Positions 1 through 59,464 of a stretch of 59,464 bases of DNA are shown piece after piece. The position numbers and the translations under genes were made by a program. Within the stretch, counting starts at the first letter, position 1. Each line of letters starts with the position of its first letter. A model generated the notes under the pieces. That model did not search any database, was not told the DNA's origin, and saw only the letters and a list, made by a program, of their open reading frames with translations. Origin of the DNA: a virus. The stretch covers positions 1 through 59,464 of the IMG/VR virus record IMGVR_UViG_3300029954_000009, one strand, 5' to 3'.

Positions 1-1
1 C

Positions 2-805
2 TACTGGAAATTGGTTGGTGAACTCGACATCGCCGTAAAAAACATTGTCATTTCGTGCTCTGAAAAGAAGTTCGATAGCTTTGGAAAAAAGCGCAGTTGG
101 ATGGACCGCAAGCAGTCCTATTTGCTGTGTATGCACAATCCTGTGTATGTGCAGGACAATGCGCTGCTGGTTATCGCGGCCGACAAGCTGCACAACGTCA
201 GCGATACCATTGACGGACTCAAGGCTTCAGGCAAGGAATCGCTGAAGGCTTTCGGCGCTGGCGCCTTTGAAATCGGCTGGTACTACTCGTCCATGCTGAA
301 CGCGCTGAAGGCCCGACTGGCAGAGCTTGACCATGACGAGGCCAAGAAGCTGAATAACGTGCTCTACCTGCTGGACGAGCAGACGCGCACACTGCTGCGG
401 ATGCTGGCCCCCATCATCGCCGATCACGCCAACTCGCTAGACAAATCCGACCCATCCACGCGGCGCACCGTCGACCAGATGGATGGCGTGATGGTCGGTA
501 ATGTTTTCGAGAAGCTTTATGCGGCCCATGGTGACCCGGATAACCTGGGCATGTTCCAGCGCATCCTGCCTACTCTCGTTGAAGCCGACAACTACTCCAT
601 CTGCATCAAGTACATCATGGGGGTTTGCTTCTGTGAAGTGACCACGGCCACCACGATGATTCTGGAGCGTGGCCGCGACTCCATCGAAGTTTTCCGCCGC
701 CTGTGGCTGAAGCTGGCGTTTGGCCCGCGCGCCACCTACGAGTTGGACCGCATTGAGCAGTACGGCAGCAATGCCGTGCTCAGCGAAAGCGATATCCCCT
801 TCTGA
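2..805 (+). CDS. HD-domain phosphohydrolase, 5' end missing
   Basis: The reading frame is open to the window edge, so the true start lies to the left. The visible part has WMDRKQSYL followed about 25 residues later by AADKLHN, the arrangement seen in the second half of HD-domain (RelA/SpoT-like, MESH1-like) phosphohydrolases; the HD pair itself would lie in the missing N-terminus. The remaining ~180 residues match nothing I recognise. The likely role is hydrolysis of a nucleotide phosphate, possibly an alarmone, which is inference. It heads the visible part of a plus-strand accessory operon and ends 7 nt before the next ATG. Confidence 0.6.
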   Translation, partial: YWKLVGELDIAVKNIVISCSEKKFDSFGKKRSWMDRKQSYLLCMHNPVYVQDNALLVIAADKLHNVSDTIDGLKASGKESLKAFGAGAFEIGWYYSSMLNALKARLAELDHDEAKKLNNVLYLLDEQTRTLLRMLAPIIADHANSLDKSDPSTRRTVDQMDGVMVGNVFEKLYAAHGDPDNLGMFQRILPTLVEADNYSICIKYIMGVCFCEVTTATTMILERGRDSIEVFRRLWLKLAFGPRATYELDRIEQYGSNAVLSESDIPF

Positions 806-812
806 GGTAACA

Positions 813-1049
813 ATGGCAAGAATCAGCATTTTAAGGCTTATCGCTGGGATGACTGGCGCCATGTTTGGCGGTATGCCAGCCGAGCGCCAGCCCCAGTTCA
901 ATAAAAAGGGAGACGGGAAAAAGTCCTGTCTCGAATGCGGAAAGGTGCACGCGCAGCATAACAAAAGCTTTTGCAGCGCGGAGTGCCACCGGGTTTATAC
1001 CGAGCGCGAGAAGGCGGAGCGCAAGGCGGCAAGAAAGGTGACGAAATGA
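813..1049 (+). CDS. Small zinc-ribbon protein
   Basis: 78 residues. The ATG at 813 is chosen because GAGGTAA lies just upstream, at the end of the HD gene. The N-terminus is hydrophobic and glycine/methionine-rich (RLIAGMTGAMFGG). The C-terminal half has CLECG and CSAEC about 18 residues apart, a four-cysteine zinc-ribbon layout, followed by a basic tail rich in Lys, Arg and Glu. It may bind nucleic acid, but no specific function can be assigned. Its stop overlaps the next ATG (ATGA). Confidence 0.6.
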   Translation: MARISILRLIAGMTGAMFGGMPAERQPQFNKKGDGKKSCLECGKVHAQHNKSFCSAECHRVYTEREKAERKAARKVTK

Positions 1050-1210
1050 AAAAATGTACCAATGGTACTCGCCATAAATGGACGTTCGTAAAAAACGTGA
1101 CCATCCGGCAGGAATCACTCAGCACTATTCAGCTTTCAAAGCGCGGTTTTTATAAATGCGCGTGTGGCGAAGGAAAGATAGGCGCCTACAAGATGGAAAC
1201 CACAAAATGA
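1046..1210 (+). CDS. Small hypothetical protein
   Basis: 54 residues, beginning at an ATGA overlap with the upstream stop. Composition is Lys/Thr-rich with scattered cysteines (one at position 4 and a CAC pair near the C-terminus), which could hold a metal but do not form a clear CxxC pair. The position in an ATGA-coupled chain is the main support for it being a gene. Function unknown. Confidence 0.55.
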   Translation: MKKCTNGTRHKWTFVKNVTIRQESLSTIQLSKRGFYKCACGEGKIGAYKMETTK

Positions 1211-2214
1211 GCCTCACCTACCTGAAAAATGCCTGCTGGGCCGCCCTCGAGCGCGATTGTACGCAGTATCTGATTTCCAATGCTGACGGCCGCGAGGATG
1301 GAGCGCTCAAGGCGCATATGCACGATCAGCTCTGCCGTTTCATGGTGGCGGCCATCCATGGCGGAGATACCGACAGCGTGCGTCTTGACTTCGACGAGGC
1401 ATGGCATGCGGTACACGATGGCACGCAGGCCCTGACTGATCATCTTGATACGGAATTGGGTTTTCCTGTCAGCGGCCGGCCTGAATATGAAACCATGGTT
1501 CCGAAGTTTTTTGACCGGTTTTTCACGCTGGCCATGACGGCTATGGGTATCGTCGTTCCTGATGGATGGACAACAACGGTCAATCGTCTTGAGGTTGGTG
1601 AAAGCGAAAGCGGCCTTTACGTTTATGGAACTGCTGAATCAGTAAATGCTGTTCGTGACTGGATGATTATGCGCGATAAGCAAGCCACTGATAGCGTGAA
1701 AATATTGACCGAACAGTTAACGGAAAAAAGAGAAGCGCTTATGGTGCTTCCTGAAGGCTTTGAACTCGGCGATATTGCAGATACAGCGAATTCCTTGCTG
1801 GGTTATGAGAAGACCATCGCTGTTGGCCATGAAGATGATGCCTACAACACCGTCGAATCGACCACGGCCTACGCATCCCGCTTCCTGCAGGCCTTTATTA
1901 AGATGCAGGCTGCCATACCCAAGGGATGGAAAGCCAAAGCCGTTTTGATTCGCGCGAACGGCGATGCCGACGTGACCAACAAAATGAAGCGGGAGTGCAT
2001 CGGCGAGTTTCATGTCGATGTTGACGAAGAGTGTCAGGACTGCGGCGGCTCCGGCTTCGTTGACGATGGCCTCTCGCAGACGGCCTGCACCACCTGCGAC
2101 AACGAAGGCACGGTGACCAACAAGAAGGATATCCCCTGGACTACGATCAAGGATATCTATAAGCGCATGGTGGCTTTTGCAGGGGTTCGGCAGATGGAAG
2201 GAGTAAAGTCATGA
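1207..2214 (+). CDS. Hypothetical protein with DnaJ-like zinc motif
   Basis: 335 residues from an ATGA-coupled ATG. The body is acidic and mostly helical in character and is not recognised. Near residues 275-300 it has CQDCGGSGF followed by CTTCDNEG, two CxxCxGxG-type repeats like half of a DnaJ zinc-finger domain. Such half-domains recur in phage early proteins without an established role. A second protein in this window (26572-27135) has the same motif type. Function unknown. Confidence 0.7.
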   Translation: MSLTYLKNACWAALERDCTQYLISNADGREDGALKAHMHDQLCRFMVAAIHGGDTDSVRLDFDEAWHAVHDGTQALTDHLDTELGFPVSGRPEYETMVPKFFDRFFTLAMTAMGIVVPDGWTTTVNRLEVGESESGLYVYGTAESVNAVRDWMIMRDKQATDSVKILTEQLTEKREALMVLPEGFELGDIADTANSLLGYEKTIAVGHEDDAYNTVESTTAYASRFLQAFIKMQAAIPKGWKAKAVLIRANGDADVTNKMKRECIGEFHVDVDEECQDCGGSGFVDDGLSQTACTTCDNEGTVTNKKDIPWTTIKDIYKRMVAFAGVRQMEGVKS

Positions 2215-2780
2215 CCCACGATAAGATTGAATCGCTGCGGCGCATTGCAAACAGTGGGCTTCGTTCTAATCCAAAAATCGTCATTATTACCCCGGAAGAA
2301 CTGCTTGCTCTGATCGATGAGTTGGAGCGGCTGCGGGACTCTGCCATAAACATGGCAACACATCGGATTGTGCCGGTCGAGCCGACAGAGGCGATGCTGC
2401 GCGCGGTATTTATCTTGCCGAAACATACACTGACCGGCGACGGCGACACCAAAAATATCTACAGAGCCATGCTCGAAGCTGCGCCGCTAGCTGATAGCGG
2501 TAGCACCCCATCCTCTCACTGGAAAGTGACCGGAGAGAAAGACCCGCACGCAGGCCATTATGACGGTGAGCGCTCGCAGCTTTCGCTGGGCAATATGACG
2601 GATGACGAGCTTGCCAATGCCGTCTTCATGCATGGCAATGAGTATCCGAAGATGGATGACGTGATTGCCGGTAAGGCAAAAATGCCGATTGTCTACCTGA
2701 CAGCTGCCAAGGACCGTATCCGCTGGCTGTCGCGCGCGCTCGAAAGAGCAATCGAAGCACTGAAACAGGTGAAATCATGA
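2211..2780 (+). CDS. Hypothetical protein
   Basis: 189 residues from an ATGA-coupled ATG. The first ~45 residues (IESLRRIANSG, then ELLALIDELERLRD) look helical and coiled-coil-like. A central segment (PTEAMLRAVF) and a C-terminal helical part (TDDELANAVF, DRIRWLSRALERAI) resemble short motifs common in phage accessory proteins. No catalytic motif is visible. It is co-transcribed with its neighbours and its stop overlaps the next ATG. Confidence 0.65.
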   Translation: MTHDKIESLRRIANSGLRSNPKIVIITPEELLALIDELERLRDSAINMATHRIVPVEPTEAMLRAVFILPKHTLTGDGDTKNIYRAMLEAAPLADSGSTPSSHWKVTGEKDPHAGHYDGERSQLSLGNMTDDELANAVFMHGNEYPKMDDVIAGKAKMPIVYLTAAKDRIRWLSRALERAIEALKQVKS

Positions 2781-3556
2781 GCGAGAAGATGCGGGCGGAG
2801 TTTGAGGCGGCACTTGTGGCTGTCGGGTACGTCTCGACTACGTTCTTCAACAACGAGCGCGACGCAGGGCCGGAAGGCTACTGCGACCACTGGCTGCGCG
2901 GTGCGTGGAAGGCTTGGAAATTGCGCCAGCCCGAGATCGACGCCTTGCAGGCGCGTATCGCTGAGTTGGAATACGAAGCCCGGTGGATCAGAGAAAAACT
3001 GAAACTTCCTGCCGACACCCAGCTACTGCGCGGCGAGAAAACGCTGGCAGGAACCATGCACGTTGTCTGCCATCGGGCACACGGTTACGTGGCGTATATC
3101 GAGGCGTACAAGTGCGACGATAAACAGGGCGAAATAGGCAGACTTAGCAAGCGCATCGCTGATCTTGAGGCGAACCGGTGCGTGGTGGTGCTGCCGGAAT
3201 ATCCCGAGATGGTATGTGCCCTATGGGACGTGTTCAACGGGAAGGAATGGCTCATGACTGTAACTAGTCCGCTGGAATGGGATGCAAAAGCCGTAAAGGA
3301 TACGTTGCTGGCGCAGAACTACGCACCGTGGCTTCAAGTGGCACTTCGACACTCCATGACCGATGAAAGCTTGTGCACCACCATCACGGCGGCAGATGTG
3401 AAGGATGCGCGGCGGTATCAGTGGCTACGCAAGCACTATGAAGTAAGTTTGGTAATCGACTTTTTCGGCAACGGCTGCGTTAACAAAACCATCGAAATGG
3501 TCGAAGCAGCAATCGACGCCGCAATGGCCGGCCAAGATGCGGCAGGGGGTGAGTGA
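2777..3556 (+). CDS. Hypothetical protein with C-terminal KDARRYQWLR motif
   Basis: 259 residues, ATGA-coupled. The N-terminal ~60 residues are helical with AWKAWKLRQPEIDALQARI, a pattern common in phage early proteins. The C-terminal 50 residues contain DVKDARRYQWLRKHYE, then IDAAMA, a module that recurs at the C-termini of otherwise different phage accessory proteins. The middle is not recognised. Likely a mosaic accessory protein; molecular function unknown. Confidence 0.65.
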   Translation: MSEKMRAEFEAALVAVGYVSTTFFNNERDAGPEGYCDHWLRGAWKAWKLRQPEIDALQARIAELEYEARWIREKLKLPADTQLLRGEKTLAGTMHVVCHRAHGYVAYIEAYKCDDKQGEIGRLSKRIADLEANRCVVVLPEYPEMVCALWDVFNGKEWLMTVTSPLEWDAKAVKDTLLAQNYAPWLQVALRHSMTDESLCTTITAADVKDARRYQWLRKHYEVSLVIDFFGNGCVNKTIEMVEAAIDAAMAGQDAAGGE

Positions 3557-3762
3557 TGGCTAAAAAAGCCGCTGTTATGATTGATGGGTGGAAACTGGGA
3601 ATCTTCATAAAGCATCTTGATCGAGCAAAGCGGGTCTACACGCAACATCCCGGCATTACCAAGGATTACGTTTTGCTCAAAGTCGAATACGAATGGGTGT
3701 CTGATCTTTCGCCCATCATCGAAGCCGCTAATACGGAGTGTGAAAATGCAAAACGAGACTAA
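3556..3762 (+). CDS. Small hypothetical protein
   Basis: 68 residues from the ATG at 3556, which overlaps the upstream stop as TGATG; a GTG one codon earlier is an alternative. The purine-rich GGGGGTGAG just upstream can serve as ribosome site. Mixed basic/acidic sequence with no recognisable domain. It overlaps the next gene by 17 nt. Confidence 0.55.
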   Translation: MAKKAAVMIDGWKLGIFIKHLDRAKRVYTQHPGITKDYVLLKVEYEWVSDLSPIIEAANTECENAKRD

Positions 3763-4066
3763 AACATGTCTTACTGACGGCAGACCAGTGACACCAGACC
3801 ACAGAGAGATAGACCCTGCCACCGGGATGCAAAAGGCGTATGTAGTGCTGACACCGGAAGAACGCGCCAAGGGGTTTATTCGCCCACTTCGTCGGGCCTA
3901 CATCCATTCAAAGTGTGGAACCGAGACAAAAATGGGACTGGCGCTGTGCGAAACATACGCAAGAGACCCATTTTTCTACAGTGGCACTTTTTGCGTTGGT
4001 TGCCGCGCCCATTTCCCGGTCGCCGAGTTTTCGTGGGTAGAAGATGGCGCAGGAGTAGGGACGTGA
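3746..4066 (+). CDS. Small Cys-rich putative zinc-binding protein
   Basis: 106 residues from the ATG at 3746, preceded by GGAG. It has a Cys near the N-terminus, then a C-terminal series (CGTE, CETYARD, CVGC) ending HFPVAEF, consistent with a treble-clef or zinc-ribbon fold of unknown role. A longer reading from 3617 exists but would run inside the upstream gene. The stop overlaps the next GTG (GTGA). Confidence 0.6.
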   Translation: MQNETKTCLTDGRPVTPDHREIDPATGMQKAYVVLTPEERAKGFIRPLRRAYIHSKCGTETKMGLALCETYARDPFFYSGTFCVGCRAHFPVAEFSWVEDGAGVGT

Positions 4067-4416
4067 GCAAGATTACGGAGTTGGTTGAGCAGTACGGTAC
4101 GCGCTGCAGAGGCTCCGGGGTGGCGCTGGAAGGCTGCAACTTCGGACTGTGTGGCGAAGAGGCGGCAAGGGCGAATATTATCAAAGCTGAAATAGCCAAT
4201 AAAATCGCCGCCCTCGAAGAAAAAGAGCGGGCGCTGGAGTGGCTGCTGGAAAACGGATATGCGAAAGCCAAGCGGGTCATTTTTGAGCGGATTAATTTAG
4301 AGCCGTACAAATGCTATGTTGTTAACTTGACGACTAAGGGTGACATGTCCGCGCAAGGCAGCGGCCCCACGCCGCTTGACGCGGTGCTGGATGCGATGAA
4401 GAAGGAGGTGGGGTGA
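4063..4416 (+). CDS. Hypothetical protein
   Basis: 117 residues from a GTG that overlaps the preceding stop (GTGA). The N-terminus has two cysteines around residues 13 and 24, then a Glu/Lys/Ala-rich helical stretch (EIANKIAALEEKERALEWLL), then a short beta-rich part and a helical end. The GTG start is preferred to upstream ATGs because it preserves the operon's coupling and avoids a 150-nt overlap. No function can be assigned. Confidence 0.6.
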   Translation: MSKITELVEQYGTRCRGSGVALEGCNFGLCGEEAARANIIKAEIANKIAALEEKERALEWLLENGYAKAKRVIFERINLEPYKCYVVNLTTKGDMSAQGSGPTPLDAVLDAMKKEVG

Positions 4417-4730
4417 TGACGACTAAGGCACAAGCTAGAGCGAATGAATATGCAAGCGTTGAGGTGGAATATAGCCCTGAATCCATGCGGGGCATTGCCA
4501 GGCACTATCTATCCGGCGCAGCCTACCAGAAAAAGGAATACGAGTACCAGCTTGCCATGTTGCGAAATGCGCTTTTACCTTTTGTGGTGTTTTACGAGCA
4601 CACAATAAATTGTGCTTGCTGCGGAATCCGGCACTTCCCCGAAGAAAGAATGTCTGCCGAGCGCTGGAAAGCGCTTTACGAGGCGGCAACTGAGATAGGC
4701 ATTTCTCGAAAGGAGCAAGGCCATGACTGA
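4416..4730 (+). CDS. Hypothetical protein
   Basis: 104 residues from ATG 4416 (TGATG overlap), with a strong AAGGAGG ribosome site upstream; GTG 4413 is an alternative. Central helical segment, then CACCGIRHF, a possible metal-binding turn, and a helical C-terminus. Overlaps the next gene by 8 nt. Function unknown. Confidence 0.6.
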   Translation: MTTKAQARANEYASVEVEYSPESMRGIARHYLSGAAYQKKEYEYQLAMLRNALLPFVVFYEHTINCACCGIRHFPEERMSAERWKALYEAATEIGISRKEQGHD

Positions 4731-5004
4731 CCAGCTTGCCGAAGCGGCGCGGGCCTTGCTGAATGCATACTTTCCGCAGGGCTGCATGAATGCAGAAGCA
4801 CACACGCTGCGCGAGGCGCTGGCAGCACATGATGCCCGTGACGTTAACGCCATCTGGGGCGCCATTGGCGCTTGGCATGAAGCCCACGCCGACATGGACA
4901 CTGCTGCCGGCCTGCCGTACAAAGGCCCGTACAAGAATCGCGTTGACGCCATCCACCAGACTGGCGCAGTGCTGACAAAATTGATAGGAGAACGCAAGCC
5001 ATGA
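4723..5004 (+). CDS. Small hypothetical protein
   Basis: 93 residues with GGAG upstream of the ATG at 4723. Ala-rich and helical, with QLAEAARALLNAY at the start, a pattern common among phage early proteins. Ends in an ATGA overlap with the next gene. No domain recognised. Confidence 0.6.
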   Translation: MTDQLAEAARALLNAYFPQGCMNAEAHTLREALAAHDARDVNAIWGAIGAWHEAHADMDTAAGLPYKGPYKNRVDAIHQTGAVLTKLIGERKP

Positions 5005-5456
5005 TGACCCCTGACCAGATTTCAGCACTGAAGGCGGCGGCGGAAAAAGCAACGCCGGGGCCTTGGGCCTATATTTTTGCCGGGAAAAATGAAATGCGGA
5101 AATTACGCTGCGCAGATGGCAGTCCAGTTACCCCAATCGCGTCAATATCCCACCGCGTCCCCGGCGGATTGGTAAGCGCAGTTTGTGCCGCGAGCATAGA
5201 CGGTGATTTTGTCAGATTCAGCGAAACCAGCCTTTCTTGGCCTGAATGTGACTCTGAATACATCGCCCTCGCCAACCCCGCCGCAATCCTGGCCCTGATC
5301 GGGGAAGTGGAGCGGCTGACAATAAGCCATGCCAGGTACGAGAAGATGCGCAAAATGAACGTGCCGCAGTTTGCCGACCTATTCCGGGCCAACATCAGCA
5401 GCGGCGTACCTTTTGATGAGTTGCTGGACAAATGGTGCGGCGAGGTGCAGCCATGA
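5001..5456 (+). CDS. Ead/Ea22-like phage protein
   Basis: 151 residues. It opens with ALKAAAEKATPGPW and later carries YIALANPAAILALIGEVER, the two hallmark stretches of Ead/Ea22-like proteins of tailed phages; family membership is established by these motifs, while the molecular role remains unknown. The variable region between them holds two cysteines. ATG is repeated (5001 and 5004); the first keeps the ATGA overlap with the upstream gene. It is the last sizeable gene of the plus-strand operon. Confidence 0.75.
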   Translation: MMTPDQISALKAAAEKATPGPWAYIFAGKNEMRKLRCADGSPVTPIASISHRVPGGLVSAVCAASIDGDFVRFSETSLSWPECDSEYIALANPAAILALIGEVERLTISHARYEKMRKMNVPQFADLFRANISSGVPFDELLDKWCGEVQP

Positions 5457-5530
5457 GCACACTTGGGCCTATCCCCGCGAGCGCGGGGGAACCTTTGGTC
5501 GATGACCTAATGATGGCCGCATGCGGCTGA
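5453..5530 (+). CDS. 25-residue ORF overlapping a CRISPR-type repeat
   Basis: Reading from an ATG that overlaps the upstream stop (ATGA, like most genes here) gives 25 codons to TGA at 5528-5530, just before the operon terminator. The central GPIPASAGEP is what a type I-E CRISPR repeat gives when translated, so the peptide may be an accident of the repeat; equally, the coupling is typical of real genes in this operon. Translation is not established. Confidence 0.3.
   Translation: MSTLGPIPASAGEPLVDDLMMAACG
5465..5493 (-). repeat. Solitary 29-bp type I-E CRISPR-like repeat
   Basis: Exactly 29 bp. Arms CCCCGC (5473-5478) and GCGGGG (5483-5488) form a hairpin. Read on the minus strand it begins GGTTC, then the hairpin, then ATAGGCCC, matching the plan of type I-E repeats (start, GC stem, then an 8-base 5'-handle like ATAAACCG). 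No second copy, spacers or cas genes are present in the window. Confidence 0.6.
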
Positions 5531-5546
5531 CAGGAACACAAGAAAA

Positions 5547-5571
5547 ACCCCGGCATGTCCGGGGTTTTTTT
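5547..5571. terminator. Bidirectional Rho-independent terminator
   Basis: Stem ACCCCGG (5547-5553) and CCGGGGT (5559-5565) with loop CATGT, followed by seven T on the plus strand and preceded by five A (T on the minus strand). It separates two convergent operons: the plus-strand accessory genes and the minus-strand head genes. Confidence 0.9.
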
Positions 5572-5737
5572 AGCGCTTGAAGCGGGCCATGAACTCGTCA
5601 GAGAGCGTGATGCCCGTCTTATCCCCCGACTGGAGCGGTCGGCAATCCTCGTAGTCGAAGGCGTCAGGGTTTTCGCGCTCTGCCGGATCTTCCGTCACCC
5701 CATCATTGTTGGGCTTTGCACCCTGCTCTTTGCTCAT
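5570..5737 (-). CDS. Small acidic hypothetical protein
   Basis: 55 residues, last gene of the head operon. The ATG overlaps the upstream stop (ATGA) and is preceded by GAGGAAAA. The sequence is acidic and polar, with AFDYEDC near the middle and ARFKR at the end, and has no recognised domain. Its stop codon lies in the T-run of the bidirectional terminator. The composition would suit a small structural or scaffold-associated protein, which is only a guess. Confidence 0.65.
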   Translation of the reverse strand: MSKEQGAKPNNDGVTEDPAERENPDAFDYEDCRPLQSGDKTGITLSDEFMARFKR

Positions 5738-7254
5738 GGATTTTTCCTCTGAAACACAATGATAGCACCATCGAGCGCCTTGTGCATGGGCTTGCCAGCC
5801 GGCGCAGCTGTCGTTTTGCCCTTGGACTGCGCAATCAGCTTGGGCGGCTGGCCGCGGGGCACGTTGTTGTCGCGGAAAGACCAGGCATCGACCAGTGGCT
5901 TGATGGCATCAAAGGACTGCTCGTTCTTGGTATTGCCCAGTACCACGTCGACAGGGACATACCGGCCCTCATTGCCACCCCCAAGGAAACGCCCTACGGC
6001 GCGCTTGGCGGCCTCCTGACGGGGCAGATGCATGTAGTGGGCTGCCACGGAGTACCCGCTCGACTTGAAGCCGTGCACCAGCGATACAGCCTTGTCCGGC
6101 GTCTTCATGGTGGCATCGTGCACGATGTTCAGGCCATTGGTCTTGGCCAGGTCCGTGATCTTATCGAACAGATCCCCGCTCTCGTCATGAACCTCGAAGG
6201 CATTCCACCCCTTGTACTCCGGCAGCATGTGCTTGATTTCATCGGCGTCCAGCACCACGGCCTTGCCTGGGTCATAAACCGTGTTCTTGAAGCTGCTTTT
6301 TCCACTGCCACCACGACCGCCCAGGATGGTGAACGAGGGAGGCGTCCCATCGGCTGGGCGGGCGGCGGCAATCTTTTCAGGGCTTAGGAACTTGTCAATG
6401 ATGGTCTGGTGCAGCGCTAAACGCTCCGGGGTGTATTTGCCGTCCTTCTTGAATAACTCGATAGTCGGCTTCACTCCTTTGAGTTTGGCCTCCACATTGT
6501 CAATCTTGGCCTTGGTGTCTTCCGGGAATCCGGCCAGCACCGATGCGACCGATACGTCAGCCTGGTCATGCAGCTTGGCAAATGCCGCAGCGTCAAACTT
6601 ATCGGGCGCCTGCTCGCCATCGGCAGGCCCATCCTGCTCATGGTGCGTAACCTGGCCCCACTTTACCTTGTGCTCAAATCCTGTTTCGTCCTTGACGTGC
6701 CCGCCATGCTTGCCAGCAGCTGTGACGTGGCCCTGGCCAGCCATCGAGCCCATTTGAAACTTCACATGCGTACCGACAGGGTGCACAGGGGGTGGCTGTC
6801 CGTTGCTGACCCAGCGCTTTGACTGCACCCCGTTTTTATCGGTAATGGTTTTCTGCTGGAGCTTGCTCTTGTCCATGGCCTTGAAAAAAAGCGCCTTTTC
6901 AAACGTAGGCATTTCATCCCCCGATGGGTCCGGTATCTGCCCACGGACAAAAACCTTTTTACCGTCCTCATCGTGAGCGATGGCGCCGTCTTCCCCGTGA
7001 TCAATAATGTTGAAGCGCTTTTGCATCCGCTGACGGTGCCCCAGGAAACGGTCCCAGTGCACGTCATGATGCGTGCCGCCGTCATCCCGCACCTTCATGC
7101 CGTGCACGCCCTTGCACACGACGGCGCCGTACATCGGGCCATTTTCAGGGTGGCTGAAATAGACGCTATCGCCCGGCTGTACATCAGGCGGCTGCTCAAC
7201 GGGCTTGGGTGGCGCCGTCTTTTTTGCCGGCTCAGGCTTCAGCACTTTCCGCAT
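5734..7254 (-). CDS. Zeta-toxin-type kinase domain protein next to portal
   Basis: 506 residues from ATG 7254 (GTG 7260 overlapping the portal stop is an alternative). The N-terminal ~200 residues hold two similar small beta-barrel-like repeats (PGDSVYF...HWDRFLGH and PVGTHVKF...VKWGQVTHH). The C-terminal half is a zeta-toxin-type P-loop kinase: Walker A GGRGGSGKSSF, VVLDADEIKHMLPEY, then NIVHDATMKT, and GRYVP. Zeta toxins phosphorylate UDP-N-acetyl sugars; that activity here is inferred from family. The C-terminus is Lys/Pro-rich. Co-transcription with portal suggests a virion-associated or capsid-packaged effector; no antitoxin gene is obvious beside it. Confidence 0.75.
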   Translation of the reverse strand: MRKVLKPEPAKKTAPPKPVEQPPDVQPGDSVYFSHPENGPMYGAVVCKGVHGMKVRDDGGTHHDVHWDRFLGHRQRMQKRFNIIDHGEDGAIAHDEDGKKVFVRGQIPDPSGDEMPTFEKALFFKAMDKSKLQQKTITDKNGVQSKRWVSNGQPPPVHPVGTHVKFQMGSMAGQGHVTAAGKHGGHVKDETGFEHKVKWGQVTHHEQDGPADGEQAPDKFDAAAFAKLHDQADVSVASVLAGFPEDTKAKIDNVEAKLKGVKPTIELFKKDGKYTPERLALHQTIIDKFLSPEKIAAARPADGTPPSFTILGGRGGSGKSSFKNTVYDPGKAVVLDADEIKHMLPEYKGWNAFEVHDESGDLFDKITDLAKTNGLNIVHDATMKTPDKAVSLVHGFKSSGYSVAAHYMHLPRQEAAKRAVGRFLGGGNEGRYVPVDVVLGNTKNEQSFDAIKPLVDAWSFRDNNVPRGQPPKLIAQSKGKTTAAPAGKPMHKALDGAIIVFQRKNP

Positions 7255-7256
7255 GG

Positions 7257-9182
7257 TCACTCTACCGTGTAAATGTTCAGGCCGAAGGATTTGCCGAAGT
7301 CTTCCTCTTCGTCATCCTGCTTGCCGAAGTCAAGAGCTTCCGTGGGCGCTGCGGCCTTTCCGCTTTCATCGCCTTCAGACCCGGCGGCGCCGGTGGCGAT
7401 ATCGGGCTGCTCCGGTGGCTGACGGCCACCCTGCTGCTGCGCGGCCGGCGCGTGGCCTGGCTGAGAAAAATTAGAGGCATCCGTGCCTGATGTCCCTTTT
7501 CCCGGTGCGCCGCTACCCTGCGGAGCCCCCTGCCCATCCTGGGCTGATTGGCCTCCGGCCACGTCCTGACCGCCATCCGGTGGCGGCGTTCCAAAGTCCT
7601 CTTTCTCGCCCGGCTCATCGCCCTGGTCCTGCGTGATGGTCTGCGTATACAGAGCGATCAACGATGGATTCAGCGGGGCATCCCCCACCGGGCCCGGCAT
7701 GGCGTCAAATCCCTCCTGCGCGCGCGCCTCGTTCACGGTCAGGACCAGCTTGCGCATTTCCTGCCGGGCCTGCTGATCTTCCTCGTCAAGACCCGTGAAG
7801 CGGAACACGAACTTGTCACCGAAGGCCGACAGCACATAGTCGGTCAAAGTGTTTTCGTAGAAAGACAGCAGCGGGAGCAGACCCTTGTCCTTGCTGTCCT
7901 CGAGCTTGGCCTCGGTGTCGCTACCGGACAGAGATGAGGTATTGCCGCCCGAGAAGCTATCAAAATTGATTTCAGACGGCGACATGCCGTAAATGGCGCA
8001 GATGATCGAGGTGAGAAACGACATCCACTTGGCAAAGTACATTTCGTTGAACTGCTCGCCAAAGCTCTCGAAGGAGGCGGCGCTGTCCGCGTCCCTGCTG
8101 ACCATGACAGGCAGCGTCCAGGCATTGTTTATGCCCTTGACCATGCTGTTCCAGTAGCGCTTGAAGGCATCAATGTCCGTGCTGGCGTATTCGCCGCGCA
8201 GGTGGAGCATCCCGCGAGGGATGGCGTTGCTGTCGAAGCCCTTGATGTTGTAGGTCATGGCGTTCAGGAAGCCAGTGACCACGCGAATCAGCACCTCCGT
8301 CTCGCTGTAGCCGTAGCCGCAGGCGCGCACGTCGGTACGCGGGTTGCGGACCTCATAAATCAGGTCATCAAAGGTATAGAGCGCGCGGATCTTCCCGTTC
8401 ACGAACTGGAGACTGGTGATTTCGTCGCGGCCCTGGTAGCCGGCCTCCACACAGAGGCGAATGGTGCCCCCGTCGACGGCATATAGGCCGTCAATGCCCA
8501 GCTTCTTATCCCGCTTCATTTCGGTTTCGATGGCCATGGCATCGAAGGTCAGCGTGTCGCGGGTCAGCTTTGCCATGAAGGCACTGAAATTATCACGCTT
8601 CAGGCGCTTGCGTTCGCGCGCATTGAACTCCCACCCGCAGTTGGTCACGAACCGATTCAGGAGCTTGATGCTCTCCTGCTCCGTGTCCGTAACCTGGTGC
8701 TCTTTGTCGACGTGGCGGACAGTGAAGCCCGGCCCCTCGCCGGATTCCTGCACCCGGCAAAACCGGCTTATCTGGCGCTGGCGGGTCATGATGACGGCAT
8801 TCAGCACCGGCGTCTGGTCGACCATGGCGCGCAGGCTTTCAAAATTCAGCAGCGATGGCCGCTCCCAGAAGTCGCCCTGCACCGATACCTGGTACTCGTC
8901 CAACTGCACGGACTGCATTCCGCGGGCATGGGTAGCCGCGTTGCGCGAGGGAAAAGGGATGATATTGCCGTAGTTCAGCGACTTATTGACCGCATCGTCC
9001 TCCATCCGCTGAGTGATGAAGTCGATGACGGGTGCCAGTTCATCCGGCGGCATGATCAGGTCGCGGATACCTTTCGGGGCAAACGACTTCTGCATGATGC
9101 CCAGCGCTTCCGTGCGCTCAGCCAGGGGCGCTGCCTGATTAAAGGCAGTTCCTTCAACAGAATCATTGGGGGTTTTGGACAT
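7257..9182 (-). CDS. Portal protein
   Basis: 641 residues. The body has portal-family features: PVLNAVIMTRQRQISRF early on, a central FLNAMTYNIKGFDSN, and IICAIYGMSPSEINFDSF, typical of HK97-type portals; the portal ring sits at the capsid vertex and passes DNA. The last ~150 residues are Gly/Gln/Pro/Asp-rich and probably disordered, longer than usual. Just upstream of the zeta-kinase gene and downstream of a 63-codon ORF. Assignment by motif and by operon position, close to terminase. Confidence 0.85.
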   Translation of the reverse strand: MSKTPNDSVEGTAFNQAAPLAERTEALGIMQKSFAPKGIRDLIMPPDELAPVIDFITQRMEDDAVNKSLNYGNIIPFPSRNAATHARGMQSVQLDEYQVSVQGDFWERPSLLNFESLRAMVDQTPVLNAVIMTRQRQISRFCRVQESGEGPGFTVRHVDKEHQVTDTEQESIKLLNRFVTNCGWEFNARERKRLKRDNFSAFMAKLTRDTLTFDAMAIETEMKRDKKLGIDGLYAVDGGTIRLCVEAGYQGRDEITSLQFVNGKIRALYTFDDLIYEVRNPRTDVRACGYGYSETEVLIRVVTGFLNAMTYNIKGFDSNAIPRGMLHLRGEYASTDIDAFKRYWNSMVKGINNAWTLPVMVSRDADSAASFESFGEQFNEMYFAKWMSFLTSIICAIYGMSPSEINFDSFSGGNTSSLSGSDTEAKLEDSKDKGLLPLLSFYENTLTDYVLSAFGDKFVFRFTGLDEEDQQARQEMRKLVLTVNEARAQEGFDAMPGPVGDAPLNPSLIALYTQTITQDQGDEPGEKEDFGTPPPDGGQDVAGGQSAQDGQGAPQGSGAPGKGTSGTDASNFSQPGHAPAAQQQGGRQPPEQPDIATGAAGSEGDESGKAAAPTEALDFGKQDDEEEDFGKSFGLNIYTVE

Positions 9183-9236
9183 AGATGCTCTCCTGCCGCC
9201 TACTGTAGTGTCACGTAGGCGGCAGTAGAATCAGGG

Positions 9237-9428
9237 TTATTCCAGATGAGATACCTCTATCGGTTTTATGGCGGCCATGGCCAGCCGGTAAATGTCGTTT
9301 CTCCACGCACCCTCGCGTACTTCCTTCCGCGGCGGGGTAGTGGAGCGCACAGAGCGGATCGCTGCCCGCAGGTCGCGGCCGCCGATCAGGCCGGCCAGTG
9401 ACATTGCCTCCATGTCGCGGCCACTCAA
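9237..9428 (-). CDS. Small hypothetical protein
   Basis: 63 residues from a TTG that overlaps the previous stop (TTGA); ATG 9413 is an alternative giving 58 residues. Basic, with an Arg-rich centre (RSVRSTTPPRKEVREG). No domain recognised. Lies in the head operon between a 293-residue unknown protein and the portal. Confidence 0.45.
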   Translation of the reverse strand: MSGRDMEAMSLAGLIGGRDLRAAIRSVRSTTPPRKEVREGAWRNDIYRLAMAAIKPIEVSHLE

Positions 9429-10306
9429 TGCTGAATGTCCTCTTCTTTCGTGGTCTTCAGGTACTTTTCCACGTTCAGCATGGTTTCGCGCATCGCCTGC
9501 ATGGCCATGCTGATCTGGTTGCGGTCATTGTTGTTCAGGGCAGACAGGATGTGGTCGATGTACAGCATCATGGTCTGCAACAGGCCGTAAGGCTGGCCCA
9601 GGGCCTCGCCGTTGACTTCCTGAATCAGCGTATCCAGCAGGAACCGGCGCGCGAAGAGGGACTGCTTGCGCATGGCAGTGAAGCGGTCACCGATATCCTG
9701 CGCCTCGTTGCCGGGCTGCGTGATGGCGATGAAGTAGGCCTTCGTGCGCTCGTAGATGCTGGCCAACTGCTTATGGCAGGCCCGGCGGGTCACCAGCTCG
9801 GACGGATCCAGCACGGCGTCTTCATAGGTCATGGCCCTGGTCAGCTTTTCCTCGAGCACGTCCTGTTCATGCTTCGTGGTGGCCAGGGCCTCGGCAGCAG
9901 CACACAGCAGATCGCGGAGCTTCACGTTCACTGGCACGTTGTCCAGCCCGATGGAGGCCTGCACCAGCGCCACAATCAGGTTGTTGGCGTCGGGCACCCC
10001 AAAGCGAGTAAGGCCGGCCTGCAGCAGATCCTCGCGGTCCAGCGCATCGACGGTCATCAGATTGGACACCAGCAGGCCGCGGACATTGTGGGGCATCAGC
10101 GTCTGCTGGATGATCGGCCAGACAGCACGGGCCTGCTCAAACGTGCTCTCGGGCACGCGGAACACGATCACGCCACCCTGCTGCACCGTGAAACAGCGGG
10201 CGCGCAGGCCGGCAAGGGTAATCTCGATGGTTTCCTGCGCATTCAGCACCTGGCGCTCGGTATGGGTGCAGGGCTCTACTTCTTCTTGTACGGCTTCGAC
10301 GTTCAA
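9425..10306 (-). CDS. Hypothetical head-operon protein
   Basis: 293 residues from TTG 10306, chosen because GGAGAGA sits at ideal distance; a longer reading to 10372 lacks a ribosome site. The protein is largely alpha-helical and has no recognised catalytic motif. Position between a decoration-like protein and the portal suggests a head-assembly or virion function, by context only. The intergenic stretch upstream holds a terminator and the palindrome CAAATTTG (10370-10377). Confidence 0.6.
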   Translation of the reverse strand: MNVEAVQEEVEPCTHTERQVLNAQETIEITLAGLRARCFTVQQGGVIVFRVPESTFEQARAVWPIIQQTLMPHNVRGLLVSNLMTVDALDREDLLQAGLTRFGVPDANNLIVALVQASIGLDNVPVNVKLRDLLCAAAEALATTKHEQDVLEEKLTRAMTYEDAVLDPSELVTRRACHKQLASIYERTKAYFIAITQPGNEAQDIGDRFTAMRKQSLFARRFLLDTLIQEVNGEALGQPYGLLQTMMLYIDHILSALNNNDRNQISMAMQAMRETMLNVEKYLKTTKEEDIQH

Positions 10307-10383
10307 TTTCTCTCTCCGGTTGCAAAAATATGGCCTGTCCAATATAGCAAGATAGCAGTCCTGTTTCATCAAATTTGAGACAC

Positions 10384-10412
10384 AAAAAACCCGCCATTAC
10401 AGCGGGTTTTTT
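10384..10412 (-). terminator. Rho-independent terminator
   Basis: Stem AACCCGC (10388-10394) and GCGGGTT (10402-10408) with a 7-nt loop. A T-run follows on the minus strand, and on the plus strand as well. It lies directly after the Ala/Pro-rich protein gene ending at 10425. Confidence 0.85.
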
Positions 10413-10424
10413 CACTGGCCTGGA

Positions 10425-10979
10425 TTATTCGGAAGGAGCAGCGTCAGCGATGTCGCCTGAGGCCGGTTCAGCGATAGGGGCGGCAGCTTCAGCTTGCTCG
10501 GGAGCGGCAGCATAGGTGGCGTCGACCGGAGCAGCCGGAGCATTTTCACCAGTGCTGGCACCAGCCGGGGCGGCTTCGGCGTCGACCAAAGGGGTTGTGC
10601 TTTCCACGATAACGGTGTCCTCGGGATTAACCTCAGGCTCCGGTTCGCCAGCAAAGGCAGCCTGCTGCAGGCCATTGAATACGGCAGCAGCAGGAGCGGC
10701 AGCAGCAGCCGTGGCCTGGGCGTCAAAGCCGGCCGCCACGCTGGGGGTCAATTCCTGGGGCGCCGGATTGCTGAAATCCTTGGCACCAAAGGCAATCCCG
10801 TGCGCGCCAATATCGGATTCGTAGTAGGCGATGCTGGTCAGGGATTCGGCTTCACCGGTGGGGTCAACGGTCAGGTCGACCAGCTGCGGGAAGTCGGACG
10901 GCCCGGAATGGTTGAAAACAACGACAGCAGGGACTGTCAGTCCGGACAGTTCATGGCGGAAGTAAACGAGTTCTTTCAT
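10425..10979 (-). CDS. Ala/Pro-rich protein, possible head decoration
   Basis: 184 residues. The N-terminal ~60 residues look like a compact folded unit (KELVYFRHELSGLTVPAVVV); the rest is Ala/Pro/Glu-rich low complexity (AAAAAPAAAV, PAGASTGENAPAAPV). A short ordered head with a long flexible tail, between its own strong promoter and terminator, would fit an abundant virion decoration or scaffold protein; this is inference from composition and signals. The ATG at 10979 follows an AT-rich leader. Confidence 0.55.
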   Translation of the reverse strand: MKELVYFRHELSGLTVPAVVVFNHSGPSDFPQLVDLTVDPTGEAESLTSIAYYESDIGAHGIAFGAKDFSNPAPQELTPSVAAGFDAQATAAAAAPAAAVFNGLQQAAFAGEPEPEVNPEDTVIVESTTPLVDAEAAPAGASTGENAPAAPVDATYAAAPEQAEAAAPIAEPASGDIADAAPSE

Positions 10980-11023
10980 TTTTTTGTACCCTTGGTTGCT
11001 AAAAGTTAGAACGTGGAGTGCAA

Positions 11024-11053
11024 ATACTACACCCGGTTGCGCCCTGATGTCAA
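11024..11053 (-). promoter_or_regulatory. Sigma70-type promoter
   Basis: Minus strand TTGACA (11053-11048), an 18-nt spacer and TAGTAT (11029-11024), about 45 nt upstream of the start codon at 10979. The -35 is a perfect consensus. The -35 overlaps a hairpin-forming TGCGCC/GGCGCA pair. It would drive the monocistronic Ala/Pro-rich gene. Confidence 0.6.
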
Positions 11054-11072
11054 GGCGCAGCGAGGTCTGGTA

Positions 11073-11522
11073 TCAGGTGCTAGCGCGGATAGCGCAGGCT
11101 ACTTCGTGTTCAGCAAGGCACTCAGGAGAGTGCGAGACGCCATCTGTTGCGCCACAATTGGTGCCTTTGCAGGTTTTCCCCGCAGCCGTTTCCAGTTTGG
11201 CGATACCCTGCACCAGTGCTTCCGTCTTCGCGGCCTGGCCCTTCTGATAGGGCATCCACTCGGCGTAGAAGGCAAGGTTTTCGGTCGGGTCGCCATCCTG
11301 CACCAGCGTTACCGACGTGACGGGGAACTGCCGGCCGGCATGGTCAATGACGGACAGATTTACCACGGTATCGCTGTGGACATAGGCCACCAGCGCGGCC
11401 AGCGGGGCAATGCCGTCGTGACACAGGCAATTGCCGTTGTCGCCACGGAATTCCGTGTTTTTCGGGCGGAACCACACTACGCGCCCAACAGTGGGGGTGA
11501 TCAGAGGGATTTTGTCGTTCAT
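11073..11522 (-). CDS. Conserved phage hypothetical protein
   Basis: 149 residues with AGGAG before the ATG. The sequence TVGRVVWFRP, then a beta-rich region (NLSVIDHAGRQFPVTSVTLVQDGDP) and AEWMPYQKGQAAKTEAL belong to a small phage protein family of unknown function frequently encoded beside head or packaging genes. The C-terminal ~30 residues have four to five cysteines (CKGTNCG, CLAEHEVAC), possibly a metal site. It follows the tRNA/ncRNA block in transcription order. Confidence 0.7.
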   Translation of the reverse strand: MNDKIPLITPTVGRVVWFRPKNTEFRGDNGNCLCHDGIAPLAALVAYVHSDTVVNLSVIDHAGRQFPVTSVTLVQDGDPTENLAFYAEWMPYQKGQAAKTEALVQGIAKLETAAGKTCKGTNCGATDGVSHSPECLAEHEVACAIRAST

Positions 11523-11832
11523 GCTTTTCTCCTGGGTGATTGATTGCTGTGGCCGGTGGCGTCGGTTTCAAGCCGCCGCCTCATCCATGCCGACTACGCT
11601 AACACACTTTGCCACTTGAAGCGGGTAGTCACCGGCGCTGAACCCGGCATTCCTTAAATGCCCGATCTATCTTGTGCCTTTAGCCGCAAGTTCACGAATA
11701 AATAAGGAGGCTGTACCTGCGCATCAGCCTGCGCATTCACTACCCACAAAACTGCGCTCTATCAGCAGGCCGCTCCGCCCAGGGTTGGAAAACGGTTTGT
11801 ACCAGATGCAGAACGCAGTTTTGTGAGCTGTA
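11523..11832 (-). other. Gene-free hairpin-rich stretch with 12-bp inverted repeat
   Basis: 310 nt with no credible gene. It holds a perfect 12-bp inverted repeat (CACAAAACTGCG at 11745-11756, CGCAGTTTTGTG at 11814-11825, 57-nt loop) and smaller hairpins (GGCATT/AATGCC, GCGCA/TGCGCA, an 8-bp stem with one mismatch near 11553-11580). Directly downstream of tRNA-Glu in transcription order; it may be part of the structured RNA region. Confidence 0.5.
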
Positions 11833-11904
11833 GGAAGCAGACGGGACTCGAACCCGTGACCTTGGCAATGAAGATGCCAAACTCTACCGCTGAGCTACTG
11901 ACTC
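11833..11904 (-). tRNA. tRNA-Glu (anticodon TTC), C33 variant
   Basis: 72 nt folding as a full cloverleaf. Acceptor GAGTCAG/CTGCTTC has one mismatch at pair 4; D-arm GCTC/GAGT; anticodon stem TGGCA/TGCCA with loop TCTTCAT; T-arm ACGGG TTCGAGT CCCGT. Anticodon TTC reads Glu. Position 33 is C instead of the near-universal T. CCA is not encoded. Confidence 0.8.
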
Positions 11905-12866
11905 CCCACAAGTGAATGCTCTTAGTGGACAAAGGACGGGGTGTCGCCTCAAATGTAGACAGCCCCTGCATTCCACGAAAAGCACTCACTTGTGAGTTGT
12001 GAATGGTGGCTCCTATGGCAGAACCTGGACTTACGTGGGCATCACTGATCAAAGCTTCTTTCCTTGGTGTCCAGCCCATATGTCTGGCACCCCGGTTGCG
12101 CTTCCTCAATGCCAGCCTGCCGCTACCATACTGGACGATAACCACGCATTACCGTGGCACCGCACCCATCTACTCTTGCAACAGCTCGGGTAAGACCCGA
12201 CTCACCACTCACAAGGACTTACTCTCTGGGCGCCAACCCGGCAAAGGCTGACCGTCAATGCCGGATAACAAAGAGCAAGTTCTTGTAAAAGGTATCCGGT
12301 ATGCACACCCTACCGGAGTCGGGCTACTTGTAGCACAGTGCATTTGTGCCCCGGTGTTTTGCGCTGGGGGTGGCTCCCCAACACCGAGCAGGAGAAAAGT
12401 TGGCCGTCTTTCCGGCCTGTCACCGCGGTAGCTTCGGTCCTCGCCGCATCTTCCAGCATGATGCGTCTTCGCGCATACGTTATGGCTACTGTGCGCACCC
12501 ATGCATGGTGTCTGCTTCTACCCACCCGGACCTATTCATATCCGATTTACATTACGGGGGGTTCCCCCCAGGCGGGGTTTTATTCTCCCAGTCTCTCCAA
12601 GGCGTCAAGCCTAACTACCGATCCGGGGCCTTTTGCACTAGGGCTTTCAGTGCGCCTTCTGCCGGTCCAGCGGAATGGTTAGCGGATCACATTCCGAAAG
12701 TCCACTCCAGTTACGAGGCTGGAGGCCGCGACTCAGCTGCTTTAAGTTGTTCACGCCTTTCTGTAATCCTGCAAGGCTCAGGGGGCATAGTTACCAGCTG
12801 CCAACCGGTGCGGTTTCGTGGACATTTATAGGCCGTCTTGAAACCACCAACGTCATCCAGCCTTAC
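11905..12866 (-). ncRNA. Candidate large structured noncoding RNA
   Basis: About 960 nt between two tRNAs with no ORF on either strand that has a ribosome site or coding character. It is packed with perfect short helices: 12142-12146/12153-12157, 12186-12191/12195-12200, 12238-12243/12259-12264, 12295-12301/12311-12317, 12323-12327/12330-12334, 12352-12358/12380-12386 enclosing a GGGG/CCCC hairpin, 12402-12406/12413-12417, 12445-12450/12460-12465, 12556-12561/12564-12569, 12635-12639/12649-12653, 12671-12676/12691-12696, 12705-12710/12719-12724. Length, tRNA flanks and phage setting recall the large ornate RNAs GOLLD and ROOL, but the class was not verified. The strand is inferred from the tRNAs. 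Confidence 0.6.
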
Positions 12867-12942
12867 TGGTGGCGGGGACAGGACTTGAACCTGCGACCTT
12901 CTGGTTATGAGCCAGACGAGCTACCAACTGCTCCACCCCGAC
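12867..12942 (-). tRNA. tRNA-Met (anticodon CAT), initiator-like, CCA encoded
   Basis: 76 nt cloverleaf: acceptor GTCGGGG/CCCCGCC (mismatch at pair 2), D-arm GAGC/GCTC, anticodon stem TCTGG/CCAGA with loop CTCATAA, T-arm GCAGG TTCAAGT CCTGT, then ACCA. The D-arm, variable loop and anticodon region follow E. coli initiator tRNA closely, including the A11:T24 pair, but pair 1:72 is G:C and only two of the three anticodon-stem G:C pairs are kept. Upstream at 12943-13000 there is a GCCGC/GCGGC hairpin and a perfect TTGACA without a good -10. Confidence 0.9.
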
Positions 12943-13000
12943 ATTCTTGCCGCTTGTGGCGGCTTGGTGTGCTCATTTTTGATTAAACAGATATCGCCTG

Positions 13001-15076
13001 TCAATCACTATTTGATGAAAAAAGAATACACCCTGGGTCGCGCGGGCGCACCGTCATGCCGCGTGCATTGCACATGTTGCCATCTTCGTCGAAGTTCCGG
13101 CAATTGCCGCAAATTTCACCGGGCGGCAGGTCTTGTATCATGTTGACCACACCTTGATTAAGGCCTGGCAGGGCCTCTTCAATTTTCTTTTGCGTCACGT
13201 TTTTGGACTCCGGCGGGACAAGGAATGTCGCGTTGCCGTGCGCGCGCGCGTATGCGGCATCGCAAAGCATGTTGGCGTAGCTGGTATGCGGGTCGATACC
13301 GACCTTGATAACTTTGCGGCGGTAAAGCTTCTGTTCCTCGTCCTTCTCGGTAACCAGGGCGGTTTTCGTAAAGTGCAGGAACGCGAGATCCTTGCATACC
13401 GGGACCAGGGTGCGGATGCCCTTGTCGAGTACTTCCTGCACCAGCGCCTTGGGGTCAGGGAATAGGCACAGCGTTTTTACAAACCTGATCATCGACACCT
13501 GCATGCACTTGTACTGATCGAGCTTGACCGTGTAGCGGTCGCGCTCAGCCTCACTCGTCTTGCGGTCGGTGCGGTTCAGCGGGCTGTCACCCCAGCGCAG
13601 CATGTCGTCGGCAATGTCGCCGTAGTCGGCCAGAAACACCCGGCCGGGGTGGCGCGTGGCAAAGCGCTTCGCGTCATTGTAATTCGGCAGGGTTTCCACT
13701 ACGCACACGGCCACCCCGTATTGCTTCATCAGCACGTCGCAGCGCGCGAAGGGGTCATCGCTGTAAATGTACTCCAGGTGGATAACAGCCTGGCGGCCAT
13801 CGGGCAGGCGCTCCTTGATGATCACCACGTTGAACGCGCCCATCTGGTCGATACCCATAAAGGTATCCTTTGCGCGCTGTTTCCACTCCAGCCCCATTGC
13901 CATGCCCTGGGCGGCGCACTCGTTCAGCATGGCCAGATTGACCGGTATCAGGCTCGGGTCGTTATACGGCAGCCCAAGCTTGCGGTTATAAAAATTCTGC
14001 ATGTCCTCAGCATCACGATAAGCCTCAATCATTTCACGCGCGGATATGGTCGGGCTCAGCATCTGGTGGTACTGGAGACTGCGAATACGGGCCTTCGGAT
14101 TTTTCGGAATCCACTCGCCGTCCTGGGTATCAGCCAGGTAAGCATTGCAGCTGAAGCAAGTGTAAATGTAGTCGTCTTCTGGCGCCGTCGGCCATTTCAG
14201 CTCGCCGGTGGCCTCGTCCTTCACGTTGTAGGATATGCAGCCGGGGAAGTGGTCCGTCATCACCTGCAGCACATTGCAGGCCGGGCAGCGGGTATGGAAC
14301 TGGTGCTGGTCGCCGCGGATGTACCAGTAGTGGATATCCGCGTCCTCCCATTTTGCAGTCGAGCCCATCAGCGTGAACTTGACCAGGCTGGCCGACAAGC
14401 GCTCGCGCGCCTTTTCCATGTCGGCGATGAGCATGTTCTGTACTTCGTCAAACGACAGGAAATCCATGGGGTTGGATTCCGTCATGCTCTTGCCGGTGGT
14501 CCACAGGAAGAAAAACTTGGACTTGCCGAGCGTGCGCGTCAGCACATTGCCTTCTGTCTTCGCGCGGCGGGGCTGGCGCGGGTCCGGTGGCGCTGAGCTC
14601 TCACCCATCATCATGTTGTAGACGGCAGGGATTGTGCGAATGATCGGCAGAAAGCGCAGGCTGGACTTGATGCCGGCCAGCTTCATGTCGGGCAGGAACA
14701 TACCGGCCGACAACGGCATAAACTTGATGGCCATGTAGATGGCCGCCAGCATTTCCATGACCGTGAAACCCACCTGGGCGCACTTCATCAGCGCCACCGT
14801 CTTGCCGTAGGCTTCCTCGATGGTGGTGGGGATCTGGTCGTAGATGAACCACATGGATTTGCGGTTATCCAGCCGGAACGGCTTGTTATCGACCTCAAGC
14901 CCCTCTTCGGCCAAGCGCAGGCACCACTCCCGGAACGTCTCCGCGGGCCCGATAATGCGCATAGCCTCCGTCAGCTCGCCACCAGTAATACCCTCGAACT
15001 GGTCACACAGCTCATTGAGCTTGGCGGTCATGTCGCCGAATGTGGCTTTCTTGCGGAGCAGCGAGGGGAATGCCAT
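13001..15076 (-). CDS. terL: Terminase large subunit, GpA-like
   Basis: 691 residues. The ATPase domain has Walker A-like KCAQVGFT (~residues 98-105) and Walker B FLSFDEVQNM (~210), as in the lambda GpA family. An inserted zinc site (CPACN...CFSCN, ~262-310) is typical of GpA-type terminases. The C-terminal nuclease region includes YIYSDDPF and VVETLPNYNDAKRF. A Cys-rich tail, CGNCRNFDEDGNMCNARG and then DPGC, is an unusual extra and may bind metal. It motors DNA into the procapsid with TerS, encoded just upstream with stop and start overlapping. Confidence 0.93.
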   Translation of the reverse strand: MAFPSLLRKKATFGDMTAKLNELCDQFEGITGGELTEAMRIIGPAETFREWCLRLAEEGLEVDNKPFRLDNRKSMWFIYDQIPTTIEEAYGKTVALMKCAQVGFTVMEMLAAIYMAIKFMPLSAGMFLPDMKLAGIKSSLRFLPIIRTIPAVYNMMMGESSAPPDPRQPRRAKTEGNVLTRTLGKSKFFFLWTTGKSMTESNPMDFLSFDEVQNMLIADMEKARERLSASLVKFTLMGSTAKWEDADIHYWYIRGDQHQFHTRCPACNVLQVMTDHFPGCISYNVKDEATGELKWPTAPEDDYIYTCFSCNAYLADTQDGEWIPKNPKARIRSLQYHQMLSPTISAREMIEAYRDAEDMQNFYNRKLGLPYNDPSLIPVNLAMLNECAAQGMAMGLEWKQRAKDTFMGIDQMGAFNVVIIKERLPDGRQAVIHLEYIYSDDPFARCDVLMKQYGVAVCVVETLPNYNDAKRFATRHPGRVFLADYGDIADDMLRWGDSPLNRTDRKTSEAERDRYTVKLDQYKCMQVSMIRFVKTLCLFPDPKALVQEVLDKGIRTLVPVCKDLAFLHFTKTALVTEKDEEQKLYRRKVIKVGIDPHTSYANMLCDAAYARAHGNATFLVPPESKNVTQKKIEEALPGLNQGVVNMIQDLPPGEICGNCRNFDEDGNMCNARGMTVRPRDPGCILFSSNSD

Positions 15077-15798
15077 TAAAACATAGCCTCGTCGTCATCG
15101 AGCGGGTCCGGCGCCGGCCGGGGTGGCGACTCAGGCTCAGCCGGCGGCGCAGGCTCACGCATTTCCGGCATGTGCGCCTCAGCAGGCTTGTTGTGGTCGC
15201 GTGCGCGCGGGTCACAGTCGGGCGTCATCATGTGCTTTTCGTTGGCACGGCGCAGGCGGTCAATGATGCGGCCACCCAGCTCTGACGACTCATCCGATAT
15301 TTCCTCCAGGATAATCCGGTAGAAGTCCTCCATGCGCTCCAGGTTGTAAACCTCTTTAACCGCCTCGAGCGCCGACTCCAGCAGATCCCGGCGAATCTTG
15401 ATGCTCTCGCCAAGGAACTTCGGCGACTTCACCTTGCCCTCTTCCGTCAGCGCATAGTCGCGGAGCTTTTTGGCATCCTCGTACAGCTCATCGAGCCGGC
15501 CGAGAATGTCCAGGCTGCGCACGGAACGGCCGGGGTACTGGTTGATGTAGGCCGGCGGGGGCGCGGCGGGCAGGTGCTTGGCGGCCTTGCGCGCAGTGAC
15601 TGCGGCACGCTCCGGCCGGTCACCCCGGATGGATGCCACCCAGCGGAACCATGTGGCTTTATGCAGCGGCTGGAATTCACCGGCGCGGATTTTGATCAGA
15701 TACCGCTCGTAGAGCTCCAGATGGGCGGAGTCGCCGCGCTTCAGCGCTACCTTGATTTCCTCCGCAACATCACTTATCCGCAGCTTGGGTATGCTCAC
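15076..15798 (-). CDS. Putative terminase small subunit
   Basis: 240 residues, directly upstream of and overlapping the large terminase by one base. The N-terminus (ISDVAEEIKVALKRGDSAHLELYERYL) is helical; the middle (LDELYEDAKKLRDYAL...SIKIRRDLLESALEAVKEVYN) resembles the coiled oligomerisation region of small terminases. The C-terminal ~60 residues are Pro/Glu/Asp-rich and probably disordered. Called TerS mainly from position and helical layout; no HTH is certain. Confidence 0.6.
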   Translation of the reverse strand: MSIPKLRISDVAEEIKVALKRGDSAHLELYERYLIKIRAGEFQPLHKATWFRWVASIRGDRPERAAVTARKAAKHLPAAPPPAYINQYPGRSVRSLDILGRLDELYEDAKKLRDYALTEEGKVKSPKFLGESIKIRRDLLESALEAVKEVYNLERMEDFYRIILEEISDESSELGGRIIDRLRRANEKHMMTPDCDPRARDHNKPAEAHMPEMREPAPPAEPESPPRPAPDPLDDDEAMF

Positions 15799-16337
15799 GC
15801 GCCACCACTCCGAAACTTGCTCTCACCCTCGAGCGCTGCCTCAACAAACGAGCTGACCGTCGTATGGTAGGCGCCATACCGGCGGACCACAGAGTCGAAC
15901 TCTTCGATATCGTGCCCCACCAGGCCCCACACCGGCAGGCCGTCCGAGTCATAGCTCGGGTCGCCGTCCTTGTTGGTCTTCTGGATCATGTGGCTGGCTT
16001 CGTGAAAAATCAGGATCTCGCGCAGGCGGTCAGTCGAGCTCATCCAGTATTCGCGGTCCAGAATCATCAGGTAATCAGGCGCGAAGCCCAGCAGGCGGCG
16101 CAGCGACCAGGTGAATACGTCCTTGAGCGAGCCCTGCACTTTGGGCATGTGCACGGACCCCAGCTCCACCTTGCACTGGCAGATTTTCGGGTCTTCGCGC
16201 AGCAGGAACGCCACCCTGGGGCGGCCTTCGGCCAGGTGCTTATGCTCGGGCATGGCGACCACCTTGGCGTAATGCACCAGCGGGTCGAGGCCGCTTCCAT
16301 CATCCGGCGGCATCAGGAACTTTTCGTAGTCATCCAT
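15795..16337 (-). CDS. Putative phage metallopeptidase
   Basis: 180 residues from ATG 16337, which has GAGGAAGC at good spacing. HEASH at residues 112-116 is the zinc-binding HExxH motif, with GHDIEEF at ~141-147 as the probable third ligand and conserved tail, matching the putative phage metallopeptidase family. The N-terminal part (HKHLAEGRPRVAFLLRED) also fits that family, which is usually encoded beside terminase genes. Substrate unknown; prohead processing is possible but unproven. Confidence 0.8.
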   Translation of the reverse strand: MDDYEKFLMPPDDGSGLDPLVHYAKVVAMPEHKHLAEGRPRVAFLLREDPKICQCKVELGSVHMPKVQGSLKDVFTWSLRRLLGFAPDYLMILDREYWMSSTDRLREILIFHEASHMIQKTNKDGDPSYDSDGLPVWGLVGHDIEEFDSVVRRYGAYHTTVSSFVEAALEGESKFRSGGA

Positions 16338-16794
16338 TGAGCTTCCTCTTCTGCACATGGTCAACGATCAGTTTTCCGTCCAGGTGGTCGACCTCATGCT
16401 GGATGCAGATGGCCAGCTTGCCTGTGGCGCGGAAAGCTACGGGCAGGCCGTTCTCATCAATGGCCTTCACGTCGATGGTGGTCAGGCGCTTGATGTGCAC
16501 GAACTGGCCAGGGAACGACAGGCAGCCCTCACCGCCGGGCATGGCCGTAGTCAGCTCGCCCACCGGGGTATATTCCGGGTTGATCAGCACCAGCGCCTTG
16601 GTCGGCGTCTCGCATACCACGATCATGCGGATGGACCGGCCCACCTGGGGCGCTGCCAAGCCGATGCCGCGGGCGCGAAACATCGTCTTGCGCATGTCCG
16701 CTGCCAGCGTGCGGATATCCGACGTGACCTCGGCCACCGGCTCAGCGATCAGGCGAAGCATGGGGCTGGCCCCGTTTTTAATTTTCAGCAGCAT
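16330..16794 (-). CDS. def: Peptide deformylase
   Basis: 154 residues from ATG 16794, preceded by AAGGAT. All three deformylase motifs are present: GIGLAAPQ (43-50), EGCLSFPG (89-96) with metal ligand C91, and QHEVDHLDG (132-140) with H133, E134 and H137. It removes the formyl group from nascent N-termini. At 154 residues it is slightly shorter than host enzymes, as in other phage deformylases lacking the C-terminal extension. It overlaps both neighbours, so it is translated within the packaging operon. Confidence 0.95.
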   Translation of the reverse strand: MLLKIKNGASPMLRLIAEPVAEVTSDIRTLAADMRKTMFRARGIGLAAPQVGRSIRMIVVCETPTKALVLINPEYTPVGELTTAMPGGEGCLSFPGQFVHIKRLTTIDVKAIDENGLPVAFRATGKLAICIQHEVDHLDGKLIVDHVQKRKLNG

Positions 16795-17116
16795 TACTCT
16801 TATCCTTTTTGTATGAAAGCATCCATTCAACAGCGCCGGCCGGGTCGCCGAGCTCGCCGGACACCCTGCGCCTGAAGTTCATAGCCGCGGCCTGCCGCAT
16901 GGTGATTTCCATGGCACCGGCGGCGACGGCCAACGCGCGCTTACTTAGGGCAATGTCGTAGTGGCTCCCGCTGGTTTTCTCCGGGGACTGCCACCAGCGG
17001 CGGGCCACACCAATGCGGGCGGCCATGGTGTGGAGCTCATCGTCGGTATCGGCCAGCATGTGGCACATGATCAGCCGACCGTACTGGGCGCGCATGTCAT
17101 CGACGTAAACAGTCAT
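16778..17116 (-). CDS. DUF4031 family protein
   Basis: 112 residues from ATG 17116. The run TVYVDDMRAQYGRLIMCHM, then DTDDELHTMAARIG, SHYDIALSKRALAVAAGA and TMRQAAAM, covers the whole DUF4031 family, widespread in phages and bacteria and of unknown biochemical role. The acidic and His residues (YVDDM, HYDI) suggest a small metal-dependent or nucleotide-binding enzyme. The longer reading to 17227 is rejected because it lacks a ribosome site and family similarity. Confidence 0.85.
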   Translation of the reverse strand: MTVYVDDMRAQYGRLIMCHMLADTDDELHTMAARIGVARRWWQSPEKTSGSHYDIALSKRALAVAAGAMEITMRQAAAMNFRRRVSGELGDPAGAVEWMLSYKKDKSNAAEN

Positions 17117-17126
17117 AGCGCCTCGC

Positions 17127-17444
17127 TCAGAAGAAAGGGCAGTCTTCAGCCACTTGCGCCGGTACCGGCAGGGTTTCCGTGACCACCTTGAGAATTGATT
17201 CCTCGGGCGGCAGGGGGCGCAATTCATTCTCTGAAATCAGTAAATCAGAGCCATATCCTTCATCGAAAATAGACGTATCAGGCATTGTCTCGTATGCGAA
17301 AACCTTATCATTCTCTGCGTAAATTGAACCAATAACGATTACGCGCCAGCCGTGCATACGCGACCATTCACCAGGCGGTAGGCCGCTCACATCAACGATA
17401 GCCGGCTCGCCGGGGCTGAACCTTGGGTTTGGACGCTCGCTCAT
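17127..17444 (-). CDS. Hypothetical protein
   Basis: 105 residues from ATG 17444, ATGA-coupled to the upstream gene. The segment GEPAIVDVSGLPPGEWSRMHGWRVIVIG looks like a small SH3-like barrel, and the tail (ENELRPLPPEE) resembles phage proteins that set or measure a parameter; nothing specific is recognised. It is followed after 10 nt by the DUF4031 gene. Confidence 0.6.
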   Translation of the reverse strand: MSERPNPRFSPGEPAIVDVSGLPPGEWSRMHGWRVIVIGSIYAENDKVFAYETMPDTSIFDEGYGSDLLISENELRPLPPEESILKVVTETLPVPAQVAEDCPFF

Positions 17445-17644
17445 GGCTCCCACCTGAAAACCATTTCAAAATTCATCGGATTGGTGCTTTTGTGCAAGAT
17501 GCCCTTGGTCACGGTGGCGCCCTGCATCGTGCTTACGACTGGGACACCGGCGGCCAGCAGCTTGTCAACAATGGTCTGCTGCATTTCATGGTCGGACATA
17601 ATGCCCGGCATCATCGGTACGCGAACCTCGATTGGCTCTGTCAT
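17441..17644 (-). CDS. Small hypothetical protein
   Basis: 67 residues with GGAGAGAG before the ATG. Met-rich beginning, then a helix (HEMQQTIVDKLLAAG) and beta-like end. Function unknown. It ends in an ATGA overlap with the following gene. Confidence 0.6.
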   Translation of the reverse strand: MTEPIEVRVPMMPGIMSDHEMQQTIVDKLLAAGVPVVSTMQGATVTKGILHKSTNPMNFEMVFRWEP

Positions 17645-17681
17645 TTTCTCTCTCCAAAGCCGCCATCCGTGGCAGCTGTTT

Positions 17682-17927
17682 TCAGGCAGGGTCAGCGGTC
17701 GGCGAAGGTGCCTTGCTCTCCTGCATCGACTTCAGCGCAAAGGCGGTACCAACCGCGGCAATGACCAGGGCCAGTTCAGTGCCATAGCCGGCGGCCATGG
17801 TCCAGGTCTTGATAAACTGCACCTGCTCATTGATCAGGAACTGGGCGGAGCCCAAGATCCCGACCACGCGCACAGGGCACCAGGTCTTGCCATCGTTTTC
17901 GGTATACAGGTCACGGAACCCCATCAT
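17682..17927 (-). CDS. Small single-pass membrane protein
   Basis: 81 residues from ATG 17927 (an ATG follows at once at 17924). A soluble N-terminus with DLYTENDGKTWCPVR is followed by one or two hydrophobic stretches, the clearest being ALVIAAVGTAFAL near the C-terminus, and a Ser/Pro-rich tail. A holin-like or inner-membrane role is possible but not supported by any specific motif. It overlaps the upstream gene by 17 nt. Confidence 0.6.
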   Translation of the reverse strand: MMGFRDLYTENDGKTWCPVRVVGILGSAQFLINEQVQFIKTWTMAAGYGTELALVIAAVGTAFALKSMQESKAPSPTADPA

Positions 17928-18105
17928 CGTCCTCCGGGCCCGGCACAATCTGGCCGAGCGGGTCACGAATGAAGCGCAGAACCGCCAGCGCCGGCTGGAG
18001 TCTTTGCACCAGCTCAGCGCTTGGTAGAAAAAACACCCTGCGCGCGGCTGGGTGCATCAGAAACAGCGTACCGTGCTTGGTATCTATCCGCACTTCCATG
18101 CGCAT
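17911..18105 (-). CDS. Small hypothetical protein
   Basis: 64 residues from ATG 18105, with AAGGGGGTG upstream. Basic with a hydrophobic centre (TLFLMHPAARRVFFL) and an acidic C-terminus. No domain recognised. Confidence 0.5.
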   Translation of the reverse strand: MRMEVRIDTKHGTLFLMHPAARRVFFLPSAELVQRLQPALAVLRFIRDPLGQIVPGPEDDDGVP

Positions 18106-18140
18106 GATGCACCCCCTTGGCGGTCCTCGCCAAGATAGCA

Positions 18141-18365
18141 TCACACAGCGGGGTCGTCGAACTCATGGGTCACTACATGGCAAATCATGGCCGGCAGATA
18201 GCTAGACACCAGAACCTGAAACAATTCCGCGTCCTGTTTGCGCACAAAGCGTATCGCTTTTTGCGGGCTGGCCGTCCAGTACGGCATGCCGCGGCCAAGC
18301 GTCCTTTCAAGCAGCGCGACATAAAAGGGCTGCGTTTGCGGGCTCTCCAGCAGATAGCAGATCAT
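18141..18365 (-). CDS. Small hypothetical protein
   Basis: 74 residues from ATG 18365, which shares a base with the stop of the DUF3307 gene (TGATG). Contains PYWTASPQKAIRFVRKQDAELF, a pattern seen in small phage proteins of unknown role. No catalytic motif. Confidence 0.6.
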   Translation of the reverse strand: MICYLLESPQTQPFYVALLERTLGRGMPYWTASPQKAIRFVRKQDAELFQVLVSSYLPAMICHVVTHEFDDPAV

Positions 18366-18802
18366 CAGAAAAGCCCCATATGGATGCCGGAATAATAGGC
18401 AATCAGCACATAGCACACCTTGCATGCGACGTGCGCCAGCTGGTCGAAGTTGTAGGCGAAGCGCAGGCAGGCTTCACACTGGCACGGTGTCCGGGCGCAC
18501 GCGCCATCCATGCCTGAAAGCTGGAATCCTCCAGCCGACTTGCAGTAGTCAATGGCAAAGTGCAGCACCAGCTCAGCCAGCGCAAAGCCCATGCAGCCGG
18601 TCACCAGGTAGACGAAACCTGCCTGAATGAAGGCGTGAGCGAACAGCGCCTGATACCAGGGGACACCGGGCACACCACCACCGACAGCATAATCAGGAAG
18701 CGTCCGGGTATTATGGTTTTTCGCCTTCGCCAGAAAATCACCCTGAAGCGGGTAGTCGGCCAGGTAGTGCACGAACAGCAGCAGGAACAGGATGGTAAGC
18801 AT
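18365..18802 (-). CDS. DUF3307 membrane protein
   Basis: 145 residues. The N-terminus FVHYLADYPLQGDFLAKAK is the DUF3307 signature (HYLaDFplQ), and HFAIDYCKS later is the second conserved block. Three to four hydrophobic segments predict an integral membrane protein. DUF3307 proteins occur in many phages; their function is unknown. This copy carries an added Cys-rich stretch (CARTPCQCEAC) between the last hydrophobic segments, which is unusual. Confidence 0.8.
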   Translation of the reverse strand: MLTILFLLLFVHYLADYPLQGDFLAKAKNHNTRTLPDYAVGGGVPGVPWYQALFAHAFIQAGFVYLVTGCMGFALAELVLHFAIDYCKSAGGFQLSGMDGACARTPCQCEACLRFAYNFDQLAHVACKVCYVLIAYYSGIHMGLF

Positions 18803-18803
18803 T

Positions 18804-19217
18804 TCAAGCCCTCTCTTTCTGGTTGTTTTTGATGGTAGTGGTCAGGGTAGCAATCTGCTGGCGGGAAACTTCCAGCGCACGCAGCAGGCGCTTGTTGTCT
18901 TCCTCCAGGTCTGCATTTTTCTCACGCAGGGCCCGCAGGTCTTCGGCGAGATCCGCCGTGTGCTTTATCAGGTGGTCAGCGCGGCTCACGCGCATGGGGC
19001 GGCTGGTTTCCGTTTTGAGCTGGAACCCGCGCGCCTCTATCGCTTCCTCCACCGACTTCAGGGAAGTATTGCCGAATTCCGATACACCGGCCAGCAACTG
19101 GGTCGGCGTGTAGTGCAGCAGGTCGGCCACCGTCCTGATATTGGCGACCGCCAGTGCATTGCGCGCTCGGTTGGTAATGGGGAGCTCGCTGATTGTGATC
19201 AGGGCTGCGTCAGTCAT
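18804..19217 (-). CDS. RNA polymerase alpha-CTD-like protein with coiled coil
   Basis: 137 residues. Residues ~8-66 align with the C-terminal domain of bacterial RNAP alpha: ISELPITNRARNAL corresponds to alpha residues around R265 and N268 (both kept), IRTVADLLHYT to IHYIGDLVQRT, and FGNTSLKSVEEAI to LGKKSLTEIKDVL, keeping G296 and S299 but replacing K298 and E302. Residues ~80-130 are a heptad-rich coiled coil. The alpha-CTD binds UP-element DNA and activators; a DNA-binding mimic that redirects host polymerase is a plausible role, inferred. Other small HhH-type domains could look similar. Confidence 0.65.
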   Translation of the reverse strand: MTDAALITISELPITNRARNALAVANIRTVADLLHYTPTQLLAGVSEFGNTSLKSVEEAIEARGFQLKTETSRPMRVSRADHLIKHTADLAEDLRALREKNADLEEDNKRLLRALEVSRQQIATLTTTIKNNQKERA

Positions 19218-19383
19218 CAGCTTTCACCTGCAATGCGATGCCGTGCATGTCGATGGTTTCGGCCTCGCGGCCGTCCTTGGTAATGGCGTGGTCGTAGCCG
19301 GCCGCCAGCAGCCCGCGCTTGATTTCAGCGTAGGCCTCGGGGCTGACCTCGAGCACGGCGTAGGTGTGAGTAGTGCGGGTCAT
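19210..19383 (-). CDS. Small conserved phage protein
   Basis: 57 residues between the alpha-CTD gene (8-nt overlap) and the 78-residue gene upstream (ATGA overlap). YAVLEVSPEAYAEIKRGL, then AAGYDHAI and IDMHGIALQV, is a small family frequent in phage genomes, of unknown role. Motif order and coupling make it a confident gene despite its length. Confidence 0.75.
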   Translation of the reverse strand: MTRTTHTYAVLEVSPEAYAEIKRGLLAAGYDHAITKDGREAETIDMHGIALQVKADD

Positions 19384-19616
19384 GTTGCCTCGATAATCAG
19401 GTCGGCAATGCGCACCGCATGATCTATATCAGTTTTATCAATCAATCTAGGCGTATAGTCGTCAGCTGCTGCCATCCCTGCTATCAACTGCGTCACAATC
19501 ATGCGACGGCTGATAGCATTGATGCCTTCAGTAATGAGATGGATTTCCTCTGGCGCCAAATCGTTGGTGCCATCACGATAGGTGGCAACTGCCGCTATCA
19601 GTTCTTTGATATTCAT
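19380..19616 (-). CDS. Small hypothetical protein
   Basis: 78 residues from ATG 19616 with AGGATGG upstream; an in-frame ATG at 19628 would add four residues. Helical; no domain recognised. Coupled to the next gene by ATGA. Confidence 0.55.
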   Translation of the reverse strand: MNIKELIAAVATYRDGTNDLAPEEIHLITEGINAISRRMIVTQLIAGMAAADDYTPRLIDKTDIDHAVRIADLIIEAT

Positions 19617-19618
19617 GA

Positions 19619-19849
19619 TCAGTACCATCCTATGCGAATGTGGAGTTTCCAGATTTTAAAGCCGCGGTCAGTGTTTACCAGCTTGCCCATGATGCGGCGC
19701 ACCACTTCCCAGCGCAGGTATTCCCAGCCGCGCGTGGTGATGACGGTCTGAATCGGATTGGCAGGTGCAGGGCTTCCGACGAGAGAAACCAACTCCACAG
19801 GCGGCGGGTCTTTTTTAATGTCCATACTCAAATCCTCAAATAAAGCCAT
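19619..19849 (-). CDS. Small hypothetical protein
   Basis: 76 residues from ATG 19849, sharing a base with the methyltransferase stop (TGATG) and preceded by GGGGAG; ATG 19825 is an alternative. Its end (RGFKIWKLHIRIGWY) is rich in aromatic and basic residues. No family recognised. Confidence 0.5.
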   Translation of the reverse strand: MALFEDLSMDIKKDPPPVELVSLVGSPAPANPIQTVITTRGWEYLRWEVVRRIMGKLVNTDRGFKIWKLHIRIGWY

Positions 19850-21015
19850 CAAAACAAACTCCCCTGCGCATTCTCGGCCAGCCAGTTATACCACCCGAAC
19901 TTCACCCGACCGACAGCCACCAGGAAGTATTCTTTCTCCAATTCCATGCCGATGAACCGAAACCCCTCGAGCATGGCCGCTTTGCCGGTACTCCCGCTGC
20001 CTGCGTACGGGTCCAGCACCAGGCCGCCCGGTGGCGTTACCAGCCGGCACAGCCAGCGCATGAGACTGGTCGGCTTGACAGTGGGGTGGATGTTCGCGCG
20101 CATCTTCACGGTATTCATGCCCGACAGGCCGGCGTGCTCGATGTTACCGCGGGCCACTTCCGCCTGGGCCTGATTACCGTAGGCCAGCGGCCGGCGCATG
20201 AACAGCTCGAGCCCTTCCTCGCGGTCCATCACGCTGGCCTTGGCTGCGTAGAAAAAGCGTGCAGCATTACCTCGCTCATCATGCGGAGTGAAATTTGCGT
20301 CTTCGTCTCCAGCAAAAGCACCATAGGTATTGCGGTGCTTATCTGAATTTCTAGTATTCAACTGCCCAGCCTGCCCAGCCTCGTCCGGGAAGTGCGCCAC
20401 CACCTCGTCACTGCCATCATGAACCAGGTTTGCCGGCCAGCGGCCAGCCTCGGCGCCCACGCGCAGGGCCTCGCCATTGGTTTCGATGCGGCATCCGCCG
20501 ATATTCAGGGCGCCGGTGCCATGCTCCATCCAGTTTTCAGCAATGGTCCCGATCAAGGGCTTGCGCGCCATGGTAATCGGCTCCATGGCTGGCTTCAGCG
20601 CAGTACCCCAGTCCTCCAGGTGCTGGCGGTCGGCATAGTCCACCTTGGCGCCCAAGGCGGCCGACAGGTTGACGGACTTCGGGAAGCCGCTCCCGTATAC
20701 CCAGGCAATCATGTCGCGGATCTCGAAACCAGCATCCTCGATGTTGCAGGTCATGCGGTGCTGGGTCCGCGTGCCGGCGAAGCACAACAGGTATCCGCCC
20801 GGCTTCAGTACCCGCAGGCACTCCGCCCAGACCTCTACCGCAGGGACGGCGTAATCCCACTTGCGGCCCATGAAGCGCAGGCCGTAGGGCGGGTCCACTA
20901 CGATGCTGTCGACGTGATTATCCGGCATGTTGCGCAGCGCCAGCAGGCAATCGGTCTGCAGCAGCGTGGCGCGGTCGCTGATAAACTGGCTGTCAGTGTC
21001 TGTTGTAATTTTCAC
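19849..21015 (-). CDS. DNA methyltransferase, N6-adenine or N4-cytosine, beta class
   Basis: 388 residues from a GTG overlapping the upstream stop (GTGA). Motif IV DPPYGL lies near residue 41, and motif I DPYAGSGSTGKAA lies at ~345, the order of beta-class exocyclic amino methyltransferases. The middle (~170-300) is a long variable target-recognition part. It transfers methyl from S-adenosylmethionine to adenine N6 or cytosine N4. No partner endonuclease lies beside it, so it is most likely an orphan enzyme protecting phage DNA. Target sequence cannot be told from sequence alone. Confidence 0.9.
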   Translation of the reverse strand: MKITTDTDSQFISDRATLLQTDCLLALRNMPDNHVDSIVVDPPYGLRFMGRKWDYAVPAVEVWAECLRVLKPGGYLLCFAGTRTQHRMTCNIEDAGFEIRDMIAWVYGSGFPKSVNLSAALGAKVDYADRQHLEDWGTALKPAMEPITMARKPLIGTIAENWMEHGTGALNIGGCRIETNGEALRVGAEAGRWPANLVHDGSDEVVAHFPDEAGQAGQLNTRNSDKHRNTYGAFAGDEDANFTPHDERGNAARFFYAAKASVMDREEGLELFMRRPLAYGNQAQAEVARGNIEHAGLSGMNTVKMRANIHPTVKPTSLMRWLCRLVTPPGGLVLDPYAGSGSTGKAAMLEGFRFIGMELEKEYFLVAVGRVKFGWYNWLAENAQGSLF

Positions 21016-21566
21016 CGGTACTCTCTCAGCTTTTCCACCATCTGCCGCAGCAGATCGGGCAGGATGACCTTCACGATGTCGTCATGGTGTTTCAGGTCGA
21101 AGGCGGCCTGATCGAAATAGGCAGATACCTGCCCTTCGCCATAGCGCATGAGCAAGTTTCTGCCTAAACAATTTTTTGACGGCAAAAATTTAACCGAAAG
21201 CCGCTCCAGCATTTCGACCTTAACGGTCAGGCCAGGCTCATGCAGCGGATCTGACGTGGAAGTGAACCTTTGTTCAATGCCAAAAGGTACACCGATTTGT
21301 ATGCGCTCAGGCGGTTTGGTGCCTACCGGAGCCATGTCAATAGGGTCTTGCAGAGCGCTGAAGCGGCCAAACACATGGAGGGCCTGGTCCACCCGGCTCT
21401 CTAAGTGAAACAGCTTGCTGCGCAGGTAGCATGCCAGCTCCCGGTTTGCCTTGTCGCTGGCGCGGTAGCGCTGGAGCTCATCCCATAGCTTGCGGTTTGT
21501 CGCCTCTTGGCGAAGCACGGATATGATCATGCCCGGCGCAGGCCGGCACAGTTTGCGCTTTTTCAT
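21012..21566 (-). CDS. Hypothetical protein
   Basis: 184 residues from ATG 21566, ATGA-coupled to the gene upstream. The basic N-terminus (MKKRKLCRPAPG) leads into a helical region (LRQEATNRKLWDELQRYR), then a beta-rich half and an acidic helical end (KVILPDLLRQMVEKLREY). No family recognised. It immediately precedes the methyltransferase in transcription; a specific link is not supported. Confidence 0.6.
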   Translation of the reverse strand: MKKRKLCRPAPGMIISVLRQEATNRKLWDELQRYRASDKANRELACYLRSKLFHLESRVDQALHVFGRFSALQDPIDMAPVGTKPPERIQIGVPFGIEQRFTSTSDPLHEPGLTVKVEMLERLSVKFLPSKNCLGRNLLMRYGEGQVSAYFDQAAFDLKHHDDIVKVILPDLLRQMVEKLREYR

Positions 21567-21850
21567 ACCAAGGGAACCCTCACATCCGCCAGCAACATCA
21601 GCTCGCCCGAAAACGTCACCTTGACGCAATCGCATACCAGGTCGGCCAGTTCGCCAACCATGGCAATGGATAACCCTGGGGTGGCTCCCTTTGCCTGACG
21701 AGGGACGCTGCCGAACTTCCAGCCGGCGCCATTGATGTTCACCCCCACCCCCGCCTCCAGGCTGAAGCAAACCTCCATGGTCTTTACAGGCTGGAATGGC
21801 ACGCCATTGACCGAGACACTGCCCTCGTATTTGAATTTCACCTTAAACAT
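21563..21850 (-). CDS. Hypothetical protein
   Basis: 95 residues from an ATG overlapping the preceding gene by 8 nt. Beta-rich, with several internal repeats of the type VSVNGVPF and GVGVNINGAGW. No family recognised. Coupled at both ends. Confidence 0.6.
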   Translation of the reverse strand: MFKVKFKYEGSVSVNGVPFQPVKTMEVCFSLEAGVGVNINGAGWKFGSVPRQAKGATPGLSIAMVGELADLVCDCVKVTFSGELMLLADVRVPLV

Positions 21851-22004
21851 GGTTCAGGGCATCCGCAAAATGGTGGAGGGCGGCCGCAATGATAAACACC
21901 ACCAGCGCCCAGCGCATGGCGTCACGGACGATGCGCTGGCGATGGTAGGTGCGCACGCGCTGTTCAAACTCTGGATCTGTAAGACCGGGAAGGGTGGCTT
22001 TCAT
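21843..22004 (-). CDS. Small single-pass membrane protein
   Basis: 53 residues. The ATG overlaps the upstream stop (ATGA). A basic soluble N-terminus (RVRTYHRQRIVRDAMRW) precedes one transmembrane segment (ALVVFIIAAALHHFA). Function unknown. Its stop overlaps the start of the next gene by 8 nt. Confidence 0.65.
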   Translation of the reverse strand: MKATLPGLTDPEFEQRVRTYHRQRIVRDAMRWALVVFIIAAALHHFADALNHV

Positions 22005-22408
22005 GCTGGTTGCATCCTCGAAAAATGCGCCATCAGTGCGGCGCAGAAGCGTGTTGTTGTTGTGATTCTATGCATTGCATCGTTGTAGCCGATAGGGCGG
22101 CCATCTTCCCGCATGGGCTTCATGGCATTGGCCAATAACTCACGATTGATGATGACCGACTGCAAATCCATCAAGTGGCGACCGTCGGGGCGGAGCATTG
22201 GCGCCTTGATGCACGTCACCAACACATCGACCACGGCGGTCGAATCCCATGGGTTTTGCACGTTCACAGAAAACGACGAGAAGGCGGCCAGTGTCTTCAG
22301 CACGAACTGGTGCCCATCGCAAGGGAAGTAGGGCGGCATAATGTCGAGCACGGTCACCGGCTCCAGATCAGCTCTAGGGGTGCGCTCCAAAAACACCATC
22401 ACGGCCAT
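22001..22408 (-). CDS. Hypothetical protein
   Basis: 135 residues from the ATG three bases after the upstream stop. Beta-rich N-terminal half, helical end. The His-rich ends of the central segment (YNDAMHRITTTTRF) are not diagnostic. Function unknown. Confidence 0.6.
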   Translation of the reverse strand: MAVMVFLERTPRADLEPVTVLDIMPPYFPCDGHQFVLKTLAAFSSFSVNVQNPWDSTAVVDVLVTCIKAPMLRPDGRHLMDLQSVIINRELLANAMKPMREDGRPIGYNDAMHRITTTTRFCAALMAHFSRMQPA

Positions 22409-22411
22409 GGC

Positions 22412-22861
22412 TCAATGCCCCAGGTGTGCGGCTGCCCACATGGCAGCGCCAGCAACGGTGATGATCATCATGACCGACAGCCACAGATGGTGGTCCACCC
22501 GGCGCAGCAGGGCGCGGGCATCCATCAGGTCGGCATCACGGTCCACATGGGCGTTGAGCTCACGCACCTGAGCCTGAAGCATACGGATGGAGGTGCCCGC
22601 GTAGGCCATCACAGCCGGCGCTCCACCGCGGGCATAGACCACTTCGCCGCCGGTGATGGTGGCAAGGTAGCGGGCCTGCTCGCCGACAGCAGCCAACTCG
22701 TCGCCCAGCTTGCAGATAGCGCTGTCCGAATCCTGAATGGTCTGGATGGCCGCCTTACAGATACTGGCGTCGGTGTTGCTGATTGGGTCCATGCCCAACA
22801 CCGACGCCAGCGAATCAATATGGTCCCATACCGGCGCCTGCTGGCCCTTCGTATCGCTCAT
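22412..22861 (-). CDS. C-terminally anchored membrane protein
   Basis: 149 residues. A helical, partly coiled-coil-like body (AVGEQARYLATI; IRMLQAQVRELNAHVDRDADL) ends in one transmembrane segment (LSVMMIITVAGAAMWAA). The orientation would be tail-anchored with the bulk in the cytoplasm. The ~45 nt upstream holds a CAAATTTG palindrome (22884-22891) at a likely promoter. Function unknown. Confidence 0.6.
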   Translation of the reverse strand: MSDTKGQQAPVWDHIDSLASVLGMDPISNTDASICKAAIQTIQDSDSAICKLGDELAAVGEQARYLATITGGEVVYARGGAPAVMAYAGTSIRMLQAQVRELNAHVDRDADLMDARALLRRVDHHLWLSVMMIITVAGAAMWAAAHLGH

Positions 22862-22906
22862 CTCGTGCCCCTGAATACATAATCAAATTTGAGTAAAGAC
22901 TACCAG

Positions 22907-23200
22907 CTACCGCACCTGCTCCGCAATGACCTCAGCGGGGAAATCTGGACTTTTTGCATAATTGCGAGCGCAGCGCAAAATCTGGACGGGGGCCGGCCGC
23001 GGCAGATCGGCGTCGGCGCGGTTCTCCTTCTTGGGCTTGGGTGGCGTCAGCAGGGCCCCGCAGGCACACAGGCTGTCCACGCTGGAGCCCTTGCCAGCCC
23101 TGGCGCCGCAGTCTGCGCAGCGGTGCTCCGTGGTGGTGGTGTTGTACAGGATACGGCCGAAGCACTGGCGGCACACATGGTCGAGCAGTTCCCAACTCAT
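22907..23200 (-). CDS. Small zinc-ribbon protein
   Basis: 97 residues from ATG 23200, ATGA-coupled to the upstream gene. CRQCFGRIL, then CADCG and CAC, gives a zinc-ribbon arrangement over the first 60 residues, followed by a basic Lys/Pro segment and an Asp/Glu end. Probably binds nucleic acid or protein; function unknown. Confidence 0.65.
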   Translation of the reverse strand: MSWELLDHVCRQCFGRILYNTTTTEHRCADCGARAGKGSSVDSLCACGALLTPPKPKKENRADADLPRPAPVQILRCARNYAKSPDFPAEVIAEQVR

Positions 23201-23826
23201 AGCCCCAGCTCCAATTGCGTGCGTGCGATTTGCGATTTGCGAGAGTTGCGACGTATTTGCAATTTGCGTGCGATATTTGCGAGAGAGTTGCTGGGCTGGC
23301 CATAATCTAGCTGGAGCTGCCTTGCTTGGTAGGGGGTGGGTTTGTGCCCCAACCACCCGAACACGGCCCCAGGCTGGCGCTTGATGGCGGTCAGGATGGC
23401 CTCCATGGTGTCAACCGCACGGGGCACTGTAAATTCTATGGTCTTGGGCTCACCATCCAGGTCCAGCAGGTGCAGGATGACGGGATGCAGCGGGCGGATC
23501 TTCCCTGGCAGTTTGCCTCGGGAGTTATGACCATGGGCAAGTTCAAGCTCCCGGTTATAACAGCTCACGCATATAGATCCGTTCAAAAGTCGCGGGGGTG
23601 TGCGATGGCAACGTGAGCACGCCTTACTTGCAGCCGTATTCTTCGATGCGCCTATCGAAACCCCACAATGCGCCGCACCGATCACACACCGATTGCAGGG
23701 GTGCAGCCGATCATCGACCTCAGTGGCCTTACGCCCGGCCTGGTACATCGTTTTACAGGAATCGAGGGACAAACTGGCGCGGTGCTTATCGCACCGGAAA
23801 AAGACCTTACCTGGCAACTCCGGCAT
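23197..23826 (-). CDS. Phage zinc-finger-like protein
   Basis: 209 residues from ATG 23826 with GGAG upstream; 23862 would be 12 residues longer. FFRCDKHRASLSLDSCKTMY, then CNRCVIGAAHCG, then CSRCHRTPP and CVSCYNRE, form two Cys/His clusters typical of zinc-binding phage proteins; the C-terminus is basic and may contact DNA. It is the first gene of the minus-strand operon after the divergent control region, so it could be an early regulator, which is inference. Its 3' end carries ATTTGC direct repeats. Confidence 0.65.
   Translation of the reverse strand: MPELPGKVFFRCDKHRASLSLDSCKTMYQAGRKATEVDDRLHPCNRCVIGAAHCGVSIGASKNTAASKACSRCHRTPPRLLNGSICVSCYNRELELAHGHNSRGKLPGKIRPLHPVILHLLDLDGEPKTIEFTVPRAVDTMEAILTAIKRQPGAVFGWLGHKPTPYQARQLQLDYGQPSNSLANIARKLQIRRNSRKSQIARTQLELGL
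23228..23282 (+). repeat. Short ATTTGC direct repeats (iteron-like)
   Basis: Five direct copies of ATTTGCGA or close variants begin at 23228, 23235, 23255, 23262 and 23275, inside the 3' end of the zinc-finger gene. Spacings of 7, 20, 7 and 13 bp are irregular. They may be an initiator- or regulator-binding cluster or a coding coincidence. Confidence 0.4.
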
Positions 23827-23862
23827 GGAGAAATACTCCACCCCTGACGCTGGACCTTGCAT

Positions 23863-24561
23863 GGATTTGCTCTTTTAAGATCACCCGGCCGTTATTCTTG
23901 AGCAGGCCCTGGCCGGTGGCCCTGCTCGATGTATGCAAATATCCCTGAAACCCAGCGTTTGCGCAATATCTGGTAATAAAAACTGCATTTTATACCGTTC
24001 GTCGGCTCATTTTTCGCTCCGTGGAACCGTGGAACCAAAAACTTCGATTTATTCTTTGAAATCAACGCGGTAACCTGGTAACCCAAAGGTAACCTTTAAA
24101 AGTTACCGCTAAACCATTGATTCATATCCCTTTATATATAGGTAACCAAGGTAACCAAGATATATAAGTATAAGAGAGAAAAATACAGGGAAATATATAT
24201 ATACATGATCTTATACATGGGGTGTATTTTCTCTATAATATAGTGTTTTCCGGGTTACCCGGTTACCTCACCAAAAAAACGTCACTTTCCTTATGTATTT
24301 CATCAGCTTGCGCGGGAACCTTAAAGGTAACCTAGAAAGCGATTTTGGTTACCTCAGTTACCCCTGAAAACAGGGTCATGCAGACAAGAAAATACACAGG
24401 TAACCTATGTGGGTATTAAGGTTACCTCAAGGTTACCGATAAGGCATTGATATATATGGAATTGTGCTTTTTTTTAGCGGTAACCCAAAAAACACCAGTC
24501 ACATGCGCGCGCGTAGCATGTAGCGTGCCAATAAAAGTTATCCACAGGAGGAAAAACAGCC
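23863..24561. promoter_or_regulatory. Divergent AT-rich control region
   Basis: About 700 nt without a gene between divergent operons, markedly more AT-rich than its flanks (TATATATA runs near 24130, 24165 and 24200, and CTCTATAATATAG at 24231). A perfect TATAAT lies at 24234-24239 but with no good -35. The right part holds the GGTNACC array. It probably contains the early promoters in both directions and may contain the replication origin. Confidence 0.6.
24069..24485. repeat. Array of 13 GGTNACC palindromes
   Basis: GGTAACC starts at 24069, 24077, 24088, 24141, 24150, 24326, 24399 and 24479; GGTTACC starts at 24253, 24261, 24347, 24420 and 24431. Imperfect copies AGTTACC occur at 24101 and 24356. 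Each is a palindrome around a variable central base. The gene-free AT-rich setting and divergent promoters point to binding sites for a dimeric initiator or regulator. Confidence 0.75.
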
Positions 24562-24750
24562 ATGCCAGACGCCACACCAAAGATTGACCGCCGCACCCTC
24601 CGGGAGCGAGCAGGAAAGCCCCGCTGTGTGTATTTGTCCGATCATCAATGGGAGATAGCCAAACAGCTCGGGAATGGCAATGCAGCAAAAGGGATTGGTC
24701 AGGCGCTAGCAGATGCCGCACTGAACGACGACACCATTGATATCCCCTGA
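24562..24750 (+). CDS. Small possible DNA-binding protein
   Basis: 62 residues with AGGAGG before the ATG. RCVYLSDHQWEIAKQLGNGN, then KGIGQALADAA, resembles small phage and plasmid proteins of the type VYLsdeqWeiAkxLGnGNxSxGIRxAL, which look like ribbon-helix-helix DNA-binding units. First gene of the plus-strand early operon, beside the GGTNACC array; a regulator binding those sites is a possibility by position. Confidence 0.6.
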   Translation: MPDATPKIDRRTLRERAGKPRCVYLSDHQWEIAKQLGNGNAAKGIGQALADAALNDDTIDIP

Positions 24751-24853
24751 CCATACGGCAAGCATATTAAAAAAAGAGCAAATACCATAGCCGATTGCAT
24801 TTAATGTGTTTACAATAACTCCGATTGGCGCATGGGGCGCCTGGAGAGAAAGC

Positions 24854-26209
24854 ATGACAAAGAATACCGCATTGGGAACGCCACCCACCGATCAGCGCCT
24901 GAAAATCCACACCCTGGCCAAAGCCACTACCACCTTTCCCGTCCGCCACCTGCTGGTGCTGGAGTCGTCTGATATTGGCGACGAGTTTGATTCATGGCTG
25001 GGCACCCTGGCGATGGCAGAGCACGCTGATATGGCGGAGAGGCTGGTGGCCTGCTGGAACGCCTGCGTGGGTATGCCGATCAGCCACATTGCCCCGCGCT
25101 GGCGCCAACTCCTGCTGAATCCTCTGCTGGAGCGCGCCATCAGGGCGGAGCAGGAGCGCCACCAGACCGAGCTCAAGTACGACACCCTGTTGCACGAAAA
25201 CGGCCTGCTGCGCGAAGAGAATGCCGCCCTGCGCGAAATGAACAGTCACCTGATCGAGAATCCCGAGTTGGAGGTAAAGGTGGTGAAGGGGTACTCCCTC
25301 TCGACAGGTAAACCGTTTCTGGCTGCAAGCCTCCAGAGTGATGTTGATCACTGGAAGTGGCCTGTCGGAAAGCCATATGATGACAGCGCCAACCGCCAGT
25401 TGGCCCCGGTCCACATGGACCATGAAGAAGACCTGATCGAGCTGGACGAGGCCACCCTGGCCATGATTGCCGAGGACGATCGGTCGGACCCGGAGCGGAG
25501 CCGCATTGCGCGCAAGCTGTTGACGCAGGCCCTCTTGCATACATCGCCACTAGATCAGCCGTTCACGACTGAGCAGGTGCGCGATATCATGGCGTGTGAG
25601 TTTGATATAGTGGGGGAGTACGGTCGGCTGGCAAGGTCACATGCTGTCTTATTGCAGGAGTACGGTGGCCGCGCCAAGCGTCTCAGCGTCCAGCATGCCC
25701 CTGTGCCATCGCATGAACTTGATTCGGTTTTCGATGCCACGCGCCACGGGCTCACCATCAAGGATTTGCAGGAGTTGGGTCACCTCAGCACCAGCGCTCC
25801 GCTCGAGGCGCCCTGCGGCGGACTGACCGCTGAGCAGTGGAATCAGCAGGCTGCACGGCCGGCGCAGCCAATCACGGCTGACCAGGTTCGCAGCATCATG
25901 GCCGGTGATCGTGATACGGTTATGGAGTACGGTCGGCTGAAGGCTGCCATGGTGGATGATATTGAAGCCGCATCTGGTATCGGCACCATCGCCGCCGACG
26001 AGGAATGGAACGCGCCCTTTCCCTCCGACTGGTTTCAGCAAGGTGGCCATGAAAAGAAGCCATCAGCCAAAACCGCTCTGTCGATTGAGCAGGCCAAATT
26101 GATGCAGGGCGGCATGAATGACCTCGAGCGCCTCGCCATGGACAGTTTCCTGCGCACCGGCACCGAGTTGGGCGCTCCCTTCGACGAGGATCTGCCCGAT
26201 GGAACATAA
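24854..26209 (+). CDS. Hypothetical early protein with repeated QVRxIMA module
   Basis: 451 residues from ATG 24854 with GGAGAGA upstream. Residues ~50-80 contain AERLVACWNACVGM, similar to the stretch found in Ead/Ea22-like phage proteins (rivacvNAcaGi). A coiled-coil-like region follows (LREENAALREMNSHLIEN). Two similar modules, EQVRDIMACEFDIVGEYGRL (~239) and DQVRSIMAGDRDTVMEYGRL (~342), are internal repeats. Overall a mosaic accessory protein; function unknown. Confidence 0.65.
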   Translation: MTKNTALGTPPTDQRLKIHTLAKATTTFPVRHLLVLESSDIGDEFDSWLGTLAMAEHADMAERLVACWNACVGMPISHIAPRWRQLLLNPLLERAIRAEQERHQTELKYDTLLHENGLLREENAALREMNSHLIENPELEVKVVKGYSLSTGKPFLAASLQSDVDHWKWPVGKPYDDSANRQLAPVHMDHEEDLIELDEATLAMIAEDDRSDPERSRIARKLLTQALLHTSPLDQPFTTEQVRDIMACEFDIVGEYGRLARSHAVLLQEYGGRAKRLSVQHAPVPSHELDSVFDATRHGLTIKDLQELGHLSTSAPLEAPCGGLTAEQWNQQAARPAQPITADQVRSIMAGDRDTVMEYGRLKAAMVDDIEAASGIGTIAADEEWNAPFPSDWFQQGGHEKKPSAKTALSIEQAKLMQGGMNDLERLAMDSFLRTGTELGAPFDEDLPDGT

Positions 26210-26384
26210 ACCCCACCGCGGCCGGCCCCCGGTCACTGAAATCCGGCGCCAGCGCAGTATCCGCGCCACCGATGCCGAATGGGCGGCCTTCATCGCCCTG
26301 GGCGGCACGCGCTGGCTGCGCGACCAGGTGCAGCTGGCGCTGGCCGTCAAAGCGCTGCCGACAACAGGAGATCCACCACCATGA
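26199..26384 (+). CDS. Small basic protein, possible regulator
   Basis: 61 residues from ATG 26199, overlapping the upstream gene by 11 nt. GRPPVTEIRRQRSIRATDAEW, then ALGGTRWLRDQV, follows the small phage family with the LGGxxWLR signature, probably a DNA-binding helical unit. Ends in an ATGA overlap. Confidence 0.6.
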   Translation: MEHKPHRGRPPVTEIRRQRSIRATDAEWAAFIALGGTRWLRDQVQLALAVKALPTTGDPPP

Positions 26385-26539
26385 GCAGGACACTGCGCCG
26401 CAAGCGCAAAACAAGCCAGACCATCCGTGATGGCCAGCACCAGTACCACTCCACGGCCTGCCAGCACAATGGCAGCTGCGAGCATTGCCGGCGCAACCGG
26501 CTCTACTCCAGCCGCCACCGGGCCCCGGCTGACGAATAA
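26381..26539 (+). CDS. Small Cys/His phage protein
   Basis: 52 residues, ATGA-coupled. Very basic N-terminus, then HSTACQHNGSCEHCRRNR, a compact Cys/His cluster typical of tiny phage zinc-binding proteins. Role unknown. Confidence 0.65.
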   Translation: MSRTLRRKRKTSQTIRDGQHQYHSTACQHNGSCEHCRRNRLYSSRHRAPADE

Positions 26540-26571
26540 AACGACTGTACATACCTTTTTGGATAGCAACC

Positions 26572-27135
26572 ATGGACCTTGAAATAGCCGGAAACACCCT
26601 GCTGAAGCACGCCGCCGAGCTCCGGGCGGCTCACCTGCACACCATTGCCAGTGACCTGGAGACGGTCGGCAATACCCTGAAGTCCATGGCCAGCCTGAAA
26701 GACGATGGCACGGTCTATGAAGAGAAGGCATGCAACCGCTGCGATGGCGCAGGTGAGCGCTACCATGGAGGCATGGGGGTGATGGCCACCTGCAACAAGT
26801 GCAATGGCAAAGGCAAGATCATGGTTCGCGCCGACGGCGCCGCCGGGTCCGGCCTGCACCAGACCATCATCGCCCAGTTGGTGCACGCGGCCATAAAGAA
26901 TAACCACCCTGGTATGGATTCCGGGATGCTGTGGGATGCTGCCCTGGCAGTACGCCAGTTCCGTGAGGCGCTGGAGCCGTTCGCCACGGCCGGCGCCACC
27001 GGGCAGCCCCCGCGCATCGTCTATACCGGGGTGCAGCAGGTGGCATTCCAGAAGCCCGACGGCGAATTCATCGTGCTCACTCCTGAGCAGTTTGCCAAGG
27101 CAGCGACCGTTTTTAAGCAGTGGGCTGGCAAATAG
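26572..27135 (+). CDS. Protein with DnaJ-like zinc motif
   Basis: 187 residues. The N-terminal helices (AAELRAAHLHTIASDLETVG) precede CNRCDGAGER and CNKCNGKGK, two CxxCxGxG elements making one DnaJ-type zinc centre. The remaining ~100 residues are not recognised apart from helical stretches. Analogous to the protein at 1207-2214. Function unknown. Confidence 0.7.
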   Translation: MDLEIAGNTLLKHAAELRAAHLHTIASDLETVGNTLKSMASLKDDGTVYEEKACNRCDGAGERYHGGMGVMATCNKCNGKGKIMVRADGAAGSGLHQTIIAQLVHAAIKNNHPGMDSGMLWDAALAVRQFREALEPFATAGATGQPPRIVYTGVQQVAFQKPDGEFIVLTPEQFAKAATVFKQWAGK

Positions 27136-27140
27136 CGCAC

Positions 27141-27186
27141 TGTACGGTGCGTTATTTGTGCTATAACTGTATGTACGGTGTGTTAT
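27141..27186 (+). repeat. Direct repeats upstream of C5 methyltransferase
   Basis: TGTACGGTGCGTTAT (27141-27155) and TGTACGGTGTGTTAT (27172-27186) differ at one base and start 31 bp apart, close to three helical turns, flanking a TATAAC (27162-27167). The second copy abuts the ATG. This would suit an operator controlling the methyltransferase. Confidence 0.5.
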
Positions 27187-28224
27187 ATGGTGAATCCTGT
27201 GGAAGAAATCAAGTTTGGCAGTATATGTAGCGGGATAGAAGCTGCCAGTGTGGCATGGGGTCCGTTGGGATGGCATGCAGCGTGGTTCGCTGAAATAGAG
27301 CCGGGCCCGGCTGGGATATTAAGGCACCGTTTTCCTGCCACCAAAAACCATGGTGACATGACAAAGCTTTCGGCAATGATACATGCCGAATCTATATCCG
27401 CCCCGCCTGTGCTTGTTGGCGGTACGCCTTGCCAGGCATTCAGCCTTGGCGGGCTCCGGGAGGGTCTTAGTGACGCCCGCGGCGGCCTTACCCTTTCATT
27501 TGTGGAGATAGCGAATGCAATTGACTCTGTTCGGCGCAAACACGGAAAGCCAGAATGTGTCATCTGCTGGGAAAACGTCCCTGGCGTCCTCACCAGCACA
27601 GATAATGCCTTCGGATGCTTTTTGGCAGCTCTTGCTGGAGAAGACACCGAGCTCGGACCCGAGCCACAGCCTGCTGCTGGCCAATCCAGTAAATACTGGC
27701 GCTGGAACAAAGACACCAGCAAGCACATTCCTAATTGGCCAGACGCTGGTTGTGTGTTTGGACCCCAAAGAGCAGTCGCATGGAGGGTGCTCAATGCCGA
27801 ACATTTCGGCGTACCACAACGGCGCAACCGTATCTTCGTTATCGCCAGTGCTCGAGAAGGTTTCAGCCCAGTCCGGGTCATTTTTGAGTTTGAGGGCTCT
27901 CGCAGGGATACGGCGCCGGTTCGAGGCAAAGAATATAGTCAGCCTGAAGACCCGCGCAGTATGGATTCTTGCTGGTGGGACGGAGGGCAAATAAGCCAAA
28001 CGCTGGATGCTGTCCTTTTCAAAAAACAGACACTTCCTGAAAAAAACAGATTCCCGGCAGTAATACAGGATGGTCGGCTGCGCTATATAACACCCCGCGA
28101 GGGGGAAAGGATTCAGGGTTTTCCTGATAACTGGACCATGTACCAGCAGCCAGCAGCCAGCAGCCAGCAGCCAGCAGCCAGCGATTGTTCCAGATACCGC
28201 CAGATACAAGGCAATCGGGAATAG
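27187..28224 (+). CDS. DNA cytosine-5 methyltransferase, 3' end shifted out of frame
   Basis: 345 residues as read from ATG 27187 (GTG 27178 is an alternative; no clear ribosome site for either). Motifs of C5 methyltransferases appear in order: FGSICSGIEA (I), GTPCQAFS with catalytic Cys (IV), CWENVPG (VI), QRRNRIFV (VIII), and REGERIQGFPDNWT (IX region). Motif X (AIGNSMAIPVMRWIG) is absent from this frame but present in the +1 frame, ending at TAA 28292-28294, which abuts the next ATG. Between them sits a (CCAGCAG)5 tract. The product here ends after 28 altered residues and is probably inactive or weakened. Confidence 0.85.
   Translation: MVNPVEEIKFGSICSGIEAASVAWGPLGWHAAWFAEIEPGPAGILRHRFPATKNHGDMTKLSAMIHAESISAPPVLVGGTPCQAFSLGGLREGLSDARGGLTLSFVEIANAIDSVRRKHGKPECVICWENVPGVLTSTDNAFGCFLAALAGEDTELGPEPQPAAGQSSKYWRWNKDTSKHIPNWPDAGCVFGPQRAVAWRVLNAEHFGVPQRRNRIFVIASAREGFSPVRVIFEFEGSRRDTAPVRGKEYSQPEDPRSMDSCWWDGGQISQTLDAVLFKKQTLPEKNRFPAVIQDGRLRYITPREGERIQGFPDNWTMYQQPAASSQQPAASDCSRYRQIQGNRE
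28143..28177 (+). repeat. Heptanucleotide tract (CCAGCAG)5
   Basis: Five perfect CCAGCAG units, followed by a partial CCAGC (28178-28182), inside the methyltransferase gene just before motif X. The unit is not a multiple of three, so losing one unit joins motif X to the upstream frame; the arithmetic was checked from codon positions (upstream frame 1, motif X frame 2, shift of 7). Confidence 0.85.
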
Positions 28225-28294
28225 TATGGCTATACCTGTCATGCGCTGGATTGGCGAGCGGCTTTTGATCGAGCTGGAAAAGGAGTCTTTATAA

Positions 28295-28501
28295 ATGGGC
28301 CGTAAAGCATCCGACAAGCCCCGCGCGGAGCGTGACCGTGAACGTCGCCAGCGCCAGCGTGCTGTAGGCATCATCACCCTGCATGTCAGGGTCCACCCGA
28401 ATGCAAGTGCAGCCCTGGAGCGCCTGCGCGGCTCCGCCTGGGGCGCCACCAATACCGACGTAATCAACAACCTGCTGATATCAGCTGCTGAGGCCGAATG
28501 A
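28295..28501 (+). CDS. Small basic DNA-binding-like protein
   Basis: 68 residues; AAGGAG upstream lies within the end of the methyltransferase out-of-frame segment. Highly charged N-terminus (KPRAERDRERRQRQR), then ALERLRGSAWGATNTDVINNLL, reminiscent of ribbon-helix-helix proteins. ATGA-coupled to the glycosyltransferase. Confidence 0.6.
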   Translation: MGRKASDKPRAERDRERRQRQRAVGIITLHVRVHPNASAALERLRGSAWGATNTDVINNLLISAAEAE

Positions 28502-29562
28502 ACATCCTGCGCTTACTCCCCTTTGGCATGGGGGCTCGCACCAACGGCGGTCAGCAGCGCTGCTACCACCTTGGCGACCAGCTGCGCCGCGCCGGCCATG
28601 ACGTGCATGACGTGGTGATGAACAATGGCGACGTGCTGCAATCGACCGATTACCCCTTCGATGCCATCATGTTTGAGTTTCCCTGGCTAGTACACACTGC
28701 CCAGTGGCTGATCAAGCAGCACAACAACGCGGCAAAGTTGGTGTACTCGTCGCATCATATCGAAGTACGCGTGCAGCTCGAGCGCCTGGGGCGCCAGCCG
28801 GACTATTGCAGCGATTCCTGGACCGAGTACACCGCCCGGTGCGAGCGCAAAGCCTACCGCGAGGCGGATCTCGTTGTGTGCTGTTCAGTTGGCGATGCCG
28901 AGTATTTCCAGGCCAGCGGCGCCCGGCGCGTGGTAGTGGCCGGCAATGGCGCCGAGCCCTTCACCTGCTCCGGGATTGATATTTCCCTTGCATCCAGGGT
29001 TATTGGCTCGCACCGTCCGCGCACCCCATTTTACGTCAGCAGCTCCTGGGTGCCGAATACCCATGGCTTTTGGGACATGCTTGCCGGCATGGTGCTGGAG
29101 CCGCGGGAGCAGATAGCTGTGATCGGTGGCGCGCGCGACGTGCTCCTGCAGGACCGCTTCATGCCGGCCGGCGCCGGCCTGATTGCACCGCACCTGTGGA
29201 TGCTGGGAGTAATGGAGTCGCGGCAGCTCGAAGCCTACCTGTGCGCCGCGAATGTCAACCTACTGCCCATCACAGCAGGCGGAGGCAGCAGCCTGAAGGT
29301 GGCCCAAGCCCTGCTGGCGCCCCGGCCGATCCTGGCCACCCGCCAGGCCTTCCGCGGCTTCGAGTTTGTCATGGGAGACAAGCGCATCATCCTGGCCGAC
29401 ACAGCAGCGCAGTTTCAGGAGGCCCTGCGCGATTTGTACAGTGGCTCCTATATCGCCGATTCCGAGCCGGCCGACCAGCTTAAAGACAGGCTCACCTGGT
29501 CGAGTATGCTGGCGCCCATGGTGGAGCAATTCCACGCACTAGCCGCTAGACCTGAAGCCTAA
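28498..29562 (+). CDS. GT-B fold glycosyltransferase
   Basis: 354 residues. N-terminal GGQQRCYHLGDQLRRAGHDV and C-terminal VNLLPITAGGGSSLKVAQALLAPRPILATRQAFRGFEF follow the GT4-type layout (donor-binding second domain, near residues 255-300); no signal peptide or membrane segment. It transfers a sugar from a nucleotide donor to an unknown acceptor. Lying two genes downstream of a C5 methyltransferase in the same operon, it could modify phage DNA bases, or alternatively a cell-surface structure. No oxygenase or hydroxymethylase is seen here. Confidence 0.8.
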   Translation: MNILRLLPFGMGARTNGGQQRCYHLGDQLRRAGHDVHDVVMNNGDVLQSTDYPFDAIMFEFPWLVHTAQWLIKQHNNAAKLVYSSHHIEVRVQLERLGRQPDYCSDSWTEYTARCERKAYREADLVVCCSVGDAEYFQASGARRVVVAGNGAEPFTCSGIDISLASRVIGSHRPRTPFYVSSSWVPNTHGFWDMLAGMVLEPREQIAVIGGARDVLLQDRFMPAGAGLIAPHLWMLGVMESRQLEAYLCAANVNLLPITAGGGSSLKVAQALLAPRPILATRQAFRGFEFVMGDKRIILADTAAQFQEALRDLYSGSYIADSEPADQLKDRLTWSSMLAPMVEQFHALAARPEA

Positions 29563-29767
29563 AGAAAAACAGGGACAACCGGACATTGTGTCTGGTGTTC
29601 CTAATATCCCCAGCATCCCTTCCAATGTCCCTGCTCAATGTCCACCTGCCGTCTGTCGGTTAATTACTCTTTTTTGATTAAACATCTTCAATATTACGAC
29701 CAATGGCCGTATAGTAAAGATGTGGGTTGGGGAGATTGGCTCCCATCCCCCACCGGGAGAGAAAATC
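29563..29767 (+). promoter_or_regulatory. Intergenic region with possible promoter
   Basis: 205 nt without a gene. GGACATTG and CAATGTCC form an 8-bp inverted repeat near 29580-29630, with a further AATGTCC copy just after. A weak promoter (TTCAAT, 17 nt, TATAGT) ends near 29714 and would drive the small genes downstream. Confidence 0.35.
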
Positions 29768-29947
29768 ATGGCCAGACAGCCCCAGCGCGACAGAATGACG
29801 GAAGAAGTTGCAAGCAACCTCATTGCCCAGTACATGGCGGCCTTTGAGGCTGAAGACATTCCCGAAATGGAGCGCATTGTCGAAATCTGCTGTGCGAGCC
29901 CGAACATTCCCTTCGCCAATGAACTTCTTTGCCAGTTGGAGTGCTAA
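29768..29947 (+). CDS. Small acidic hypothetical protein
   Basis: 59 residues from ATG 29768 with GGGAGAG upstream. Acidic helical protein (AQYMAAFEAEDIPEMERIVEI) ending with several cysteines. No domain recognised. It sits three bases before the next gene. Confidence 0.6.
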   Translation: MARQPQRDRMTEEVASNLIAQYMAAFEAEDIPEMERIVEICCASPNIPFANELLCQLEC

Positions 29948-29950
29948 ACC

Positions 29951-30202
29951 ATGGCAATAAAAAAACTCAGCAAAACCCGCGCGAAAGCAATTACTGCTCT
30001 GCCCTCCTGCGTCGAAAACTATTACGAAGACTACATGAAGAAATTCAGCAGCCAGAGCGAAAATGACTACTACAAAATGTCAGGCTGCATTTTTACCCTT
30101 TACTGGATGGATATCATCACGCAGCCAGAGTACCACTGGCTCTATGAATACAACCGCGCCATGAGCGCTGCACTGAGGGATGTAAAAAATGTCCTGCCTT
30201 AA
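29951..30202 (+). CDS. Small hypothetical protein
   Basis: 83 residues. Lys-rich N-terminus, then an aromatic-rich centre (CVENYYEDYMKKF, DYYKMSGC, LYWMDIITQPEYHWLYEYNR). Function unknown. Overlaps the next gene by 14 nt. Confidence 0.6.
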   Translation: MAIKKLSKTRAKAITALPSCVENYYEDYMKKFSSQSENDYYKMSGCIFTLYWMDIITQPEYHWLYEYNRAMSAALRDVKNVLP

Positions 30203-30371
30203 CCCCATTGAAACCCTGCTGTCTGCCGACAACGCCAACTGCCTGGCAGACGAGCTCAATGCCGATGACGCCGACGGCTGGACCTACAAGGCGCACCACC
30301 CTGCCGATGGCCGCGGATACTCCAAGGTAGCGGCCTACGATGAAACTGGCGAGTTTGTTTCTTTTCTCTAG
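30189..30371 (+). CDS. Small hypothetical protein
   Basis: 60 residues with DELNADDADGWTYKAHHP, then GYSKVAAYDETGEFV, a pattern seen in other phages and probably a small beta-hairpin fold. No assigned role. Confidence 0.6.
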   Translation: MSCLNPIETLLSADNANCLADELNADDADGWTYKAHHPADGRGYSKVAAYDETGEFVSFL

Positions 30372-30379
30372 GAGTCATG

Positions 30380-30790
30380 ATGAAAGTTCATCAGGATATG
30401 AATTTGGCCGAGTTGGCCAAACTTATGAATGTTACAGCTGACGACATAAAATATGGGGCAGCAAAAAACATGCAGATTTTGCTGTTGCAGCATGGTCACT
30501 ATGGCTGCGACACCAGCGAAGTTATCACCAGAAACTGGCGGCAATTTGAACAATGGTCTTGCATGTTGATGGATAGGCTTATTACCCCTTGGCCGATCAT
30601 CATCAAACTGATACGCGATAATCACCACTTAACCCAGGCGCAGGCTGCATCTATTGTCTACGTCGATATCCGCACATGGCAGCGCTGGGAAGCTGGTGAC
30701 CGCAATATGCCGCGCGCAATATGGGAATTTTTCCAGATGCGCGTAGTAGATGGTCAGATTGGAGAATCATCAGCCACAAGCCGCGGCTGA
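30380..30790 (+). CDS. HTH DNA-binding protein
   Basis: 136 residues from ATG 30380 (ATG 30377 is too close to its AGGAG). The C-terminal half, IIIKLIRDNHHLTQAQAASIVYVDIRTWQRWEAGDRNMP, is an XRE/Cro-type helix-turn-helix unit. The N-terminal half is unrelated, with ELAKLMNVTADDIKYGAAK resembling another short helical pair. Probably a transcription regulator. Its last 37 nt overlap, in antisense, the end of the primase-helicase gene. Confidence 0.7.
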   Translation: MKVHQDMNLAELAKLMNVTADDIKYGAAKNMQILLLQHGHYGCDTSEVITRNWRQFEQWSCMLMDRLITPWPIIIKLIRDNHHLTQAQAASIVYVDIRTWQRWEAGDRNMPRAIWEFFQMRVVDGQIGESSATSRG

Positions 30791-33618
30791 TAGTCGGAAA
30801 TGATCAGCTCGAGCGGCAGGGACATTACCTTGCTGCCGACACCGTTGAACTTCACCGTTTTATTGTCATTGGAGGCGGCGCCAGGAAGGCGCCTCAGCTG
30901 GCCGCGGAGATCCGCACCGAACGGGGTATTCTCCATCAGGTGCTGAAGCGCCATGCTGGTGTTGGCCAGCAGCAGATCGGCCCCGCGGATAGCCATGCCA
31001 TACCGCCGCAGCACCCGGCCGGCCTCATCGGTGGTCAGTGGCGGATTGCCGCCCTGCACCGCGTTGCTGGCCATGGTAATCACTTCAAAGACCGTCAGGG
31101 TCAGGTTACCTATGCGCAGGTGGGCTTCCATGAGCGCGCTCAATGCCTTCTCACTTTCCTCCGTCTCTGAATTCTCTGTGAACTCGTCCCAGTTGAACGT
31201 GTTCACCAACTCTTCAGCCTGCTGCTCTGTCACCAGCTCATTTGATACCAGCGACCAGCAGCCGGCCAGCAGGGCGCCATACTGGTCACCCTCGCGCCGA
31301 GTACCAAAGCGCTTCGTGCAGACATGGGAAAAAAGCTCTATGTTGACCCGGATGATCGGGATCAATTTCAGAGAGCGCAAAAAGAGCCGGCCAGGTACTG
31401 TCTTGTCAGTTTGCAGTGCATATATGGAGTCGCGCAGCTTTATCCACTCGTCAGCCTTCGATGCCTTGGGCGCCTTGTCGCGCTTCGGCCGCAGGCGCAG
31501 GACAGACAAGCGCTCAACGTCGGCCTGCTGGGTAAGCGCCACCTGGATCGAGCTCAGGCAAAACATGGAGCGAACGTGATAGCTGACGGCATTGCCAAAC
31601 TGCGTACCCTTGAATGTCTCTGCCGCGCTGTCGGAGCTGGACTGGCGGATAAGCGAAAGCACGCTCTGCATCCGGTTCGCGTCCTTTTCGGTATTCGACT
31701 CCGACTCATCGAACAGCACAGGGATTGCGTCACCCGCCAGCTTCTGGCGGATACCGGCCTCGGAGCTGTTGCCCTGGGCATACTTATCCATGCCATTCAT
31801 AAGCCAGTGCAGGAACTCCATGATGGTGCTCTTGCCTGAGCCGGCGCCACCGGTAACCCAAATGTGCGGACGCCACGCCAATGCCCCGCAAATCGGCGCC
31901 AGCGCCATCCAGCCTGCCAGCAAGGCACCACTGGCCGGCATACTCCAGCGGAACTTGCGGCAGATTTCCAGTATGTGCTGGCCCTCGGCTGTAGTCAGCG
32001 CTGTTTCAGGTAGCGTGGGCATCCTGAATTTGCGCTCATAAACGAACTTCGAGTTAATTTCCTCCAGGTTCGTTATCTTGCCATCCACCCACAGGCGGTC
32101 GCCCAGGTGGAACACCAGCCGTTCTTCGTCTTCCCAGGCCCCACGGCCACGCACGCATGATGGATCAAATACGCCCTTGGCAATGCAGGCCTGCACAATC
32201 CAATCGAGCGCAGCATCTGTGTCAATTTCAGGCTTTTTCTTGTTCGCCATGAAATCGCTTTTTTCCCACCAGTTGAGCGGCGCCAGGGTAATAAGGCCAT
32301 TCTTTCCAAAACTGCCGACGGTAAGCGTCAGGATCTGCTTTTTACCGTGGTGGTAGATAAAGTAGTAGTCCCGGTCATAGCCCAGGAAATCCCATGGCTG
32401 ATTGTGGCCGTCAATGCCTGCCGTGCTTTTCGGCTGGGGTGGCAGATCAGACTGATCAAGCATTACCTCTTGCTCGCCGTCCTCTTCATCTGCAAAGCGG
32501 TCGGCCATCATTTCGTCGTGCGCGTCAGGCTCCGGTACCTGCTCATTATCGACCGATGCTTTTTTCTTCGGGGGTGATGGCGGAAGCGGGTCCGTCATAT
32601 GCTTTTTGACCCATGCCAGCACGTCGTCAGGTGTCCAGCCGTCAGTCTCAGCGTCGGCGAGATCCCAGCCCCTGGGGTAGTCGGCCGGCGGCTCCGAGCA
32701 CTTCACGATGCAACCCTGCTCGAGCAGGATATGCACCAGGCCACGCCGCTCCAGCTCGCCATCCTCGCCCAGCCGGCCGTACGTGGTGACATAGCCCTCC
32801 TGGTCGGCATCGCGGATGATCAGCACCTTGCGACCCTTCAGCGGAAGCCAGTCGGTATGCTCGATGGCCTTGCCTCCACCCAGGTAGCTGATTACCTGGA
32901 ACTGTGGCAGGAGCCGGCGCGCTGCGTCGACGGTCTTCTCACCCTCCACCATCACAACCATGCCAGGGGTAGCCAACTGCTCAAGGCCATATATAGGCCG
33001 CGGCTTCGGCAGCGCCGCCCAGCGCCAGCCCTCTTCACCGGTTTCCGTATCAACCGAGTAGGTCAGCGGCAGCACTTCCTTGCCTGGACGCATTTCACCG
33101 GTTTCCGGGTCACGGCGGAGGATATCGAAACGCACGACATAACCGTAGATATGTTCGCCATCCGGCATACGGATAGGCCACATGGAAGTAAGCTTGCCAT
33201 GCCTTGAGTGAACAGAGGGCGGAGGCTCAGCATGATCAGGTACCGGAATAATCAGCTCGAACTGGCGTGCTTGCTGGCGCTGCTGCGCAAAAGATGGGCG
33301 CTGGTCGGCCGGCGGACGGACGATATTGGCCTTCGTGGGCTCGCCATTGATGTAGCGCACCGAGTCAGGAAAATTGAAGCCCTTGAACTCCATCACGAAC
33401 GAGACGGCATCACCGCTGGCGCCACAGCCAAAGCAGTAATACATTTCTTTGTTCTGATTAACCTTGAACGATGGCGACTTTTCATTGTGGAACGGGCAGC
33501 AGGCTACCCACTCTGCACCCTGTTTTTTCAGGTCAATAAACTCGCCGACCACTTCGAGGATATTGGCGTTTGCACGGTCAATATCCTGTTGCGACGTTTT
33601 TGGCAGTTCATTACTCAT
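30754..33618 (-). CDS. Primase-helicase
   Basis: 954 residues. Residues ~35-75 form a DnaG-type zinc finger (CCPFHNEKSPSF...YYCFGCGASGD), followed by a TOPRIM domain (MVVMVEGEKT...VLIIRDADQEGY, ~220-290). A charged Pro/Glu/Asp-rich linker separates it from a C-terminal ATPase with Walker A GGAGSGKST (~590) and Walker B IPVLFDESES. The order primase then helicase suits a replication protein that primes and unwinds DNA. Operon of VRR-NUC, HNH, SSB and helicase upstream supports replication. The upstream gap has an inverted repeat. Confidence 0.88.
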   Translation of the reverse strand: MSNELPKTSQQDIDRANANILEVVGEFIDLKKQGAEWVACCPFHNEKSPSFKVNQNKEMYYCFGCGASGDAVSFVMEFKGFNFPDSVRYINGEPTKANIVRPPADQRPSFAQQRQQARQFELIIPVPDHAEPPPSVHSRHGKLTSMWPIRMPDGEHIYGYVVRFDILRRDPETGEMRPGKEVLPLTYSVDTETGEEGWRWAALPKPRPIYGLEQLATPGMVVMVEGEKTVDAARRLLPQFQVISYLGGGKAIEHTDWLPLKGRKVLIIRDADQEGYVTTYGRLGEDGELERRGLVHILLEQGCIVKCSEPPADYPRGWDLADAETDGWTPDDVLAWVKKHMTDPLPPSPPKKKASVDNEQVPEPDAHDEMMADRFADEEDGEQEVMLDQSDLPPQPKSTAGIDGHNQPWDFLGYDRDYYFIYHHGKKQILTLTVGSFGKNGLITLAPLNWWEKSDFMANKKKPEIDTDAALDWIVQACIAKGVFDPSCVRGRGAWEDEERLVFHLGDRLWVDGKITNLEEINSKFVYERKFRMPTLPETALTTAEGQHILEICRKFRWSMPASGALLAGWMALAPICGALAWRPHIWVTGGAGSGKSTIMEFLHWLMNGMDKYAQGNSSEAGIRQKLAGDAIPVLFDESESNTEKDANRMQSVLSLIRQSSSDSAAETFKGTQFGNAVSYHVRSMFCLSSIQVALTQQADVERLSVLRLRPKRDKAPKASKADEWIKLRDSIYALQTDKTVPGRLFLRSLKLIPIIRVNIELFSHVCTKRFGTRREGDQYGALLAGCWSLVSNELVTEQQAEELVNTFNWDEFTENSETEESEKALSALMEAHLRIGNLTLTVFEVITMASNAVQGGNPPLTTDEAGRVLRRYGMAIRGADLLLANTSMALQHLMENTPFGADLRGQLRRLPGAASNDNKTVKFNGVGSKVMSLPLELIISDYQPRLVADDSPI

Positions 33619-33622
33619 TGGG

Positions 33623-33682
33623 CCCCCAAGTGGCTCTTATTATCCCAAGTATTGAATGATGCGTCGGCGGATCACTTGGGGG
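33623..33682. promoter_or_regulatory. Inverted repeat upstream of primase-helicase
   Basis: CCCCCAAGTG (33623-33632) and CACTTGGGGG (33673-33682) are perfect inverted 10-mers, with a third half-site CCCAAGT at 33644-33650. The whole set fills the short gap between the primase start and the upstream gene, where an operator would be expected. Confidence 0.5.
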
Positions 33683-33712
33683 ATCGTTCGGCGGCCAGAC
33701 CTAGCCGACACA

Positions 33713-34129
33713 TCAACCGTTGGTACGGAGCCGCGAAACACCGCGCTCCAGCACCTGCATAGCCTCTTCTTCGGAGGACGCAAAACCTGCTATCCCACCA
33801 GCATCATTGACCTGGTAGATAAAATTGAGCTGATTCTCTTTCTTGCGGTCACCACCATTACTGTGCTTCGAGTCAATGGCCGTGAAAACCGCAACCTTGC
33901 TGCCCACCATGTCCGGGGTGATGATAATGGAGTACCAACCGACCAGATCAAGCGACCCGTCCACAAGCCCGGAATGGAAGCGGCGAGCATTTTTCACCAG
34001 CACATCACCGTTACCCAGCTCAACAAAGTTAGAGCTGATCCAGCTCTTGCCGACATTGTTTCTGAATAGGACCGCACCGGCGCGGCTCAGGAACAGCATT
34101 AGTTTTTTGCTGACGCTGCTCTCTCTCAT
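33713..34129 (-). CDS. VRR-NUC domain nuclease
   Basis: 138 residues from ATG 34129, ATGA-coupled upstream. LFLSRAGAVLFRNNVGKSW, then GWYSIIITPDMVGSKVAVFTAIDSK and QLNFIYQVNDAGGIAGFAS follow the VRR-NUC (PD-D/ExK) fold; the usual ExK is DxK here. Such phage enzymes resolve branched DNA or act as nucleases in replication or packaging. The family fit is good, activity untested. Confidence 0.75.
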   Translation of the reverse strand: MRESSVSKKLMLFLSRAGAVLFRNNVGKSWISSNFVELGNGDVLVKNARRFHSGLVDGSLDLVGWYSIIITPDMVGSKVAVFTAIDSKHSNGGDRKKENQLNFIYQVNDAGGIAGFASSEEEAMQVLERGVSRLRTNG

Positions 34130-34419
34130 GCTGCATCCGCCTGTGTCTGCTGGGACTTCCTGAAATTCCACTCTTCAATCACGGTATCCCGGATGTGCTG
34201 CATGGCAGTCTGGCGCTCATCATGACTCAGGTGTTTCTGCCGGGCACCCCACATTTCCACCCATGCCCGGCGCTCATCACGAGTCATGTTGTCGAGCAGG
34301 TGGCGGGCAAGGCAGCCCTCCATAAAGTACCGGCTGCAGGACGAGACGCAGCGGCCTTTCTCGTACACCACCTTGGTATACATCAGGCCCTCTTCGTTAC
34401 GGTATGAAATGGCGTCCAT
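34126..34419 (-). CDS. Hypothetical protein
   Basis: 97 residues. The ATG directly follows the T-run of a terminator, and its GGGGA ribosome site is part of the terminator stem. CVSSCSRYFMEGC is a Cys-rich patch; a helical C-terminus follows. Function unknown. Coupled by ATGA to the VRR-NUC gene. Confidence 0.6.
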   Translation of the reverse strand: MDAISYRNEEGLMYTKVVYEKGRCVSSCSRYFMEGCLARHLLDNMTRDERRAWVEMWGARQKHLSHDERQTAMQHIRDTVIEEWNFRKSQQTQADAA

Positions 34420-34456
34420 AAAAAATCCCCGCTGATTCCGAAAATTCGGGCGGGGA
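34420..34456 (-). terminator. Rho-independent terminator overlapping a ribosome site
   Basis: Minus-strand stem TCCCCGC (34456-34450) and GCGGGGA (34432-34426) followed by six T, ending at the ATG of the next gene. The 3' arm supplies that gene's Shine-Dalgarno sequence, so folding would both end transcription and hide the ribosome site. Confidence 0.75.
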
Positions 34457-34514
34457 TAGCAACCACAAGGTAAGAAACCTGATAGTGCTGTCCCGACCGG
34501 CTTTTGTCAAAATA

Positions 34515-34943
34515 TTAGGGATTAAGCGATTCCCCATGCTCTTGATGCCATTGCGAGTGATGAAGGGCGCATAACCAGCGGACATTCAATGGTTTGGCGT
34601 AGTCATCGTGATGAGCACAAATATTTTCTTCTGTAAAGCAAACCTCGCATGGCTCCTTAAAAAGCTTCTTATCACGTATTGCATTACCAACCAAAATATG
34701 AGCCTTTCTTTTCGTTGGGTTTTTTTCTATATATTTTTCTTTTGCTTTTTTTCCAGCAGCAATACCGACAATACTCAGCGAATATTCCTTACGCTTGGCA
34801 ACTCTATTTTTGTCTCCACTTCTTTTTTTATCATAATCAGTCATACACGATTTGCATTTTGCGCAAAGACCATCAACAGATGCCTTTCGTATATGGAATT
34901 CTGATTCTGCTTTTTCAGTTCCACAGGTATTACAAAATTTCAT
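34515..34943 (-). CDS. HNH endonuclease
   Basis: 142 residues. N-terminal CNTCGTEKAESEFHIRK and CKSC (zinc finger), C-terminal CEVCFTEENICAHHDDYAKPL, then WLCALHHSQWH, the phage-type HNH nuclease core. Its DNA is clearly more AT-rich than the flanking genes, suggesting recent entry. Free-standing HNH genes often act as homing endonucleases. It lies between terminator and SSB and shares no coupling with neighbours. Confidence 0.85.
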   Translation of the reverse strand: MKFCNTCGTEKAESEFHIRKASVDGLCAKCKSCMTDYDKKRSGDKNRVAKRKEYSLSIVGIAAGKKAKEKYIEKNPTKRKAHILVGNAIRDKKLFKEPCEVCFTEENICAHHDDYAKPLNVRWLCALHHSQWHQEHGESLNP

Positions 34944-34993
34944 GGCTATCTCCTAAAAAATAAAGGATAACCATAATAAAAAGGAATATCAAA

Positions 34994-35467
34994 TCAAAAA
35001 GGAATATCATCACTGAACTGCTGTTCGCGCGGCGGCATTTCATCCTTGGACGCCGCAGCCTGGCGGTTCGCCGCCTGCTGGCGCTGGGCAGGAGCGGCCT
35101 GCTGCTGGCCGCCACCACCGCCATCGGCGGCCTTGTTGTCCAGCATCTGGAGCTGGTCCGCCTGCACTTCGGTCTTGTAGCGCTTCTGGCCGGTGGCCTG
35201 GTCATCCCAGCTCCTGGTCTTGAGTTTGCCCTCGATGTAGACCTTGGAGCCTTTGCGCAGATATTCGCCGGCAATCTCTGCCACCTTGCCGAACATGACA
35301 ATATTATGCCACTCGGTAGCCTCCTGCATTTCACCGCTGTTCTTGTCGCGCCAGGCCTCGCTGGTCGCCATGGAGAAATTGCACACGGCATTGCCGTTCG
35401 GGAGAAACTTCACTTCAGGATCTTTCCCGAGCGTGCCAACCAAAATCACCTTGTTTACGCCGCGCAT
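34994..35467 (-). CDS. ssb: Single-stranded DNA-binding protein
   Basis: 157 residues. OB-fold of bacterial type: [62 protein letters not shown] Gln/Ala/Gly-rich linker leads to the acidic tip FSDDIPF, which docks partner enzymes. Downstream, the codons for DIPF are repeated out of the gene 18 nt further on, at the edge of the HNH gene, possibly marking its insertion point. Confidence 0.95.
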
Positions 35468-35476
35468 GTCCTACCC

Positions 35477-37444
35477 CTAAAAGTTGATTGCCTCGTCAGC
35501 CGCCTGAAGCAAAGACGGCTGGGCACTTATGGTGTTGTTTGCCGCCTGGTACTCCGCGGGAGTCTGCCCCAGGCATTCCTTCAAAATAACCTCTACCTTG
35601 CAGCGCACCAGCACATCCTGGAGGCGCTTGATTATCTGGTCAGTGACGTACTTAATTGCATCCTTCTCCATGGCCGGCCGGACATAAAGCAGCATGGTCC
35701 CGGCGGCATCCGTACGCATGACACTGTTCATTGCTACCCGCATGGCGCGCTCGCCCAGCTCGGAAGCGCTAACAAAGGCATTCCAGCCTGCTGGCGACCA
35801 GATGGGCTGCTTGGAAGCCGACAGGGCCTGCTTTATGCGCTTAATTCTCTCTGCCTTCTCGTCGCGGGCCTTGAGCACGTTTTCAGCATATTTTGTCGGG
35901 CTCTTTATATTGGGCTGGGTCTTTGCCCAATCCGCCAACTCTTCCTTGGTCTTGGCTTGTCCACGCTCAGCCCGGCTGAGACGGTTTACTTCTTCCTGCG
36001 CCTCGATGGCCGTCACATCCATTTTCTGGATAGTGCCCTCGACCTCCATTATGGAGCGCCCGGTCGGCACCCATTCATAACCGCACCCGTCGGAAAATGG
36101 CGATATGCGGAAAACATGCCCGCAATCACACAGAGTCATTTCGACGGGACGGAGAGCCCAGCAGGCGGGGCACTTCTTTTTTGTGCCCGGCACAGGCGTT
36201 TCAGCAGGGATATTCCCACAAAAAACCTGTGTTACAGGGTGAATGCGGAAACAGATGGGGCACCGCTTGTTCGCCTCTACCTCATCTTCAGCGTCCTTAT
36301 TTCGACGCCCCTTTTTGCGTCCATCCAGGGTCCATTCACGATAGGCCCAGGGCAGTCCGTGATTGCTGATAAATACGTCATCGCGGACAAGGCCAATATT
36401 GCCAACGTGGTCCAGAATAAAGGCGCCAGTCTTGCCGGGACTCGGGCGCATGATGCGGCCCACCTGCTGGAGAAAAAGCCCTTCTGACTGTGTAGGCCGA
36501 AGAAGAATGCCGCACTCCAGATCAGGAAGGTCATAACCTTCTGACACCAGATCGACGGTGACAGCCCCATGTATTGCTCCAGACGCCAATTCCCGGTTTA
36601 CTGAATCACGCGCCTCATCGGACATAGCGGGAGCCCCGACCAGGAGCTTGAAACGGAAGCCGGCAGCGTTAAAACGATCAACGATATCGTTGGCGTGCTT
36701 TACGCTGGCAGCAAAAACGATAGTCTTTGCGCCAGGGCACACCTCTTTATAGCGCTCGACGGCGTCCCCGACGATTTGCTTTTGTCCCTCCATCCGCTGC
36801 GCGAGCTGGATAGAGTTGTATTCCCCGTTGGCATTCAGGGTTACCCCAGTCAGGTCAACATTGTGCTGAGGCCCGTACAGTTCCGGCTTGACTAAGAAGC
36901 CCAATTCAATGAGCTCCGGCATGGGGGGGCCTAGAATTATAGTATCGAACAGGCCATCAGCATGAATGCCAAGCCCCTTGCCGTCAGATCGTACCGGGGT
37001 AGCTGTAACTCCCAGCGTAACAGGAGCGCCAAGAGCATCGTAAACTTTCCCCCACTTGTTGCCCGCCACAAAATGATGGGCCTCATCGACGATCAGTAAA
37101 TCAGGCTTATAAGGCAGCTGGCCGTTTTTAATACGCGCCAATAAGGTATCAACACTGGCTACCTGCACCAACTCGCGCGGACGAGGAGTAAAGTGAGGGC
37201 TGATTAGCCCGTGAGATACTTTCAGGTTATCCAGGCTGCGGCTGGCCTGCTTTAGCAGTTCCTTGCGATGAACAATAATAAAAACCGAGTTTCCTTTATT
37301 CGCCGCCTTTTCGGTTATAAAACTGAAAAGGTACGTTTTGCCGGCACCTGTACTTAACTGATAAAGAACGGCGCGAAAGCCCTCCAGCATCTTCGCGCGG
37401 ATCTCCTTGACGCCTTTTTCCTGATGCGGGCGTAGCGATATCAT
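35477..37444 (-). CDS. SF2 DNA helicase
   Basis: 655 residues from ATG 37444. Motifs in order: LRPHQ, Walker A QLSTGAGKT (~35), VDEAHHF (~130), GVTATPVRSDG, VSEGYDLPDLE and QQVGRIMRPSPG. This is an SSL2/type III restriction-like SF2 helicase. The C-terminal half contains a zinc module (CPICFRIHP...CPACWALRP...CDCGHVF) and a helical tail. It may act in replication, recombination or DNA entry; the operon with SSB and primase favours replication or recombination. Confidence 0.9.
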   Translation of the reverse strand: MISLRPHQEKGVKEIRAKMLEGFRAVLYQLSTGAGKTYLFSFITEKAANKGNSVFIIVHRKELLKQASRSLDNLKVSHGLISPHFTPRPRELVQVASVDTLLARIKNGQLPYKPDLLIVDEAHHFVAGNKWGKVYDALGAPVTLGVTATPVRSDGKGLGIHADGLFDTIILGPPMPELIELGFLVKPELYGPQHNVDLTGVTLNANGEYNSIQLAQRMEGQKQIVGDAVERYKEVCPGAKTIVFAASVKHANDIVDRFNAAGFRFKLLVGAPAMSDEARDSVNRELASGAIHGAVTVDLVSEGYDLPDLECGILLRPTQSEGLFLQQVGRIMRPSPGKTGAFILDHVGNIGLVRDDVFISNHGLPWAYREWTLDGRKKGRRNKDAEDEVEANKRCPICFRIHPVTQVFCGNIPAETPVPGTKKKCPACWALRPVEMTLCDCGHVFRISPFSDGCGYEWVPTGRSIMEVEGTIQKMDVTAIEAQEEVNRLSRAERGQAKTKEELADWAKTQPNIKSPTKYAENVLKARDEKAERIKRIKQALSASKQPIWSPAGWNAFVSASELGERAMRVAMNSVMRTDAAGTMLLYVRPAMEKDAIKYVTDQIIKRLQDVLVRCKVEVILKECLGQTPAEYQAANNTISAQPSLLQAADEAINF

Positions 37445-37446
37445 GA

Positions 37447-37707
37447 TTACTTTGCTGCTGGCTTGCTGAAAGCGATATGCAGCACCATGGCGCCAGAACC
37501 AACAATGGTATAGACGTAGGCAAGCAACCAAAGGACATAATAGGTAATTTTGCTGTTACCGGCCGAGGCTGAAATATCGCGTTCTATCCTGGTACGAGCA
37601 GCTGCAGCCGCTGGGGATTTGCTGAAAGTCATATGCAGCCCGGCGAAGCATCCAAACAGCAGATACACACCGACAATGCACAAAAGAATGATAAGAAAAA
37701 GGTGCAT
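37447..37707 (-). CDS. Two-pass membrane protein
   Basis: 86 residues. Two hydrophobic segments (FLIILLCIVGVYLLFGCFAG and YYVLWLLAYVYTIVGSGA) flank a short basic loop rich in Ala and Arg. Function unknown. The ATG shares a base with the preceding stop. Confidence 0.65.
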   Translation of the reverse strand: MHLFLIILLCIVGVYLLFGCFAGLHMTFSKSPAAAAARTRIERDISASAGNSKITYYVLWLLAYVYTIVGSGAMVLHIAFSKPAAK

Positions 37708-37937
37708 TACTTACTCCTGTCGCTATACCCAAATAGGGACAAAATAAAAGTTAATAGGAGAGGGCGCCCAATATTTATTGTCGTGAACACGACGCCCATT
37801 ATTAAGTTGGCTCGCCAATCAAATGGTAGCCCGAAAACCTTATCGATTACCCATTGCACGAAAAGGCAGATTGCATAGGAAGCGATGAAGCTCAGGACAA
37901 CGCGAAAGCCGGCCGGTGGGGGTCGGCCAGCGTTCAT
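37707..37937 (-). CDS. Small membrane protein
   Basis: 76 residues with two or three hydrophobic segments (VVLSFIASYAICLFVQWVI; LIMGVVFTTINIG; LLLTFILSLFG). It overlaps its neighbours by a base or a few. Function unknown; a membrane pair with the following gene is possible. Confidence 0.6.
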   Translation of the reverse strand: MNAGRPPPAGFRVVLSFIASYAICLFVQWVIDKVFGLPFDWRANLIMGVVFTTINIGRPLLLTFILSLFGYSDRSK

Positions 37938-38236
37938 CCATTAGCGCCTTGCGCGCCACCGGCGCCGCCCTGTGCCTGCTCTTTCAGCTTTGCCGCTTCT
38001 GCCTCTTCACGCCAGCCACGCGCCACCCGCTGGAGAGCGGCGATCAGCTCTACGGACTTGGGGGGCTTGGCTGCCCAGCGATCAGGGGTGGCCCGCGCTA
38101 CGCCGGCTGCCTCGCAGGCTTCGGACAGGGAGCGGCCGGCCACTTTCAGATTACGTTCAATCTCATCAAGGGCTTGCTGAAACTCTGCCTCAAAGTCCGG
38201 GGATTCGGGCTTCTCTATTACTGTTGTCTCGCTCAC
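37934..38236 (-). CDS. Small HTH-like regulatory protein
   Basis: 100 residues from GTG 38236, chosen for GAGG at the right distance; TTG 38254 is an alternative. SLSEACEAAGVARATPDRWAA fits a helix-turn-helix, with helical flanks and an Ala/Gly/Gln-rich tail. First gene of the replication operon and next to a divergent promoter, so probably a transcription regulator. Confidence 0.6.
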   Translation of the reverse strand: MSETTVIEKPESPDFEAEFQQALDEIERNLKVAGRSLSEACEAAGVARATPDRWAAKPPKSVELIAALQRVARGWREEAEAAKLKEQAQGGAGGAQGANG

Positions 38237-38263
38237 GGCTACCTCGTCACTCAAATTTGCGTA

Positions 38264-38294
38264 AGTATAGCCGTCCCATCTGGCATCCCGTCAA
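38264..38294 (-). promoter_or_regulatory. Promoter with overlapping palindrome
   Basis: Minus-strand TTGACG (38294-38289), 19-nt spacer and TATACT (38269-38264), upstream of the GTG at 38236. A CAAATTTG palindrome (38252-38259) lies at the expected transcription start, where a repressor could block it. Confidence 0.5.
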
Positions 38295-38389
38295 GCCGAC
38301 ATTTTGTCATTTTTGAGCAAATCAGGCTTGCGCCTTCCTCTTTTTTGAGGCAGCATTCTCTAGGCGGCAGGAGTCGCTGGAGAGAACAC

Positions 38390-39244
38390 ATGCAAGACTT
38401 TATCCCTGGTCACTACCCAGGCGTATCGAACGACGACTATCACAATGGCCCCGGTGTATCAAAATCGCATCTGGACAAGATGGCCGTATCGCCAGCCTTT
38501 TACCGGTTTCATTACCGGAAAACTGATGAGGAAAAAAAAGAGGTAGTAGAAGAAGACGGGGCCTCCGATAAAAACTTCGGTACAGCTTTTCACACAGCTG
38601 TGCTGGAGCCTGACCTACTGTCCAGTACCGTGGTTATTGCACCCACCAGCATCAATAAGCGCACCAAAGTGGGCAAGCAGGAGTTTGCCGATTTCATGGC
38701 GCAGAACAAGCATAAAGTGGTGGTCGATGTTGGCGAGCATGACCTCTTGCTGAAAATGCGTGATGCTGTTCACCGGCATCCGGTAGCGCGCCATTTTGCG
38801 CGCGCCGATGGCGGTATGATCGAAAACAGCTTTTACGGATATGACCCGAAAAATGGTCTTCTGCGCAAATGCCGGCCGGACAAGATTATCGAATCCGGGG
38901 AGCTGATTATTGATTTGAAGTCAACAAAGGACGCCAGCCCGCGCGGGTTTGCTCTGGATGCCACCAACTACACCTATTATCTTCAGCCTCCGTGGTATTT
39001 GGATACGATGGAGCTGGCAGTAGGCTGGACGGCCGAGAATTTTGTTTTTCTTGCTGTGGAGAAAGAGCCGCCTTTTCAGATCGGAATCTATTATGCACAG
39101 CAACATGATATTGAACTGGCTCGCGCAGAGTGCCAGCGCCTGGCCGACCTGATAGCTGAATGTGATGCGTCGGGGTACTGGTACGACTATACGAAGTCTG
39201 AAGCCATGCCCCTTGACCTGCCGCCCTGGACCTGGAGAAAGTGA
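38390..39244 (+). CDS. RecE-like exonuclease (PD-(D/E)XK)
   Basis: 284 residues from ATG 38390 with GGAGAGA upstream. HNGPGVSKSHLDKMAVSPAFY, the GTAFHTAVLEPD motif and RKCRPDKII...ELIIDLKSTKDASPRGF define the DUF3799/RecE-type nuclease, with D and K of the active site in LIIDLKS; NYTYYLQPPWYLD follows as usual. Such enzymes resect double-strand ends 5' to 3'. Directly upstream of an SMC-like ATPase and a candidate annealing protein, forming a recombination unit. Confidence 0.88.
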   Translation: MQDFIPGHYPGVSNDDYHNGPGVSKSHLDKMAVSPAFYRFHYRKTDEEKKEVVEEDGASDKNFGTAFHTAVLEPDLLSSTVVIAPTSINKRTKVGKQEFADFMAQNKHKVVVDVGEHDLLLKMRDAVHRHPVARHFARADGGMIENSFYGYDPKNGLLRKCRPDKIIESGELIIDLKSTKDASPRGFALDATNYTYYLQPPWYLDTMELAVGWTAENFVFLAVEKEPPFQIGIYYAQQHDIELARAECQRLADLIAECDASGYWYDYTKSEAMPLDLPPWTWRK

Positions 39245-40590
39245 TGAAAAGTTTATACATTTCACATGTGAAACTGCTGAACGTGCTTGGCATCGAAGAG
39301 TTGGAATTTGATGCCGGCCGTTTTGTTGAAATATCTGGCAAGAATGGCGCCAGCAAAACCAGTATTCTCGATGGCATCAAGGCTATCATCAAGGGCGGCT
39401 CCGATGCCTCCCTGGTGCATAAGGGCGCCAGCAAAGGCGAAGGGGTACTGGTGCTGAATGACGGCACGAACATCCGCCGCGTGTTCAAGGACAATGGCAC
39501 AGCATCTACACTGACTATCACGAAGAATGGCACCAAGGTAGAGCGCCCGCAGAGTGTGCTGGATGGCATGGTCGACATGCTTTCTATCAACCCTATTGAA
39601 TTCCTGCTGGCCAAGCCGAAGGACCGGCTGAATGTGTTGCTTCAGGCCATGCCGTTGAAAGTCGACCAGGCTGACATGGAGGAAAAGTGCGGCATTCCGC
39701 TGGCGCCGGAGCTGGTTAATTGCCATGCTTTTGACGCCATCCATGCCACGCATAAAGCCGTCTTCGATGAGCGCACGGTGACCAACAGGCTGGTGGCCGA
39801 GAAAGAATCGACGATCAAGCAGTTGCGCCAGACGCTGCCAGAAGAAATTCAAAATGCCGTCAGTGAGAGCCTGGCCACCCTGCTCGACGAACAGCGCGCC
39901 CTGCTTGAAAGCCGGGATATCTTTCTCGACAAGGTGCAGAAACAGCTGGATAGTTACAATGTTGGCTTTTCCCAGCGACGCACGGACGCCAAGGCTGTTT
40001 ATGATGAGGCTGTGCGCGTGGCACGCGAGCAGTACGACAGTCAGATCGAAGTAATCAATGCCGAAGCCGACGTGAAGAAAACCGCAGCGGCCGAGATTAA
40101 GGACAAGCGGCTGGAAGTCATCGCCGTCAAAAACAACGAGCTCACTGCGCGCATTACCAGGCTGCAGGAGCAGGAAGGCCAGCGCTCGCGGTCGGAGGCT
40201 ACGCTTGAAAATATCCGCATTCTCGATGTGGACCTGACCACCCTGAAGGAAAAGGCAGTATTCCAGGATGGCGTGCTCCAGCACCTGCATGACTACAAGC
40301 TGGAGCTGATGAGCAAGCTTCCCATCACCGGACTGGAAATCGTAAACGGAGACATATTCCGCGACGGCATAGCCTTCGACCGGCTTAATACTGCGCAGAA
40401 GGTGCAAATTTCCGTGGAAATCGCCAAAATGCGCGCTGGTACGCTGGGCATCATGTGCGTGGACGGCATCGAATCGCTGGACCTGGATACCTACGGGGTA
40501 TTCAAGGAAGAAGCGCTGGAGTCGGGCTTGCAGCTTTTCGTTTCCTATGTTTCTGAGAACCCGCTCAACATTACCAACTGTGGAGATTAA
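39244..40590 (+). CDS. SMC/RecF-like ATPase
   Basis: 448 residues from ATG 39244 (TGATG overlap). ISHVKLLNVLGIEELEFDAGR, then EISGKNGASKTSILDGIKAI, is the N-terminal ABC-ATPase half of SMC/RecF/Rad50 proteins; the central ~200 residues are coiled-coil with Lys/Glu repeats; the C-terminus has TAQKVQISVEIAKM and GIMCVDGIESLD (signature and Walker B region). The loop GKNGASKT has Ser where Gly usually precedes Lys. Likely works with the exonuclease in DNA end processing. Confidence 0.82.
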   Translation: MKSLYISHVKLLNVLGIEELEFDAGRFVEISGKNGASKTSILDGIKAIIKGGSDASLVHKGASKGEGVLVLNDGTNIRRVFKDNGTASTLTITKNGTKVERPQSVLDGMVDMLSINPIEFLLAKPKDRLNVLLQAMPLKVDQADMEEKCGIPLAPELVNCHAFDAIHATHKAVFDERTVTNRLVAEKESTIKQLRQTLPEEIQNAVSESLATLLDEQRALLESRDIFLDKVQKQLDSYNVGFSQRRTDAKAVYDEAVRVAREQYDSQIEVINAEADVKKTAAAEIKDKRLEVIAVKNNELTARITRLQEQEGQRSRSEATLENIRILDVDLTTLKEKAVFQDGVLQHLHDYKLELMSKLPITGLEIVNGDIFRDGIAFDRLNTAQKVQISVEIAKMRAGTLGIMCVDGIESLDLDTYGVFKEEALESGLQLFVSYVSENPLNITNCGD

Positions 40591-40592
40591 CC

Positions 40593-41807
40593 ATGCAGAC
40601 CAAAGAAGATGGGGTGGCCACCCCGATGCGGCAGGGCAGCTATGAAGAGGCTTTCAATAGTGACCATCTGCCGTCAACCGGGCTGAATCAGGGCGCTGTT
40701 GCGATAGAAACGTCGCGCGCTGTTGCAGAGGCCCAGGGTGCACTGGCCATCGCCAAGCGCTTCCCGCGCAATGTGAAGGGGGCTATGGACGATATCAAGG
40801 TGATCTGCCAGCAGCAGTCTATGGCTGAAAAGGCCTTTTACAGCTTCCCGCGCGGCCGTGAAACCATTTCCGGCCCGAGCATCCGCCTGGCGGAGCAGAT
40901 TGCCTTGTGCTGGGGGAATATCGAATTCGGTCACCGTGAGCTGAGTCGTGGTGCGGACTTTTCCGAAGTGGAAGTTTTCGCCAAAGACCTCCAGAGCAAT
41001 ACCCGCTCGAGTACCAGCTTCACTGTGAAGCACATCATCGACCTGTCCGGTGGCAACAGCCGGCCGGCAAAGAGCGAGCGCGATATCGACGAGCTGATCG
41101 CCAACAAGGCCGGCCGCCGCCTGCGTGGTCGCATCATGGCAATCCTGCCGAAGTGGCTGCAGGAGCAGGCCGTAGAAACCTGCCGCAAGACACTGGCCGG
41201 TGGCGTCACCATCGACCAGCGTATCGAGCGTGCGCTGGGTGTGCTGGCCAAGTTCGGTATCACGCGGGCAATGCTGGAGATCCGCTCGCAGAAGCCCATG
41301 CAGACGTTTAACGATGACGACTTTGCGGATCTCCAGGGCATGTTTCACAGCCTGCGCGATGGCATGACTACGCTTGAAGAATGGTTCGACGACAATAACA
41401 AGGCCGTCGATACCGCCAAGGGCGCCGCCATCAACAACTCCGTTGGTGCTGCCGCCGGAGCCCAGGCCGGCGCCACAGCGCCTGCTGCTGGTGCTACCCG
41501 CAAGGGCCGTCAGGGTGGTGCGCCAGCTCCTGCCGCCAATGCCACCCAGCAGCAAGCGCCTGCGCCTCAGCAGTCCGCTCAGCCGCAGCCTGCCGCCAAT
41601 GCTACTGATGCCAAGCCGGAGCAGGCCGCCACCGGCCAGGCCGCTGAATCACATGCCGCCAATGCTCAGCCGCTGGCCCGCCAGGTAGTGACGGATGCCG
41701 CTGAAGCTGCCACCAACAAGCAGCAGACCGAGCAGAAACTGGCGCCGGCTCCCAAGCAGGCACCCACGCAGCAGGAAACGCCGGAGGATGACGGCAGCCT
41801 GTTTTAA
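40593..41807 (+). CDS. Phage recombination-associated protein, putative annealing protein
   Basis: 404 residues. FYSFPRGRETISGPSIRLAEQ, then ALCWGNIEFGHRELS, belongs to a phage family often next to RecE-like nucleases; a single-strand annealing role is plausible but not established. Residues ~280-390 form an Ala/Pro/Gln-rich linker, ending in PEDDGSLF, an acidic tip like that of SSB, suggesting it docks the same partners. Third gene in the recombination operon. Confidence 0.65.
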   Translation: MQTKEDGVATPMRQGSYEEAFNSDHLPSTGLNQGAVAIETSRAVAEAQGALAIAKRFPRNVKGAMDDIKVICQQQSMAEKAFYSFPRGRETISGPSIRLAEQIALCWGNIEFGHRELSRGADFSEVEVFAKDLQSNTRSSTSFTVKHIIDLSGGNSRPAKSERDIDELIANKAGRRLRGRIMAILPKWLQEQAVETCRKTLAGGVTIDQRIERALGVLAKFGITRAMLEIRSQKPMQTFNDDDFADLQGMFHSLRDGMTTLEEWFDDNNKAVDTAKGAAINNSVGAAAGAQAGATAPAAGATRKGRQGGAPAPAANATQQQAPAPQQSAQPQPAANATDAKPEQAATGQAAESHAANAQPLARQVVTDAAEAATNKQQTEQKLAPAPKQAPTQQETPEDDGSLF

Positions 41808-41848
41808 TTACTCCAGCACAAGGACGTGCGCCTTTTTAGGGGTTTACC

Positions 41849-42058
41849 GTGAACGCGAAAAAAGCAAAGGCACTCCGCCGCGATGCGCACGCGCTTAGCA
41901 TTGGCATGCCGAATGAGAAGTATGTCCGTGGCGCCAACGAGCGCCATATTTACACCGGCATCCGCCTGCTGGAGACTTGCTACAAAGGGGTTTACAGAGA
42001 GCTGAAGTGCGGCTTCAAAAAGGATACTTACGTTCCTTCCGCGCAGCGCAACAGCTGA
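41849..42058 (+). CDS. Small basic hypothetical protein
   Basis: 69 residues from a GTG preceded by AGGGG. Basic, helical, with KAKALRRDAHALSIGMPNEKY at the start, common in phages with related operons. Function unknown. Confidence 0.6.
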   Translation: MNAKKAKALRRDAHALSIGMPNEKYVRGANERHIYTGIRLLETCYKGVYRELKCGFKKDTYVPSAQRNS

Positions 42059-42095
42059 TTACCGAGCAGTACCACCAAAACCACAGGAGCATACC

Positions 42096-42467
42096 GTGGA
42101 CGAACCGAAGAAGGGCATCCGCCCGTTTATTGACCTGCTGCGCGAAGTCGAGCACGGCAGCTTCCTGGACGAACTGACCGTCGAGCAGAACAAACTCGTC
42201 GACCTGATCGGCCTCACCAACAAGGGCGGCAAGATCACCATCACCCTGGATTACAAGCCGGAAGGCAAGGGCCAGATGAGCATCAATGCCGATTTCAAGG
42301 TCAAGTCGCCGACCATTTCGCGCGGCAAGACCCTGATGTACGTCACCCCTGAAAACAACCTGCTGCGTGAGCATCCCAAGCAGCAGAAACTTCCACTCGT
42401 CGCCATCAATTCCACCGGCAGCGACAAGCCGGCCCTGGAAGAACTTGGCAACTCCAAGCAGGGTTAA
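42096..42467 (+). CDS. Conserved phage hypothetical protein
   Basis: 123 residues from a GTG with AGGAG upstream. RPFIDLLREVEHGSFLDELT, then GGKITITLDYKPEGKGQM, is a small phage family of unknown role, generally just before the DUF2303 gene, as here. It may be a partner of that protein. Confidence 0.7.
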   Translation: MDEPKKGIRPFIDLLREVEHGSFLDELTVEQNKLVDLIGLTNKGGKITITLDYKPEGKGQMSINADFKVKSPTISRGKTLMYVTPENNLLREHPKQQKLPLVAINSTGSDKPALEELGNSKQG

Positions 42468-42475
42468 TCCGCATC

Positions 42476-43378
42476 ATGAATACTGAAAACACGAAAGAAT
42501 TGCTCGCGCTCGGCGCGAAGCTGGTTGGGTTGAGTACGGTGCCTGGCACCAACATCCCCTTTGCTGTCGTGCCGGAAGGCTATGAGTTGAAGTCGCTGGC
42601 TGAGCATCTGTCGCAGCCGGTAGAAATCAAGCAGAACATCACGCTGAACGACGTTGACTCGTTCACGGCCTATCTTGGCAAGTTTGCCTTGCGCGGTCGT
42701 ACCGTGGTGTTCTCTGACTTGGCCTCGCTGAGCATGACGGCCGTCATCGACTACCACGATGGCGCAATCCGCCCGGATGCCGAGGAATTGCCGGAGGGAT
42801 TCAGCACCCTGGCAACTACTGGCATTGATGTGCAGGGCCCTGCCCAGTGGGGGCGCCATGTGGTCCACTTGCAGTTGCTGAGGGCACCCGAGTTTGACGC
42901 CTGGGCCAAGCACAATGACAACATGATTCCGCAGGTGCAGTTCGCTGACTTCCTGGAGCGTCATGCCGGTGAAATTGTGCGGCCGGATGCGGCTACCATG
43001 CTGGAAGTGGCCAAGACGCTTTACCAGAAGTCCAAGATCGTCTACGTATCCTCTGAAAACCTCCAGAATGGCGATAATCGCCTGACCTACCAGGAGGAAA
43101 GCGAGAGCGGGGCCGGCGCCAAGGGCACCATCGATATTCCGAGCAACTTCCAGATTGGCGTTCGCATTTTCCGCTATGCCAATCCGTTCGGTATCGACTG
43201 CCTTTACCGCTACCGCGTGGACAAGGACACGAAGAAGCTGTTCATGTGCTATGTCATGGTCGACTTCGAGCTCATCCTCGAGCGCGCCCTGGCCAACATC
43301 GCCAGCAAGGTATCCGAACAGCTCGAATCGAAGCTGCCGGGCCACAACATTGCCTTTTACACCGGCAAGCGTGGCTGA
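42476..43378 (+). CDS. DUF2303 family protein
   Basis: 300 residues. PFAVVPEGYELKSLAEHLSQP, then FTAYLGKFA, VIDYHDG and HVVHLQLLRAPEFDAWAKHN cover the DUF2303 (YfdQ-like) family, common in phages and prophages and of unknown function. Followed by a strong terminator, so it closes this transcription unit. Confidence 0.82.
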   Translation: MNTENTKELLALGAKLVGLSTVPGTNIPFAVVPEGYELKSLAEHLSQPVEIKQNITLNDVDSFTAYLGKFALRGRTVVFSDLASLSMTAVIDYHDGAIRPDAEELPEGFSTLATTGIDVQGPAQWGRHVVHLQLLRAPEFDAWAKHNDNMIPQVQFADFLERHAGEIVRPDAATMLEVAKTLYQKSKIVYVSSENLQNGDNRLTYQEESESGAGAKGTIDIPSNFQIGVRIFRYANPFGIDCLYRYRVDKDTKKLFMCYVMVDFELILERALANIASKVSEQLESKLPGHNIAFYTGKRG

Positions 43379-43400
43379 AAAAAGTAGGTGTTAACCCGAG

Positions 43401-43426
43401 CATCCCGGTTCGCCGGGGTGTTTTTT
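43401..43426 (+). terminator. Rho-independent terminator
   Basis: CATCCCGG (43401-43408), TTCG loop-type turn, CCGGGGTG (43413-43420) and six T. Ends the exonuclease to DUF2303 transcription unit. Confidence 0.9.
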
Positions 43427-43440
43427 AAAGAGCATCGATC

Positions 43441-44445
43441 ATGGCAGTCAGAAAAACATCAATAGAATGGACAGATAGCACCTGGTCACCCACGCGCGGC
43501 TGCTCCCGTGTGAGCCCTGGCTGCATGAACTGCTATGCTGAAAAGATTGCTTTTCGCTTCAATGGCGAAGGAATGCCCTATGCTGGCCTTATAGGCGAAC
43601 ATCGTCAGTGGAATGGCAAGATCATGCTTATTGATAGCGTGCTTCTGGAACCGTTGTCATGGAAAAAGCCCAGCAAGATTTTTGTCAACAGCATGTCTGA
43701 CCTGTTCTATGAGGCTGTGCCGCTGGATTTCATCGATAAGGTTTTTGCCGTCATGGCGCTGGCCAGCCAGCATACTTTTCAGGTGCTGACGAAGCGGCCG
43801 GGAGTCATGAAGGCCTACATGCAGGGCATTGCCCGCGAGCCTGAGCGCCTGGTACTGGCCGCCGAGCGCATGGGCCTGGTGCTGGCCAAGCCGGCTATCC
43901 CACTGCCGAATGTCTGGCTTGGCGTGAGCGTGGAAAATCAGGAATGGGCCAACAAACGTATTGGGCTGTTGCTGACCACGATTGCGGCCGTGCGCTGGAT
44001 ATCGCTGGAGCCGATGATTGGCCGGGTCAATCTGACCATGCTCGAGCGGAAATGGGGCGGCCGGACTCATATAGACAATGCTCTCGATGGTTTCCGGTCT
44101 GCCAAAAATGGGGGCTCCCATGGCAATAAGCTGGACTGGGTTGTCCTTGGCGGCGAGAGCGGCGACAAGGCCCGCATCATGAAAGCCGAATGGGTACGCA
44201 AGGTCCGCGACGACTGCGCGCAGCATGGCGTGCCGTTCCTGTTCAAGCAGTGGGGTGAGTATTTGCCTTCCAACCACCCTGACTGCCCGCCGGGCCCACC
44301 CTTGAAGGACTGGGTATGGGAGGACGGCAAGCCCTTCGAGAAGGGTGACCATCGCGAAATCCAGCTTTACCGCAAGGTCGGCACCAAGCACGCCGGCCGC
44401 ACGCTGGATGGAGTTTTGCACGACGGTTACCCGGTGGCACGGTAA
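43441..44445 (+). CDS. DUF5131 (Gp37/Gp68) phage protein
   Basis: 334 residues. SIEWTDSTWSPTRGCSRVSPGCMNCYAEKIA carries the three-cysteine CxnCxxC pattern of the family, with VNSMSDLFYEAVP, FQVLTKRP and VLGGESGDKAR following. The Cys motif suggests an iron-sulfur (radical SAM-like) centre; role unknown in phages. It lies between a terminator and a zinc-ribbon protein. Confidence 0.85.
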   Translation: MAVRKTSIEWTDSTWSPTRGCSRVSPGCMNCYAEKIAFRFNGEGMPYAGLIGEHRQWNGKIMLIDSVLLEPLSWKKPSKIFVNSMSDLFYEAVPLDFIDKVFAVMALASQHTFQVLTKRPGVMKAYMQGIAREPERLVLAAERMGLVLAKPAIPLPNVWLGVSVENQEWANKRIGLLLTTIAAVRWISLEPMIGRVNLTMLERKWGGRTHIDNALDGFRSAKNGGSHGNKLDWVVLGGESGDKARIMKAEWVRKVRDDCAQHGVPFLFKQWGEYLPSNHPDCPPGPPLKDWVWEDGKPFEKGDHREIQLYRKVGTKHAGRTLDGVLHDGYPVAR

Positions 44446-44621
44446 TGGACCTGCACCCCACGAAAGCCTGCATGGGCGCCGATACGCAGCCTGAGTTTCA
44501 CAGTGGCGAAGACGGCCAGGTATGCCTGCAATGCGGAACATGGGTCCGTAATGATGTTGTCGATGATCCGTTTTGGGGTTTTAAAGCAGGATGTATCCGG
44601 GCTGAAAAAAATGAGCCGTGA
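44445..44621 (+). CDS. Small zinc-ribbon-like protein
   Basis: 58 residues; the ATG shares a base with the preceding stop (TAATG). CMGADTQPEF, then CLQCGTWVRND and FKAGCI give four or more cysteines in a zinc-ribbon-like spacing. Function unknown. Overlaps the next gene by 11 nt. Confidence 0.6.
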   Translation: MDLHPTKACMGADTQPEFHSGEDGQVCLQCGTWVRNDVVDDPFWGFKAGCIRAEKNEP

Positions 44622-44754
44622 TCAGAGCATGATCGAGGATTGTGCGGATCTACGCGAACTGGCGCGCGAAGTGTCGGAACTTGCGAAAAAGAAGGGTTCT
44701 CAGCACCAGCTGCTGGCGAGTGAAATTGCGGCTGGTGCTGGGGATGCGATATGA
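44611..44754 (+). CDS. Small hypothetical protein
   Basis: 47 residues from ATG 44611. Helical acidic start (MIEDCADLRELAREVSELAKK), mixed end. Supported mainly by overlap with the zinc-ribbon gene and the codon composition. The ~70 nt to the next gene contain nothing recognisable besides GAGAGGA upstream of that start. Confidence 0.45.
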   Translation: MSRDQSMIEDCADLRELAREVSELAKKKGSQHQLLASEIAAGAGDAI

Positions 44755-44822
44755 AAGGCCTATTGCCAGTTAGACCGGCTTAAAACCGTGCTTGAACTGG
44801 CTCCAGATAGAGAGGACTGATT

Positions 44823-45080
44823 ATGATAAAGCTTATTTTCAAAGGCAGCGCAGGAACTGGAAAAACCACTTACCTGCGGGATTTAAAAGAAAAGCTGACG
44901 AAAGATGGGGTTACATTTTTTGAAGTGAATGCAAACATTGCCACCAAGCGGTTCATTTTTCATCGTTTAAAGCAAACAGGTGTTGGGGTAATCGTTATCG
45001 ATGAAGCCACCGAGAAACTTTGTCACAAGATTGATAAAAAGTTTCCCGGTGTTGAGATTTACGCCGCTGTAGAACTTTAG
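44823..45080 (+). CDS. Minimal P-loop NTPase
   Basis: 85 residues with GAGAGGA upstream of the ATG. FKGSAGTGKTTYL is a full Walker A and GVIVIDEATEK a Walker B at residue ~58. Very short for a P-loop enzyme: it has only the first half of the fold and would need to dimerise or be a relic. Convergent, overlapping the next minus-strand gene by 4 nt. Confidence 0.65.
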   Translation: MIKLIFKGSAGTGKTTYLRDLKEKLTKDGVTFFEVNANIATKRFIFHRLKQTGVGVIVIDEATEKLCHKIDKKFPGVEIYAAVEL

Positions 45081-45718
45081 AACCGCCAGATCACACCTGC
45101 ACCAAAGTACGCACCACCCTTGCCGCCGAGGTTAAAGGTTTCGCCAATAACCTCGACGGCTGTTCCCATCTTGTACGTTCCCACTATCCCAGGCTTCAGG
45201 CCGGCAACGGCCAGTGGACCAATACCATACTTGGGCTCACTGAACACCAGAGGCGCCTTTTCCGGCGGAACATCCAGCGTACTCAAAATGGTGCCGTCTG
45301 GTGTCGAAACGATATACCGGTGATAGCCGTCAGCCGTCTTGATGGCATCCAGGCGCACGGTGACCGCTTTACAGACTGGCGCCGGCTCAGGGGTATCATG
45401 GCACATCCCATCGCTCGAAGGCTTAAACGGCGCAACGGGGGGAGGCGCAGGCTGTGCTTCCGGCTGGATGGATGCAATCACCGTATGCTCATGGATGGCA
45501 CCCTTGGGCAGCATGGGAGCCTTGGCCATTTTGTCGGCCTGCTTGTCGGCGCCCGGCGCCACCGGCGGCAGTACCGACTTGTCTGGCTGCACGATGGCCG
45601 CCATGGGAACCGGGGTCGGGCCCGGCTTCGTGAGGATGTGCCCCTCAGCAATCATGCCAATCCATACCAGGATGGCACTGTAGATCAAAAACAAACCGCC
45701 TTTCTGCCAGTTCTGCAT
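45077..45718 (-). CDS. Membrane-anchored hypothetical protein
   Basis: 213 residues from ATG 45718. One N-terminal transmembrane segment (GLFLIYSAILVWIGMIAEG) then a Pro/Ala-rich periplasmic-type linker and a beta-rich C-terminal domain with two cysteines (MCHDTPEPAPVC), perhaps disulfide-linked. It is downstream of the tail fibre, where lysis or host-interaction genes often lie; a spanin-type role is possible but not supported by a lipobox. Confidence 0.6.
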   Translation of the reverse strand: MQNWQKGGLFLIYSAILVWIGMIAEGHILTKPGPTPVPMAAIVQPDKSVLPPVAPGADKQADKMAKAPMLPKGAIHEHTVIASIQPEAQPAPPPVAPFKPSSDGMCHDTPEPAPVCKAVTVRLDAIKTADGYHRYIVSTPDGTILSTLDVPPEKAPLVFSEPKYGIGPLAVAGLKPGIVGTYKMGTAVEVIGETFNLGGKGGAYFGAGVIWRF

Positions 45719-45729
45719 GACGCTCTCTC

Positions 45730-46080
45730 CTACGGGTGCGGCCCACCTGGGCCATGAGGCTGGCTGGCCCACCCGGCAGCCACAAGGGTGCCGAGCACAA
45801 CCAGCGCTTTACCTATCCCGGTGACAATCGCAACCGCAATTGCCCCCAGCATCGATTTGCGGAAAATATCCCAGCGTTCCTTCGCCTTTTCCTCTCGCTC
45901 AATCCACTTCGCCACGATGATGTGATGATCGGCATGGATTTTGCGGTCAATGCGCGCATCCTCTGCCCGGCCGTCCAGAGCAAGATTGATCAGGCGCACA
46001 AGGCGCTCATCCTGCTCGCGTTCCCTGCGTTCCTCTTCGGTTTCAGTCCGGCAAAATGGAATAATGCTTTCATTTTCCAT
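45730..46080 (-). CDS. Small membrane protein, possible holin-like
   Basis: 116 residues from ATG 46080 with AAGGAAG upstream. A charged helical N-terminal half (EEERREREQDERLVRLINLA) is followed by one or two hydrophobic stretches (MLGAIAVAIVTGIGKALVVLGTLVAAGW). This layout appears in phage proteins between the fibre and lysis genes, but no specific holin signature is present. Confidence 0.55.
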   Translation of the reverse strand: MENESIIPFCRTETEEERREREQDERLVRLINLALDGRAEDARIDRKIHADHHIIVAKWIEREEKAKERWDIFRKSMLGAIAVAIVTGIGKALVVLGTLVAAGWASQPHGPGGPHP

Positions 46081-46102
46081 GTCATAACTTCCTTTTTTCC
46101 GG

Positions 46103-47350
46103 TTAGAGTTTGATGATCGGCAGGTAAGCGCGGTTTTTCGGGCGCGTTTCAGTACCGCCGGAGGACGTCGTGACGGTCGTTCCCCCCGCCGGAAATCCAG
46201 CGATGACATTCGAGCCCGGCTGCACGGTGTAGTTATATTCGCTATTGTTCACGTCGTGATTGTGCGATCCAAATGCGTCCGTCTGACTCGTCGCCAGCAC
46301 ACGCCCAGCATCAACCCCAGCACCAAGGTCAAGGCCGCGCCAGAAGAGGCCACGGTCGTCAGGGAGCGGGATACGGTAGTTGAGGTCATAGTCAGCAACG
46401 GCGGTCAAGCCACGTGCCACCGGAGCGCCGTCAGCCGTTAGCATCTGGAACGCGCCCCCATCGGTGGTGTTGAGCGTCGCATCCCAAATAATGCCAAAAA
46501 GCGTACTGGATGAGGGATCAGCAAAATTCGCGTTGCTGGCAGCGTTGCCAATCGTCTGGCCATTACAGATCAGCCAGCCGGCGGGAGCGGTCAGGCCAAA
46601 AAAGTGTGACACGGAGCCGGGCGGCACAAGGCCCGCCGCCAGCACAGCCTCAGCCGATGTTGCGCGAGTTACTTCCGAAGCTACAGCAGCGGTTAATACG
46701 CCCTCTGCGGTTATGGCGCGAGTCTGCTCAGCGGCAATTGCCGTATTCAGTGCAGCTTCCGCCGTAGTGGCGCGAGTCTGCTCAGCGGCAATATTGGTAT
46801 CGACCTGGGCCGTGGAATAAACCCCAAGATTGGTGCGCGCAGTTGCGGCGCTGGCAATATCGGACAGGTTGTTGGCCTTTGCCAGATAGTTGTCGCCTAC
46901 CCACTCGCGGGTAGCAGTAACGATAGAGGGGTCCAGGATAATGGTCACCGTGTCAGGATTCGACACGGCAATCGTCATGCGGATAAGCATGTCTGAGGTG
47001 GCGCCGTCGGCAGCCGTGGGCTTGTAGGTATCCCCGCAGTTCGCCGTGAAAATCATATTGCCGGCATTGTCATTGAGGCTGAGCTCGCGGATTGTCCAGC
47101 CTCCCTCTACTGCCGGGATTATTGCCTCTGCGATGAACTGGTCAGCATTGGACGGGTCCACTGTCAGGCTGTTCAGCGCCACAGATAATACCTGGTGCAC
47201 CAGCGCTGTACGGGTCGGATCTGGAGTGACTGGCACGCCGCCACCGTCTCCAACCCTGATAGTGGCATAGACAATCTGAGTGTCAGAGGCATGAGCAGCC
47301 GCCTCGAGCGTGGCGCCCAGGGCAGTGATCAGGGTCTTATACGTGGACAT
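46103..47350 (-). CDS. Tail fibre protein with collar domain
   Basis: 415 residues. The N-terminal ~150 residues resemble the tail-collar fibre N-terminal domain (MSTYKTLITALGATLEAAAH, YATIRVGDGGG, GWTIREL). The middle is an 11-mer-like repeat (AEQTRATTAEAALNTA, AEQTRAITAEGVLTAA, SEVTRATSAEAVLAAG), a trimeric coiled coil. The C-terminal ~170 residues form a collar-type domain (PAGWLICNGQTIG, LPDDRGLFWRGLD, GSHNHDVN). It binds the host surface. Confidence 0.88.
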   Translation of the reverse strand: MSTYKTLITALGATLEAAAHASDTQIVYATIRVGDGGGVPVTPDPTRTALVHQVLSVALNSLTVDPSNADQFIAEAIIPAVEGGWTIRELSLNDNAGNMIFTANCGDTYKPTAADGATSDMLIRMTIAVSNPDTVTIILDPSIVTATREWVGDNYLAKANNLSDIASAATARTNLGVYSTAQVDTNIAAEQTRATTAEAALNTAIAAEQTRAITAEGVLTAAVASEVTRATSAEAVLAAGLVPPGSVSHFFGLTAPAGWLICNGQTIGNAASNANFADPSSSTLFGIIWDATLNTTDGGAFQMLTADGAPVARGLTAVADYDLNYRIPLPDDRGLFWRGLDLGAGVDAGRVLATSQTDAFGSHNHDVNNSEYNYTVQPGSNVIAGFPAGGTTVTTSSGGTETRPKNRAYLPIIKL

Positions 47351-47351
47351 T

Positions 47352-48191
47352 TCAAGGCCCTACCGAAATTGTTACGCCCAGCTGGGATACTGCCGTGGAC
47401 ACAAACCGGTCAGTAGTGCTGATCGAGGTATAGAAATTGCGCAGATTGGTCCCTGCGTCCCGGAACTGATCAATGAGCGCCCTTGACCGAATAATCAGGG
47501 AGGCGATATCGGTAACGCCGGCCGTGTCAATCTCGGCATCGAACCACCCGTAATTGCCGCTAACCAGCGGGGCATCGGTAATTGTGGCAAGCTGGCCTGA
47601 GTTGAGAGACTGAAGCGCGAGTTCGATGGCCACGTTATTGGCTTTCGGCTGGAACATTTGCGTCACGATACGGCCAGCGTACTGGGGGTCGAGTTCGCTA
47701 TTCTGGCGCACGCAGTCAAAAAAACTGCCGTGGTAATCAAGCCATGTGCCTTCCGCCGTTCCCACTACCATCTGGTCTATCATCAGCGGAATGGAGTTCA
47801 CCGCCTGATTCAGCTCTGAGGCGCTGCTATCAAGAAACGCCCATGCCAGCGACGTGAATATGCTCAGGTGATCGCCATTGCTCACGGCTGGAGTGTTGGA
47901 GCCGTCCAGAATGGAAAGCGCACTCAACTGTGCAATAGAATCAGGCGGCGAGAAAGCCACCGTATACCCCGTCTGGGCAGCAAGGTGGGTCGCCAGCGCA
48001 GCCAGGGTGTAAAGGGAAAGATCGATGTTGAGTGCGGCGCCCGAGCCGCCAGTCACAGTGGTAGTCAGAAATCCATCTGCAACAGTCCACGTCATGGTGC
48101 CATCATAGTCAAGACGCAGCGCAAGGGTAGCCTTCGGGTCTTTGCTGAATGCCCGATGTACCCAGGTGAAAAGCTTGCGCGTCAGTTTCAT
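47352..48191 (-). CDS. Baseplate/tail protein, gpI position
   Basis: 279 residues between the J-like baseplate gene and the fibre, the usual position of P2 gpI-type proteins that attach fibres to the baseplate. TWLDYHGSFFDCVRQNSE, then FRDAGTNLRNFYTS, are consistent with such a role. No more specific motif. Confidence 0.65.
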   Translation of the reverse strand: MKLTRKLFTWVHRAFSKDPKATLALRLDYDGTMTWTVADGFLTTTVTGGSGAALNIDLSLYTLAALATHLAAQTGYTVAFSPPDSIAQLSALSILDGSNTPAVSNGDHLSIFTSLAWAFLDSSASELNQAVNSIPLMIDQMVVGTAEGTWLDYHGSFFDCVRQNSELDPQYAGRIVTQMFQPKANNVAIELALQSLNSGQLATITDAPLVSGNYGWFDAEIDTAGVTDIASLIIRSRALIDQFRDAGTNLRNFYTSISTTDRFVSTAVSQLGVTISVGP

Positions 48192-48192
48192 A

Positions 48193-49317
48193 TCAGGTCG
48201 TCAGAGCAATGGTGCCCGGAAGGGCTTTGTAGTTATAGGCAATCGTAACGTCCCCACCGGGCGCAGACAAAACCACGTTATAGACACCAGGCACATTCAT
48301 AATCGTTGTGCGGATCTGCTCTTGAATGATATTGGTGCCCACAGGCAGGCTGGCGATATAGGCGTTCACCGCCGCTGTGCAGGCCGCCAGCACAGCAACG
48401 CTGCTGCTTGCGTAGGCTGGCAGAAGAGTCACCACGCCAGTCACATCACAGGTAGACGTGAAGCAGGCATACACCACTACAATGGTGCCAGCCGCCTTGT
48501 ATCCGGCGATTTTGTTGCCGTTGGTGTCGGTATAGCCATCTATAATTTGCTGGCACTTCGCGATCAAATCAGAGCTCGCCCCCGTGCTGCCGTTGAAAAT
48601 AAAAACATGGATAAGTCCAATCGGGTTGGAGTCATCGATGTAATACATTTCCTGCACGATGGCGCTGATCACGCTTTCCACAATATTGCCATAGCTGTCC
48701 AGCAGGTAGGCTGTCTGCGCCCCGTACTGGAGTGCATAGACTTGGCCCCGGCCAAGGGACTGGATGTAGGACTGGAAGCGCGTTTTGCGCTGGTCTTCCG
48801 TCTCAGCGTCCTGGCCGCCACCGAAAGCGAGGGTATTGGTGACGCCAGTCACCCCGGCAATGCTGCCGACCAACTGGGTAATAGTCCCTGGCGCCGCATT
48901 ACTGACGAGCCCGACCGTATCAGCTGCAGCCTCCACAGATACTGTAGTGTCACCGGCAGGGATAACAGCGTTCGCCTGAGTGACATAGCGGATAGTGCCG
49001 CCGGGCACAGTCACTACGGCACCAGCCAGGATGGGCTGATCGAACGCAGATACTGTGGCAGTAAACGTCAGGAGCCCGCGGGATGCCTGGGCCGGCAGCA
49101 GCGGAAAGCCGAAGCTGTTGTAAATCGCTACCGGGATGGCCTCCTTCAGGCCATTGAACATTTGCTGGTAGTACTGATCGAGCTCAATGGCGACCGCCTC
49201 TACCACCGTACGGGCAGCAGCGCCGACATTAAAATCAGTCAGCAGCGACTGCACCGCTTTCATGCGGTTGATCATGGCCGCGGCAATGGAGACAAAGTTT
49301 TTTATCTGAAATGCCAT
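48193..49317 (-). CDS. Baseplate J-like protein
   Basis: 374 residues. FNVGAAARTVVEAVAIELDQYYQQM, VPGGTIRYVTQANAVIPAGDTTV, GGGQDAETEDQRKTRFQSYI, then PGGDVTIAYN, follow the Baseplate_J family (gp47/P2 J), the wedge protein of contractile tails. Position after the hub complex fits. Confidence 0.9.
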   Translation of the reverse strand: MAFQIKNFVSIAAAMINRMKAVQSLLTDFNVGAAARTVVEAVAIELDQYYQQMFNGLKEAIPVAIYNSFGFPLLPAQASRGLLTFTATVSAFDQPILAGAVVTVPGGTIRYVTQANAVIPAGDTTVSVEAAADTVGLVSNAAPGTITQLVGSIAGVTGVTNTLAFGGGQDAETEDQRKTRFQSYIQSLGRGQVYALQYGAQTAYLLDSYGNIVESVISAIVQEMYYIDDSNPIGLIHVFIFNGSTGASSDLIAKCQQIIDGYTDTNGNKIAGYKAAGTIVVVYACFTSTCDVTGVVTLLPAYASSSVAVLAACTAAVNAYIASLPVGTNIIQEQIRTTIMNVPGVYNVVLSAPGGDVTIAYNYKALPGTIALTT

Positions 49318-49319
49318 GA

Positions 49320-51155
49320 TTAAACGCTCACCGTGACAGAAAGAGGCTTACCCACAATCGGGTTTACATCCATGGTTATCTCCATGGCATCGCCGGTTAC
49401 CTGGACCGTAGAATTCTGGACCCGCTGGACGCGAGGGTCAGACTGTACTGACGCCTGAGCATAACCATTGGCGATGTTGGCATTGATGGGGTTATTCCCC
49501 TTGCCGAGCATCGTCCGAACAAAACTTCCGTAGGTAGGGTAGTAGACGAGCTCATAGCGCTGCACGTTGACGCGCATGGTCAGCGCCTGCCGTAGGTTGT
49601 CATTTCCCACCAGCACGGCAATATCGCCTGAATCAGTTGCAGTAAAATCACCGGAAGTCAAATCTATATCTGTGCCATATATTTCACTTGCGGAAGCTGC
49701 CCCATTTGTGCTGTCGAATGTCGACGGGACTTTTATCGAATCACCAAACTTCAGGACGCTGGCAGTCACCTGCGAATCATCGCCCGTCAGGTATGGCGCA
49801 GAAAGACCGTTGATATTGACGATATCCACCCACTTTGATGCATCCCCCACCTCTCGAAGTGCGATTTTCTGGAGGGTATCGCCCCACTGGGTTTGCACGA
49901 AGCGAACGCCAGTCAGCGGGGATGTCATGCCGGTAGAAGAAGTTGATGGGCCGCTGGAACTGGATGCCAGGGCCTGCTGAGCAGCAATAGCCGAGGCGTT
50001 CAGTGTCGTTCCTTGAGCAATATTGGATACATGCCCATGAATAGCCACCATGGAAGGCGGCGACAGTACCGGGTCGCAGTTTTTCAGCGCACCAGTGGAG
50101 AACTGCGCTGCTTCATTCTGGGTGGCCAGCGGCGCCTGGTTTGGATAAACCGAAGCGAGCGGATTGCTCAACTGAGCAACAGCGCTCCCGCCTGAAGTTG
50201 ATGAGCAGTTGGATGCCCCGTACACAGCGGAGTAATCAGGGAACTGGGCAGGGGGTATCAGGATATTCTGCAGGAGGCAGGTGACGTTCTCATAAGCAGC
50301 CGCAGCCTGCATGCAAAGATTACCGGCGAACGGGTCAGTGATGGCTGCCGCCAAGACCCGCCATACATTGGCCGCGCCCATGCAAGCATCTGCGGCCAGC
50401 AGATTCAGGGAGGCTGATGGAGCCTGCCGAGTAGCATTGACCGCCCCTACAATAGCTGCTGACAGGCTATTAAAGCTGTTCATCGGGCCAGCCAGAATAC
50501 TCGGAAGCGCGGTATGGAGTATTCCGGTCGCAGTATTCAGCGCTGACGTAACTTTATCCATGACAGCCAGGGCGGACGATATGGAGTCGCCTACGGACTG
50601 ATCTGAAGGCTTGGGCGCCAGCAGGCTATCAAGCGTCCCAGCGGTAGCCGCCGAGACGTAAGCAATGCCGGTCATGGCAATCTGATACATCATCAGCAGC
50701 GGCCGTGAGCGGTTCCGCTTCAATGAAAAAACGAGCGGCACCACGAACATATGCACAAAATTCAAACCATCGGAATAAATCAGCAACACCCCGGATGGGT
50801 CGCGTCCTTCTTCTGCGGCAAGGGCGCGCAAATTGTGCCACTGCTGAATCATGCCCTGCAGGGCGATCAGCCGTTCGACAGATGACTTCTGGGCAGCATC
50901 AGTGCGCCAGCCAGTGTGACCGGAGATATTGATACTGACCAGACCCTCACCCCACTCATCAGCCCATGCTCCAGCTGTGCCGGCCTGTCCCAGCGTCTGC
51001 TGGACGGTCACGCGCGACGGGGTGGTAATGTTTACGTCTTCAGGCCGGATGTTGAGCGTCAGCAACTGCACGGGTCCATTCGGCCGTGTCACATCCACCA
51101 GCGCGAAGCCGATGGGTGATGTATCCGGTTTTTGAGATAGTGGTGGATTCTGCAT
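49320..51155 (-). CDS. LysM-domain baseplate protein
   Basis: 611 residues. FVQTQWGDTLQKIALREVGD, then VNINGLSAP and FGDSIKVPS (~410-475) form a LysM-like motif, common in phage baseplate hub or tail-initiation proteins; the C-terminal ~70 residues (YGSFVRTMLGKGNNP...VQRVQNSTVQVTGDAMEI) are gpW/gp25-like. The N-terminus resembles tail-assembly proteins (QLLTLNIRPEDVNITTPSRV). The combination suggests a fusion of a LysM adaptor with a wedge-type protein. Confidence 0.75.
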   Translation of the reverse strand: MQNPPLSQKPDTSPIGFALVDVTRPNGPVQLLTLNIRPEDVNITTPSRVTVQQTLGQAGTAGAWADEWGEGLVSINISGHTGWRTDAAQKSSVERLIALQGMIQQWHNLRALAAEEGRDPSGVLLIYSDGLNFVHMFVVPLVFSLKRNRSRPLLMMYQIAMTGIAYVSAATAGTLDSLLAPKPSDQSVGDSISSALAVMDKVTSALNTATGILHTALPSILAGPMNSFNSLSAAIVGAVNATRQAPSASLNLLAADACMGAANVWRVLAAAITDPFAGNLCMQAAAAYENVTCLLQNILIPPAQFPDYSAVYGASNCSSTSGGSAVAQLSNPLASVYPNQAPLATQNEAAQFSTGALKNCDPVLSPPSMVAIHGHVSNIAQGTTLNASAIAAQQALASSSSGPSTSSTGMTSPLTGVRFVQTQWGDTLQKIALREVGDASKWVDIVNINGLSAPYLTGDDSQVTASVLKFGDSIKVPSTFDSTNGAASASEIYGTDIDLTSGDFTATDSGDIAVLVGNDNLRQALTMRVNVQRYELVYYPTYGSFVRTMLGKGNNPINANIANGYAQASVQSDPRVQRVQNSTVQVTGDAMEITMDVNPIVGKPLSVTVSV

Positions 51156-51173
51156 AGTCCCGCCAGTTTACAG

Positions 51174-52205
51174 TCACACCATTGCGCCGGTATTGCCGCC
51201 GATGGTGCCGCCGGTGTGGTAGTGGGTCTTGATGCTGATACCTGCAATCGATATGTCTCCAGCCGTCACTACCATTGAGCCAGTCGGCACGTTTATGCTA
51301 CCTGTGACTGTCACATTGCCTGCTATAGCCGCAGCACCTGTGCCGCCACCAACAGCTGTCAACGCCAAGCCGCCAGCACTGATGAGCCCAATCACGTTCA
51401 GATTTCCAGTGATCGTATTGGTGGGTGCGGTTATAGAGGTAGCAGTAGCGGTGACATTCACGTCTACCGCCTGCACGTTCACGGCCCCGGTAGCTGCATG
51501 GATGTTCAGGTTCCCGAGCGGAGCAGACACTGTGATATTGCCGGTTGTAGCAGTTGCGTTGATATTTCCGTTTGCGGCTGTCACATAGACGTTTGAAGTG
51601 GCATTTACAACTGTGTCAGCGCCTGACGTAACTGTTACCTGGCCAGTGGGGGCCATATCAAGGCTGGCCTGTGATACCCCTCCCACCGCCACACTCATAT
51701 GGATGTGAGGCTGGCGCCCGGTGTTCTTGGTGATAGCCCACAGCTTTTTAAAATCGCGGCCAGTCAGATCGTCATGAGCTGTCGATTCGCCTATCCTTAA
51801 ATAGGTGCCGCTAGGATGGTAAAGCTCAAAATTCCCGAAAATATCCGTTGTGGTGTAAACGTCGGAAGCATGGCGCTGGACCCGGCGCCCGGCCTCCACG
51901 AACATCTGGCTTTTCTGGGGAGACAGGAAGCCCAGGATTATCAGTCCACCATGGCGAAGCGTGCCGCACACGGCGATCAGGTTTGGTCCTGTAGTGCTGT
52001 CGTTTATGTCCGTAGACTGCCCGGCAGATCCAGATGGCGGGAGCCCAGGCTCAGTCAGGTCAACGGTGCCTGTGCAGTCGCTGAGGCTCTGCTCGCCCAT
52101 GATCATGACAGCCGGATAGCGGTCGCCATTGTCCAAGCAGATCAGGTCAGCGCATATCCCTTCCGGGTGCATGTTTGTGACCTTGGCGAGGCGCAAATTA
52201 GTCAT
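51174..52205 (-). CDS. Baseplate spike protein
   Basis: 343 residues. N-terminal beta-rich part (ADLICLDNGDRYPAVMIMGEQSL) resembles the OB-fold of gpV/gp45. After residue ~160 the sequence is built from short Gly/Thr/Ala/Val repeats of a triple beta-helix, ending THYHTG, the HxH metal site at the apex of phage spikes. It punctures the outer membrane, supporting a Gram-negative host. Confidence 0.85.
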   Translation of the reverse strand: MTNLRLAKVTNMHPEGICADLICLDNGDRYPAVMIMGEQSLSDCTGTVDLTEPGLPPSGSAGQSTDINDSTTGPNLIAVCGTLRHGGLIILGFLSPQKSQMFVEAGRRVQRHASDVYTTTDIFGNFELYHPSGTYLRIGESTAHDDLTGRDFKKLWAITKNTGRQPHIHMSVAVGGVSQASLDMAPTGQVTVTSGADTVVNATSNVYVTAANGNINATATTGNITVSAPLGNLNIHAATGAVNVQAVDVNVTATATSITAPTNTITGNLNVIGLISAGGLALTAVGGGTGAAAIAGNVTVTGSINVPTGSMVVTAGDISIAGISIKTHYHTGGTIGGNTGAMV

Positions 52206-53829
52206 ATGCCGAAGCTCCGCCCAGCTCAGAGAGGTACGGGGATTTGCCGCCGGCCTTCACCTGCAACCTGGCAATGAATGAGGTGGCGCGCTCGAGAGAG
52301 ACGTGAGTAGTGAAGCTCCGAAACGGCATGTATTCGTGAGAAACTGACTCGACGTAACCCTGCCAGTTCATGGCCCCCTCTGTCACCAGGAGCTCATTGC
52401 CGATTTTTATCTTCTCATTGCCCTTCAGGGACAGCGAGCCCTCTTCAAAGACCACGTTGTCTTTGTTCTGAGCGATCAACTGGGCCAGCTTATCACCAAG
52501 CCATCCTGAAAAGAAACTCAGGTCTTGCTGCCTCCCGCTTTCATCCTGCATCTGGCCGCCGCGGCTGGTGGCACTGCCCTGCTGGTGCGTTTGTACCTCC
52601 ATCTTGCGTACGCCGTAGAGCAGGTTTGTGGCGTTTTTATAGCCGTCCAAGGTGTAGTCATTCTGCCCACCGACAGCGGACTGCATCTTGAGAAGGCTGG
52701 CATCGCCAGGGTACCAGTCAGGGTTATCCACCCAGTAAAAATTAGCGACACTGGCGTCAGACCGGCTGAGCGTGATATCGGTAATGTCGGCAGCCGTTAT
52801 TTTTACCTGCTGCGGAACCTGCGTGGTATGCAGCGCATTGATAAAATTCCCGTACACATCCCGGTAAGGCAGCGGCCGGTACATCAGAAATACGCCTGCT
52901 TCCTCGTCCTGCACAAACAGCTCATTGAAGGCGCCCACGTCACCATAGATCGACATGAAGTCGAAGAGGGAGCCATTATTGAACCCCTGAAAGCCCAAGC
53001 AGCTTACATTGGGCCGATTAAGAGGATTCTGGCTGGCGCTCACAAGATCAGGAGAATATGGGGTGTACGGCTGAATATGCATGATCGGGGAGGGCGGTAT
53101 CGGAGAAGCCCCCAGGAGTGCGATTTGCTGGCCAGCCGTCAGCCCATTCACAGTAGTATTCAGCCCTGATATGAATGAAGACGTGGAGGTTGCAGACGCA
53201 ATAACTAGCGACTCCTGCCGCATCTTGTCGATGAGGTTGTTGATTATTTTATCCCTGACCGTATCGACAAATTCAGCGGCTGACACAGCAACTTTAAAGA
53301 AGGCCCCGAACTTCTCAAAAAGAGGGAACGCACTGGTTATATTGTCACCAATGATGTAATTGTTGGCATAGAAAATGCGGAATATTTCAAACAATTTCCC
53401 GTAGTCATGCCCGCTAATGCTCACGCCCATAAACGGTTTCCCATCGGCTGACATGGCGCGCGAGCGGGTAATCTTGCTCACAAAGCCGCGCATGACGACA
53501 GGGATATTGCCGGGAATGGATTTATAGGCTGGGTCTGACTGATTACGACAAAACCTTATTTCAATCAGGTCCATGGGCTCGATGCTGGCATAAATCGAAT
53601 CCATGGTGTCGGGCCGCATAATATCGGCCAGCATGATATCAAACGTACCGCTGATGCTCTGCCGGCTTTTATTGGTTTTCACATGGCCGTTTTCGGTAAT
53701 GTAGGGAGTCAGGTCTACATTGAAGGCACCAGCGCGTGCCCGGTCAGAAGCGGCCAGGTTGCCGCCTATAGTCGTGCGCACCACATTTTTGTAGAGCCTT
53801 ACTGACAGAGCAGGACGATCAACGTTCAT
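52198..53829 (-). CDS. Baseplate hub protein
   Basis: 543 residues between tape measure and spike genes. GFVSKITRSRAMSADGKPFMGVSISGHDYGKLFE, and the late TEGAMNWQGYVESVSHEYMPF match hub proteins (gpD/gp27-like) carrying the spike. A central Pro/Ser region may be an insertion. No enzymatic motif. Confidence 0.75.
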   Translation of the reverse strand: MNVDRPALSVRLYKNVVRTTIGGNLAASDRARAGAFNVDLTPYITENGHVKTNKSRQSISGTFDIMLADIMRPDTMDSIYASIEPMDLIEIRFCRNQSDPAYKSIPGNIPVVMRGFVSKITRSRAMSADGKPFMGVSISGHDYGKLFEIFRIFYANNYIIGDNITSAFPLFEKFGAFFKVAVSAAEFVDTVRDKIINNLIDKMRQESLVIASATSTSSFISGLNTTVNGLTAGQQIALLGASPIPPSPIMHIQPYTPYSPDLVSASQNPLNRPNVSCLGFQGFNNGSLFDFMSIYGDVGAFNELFVQDEEAGVFLMYRPLPYRDVYGNFINALHTTQVPQQVKITAADITDITLSRSDASVANFYWVDNPDWYPGDASLLKMQSAVGGQNDYTLDGYKNATNLLYGVRKMEVQTHQQGSATSRGGQMQDESGRQQDLSFFSGWLGDKLAQLIAQNKDNVVFEEGSLSLKGNEKIKIGNELLVTEGAMNWQGYVESVSHEYMPFRSFTTHVSLERATSFIARLQVKAGGKSPYLSELGGASAYD

Positions 53830-56504
53830 TAGTTTCCCACCCAGAAAGTGTCATGATCCTTACTGCCAATCTGCGCAGACCCTGGTACACCTGCGGCTTT
53901 GGGAGGCGAGGAAAATACGCTCTTTTTCTTGGAGCCGTCGGTATTCTGGATGACTATATTTATTTTTGTCCCAGCATTACCATTATTGCGCTCTGTTGCA
54001 GCCAATTTAAGCATGTAGTCAATACCATGCTCTTTCATGGCGTCAGTGCCGGCTGACCCTCCAGTTTGATAATCCCTAAGCCCAGTGACACCCATATTAT
54101 AGGCAAGCATTCCAGATAACTTGTCACCACCAAAGGCTTTAAGATTGTGCCGCTCAATTTCTGCCATAATTTGCATGGCAGCATTAAAGCCGCCCTTGCC
54201 TAAAAGTTGTTTAGGGTCAGTAATTCCATACATTCCGCCATATTGACGAATAGCACTCTCCCGGATCTGCGCCGGGCTATATGCACCATTTTTTGTGTCA
54301 GAATAATCTAGATTTCCATGACCCCAGCCTTCGACGCCAAGATTTGCTTTCATCATATCTATAATGGCTGGATCGCCACCAGCAGCTGCGGAAATAGCGG
54401 CTTCTTCACTGGCGCTAAACTGAAGCTTACGGCCTGTTCCTCGCAGTTTTGCATGGCGCGCATTCAGATCAGCAAGGCCGGCAATATTAGCAGCATAGTC
54501 AGGGTTTTCTGGGTTGGTATCCCAACCACTAAGACCCAGCTTTCCTGTACCAAGAGCATCATTCAGTATTTTGGATTGCGGCAAAGCTCCAGAATCTTTG
54601 TAAGTACTATCAGCGCCAAGCACTGTTGCAATACGAGATACGATTTCCTTTAAATCCGTCATTACGACAAGACTTTTACTGCCAAGATCAGTGAGCGACT
54701 GCTCCATGTCCTTTGTTGCGTTGAGCAAGTCTTTTCCGGGGTCCGATTCTTGTCCATGAGCAGCCGCTAAGGACAACAGAACCCGCCTCATTTCATCAGG
54801 ACTTTTCCCTGCCAAGTCATTAAGTTTTCCAGTCTCTCCCTGCATATCCTGGCGGTGAAGAAAATCTTGCCTTAACTGCTCTAGGCCACCGGCATCAGCC
54901 CCCATGACTTTGCCCATCGTCTGGAAGCCGGTGACGCTCATATTGTTGATATCAATGCCAGATGCTGTTAGTGAGTCGGCCATGCCTCCAAACTTATTAC
55001 CAGCACCCTTCATTAACAGATCAAGAGCCATGCCTTTATGCTCATTCCCTCCAAAAAACATGCCTGCCAGCGAGTCAGCAATTTGCCATTCAGGCATGCC
55101 TTTCGACCGCAGCATATTCGACAAAGCCTGAGCATTAGTTTCATTGCTGTCCATCCCAGGAGGCAGTTTTCCTTTGCCAATCCAGTCAGCACCAAGGGTA
55201 GTCTTACCAAATGCCCCCTGCATGGTGCCACCGAGGCCGCCCTCCATCAGGAATTTTAACTGGAATGGATCGAGGCCAGGATGCGCCTGGTGGAGAGAGG
55301 CCATGATTGCATTAAGGCTTGCCTCCCCCTTGCCCCCGCCCTGCCGATAGCTGCTATCAGCCTGATTGATCAGGCCCGCTGCGCCCTCGATATCGACACC
55401 CTTGATGCCCATGCCCGTCAGCGTGCTCAGGTAGGACATGAACTGCTCGACATTGCCCTGCTGGAACGAACTCTGCGCGGCCCGCTGGACGAAGCCGCTG
55501 ACCACGCTCAGGAATTCCTCGGTGCGGCTCCCGACCTTGCCCTTGTCCATGGCCTCAGCAATCATCAGCGCCAGGCGCCGGTTGCTGCTGTCGTTTGAGG
55601 TAATGCCCTCTTTGCGCATGTTGCCGAAAAACCCGACAGTGGCGTCAGGCTCAATGCCGTAGGACCGGCCAAAGCCGGCAGCTGTGCGCGTCTCGCCGGC
55701 AATGTCTGAAGACCCGTCTATGCCGGCCGTGCGCGCATAGTTGAGGCCGAGGCGCCCCAGATCACCAGAGGTGAGGCCGAGGCCGTCACGGTTGTTGCGG
55801 AAGCTATCACGGAGCGAGGTGTAGTCGACGCCGGTATCGCCCATCATGCGCTTCAGGGTATCCGTCTGCATGGCCTCCGTGGTGCCGAGGTTGATGGCCT
55901 GGCCAGCCAGCGCCATGATGCCCTGGATGCCAGCGAGCGCCAGCATAGCCTTGGACATGTCCAGCGCCATGCTCTTGGCTTTGCCACCATAGTCGTAAGG
56001 CTGTTTTTCTTCGGGTTCCGGGCCAGGCTCAGGGGTGGGTTCTGCAGGACCACCTGCTGGAGCGGCAGGCATGATAGGGGAAATGCGCATGCCCATTCCG
56101 CCGCGGGCGGCAGCCTGGTTGACGGTACGGCGGAAATAGGCGTCAGCGGCACTTTTAGAGCCGTGCATCAAATCATTTTGATTTGCCCATTCCGCCGCAG
56201 AGGGGAACAGCCCAATGATGCCGCGCCCGGCGCTGCCAGACTGCATATCGGAGAAGCCATTGACGAAGCGCAGAGCATTGGTACGGGAGACGGGCTTGCC
56301 AAAGGCAGTCGATAGCATTTTCTGCACATTGAACAATTCCTTCATGCTCATCGTGACTTTCTTTATGCCCTGCGCCGTTTTGTCGGAGGCTACACCGATT
56401 TTTTCAACAGAAACAGCTACCTTATCGGAAGCCTTCCCCATGCCGGTCAGGGCCGCTTCAGCGCCGGAGGTGTTGGCGGTCACGCCTACCCGTACATCTG
56501 TCAT
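53829..56504 (-). CDS. Tape measure protein with lysozyme-like C-terminus
   Basis: 891 residues. N-terminal ~120 residues with coiled-coil (SVEKIGVASDKTAQGIKKV), a hydrophobic region near residues 185-215 (ALAGIQGIMALAGQ), and long helical Gly/Met-rich stretches. The C-terminal ~180 residues contain ESAIRQYGGMYG, LLGKGGFNAAMQIMAEIER and LAYNMGVTG, suggestive of a transglycosylase (SLT-like) domain; a catalytic Glu could not be confirmed. The 3' two-thirds of the gene, to ~55,340, is more AT-rich than the rest. Confidence 0.85.
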   Translation of the reverse strand: MTDVRVGVTANTSGAEAALTGMGKASDKVAVSVEKIGVASDKTAQGIKKVTMSMKELFNVQKMLSTAFGKPVSRTNALRFVNGFSDMQSGSAGRGIIGLFPSAAEWANQNDLMHGSKSAADAYFRRTVNQAAARGGMGMRISPIMPAAPAGGPAEPTPEPGPEPEEKQPYDYGGKAKSMALDMSKAMLALAGIQGIMALAGQAINLGTTEAMQTDTLKRMMGDTGVDYTSLRDSFRNNRDGLGLTSGDLGRLGLNYARTAGIDGSSDIAGETRTAAGFGRSYGIEPDATVGFFGNMRKEGITSNDSSNRRLALMIAEAMDKGKVGSRTEEFLSVVSGFVQRAAQSSFQQGNVEQFMSYLSTLTGMGIKGVDIEGAAGLINQADSSYRQGGGKGEASLNAIMASLHQAHPGLDPFQLKFLMEGGLGGTMQGAFGKTTLGADWIGKGKLPPGMDSNETNAQALSNMLRSKGMPEWQIADSLAGMFFGGNEHKGMALDLLMKGAGNKFGGMADSLTASGIDINNMSVTGFQTMGKVMGADAGGLEQLRQDFLHRQDMQGETGKLNDLAGKSPDEMRRVLLSLAAAHGQESDPGKDLLNATKDMEQSLTDLGSKSLVVMTDLKEIVSRIATVLGADSTYKDSGALPQSKILNDALGTGKLGLSGWDTNPENPDYAANIAGLADLNARHAKLRGTGRKLQFSASEEAAISAAAGGDPAIIDMMKANLGVEGWGHGNLDYSDTKNGAYSPAQIRESAIRQYGGMYGITDPKQLLGKGGFNAAMQIMAEIERHNLKAFGGDKLSGMLAYNMGVTGLRDYQTGGSAGTDAMKEHGIDYMLKLAATERNNGNAGTKINIVIQNTDGSKKKSVFSSPPKAAGVPGSAQIGSKDHDTFWVGN

Positions 56505-57110
56505 TGCGCACCTCCAGCCTGATCAGGGATTACGTCGTCAAACTGGGAAAGGTCCAAATCACCATTATTGATGTCTTCCAGGATTTGAGCCTCGTCAAAG
56601 TCATCATCCTCGAAGGTTTCGGTTACCTTTTTGTCCGCATATTGATGCGCCCAGTAATCGGCTTCCATTTCATACGGGGTGATGTTCAGGAAGCGATCAT
56701 CGTTTGGGGCTAGATTGTATTGTCGCCGGAACCAAAAGGCGATGGTTTCAGACCACGCTCTCCCCAGTTTCCGCGCTTCCTTTTCCTGGGTTTTTGCGAA
56801 AATCATCCTCCTTGGCGACGAGCGCCGTATAAATGCGGAGGATATCCTTGTCGGACTCACCGTCATACGCATCAACCATGTTGATGTCGAAATCGGGCGG
56901 AACAGCGACAGCCAAAACGGTAATTGCAGCGACTGCCGACGCCATGAAATCAAGCCAGGGAGTCGGCGTCTGGACGCCCTCGGTGAATTCAGAATACTTG
57001 GCTGCAATCGAGAAGCGGTCACGGAAGGTCCGGCGACCAAAACGGAATGTGCCTATGCCATCTACCGCAACATCAAAATCTGTTGCTGCGACTCTGCGTG
57101 AAATTTTCAT
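56501..57110 (-). CDS. Tail assembly chaperone GT fusion by frameshift
   Basis: The downstream frame is open from 57040 to 56501 and would continue the chaperone G product (start 57110) with a C-terminal domain (ADYWAHQY, FEDDDFDEAQIL) just before the tape measure, the standard position for G/GT. It lies +1 (or -2) relative to G. The overlap is 56748-57040; A-rich AAAAAC and GGAAAAGG at 56781-56800 are possible slip sites. The fusion length depends on the slip point. Confidence 0.65.
56748..57110 (-). CDS. Tail assembly chaperone G
   Basis: 120 residues from ATG 57110. DGIGTFRFGRRTFRDRFSIAAKYSEF is typical of tail chaperones of the gpG/gp13 type, which coat the tape measure during tail assembly. 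Ends at a TGA inside the frameshift partner ORF. Between the lysozyme and the tape measure genes. Confidence 0.75.
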   Translation of the reverse strand: MKISRRVAATDFDVAVDGIGTFRFGRRTFRDRFSIAAKYSEFTEGVQTPTPWLDFMASAVAAITVLAVAVPPDFDINMVDAYDGESDKDILRIYTALVAKEDDFRKNPGKGSAETGESVV

Positions 57111-57153
57111 GCTATCTCTCCTGTTATGGGCGGCGCGTCCGTGCGCCACCGGA

Positions 57154-57600
57154 TTAGGGCGTAATGCCCTGATTGAATTCAGTCTCTTCGGCTACACGAC
57201 GGCGGAGCAGACCGGCCACGACCACACCCCCGGCATGGTCCCAGCGCTCGAACTGATCTGCAGCGCCGTGGAAATCGCCGGAGTTGAGCAGGCTGAGCAG
57301 GGTAGATCCCTCGAATGCGCCAACGCCCAGGTTGTAGACAAAATCAACCAGTGCATCAAATTCAGGCTGCGTCAGAGCGACAGTGACGAGGCGATTGACG
57401 GCGCTTTCCGCCCAGGCGATCCCCTTCTCGAGGCGAACGACAGCCTCATCCTGGGTAATCACCAACCCCTCAACAACATCGGGGCCGGTGGTGCCATAGC
57501 CAATAGTCCAGACACCGGCAACATCCTGGTAGGCCGTCAGGCGGCAGCCTTCAAAACCCTCAGTCAGCGCCTCACCTGTCTTGCTGTAAGTCATGTTCAT
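57154..57600 (-). CDS. GH24 lysozyme (endolysin-type)
   Basis: 148 residues. EGFEGCRLTAYQDVAGVWTIGYG contains the T4-lysozyme-type triad Glu17, Asp26 and Thr32 with T4 spacing (9 and 6), and later FDALVDFVYNLGVGAF, the second family block. It cleaves peptidoglycan. No signal peptide. Its position between tail tube and chaperone, away from lysis genes, is unusual for an endolysin and may point to a tail-associated enzyme. Confidence 0.92.
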   Translation of the reverse strand: MNMTYSKTGEALTEGFEGCRLTAYQDVAGVWTIGYGTTGPDVVEGLVITQDEAVVRLEKGIAWAESAVNRLVTVALTQPEFDALVDFVYNLGVGAFEGSTLLSLLNSGDFHGAADQFERWDHAGGVVVAGLLRRRVAEETEFNQGITP

Positions 57601-57640
57601 GGTTTTTCACCAGTTTTAATCGTTTTCAACAGCAGATAAT

Positions 57641-57682
57641 TAAAAAAATGGCGCAGCGGCAAAATATAACCGTCTGCGCCAT
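57641..57682 (-). terminator. Rho-independent terminator
   Basis: Minus-strand ATGGCGCAG(ACGG) pairs with (CCG)CTGCGCCAT across a short AT-rich loop, then seven T. It follows the tube gene and probably lowers expression of downstream tail genes relative to sheath and tube. Confidence 0.85.
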
Positions 57683-57685
57683 CTA

Positions 57686-58114
57686 TTACAGGCCAGTACC
57701 CTGCACATCCAGAGCCATGAAGTTGCTGTTGCTGACCACGATAGCATTGGCCTGCACGTTCACGGAGCCGCTGCCATACGAACAGCCGATGTATTTGCGC
57801 AGTACTGCGCCGGTGTCTTTCGAGAGCGTCACGATATCAAAAATGAGCCCTTTGAGCGCCCCGTCGCCGTTTTCAACAGCAATACCCAACTGGCGCAAAT
57901 TGCCTGTGATCAGAACCATTGTGCTGACCGCAACGCTATGCCGCGCGACCGTCGGCACATGCTCCTGCACATGGATATCACCAATACCGGTTGCCGGCTC
58001 CAGTCCGTAGTCATCGTTCATATCGACGCCGCGGGCCAGGCCAACCGCAATACCGTTCAGCTGCACGATAATGCGGTTACCGGTCTGAGTTTTCACATTG
58101 GTTGCTACTGGCAT
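57686..58114 (-). CDS. Tail tube protein
   Basis: 142 residues directly after the sheath gene and before a strong terminator, as for highly expressed tube genes. GNRIIVQLNGIAVGLARGVDMNDDYGLEPATGIGDIHVQEHVPT is beta-rich and resembles tube proteins of contractile-tailed phages lacking an obvious signature. Confidence 0.75.
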   Translation of the reverse strand: MPVATNVKTQTGNRIIVQLNGIAVGLARGVDMNDDYGLEPATGIGDIHVQEHVPTVARHSVAVSTMVLITGNLRQLGIAVENGDGALKGLIFDIVTLSKDTGAVLRKYIGCSYGSGSVNVQANAIVVSNSNFMALDVQGTGL

Positions 58115-58130
58115 GTCCTATTACTCCTGA

Positions 58131-59462
58131 TTAACCCGCAGCCTGGGATACGCTGCCAGCATAGGGCACCGCATTCATCGTGCAGAGGATGAAGTTACCC
58201 GGAATGATCGGGCTGGCCTGGTACTGCACCGAGAAAACATCACCATCGATACCTACAGTGATGTTCTTGTAGGCAGGATTGGTAGCATCGCCAACCAGCA
58301 CGCCGGGGCCGTTCGGGGGCGTCACCGCGCAGGCGCGCAGGACGGATTCTGTTGCTGCCTCGATGGCACCGAGAATGGCCGGGGAGCCGCCCTTGCCGCG
58401 ATAGGGATCCACTGCGTTGCGCACGTTGCGCTGCACAAAGTCAATCGCAGCGCCGGTGGACTGCTCCACGCGGTTGTAGTTGTTGTCGGTCAGCCAGGTA
58501 CTGATCGACTGCGCCACACGGAAACCGGTATCAGTGTTCAGGATACAGAACACGCCCGCTTTGATCAGCGGGTCGGTATCCAGCGGGTCGACCAGATCGC
58601 GCTCAACGCCACTGAAGGTCATGCTGACATTGGTAAGCGCCACGCCGGGGGCGGCAGCAGCAAAGGCGGCCGAGTAAACAGCTGCAGCCATATAGGGCGG
58701 CAGCAGGACCAGCGTGCCGGTGGGGCCATAATCGTAGTAGCCCAGGTGGCAGTACGAGGTACGGTCACTGCCGATGGTGACAGGGACGGCAGCGGCAGCC
58801 GTATCCGTGGTACCGATGGCGTCACCCACAATTGCGCGGCGCTCACGCTTCCCGACAGAGGACATGTACTGCACATGCGCATCGGTCATCGCCCAGATGC
58901 TGGGGGACGAAGACAGAGGGGTAATCCACTGCACATCCTTGGTCTGGATCATGGCAAAGCAATCGCTCCAGTCGCCGTTATCACTCGAAGGCAGCGTGCC
59001 ACCGGTCAGGTAAGTGAAGGGGCTGTAGCCGAGGGTTCCATAAGTGCCAACGGCGCCGGTAACGAACGGGCTGGCGCTCGAGTTGAGCCACTGGAGGACG
59101 GCCCAGACATTGGCGGTTTCCGTGTAGGCCACCAGGACATTTTCGCTAGTAACCGGGTCCAGGCTGCCCAGGGTAGGATTGTTTTCGGCGCCTGCCACGG
59201 CAGAGCAAGTCCAGCCCGTGATGGAGCCAATATAATCCGCCAACTCCTGCACCGTGGAATAAATGGTCAGGTCGATGGTGGTGGTAGTGGTGGCATATCC
59301 ATCATTGGTCGCCAGAATCACCTGGGTTCCATTCACTGTCATGGTGGCGCTGTCGCCACCATTGACGAACTGGATATTGAACGCCTTGGAGTTGATGTCG
59401 TCGCCAACGGTATACGAATTGCCAAGCTGGGTCGTGACGCGGAAACCGAGGTCCGTGCCTGC
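58131..59462 (-). CDS. Tail sheath protein, 5' end missing
   Basis: 443 visible residues; the frame is open to the right window edge, so an ATG at 59342 is not taken as the start. ELADYIGSITGWTCS, FTYLTGGTLPSS, then PGVALTNVSMTFSGVERDL and NNYNRVEQSTGAAIDFVQRNV, match contractile sheath proteins (P2 FI/T4 gp18-like fold). It contracts to drive the tube through the envelope. Downstream: tube. Confidence 0.85.
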   Translation of the reverse strand, partial: AGTDLGFRVTTQLGNSYTVGDDINSKAFNIQFVNGGDSATMTVNGTQVILATNDGYATTTTTIDLTIYSTVQELADYIGSITGWTCSAVAGAENNPTLGSLDPVTSENVLVAYTETANVWAVLQWLNSSASPFVTGAVGTYGTLGYSPFTYLTGGTLPSSDNGDWSDCFAMIQTKDVQWITPLSSSPSIWAMTDAHVQYMSSVGKRERRAIVGDAIGTTDTAAAAVPVTIGSDRTSYCHLGYYDYGPTGTLVLLPPYMAAAVYSAAFAAAAPGVALTNVSMTFSGVERDLVDPLDTDPLIKAGVFCILNTDTGFRVAQSISTWLTDNNYNRVEQSTGAAIDFVQRNVRNAVDPYRGKGGSPAILGAIEAATESVLRACAVTPPNGPGVLVGDATNPAYKNITVGIDGDVFSVQYQASPIIPGNFILCTMNAVPYAGSVSQAAG

Positions 59463-59464
59463 CT

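Follow-up and report, generated by a model that had tools for sequence, protein, structure and literature searches.

Of the large RNAs found in phages, GOLLD is described in the available part of PMC12286853 as having a conserved 3' part, a variable 5' part, a position near tRNAs and a tRNA in its linker; ROOL is described there as a large phage and prophage RNA that often lies near tRNA islands and makes kissing loops. A smaller group is formed by STnc100 and PasD. In the part of a 2026 preprint available to us (PMC13192938), PasD is treated as an Hfq-linked small RNA, a common ancestor of PasD and STnc100 is proposed, STnc100 matches are placed near PasA, PasC and PasD, and tRNA matches in prophage regions are recorded; the family described below is not named in that part.

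The window, that is, the whole stretch of 59,464 nucleotides analysed here (a phage record, IMG/VR IMGVR_UViG_3300029954_000009, positions 1-59,464), carries on its minus strand, in order, the terminase large subunit, tRNA-Met, a 961-nt block, tRNA-Glu and about 310 nt free of genes, beyond which come small genes and then the portal protein (Table 1). The gene-free stretch most probably belongs to a large folded RNA, the tail of which falls within a widespread phage and prophage family outside Rfam, and is taken here to represent a new family of large, multi-domain phage RNAs. In its full form the reading, to which a probability of about 0.55 is given, is that positions ~12945-11620 (minus strand) are a phage stable-RNA unit comprising tRNA-Met, the roughly 960-nt block, tRNA-Glu and a roughly 210-nt 3' junction domain, that this last part is the 3' junction domain of a widespread unnamed family, and that the RNA most likely acts in trans. 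The first-pass annotation had recognized a gene-free block between two tRNAs; the block is real and lies downstream of the terminase on the minus strand, and the helices named within it, the nested ones at 12352-12386 and the G6/C6 palindrome at 12556-12569, exist.

Table 1. Features of the locus in the coordinates of the window
Feature	Position	Strand	Basis or remark
Terminase large subunit	13001-15076	-	PHROG 675
Promoter-like site (TTGACA, 18 nt, AAAAAT) before tRNA-Met	12975-13004	-	weak
tRNA-Met (CAT), heads the stable-RNA stretch	12867-12942	-	tRNA search and Rfam
5' multi-domain block, gene-free, 961 nt	11906-12866	-	ORF list, PHROGs, folding, L004 comparison
Hairpin with loop letters TGATCCGCTAA	12672-12695	-	stem altered on both sides in the L004 alignment
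Recurrent hairpin UGACA-GGCCG-GAAAGA-CGGCC	12402-12422	-	common to other family members
Long hairpin, 13-nt outer arms 11982-11994 / 11907-11919	11907-11994	-	ends right before tRNA-Glu
tRNA-Glu (TTC)	11832-11905	-	tRNA search and Rfam
Helix P0 (5' strand 11828-11809, 3' strand 11761-11742)	11742-11828	-	20 pairs, G-U allowed
Conserved 3' junction domain (P1, P2, linker, P3)	11621-11747	-	R1 match 11619-11749
P1, variable closing stem	11747-11739 with 11629-11621	-	3' strand read from the sequence
P2, invariant hairpin	11734-11719	-	
P3 hairpin	11648-11631	-	loop complementary to the P2 loop
Portal protein	7257-9182	-	PHROGs

CCA is not encoded by tRNA-Glu, the acceptor stem of which has one mismatch by eye, and tRNA-Met differs strongly between the window (12867-12942) and the close relative L004 (4816-4890). 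The promoter-like site is weak evidence, two such sites being found in 10900-13300 where 1.1 are expected; at the equivalent position L004 has TTGACA and ATCAAAAATGAG. The window also encodes a phage peptide deformylase (PHROG 2890; 16330-16830, minus strand), and neither ARAGORN nor Rfam detects a tmRNA in it.

The conserved part of the element lies behind tRNA-Glu, in the 310-nt stretch that the first-pass annotation had suspected of belonging to it; the suspicion was right, and the 12-bp inverted repeat remarked there (11745-11756/11814-11825) is real and forms part of P0. Loci that are otherwise little alike in this region share a 21-nt string, TGAATGCGCAGGCTGATGCGC (minus strand, 11739-11719). 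In an alignment of 53 sequences P1 is a helix of about 8 bp with variable letters, P2 a GCGCA/UGCGC stem with a GGCUGA loop, and P3 has the arms GCCGG and CCGGC about a loop with UCAGC. The linker between P2 and P3 measures 19 to 165 nt in 183 cores (median 74), taken to the first P3-like match, and T-arm-like hairpins occur in two of these 183 linkers, a number that is probably too low, since anything beyond that match is lost from the linker. The most conserved letters are paired, in P2 and P3, or lie within the two complementary loops. A further recurrent hairpin, roughly ACGCATGGNGATTG ... CAGTCNCCAGCCGTG, was seen by eye either upstream of the core or behind it in L179, L180, L111, L130 and L186.

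A covariance model, R1, was built from these 53 sequences, which had been selected for at least 6 of 8 P1 pairs and include the window. R1 scores 73.4 bits on the window at 11619-11749 (E 5.5e-16), partly by construction since the window is one of its rows; at the terminase locus it matches 7 of the 71 relatives searched besides the window, with 11 strong matches in all. A search with a pattern of P2 letters returned at least 120 stretches in viral contigs and at least 119 in bacterial genomes, the latter, among the matches listed, mostly from Gamma- and Betaproteobacteria by their record titles. Among the 239 loci listed, many of them close kin of one another, 229 score 40 bits or more with R1 and all 239 have E 0.01 or better, to which P2 alone contributes some score; because most loci were fetched by P2, its invariance is partly imposed. 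The other ten, at 24-39 bits (L137, L151, L203, L235, L238, L281, L286, L303, L304 and L306), may be chance P2 matches. Four of the ten are the Verrucomicrobia, Polyangiaceae, Acidimicrobiales and Pontibacter records, which removes most of what had looked like a spread beyond the Proteobacteria. Copies outside the pattern set that were found by R1 are mostly tandem. Two or three junction domains follow one another on one strand in L152, L275, L163, L036, L037, L030, L123, L264, L213, L119 and L128; the later domains score lower in 10 of the 11 loci, L119 being the exception.

Covariation was assessed in several sets of copies. Over 23 pairs, loop-loop pairs included, 94.6% of cells in the 53 sequences are paired, with 118 double changes, as against 84.6% and 37 in shuffles. 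Because the 53 had been preselected on P1 pairing, the P1 test was repeated without that selection, on the 183 of 224 distinct cores in which P3 was found independently (41 were dropped): 7.12 of 8 pairs form on average compared with 5.12 when partners are swapped, and with one core per distinct P1 strand (n=67) the values are 6.6 and 4.84. In 36 varied R1 matches, which come from 26 hand-picked sources chosen for variants and are aligned by a fit to R1 that leans to the model, both-side changes affect 16 of the 23 pairs (8.3 in shuffles), the covariation score is 0.389 (0.108 in shuffles), and at the second loop pair 30 rows have CG and 4 have GC. Variant P2 stems include GCCCG/CGGGC (L264), GGCGG/CCGTC (L213) and GCACA/TGTGC (L152, L275), and an R1 copy in L128 has the loops GGUGA and UCACC. 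When the P2 loop GGUGA was searched for with P3 left free, three loci were found and the P3 loop had UCACC in all three, of which L350 and L352 share a flank and are not independent. Comparison of the copies thereby establishes the predicted helices P1, P2 and P3 and the complementarity of the P2 and P3 loops; a contact between these loops could form within or between molecules, both being compatible with the sequences.

The domain has a second predicted pairing. In the window the 3' strand of P0 continues into the 5' strand of P1, and a P0 of at least 14 contiguous pairs that covers at least 4 of the 7 letters of the P1 5' strand occurs in 29 of 178 cores, compared with 0-1 in each of 10 trials with swapped upstream stretches. 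Shorter helices hardly discriminate (7 bp, 144 of 178 cores against 115-129 in controls; 9 bp, 73 of 178 against 42-50), and the overlap of P0 with P1 as a predicted feature is thus established by comparison for a subset of cores. A free-energy fold of the window's 3' domain, under a model that ignores loop-loop contacts, contains the extended P0 (z -2.88), and P1, P2 and P3 are not formed as drawn, which counts against the reading; P0 and P1 are therefore partly exclusive.

The block upstream of tRNA-Glu holds no convincing gene. Its longest frame, of 161 aa (plus strand, 12346-12831), has no match in PHROGs, and the gaps in the alignment of its first ~580 nt with L004 run to 1, 3, 1 and 5, 1, 2, 1 bases. 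Measured against 60 dinucleotide shuffles per strand, the fold of the whole block has a z of -3.7 for the minus strand and -3.1 for the plus strand. In a local scan of the minus strand (160-nt segments, 25 shuffles each) the mean z is -1.23 over 11601-12960 as opposed to -0.41 in 222 segments elsewhere, just 3 of the 16 segments there fall below the 5% quantile, and those from 12241 on, with z between -0.7 and +0.5, give no folding signal. By itself the folding energy is a modest signal that would not carry a claim of structured RNA, and it is therefore the comparative evidence that carries conviction.

The relatives of the locus examined were 75 viral loci with a related terminase. L002, L003, L006 and L009 are identical to the window over the stretch, while in L004, with a terminase 90% identical to the window's, the block's first ~580 nt are retained, its remainder and tRNA-Glu are lost, and the stretch behind is kept at 93%; identity of the window and L004 is 81% over 574 aligned columns. 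Their consensus fold reaches -164 kcal/mol, as against -109 to -123 in six column shuffles (a generous control). On the minus strand 11 pairs of this fold are changed on both sides, compared with 1-8 in the six shuffles, but the plus strand gives 15, so that the pair test gives no preference for the minus strand. Judged on the fold of lowest energy for the window alone, L004 breaks 39 pairs and doubly changes 3, no better than shuffles. L327 (9440-10596) looks recombinant, with L004-type letters near the 5' end and window-type letters behind. When 11520-13000 was compared by BLAST with a phage collection, the tRNA-Met part alone matched among the 40 of 273 matching records listed. A pattern search for the 5' block gave nine loci, eight of them from its own lineage (five on contigs already seen) and the ninth apparently a chance match, and the block was for that reason not modelled by itself; as a whole it has, in the BLAST and pattern searches, relatives in its own phage lineage only.

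The strongest of the alternatives, though an unlikely one, holds that the 3' domain alone is an RNA element and that the 960-nt block is fast-changing spacer with degenerate tRNAs and chance hairpins. It accords with the local z near zero from 12241 to 12866, with the lack of a block homologue outside the lineage in these searches and with the equality of the two strands in the pair test, but not with the whole-block z of -3.7, the energy of the consensus fold with L004 or the recurrence of the UGACA-GAAAGA hairpin. Hairpins of this type, UGACA-stem-GAAAGA with stems that differ between loci, lie at most 900 nt upstream of 17 of 183 cores; the reverse complement has none, and 20 single-base shuffles have 0.15 on average and at most one. 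The 17 cores include close relatives, namely the window and L004, the two tandem cores of L123 and several Pseudomonas loci. The block and the 3' domain are linked by this shared hairpin and by their joint retention in L004; with tRNA-Glu between them, however, processing could yield two separate RNAs. What remains of the giant structured RNA originally proposed is an element that is structured, on the minus strand and linked to tRNAs, with the size and layout of GOLLD; against the claim in its full extent stand block homologues found in one lineage only and a moderate folding energy.

The genomic settings of the 3' domain are varied. Phages matched by R1 include HK620, mEp460, ZCEC13, IME207, KP591P1, SopranoGao, STGO-35-1, ASO78B and Aeromonas phage ST4. 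A tRNA lies between -1300 and +800 of the core on the same strand in 32 of 237 cases and on the opposite strand in two. In KP591P1, ST4, STGO-35-1, ASO78B and IME207 the RNA runs opposite to the adjacent structural genes and precedes tRNAs of its own strand (the R1 match in KP591P1 runs to 2631, with tRNA-Ser beginning at 2634), and this orientation in five annotated phages fits a gene of its own; no tRNA was found in the stretches fetched from ZCEC13 and SopranoGao. Linkers, too, can hold tRNAs: in L162 (7011-7206, plus strand) a complete tRNA-Ser lies between P2 and P3, and the linkers of L036 (11403-11578, minus strand) and L037 contain tRNA-like pieces (Rfam tRNA, 39.4 bits). By eye, the linker of L180 (3941-4059, plus strand) has a tRNA lacking the anticodon arm; with ARAGORN the result for L036, L037 and L180 is negative.

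The position in the genome is not constant. The HK620 member lies between the late promoter pR'/qut and the terminator tQ, and others adjoin lysis, tail, capsid or regulatory genes, for which reason a packaging RNA tied to the terminase, considered from the neighbours in the window and in Aeromonas phage ST4, was dropped. Single-domain members from the genus Pseudomonas (L345 4982-5182 and L346 4997-5197, both plus strand) have a terminator-like hairpin directly behind, and 11 matches of exactly 199 nt in that genus, two of them inspected, suggest a fixed gene. Under strict scoring of 17 candidates per genome, matches were obtained for 30 of 199 genomes in the genus of L258, Pseudomonas by its title, for none of 198 in the phylum of L306 and, in that of L245, for one of 199, the query genome itself, a MAG; with such scoring empty answers show little. 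As a separate observation, the HK620 leader has 466 similar places in E. coli records, 208 of them on plasmids, and 11 matches listed on records of 101-198 kb are all to the upstream HK620 leader (L197 2791-2900; query part 212-321) and not to the junction domain.

These settings bear on a second alternative, a rather unlikely one, in which the RNA is a cis-acting element of phage transcripts and the P0/P1 junction steers adjacent processing or termination, as a leader or trailer. A long P0 that overlaps P1, as seen in 29 of 178 cores (controls 0-1), has the layout of a switch, and the place of the HK620 copy between promoter and terminator would suit such a role. However, an RNA that in several phages runs opposite to the surrounding structural genes has no such mRNA in cis to serve, although small genes or tRNAs of its own strand may be served, and the inconstant genome position also argues against a cis function.

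Less probable again is a precursor of a small base-pairing RNA, in which single-stranded portions of the linker, or the strand that P0 releases, would base-pair with mRNAs in the way put forward for STnc100 and PasD. The case for it comes from sequences that bridge the two families, where the matches of R1 and of the STnc100 model coincide. L275 has, behind two R1 domains, a third one scoring 34.1 bits with R1 and 39.2 bits with STnc100 (RF02076; cut-off 47), the latter model covering 31-147 of its 206 positions; in the Qin prophage of E. coli K-12, between dicF and dicB (L322 20452-20585, plus strand), R1 scores 33.8 bits (E 1e-6 in 85,524 bases) and STnc100 34.4 bits, again below the cut-off. 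The bridging place has the letters GGTGAATGCGGCT near its start. The Hfq link of PasD and its proposed ancestry with STnc100 (PMC13192938, in the part available) point the same way, as does the single-domain Pseudomonas version with its terminator-like hairpin. Yet the linker and 5' parts are too variable for a common seed, conservation is highest in P2, P3 and the complementary loops, and R1 misses L332-L335, four strong STnc100 loci, scoring at best 10.8 bits there (E 0.77).

Action in trans is the preferred mechanism, most likely, if unproven, by analogy with GOLLD and ROOL. It is favored by the RNA's own orientation in several phages, by ends near terminators (tQ in HK620, and two Pseudomonas loci) and by the occurrence of single domains. 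The unit would be transcribed downstream of the terminase, late in infection, and the tRNAs would be cut out by RNase P and 3' nucleases. During transcription P0 would form first and be partly displaced by strand exchange once the 3' strand of P1 emerges, whereupon contact of the P2 and P3 loops would lock the finished junction and give a stable 3' end. Lineage-specific modules and tRNAs would reside in the variable 5' block and the linker, and in the infected cell the RNA may be abundant and have a structural role. A bolder version, which must be considered a long shot, would add to GOLLD and ROOL a third class of large ornate phage RNA with no sequence relationship to either: through intermolecular P2-P3 loop contacts the 3' domains would link many copies into an RNA assembly, timed by the P0/P1 exchange; if so, the variable linkers and 5' blocks of the assembly would carry phage tRNAs and lineage-specific cargo.

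That the RNA is a divergent GOLLD or ROOL, as the first-pass annotation had put forward, is highly improbable: size, a conserved 3' and variable 5' part, nearby tRNAs and a tRNA in the linker do recall GOLLD (PMC12286853, in the part available), but Rfam 15 at its curated gathering scores gives two tRNAs only in the whole window, with no GOLLD, ROOL, intron or tmRNA, adds, when 11540-13000 is searched to E 10, three weak matches, all in unrelated families, and none to GOLLD, ROOL or STnc100, and at gathering score finds no GOLLD or ROOL in 37 relatives scanned, which argues that the window RNA is neither. The domain is present in many phages and prophages of Proteobacteria and no Rfam model matched it in these searches, a new family beside GOLLD and ROOL, with small tractable members in the ~200-nt Pseudomonas version and the Qin relative of E. 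coli K-12. The letters of the junction motif were not found in the open-access papers searched. Faubladier and Bouche reportedly described in 1994 a 'widespread group of prophage sequences' which, to judge by that title, may overlap with those considered here. In the part of PMC5069750 available their work is cited in a one-line mention.

The family shares with GOLLD a conserved 3' part, a variable 5' part and tRNAs inside and beside the RNA: the 3' domain is found in 229 of the 239 P2-pattern loci listed and the whole 5' block in its own lineage only, and tRNAs are near by in the window and, on the same strand, at 32 of 237 cores. With ROOL it shares the large size, the place near tRNAs and, in the window's 3' domain, complementary loops. 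From both it differs in that their covariance models do not match the window RNA. STnc100 and PasD resemble it in their phage and prophage origin, and STnc100 is the nearest named family, probably a sister of that of the window RNA; the window RNA is not itself a member, since the bridging loci are shared by both models whereas the window lacks an STnc100 match and L332-L335 lack an R1 match. STnc100 is also only about 200 nt long, without the 5' multi-domain block. Even the bridging sequences are distinct from the new family, P2 and P3 being shorter and the complementary GCUGA and UCAGC loops not both present; the K-12 Qin copy, which follows DicF, itself a different RNA (RF00039), has a shorter P2, a shorter P3 loop and no loop pair. 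Together, the links to STnc100 and to the dicF region would place some orphan prophage small RNAs in one larger group with the RNA described here.
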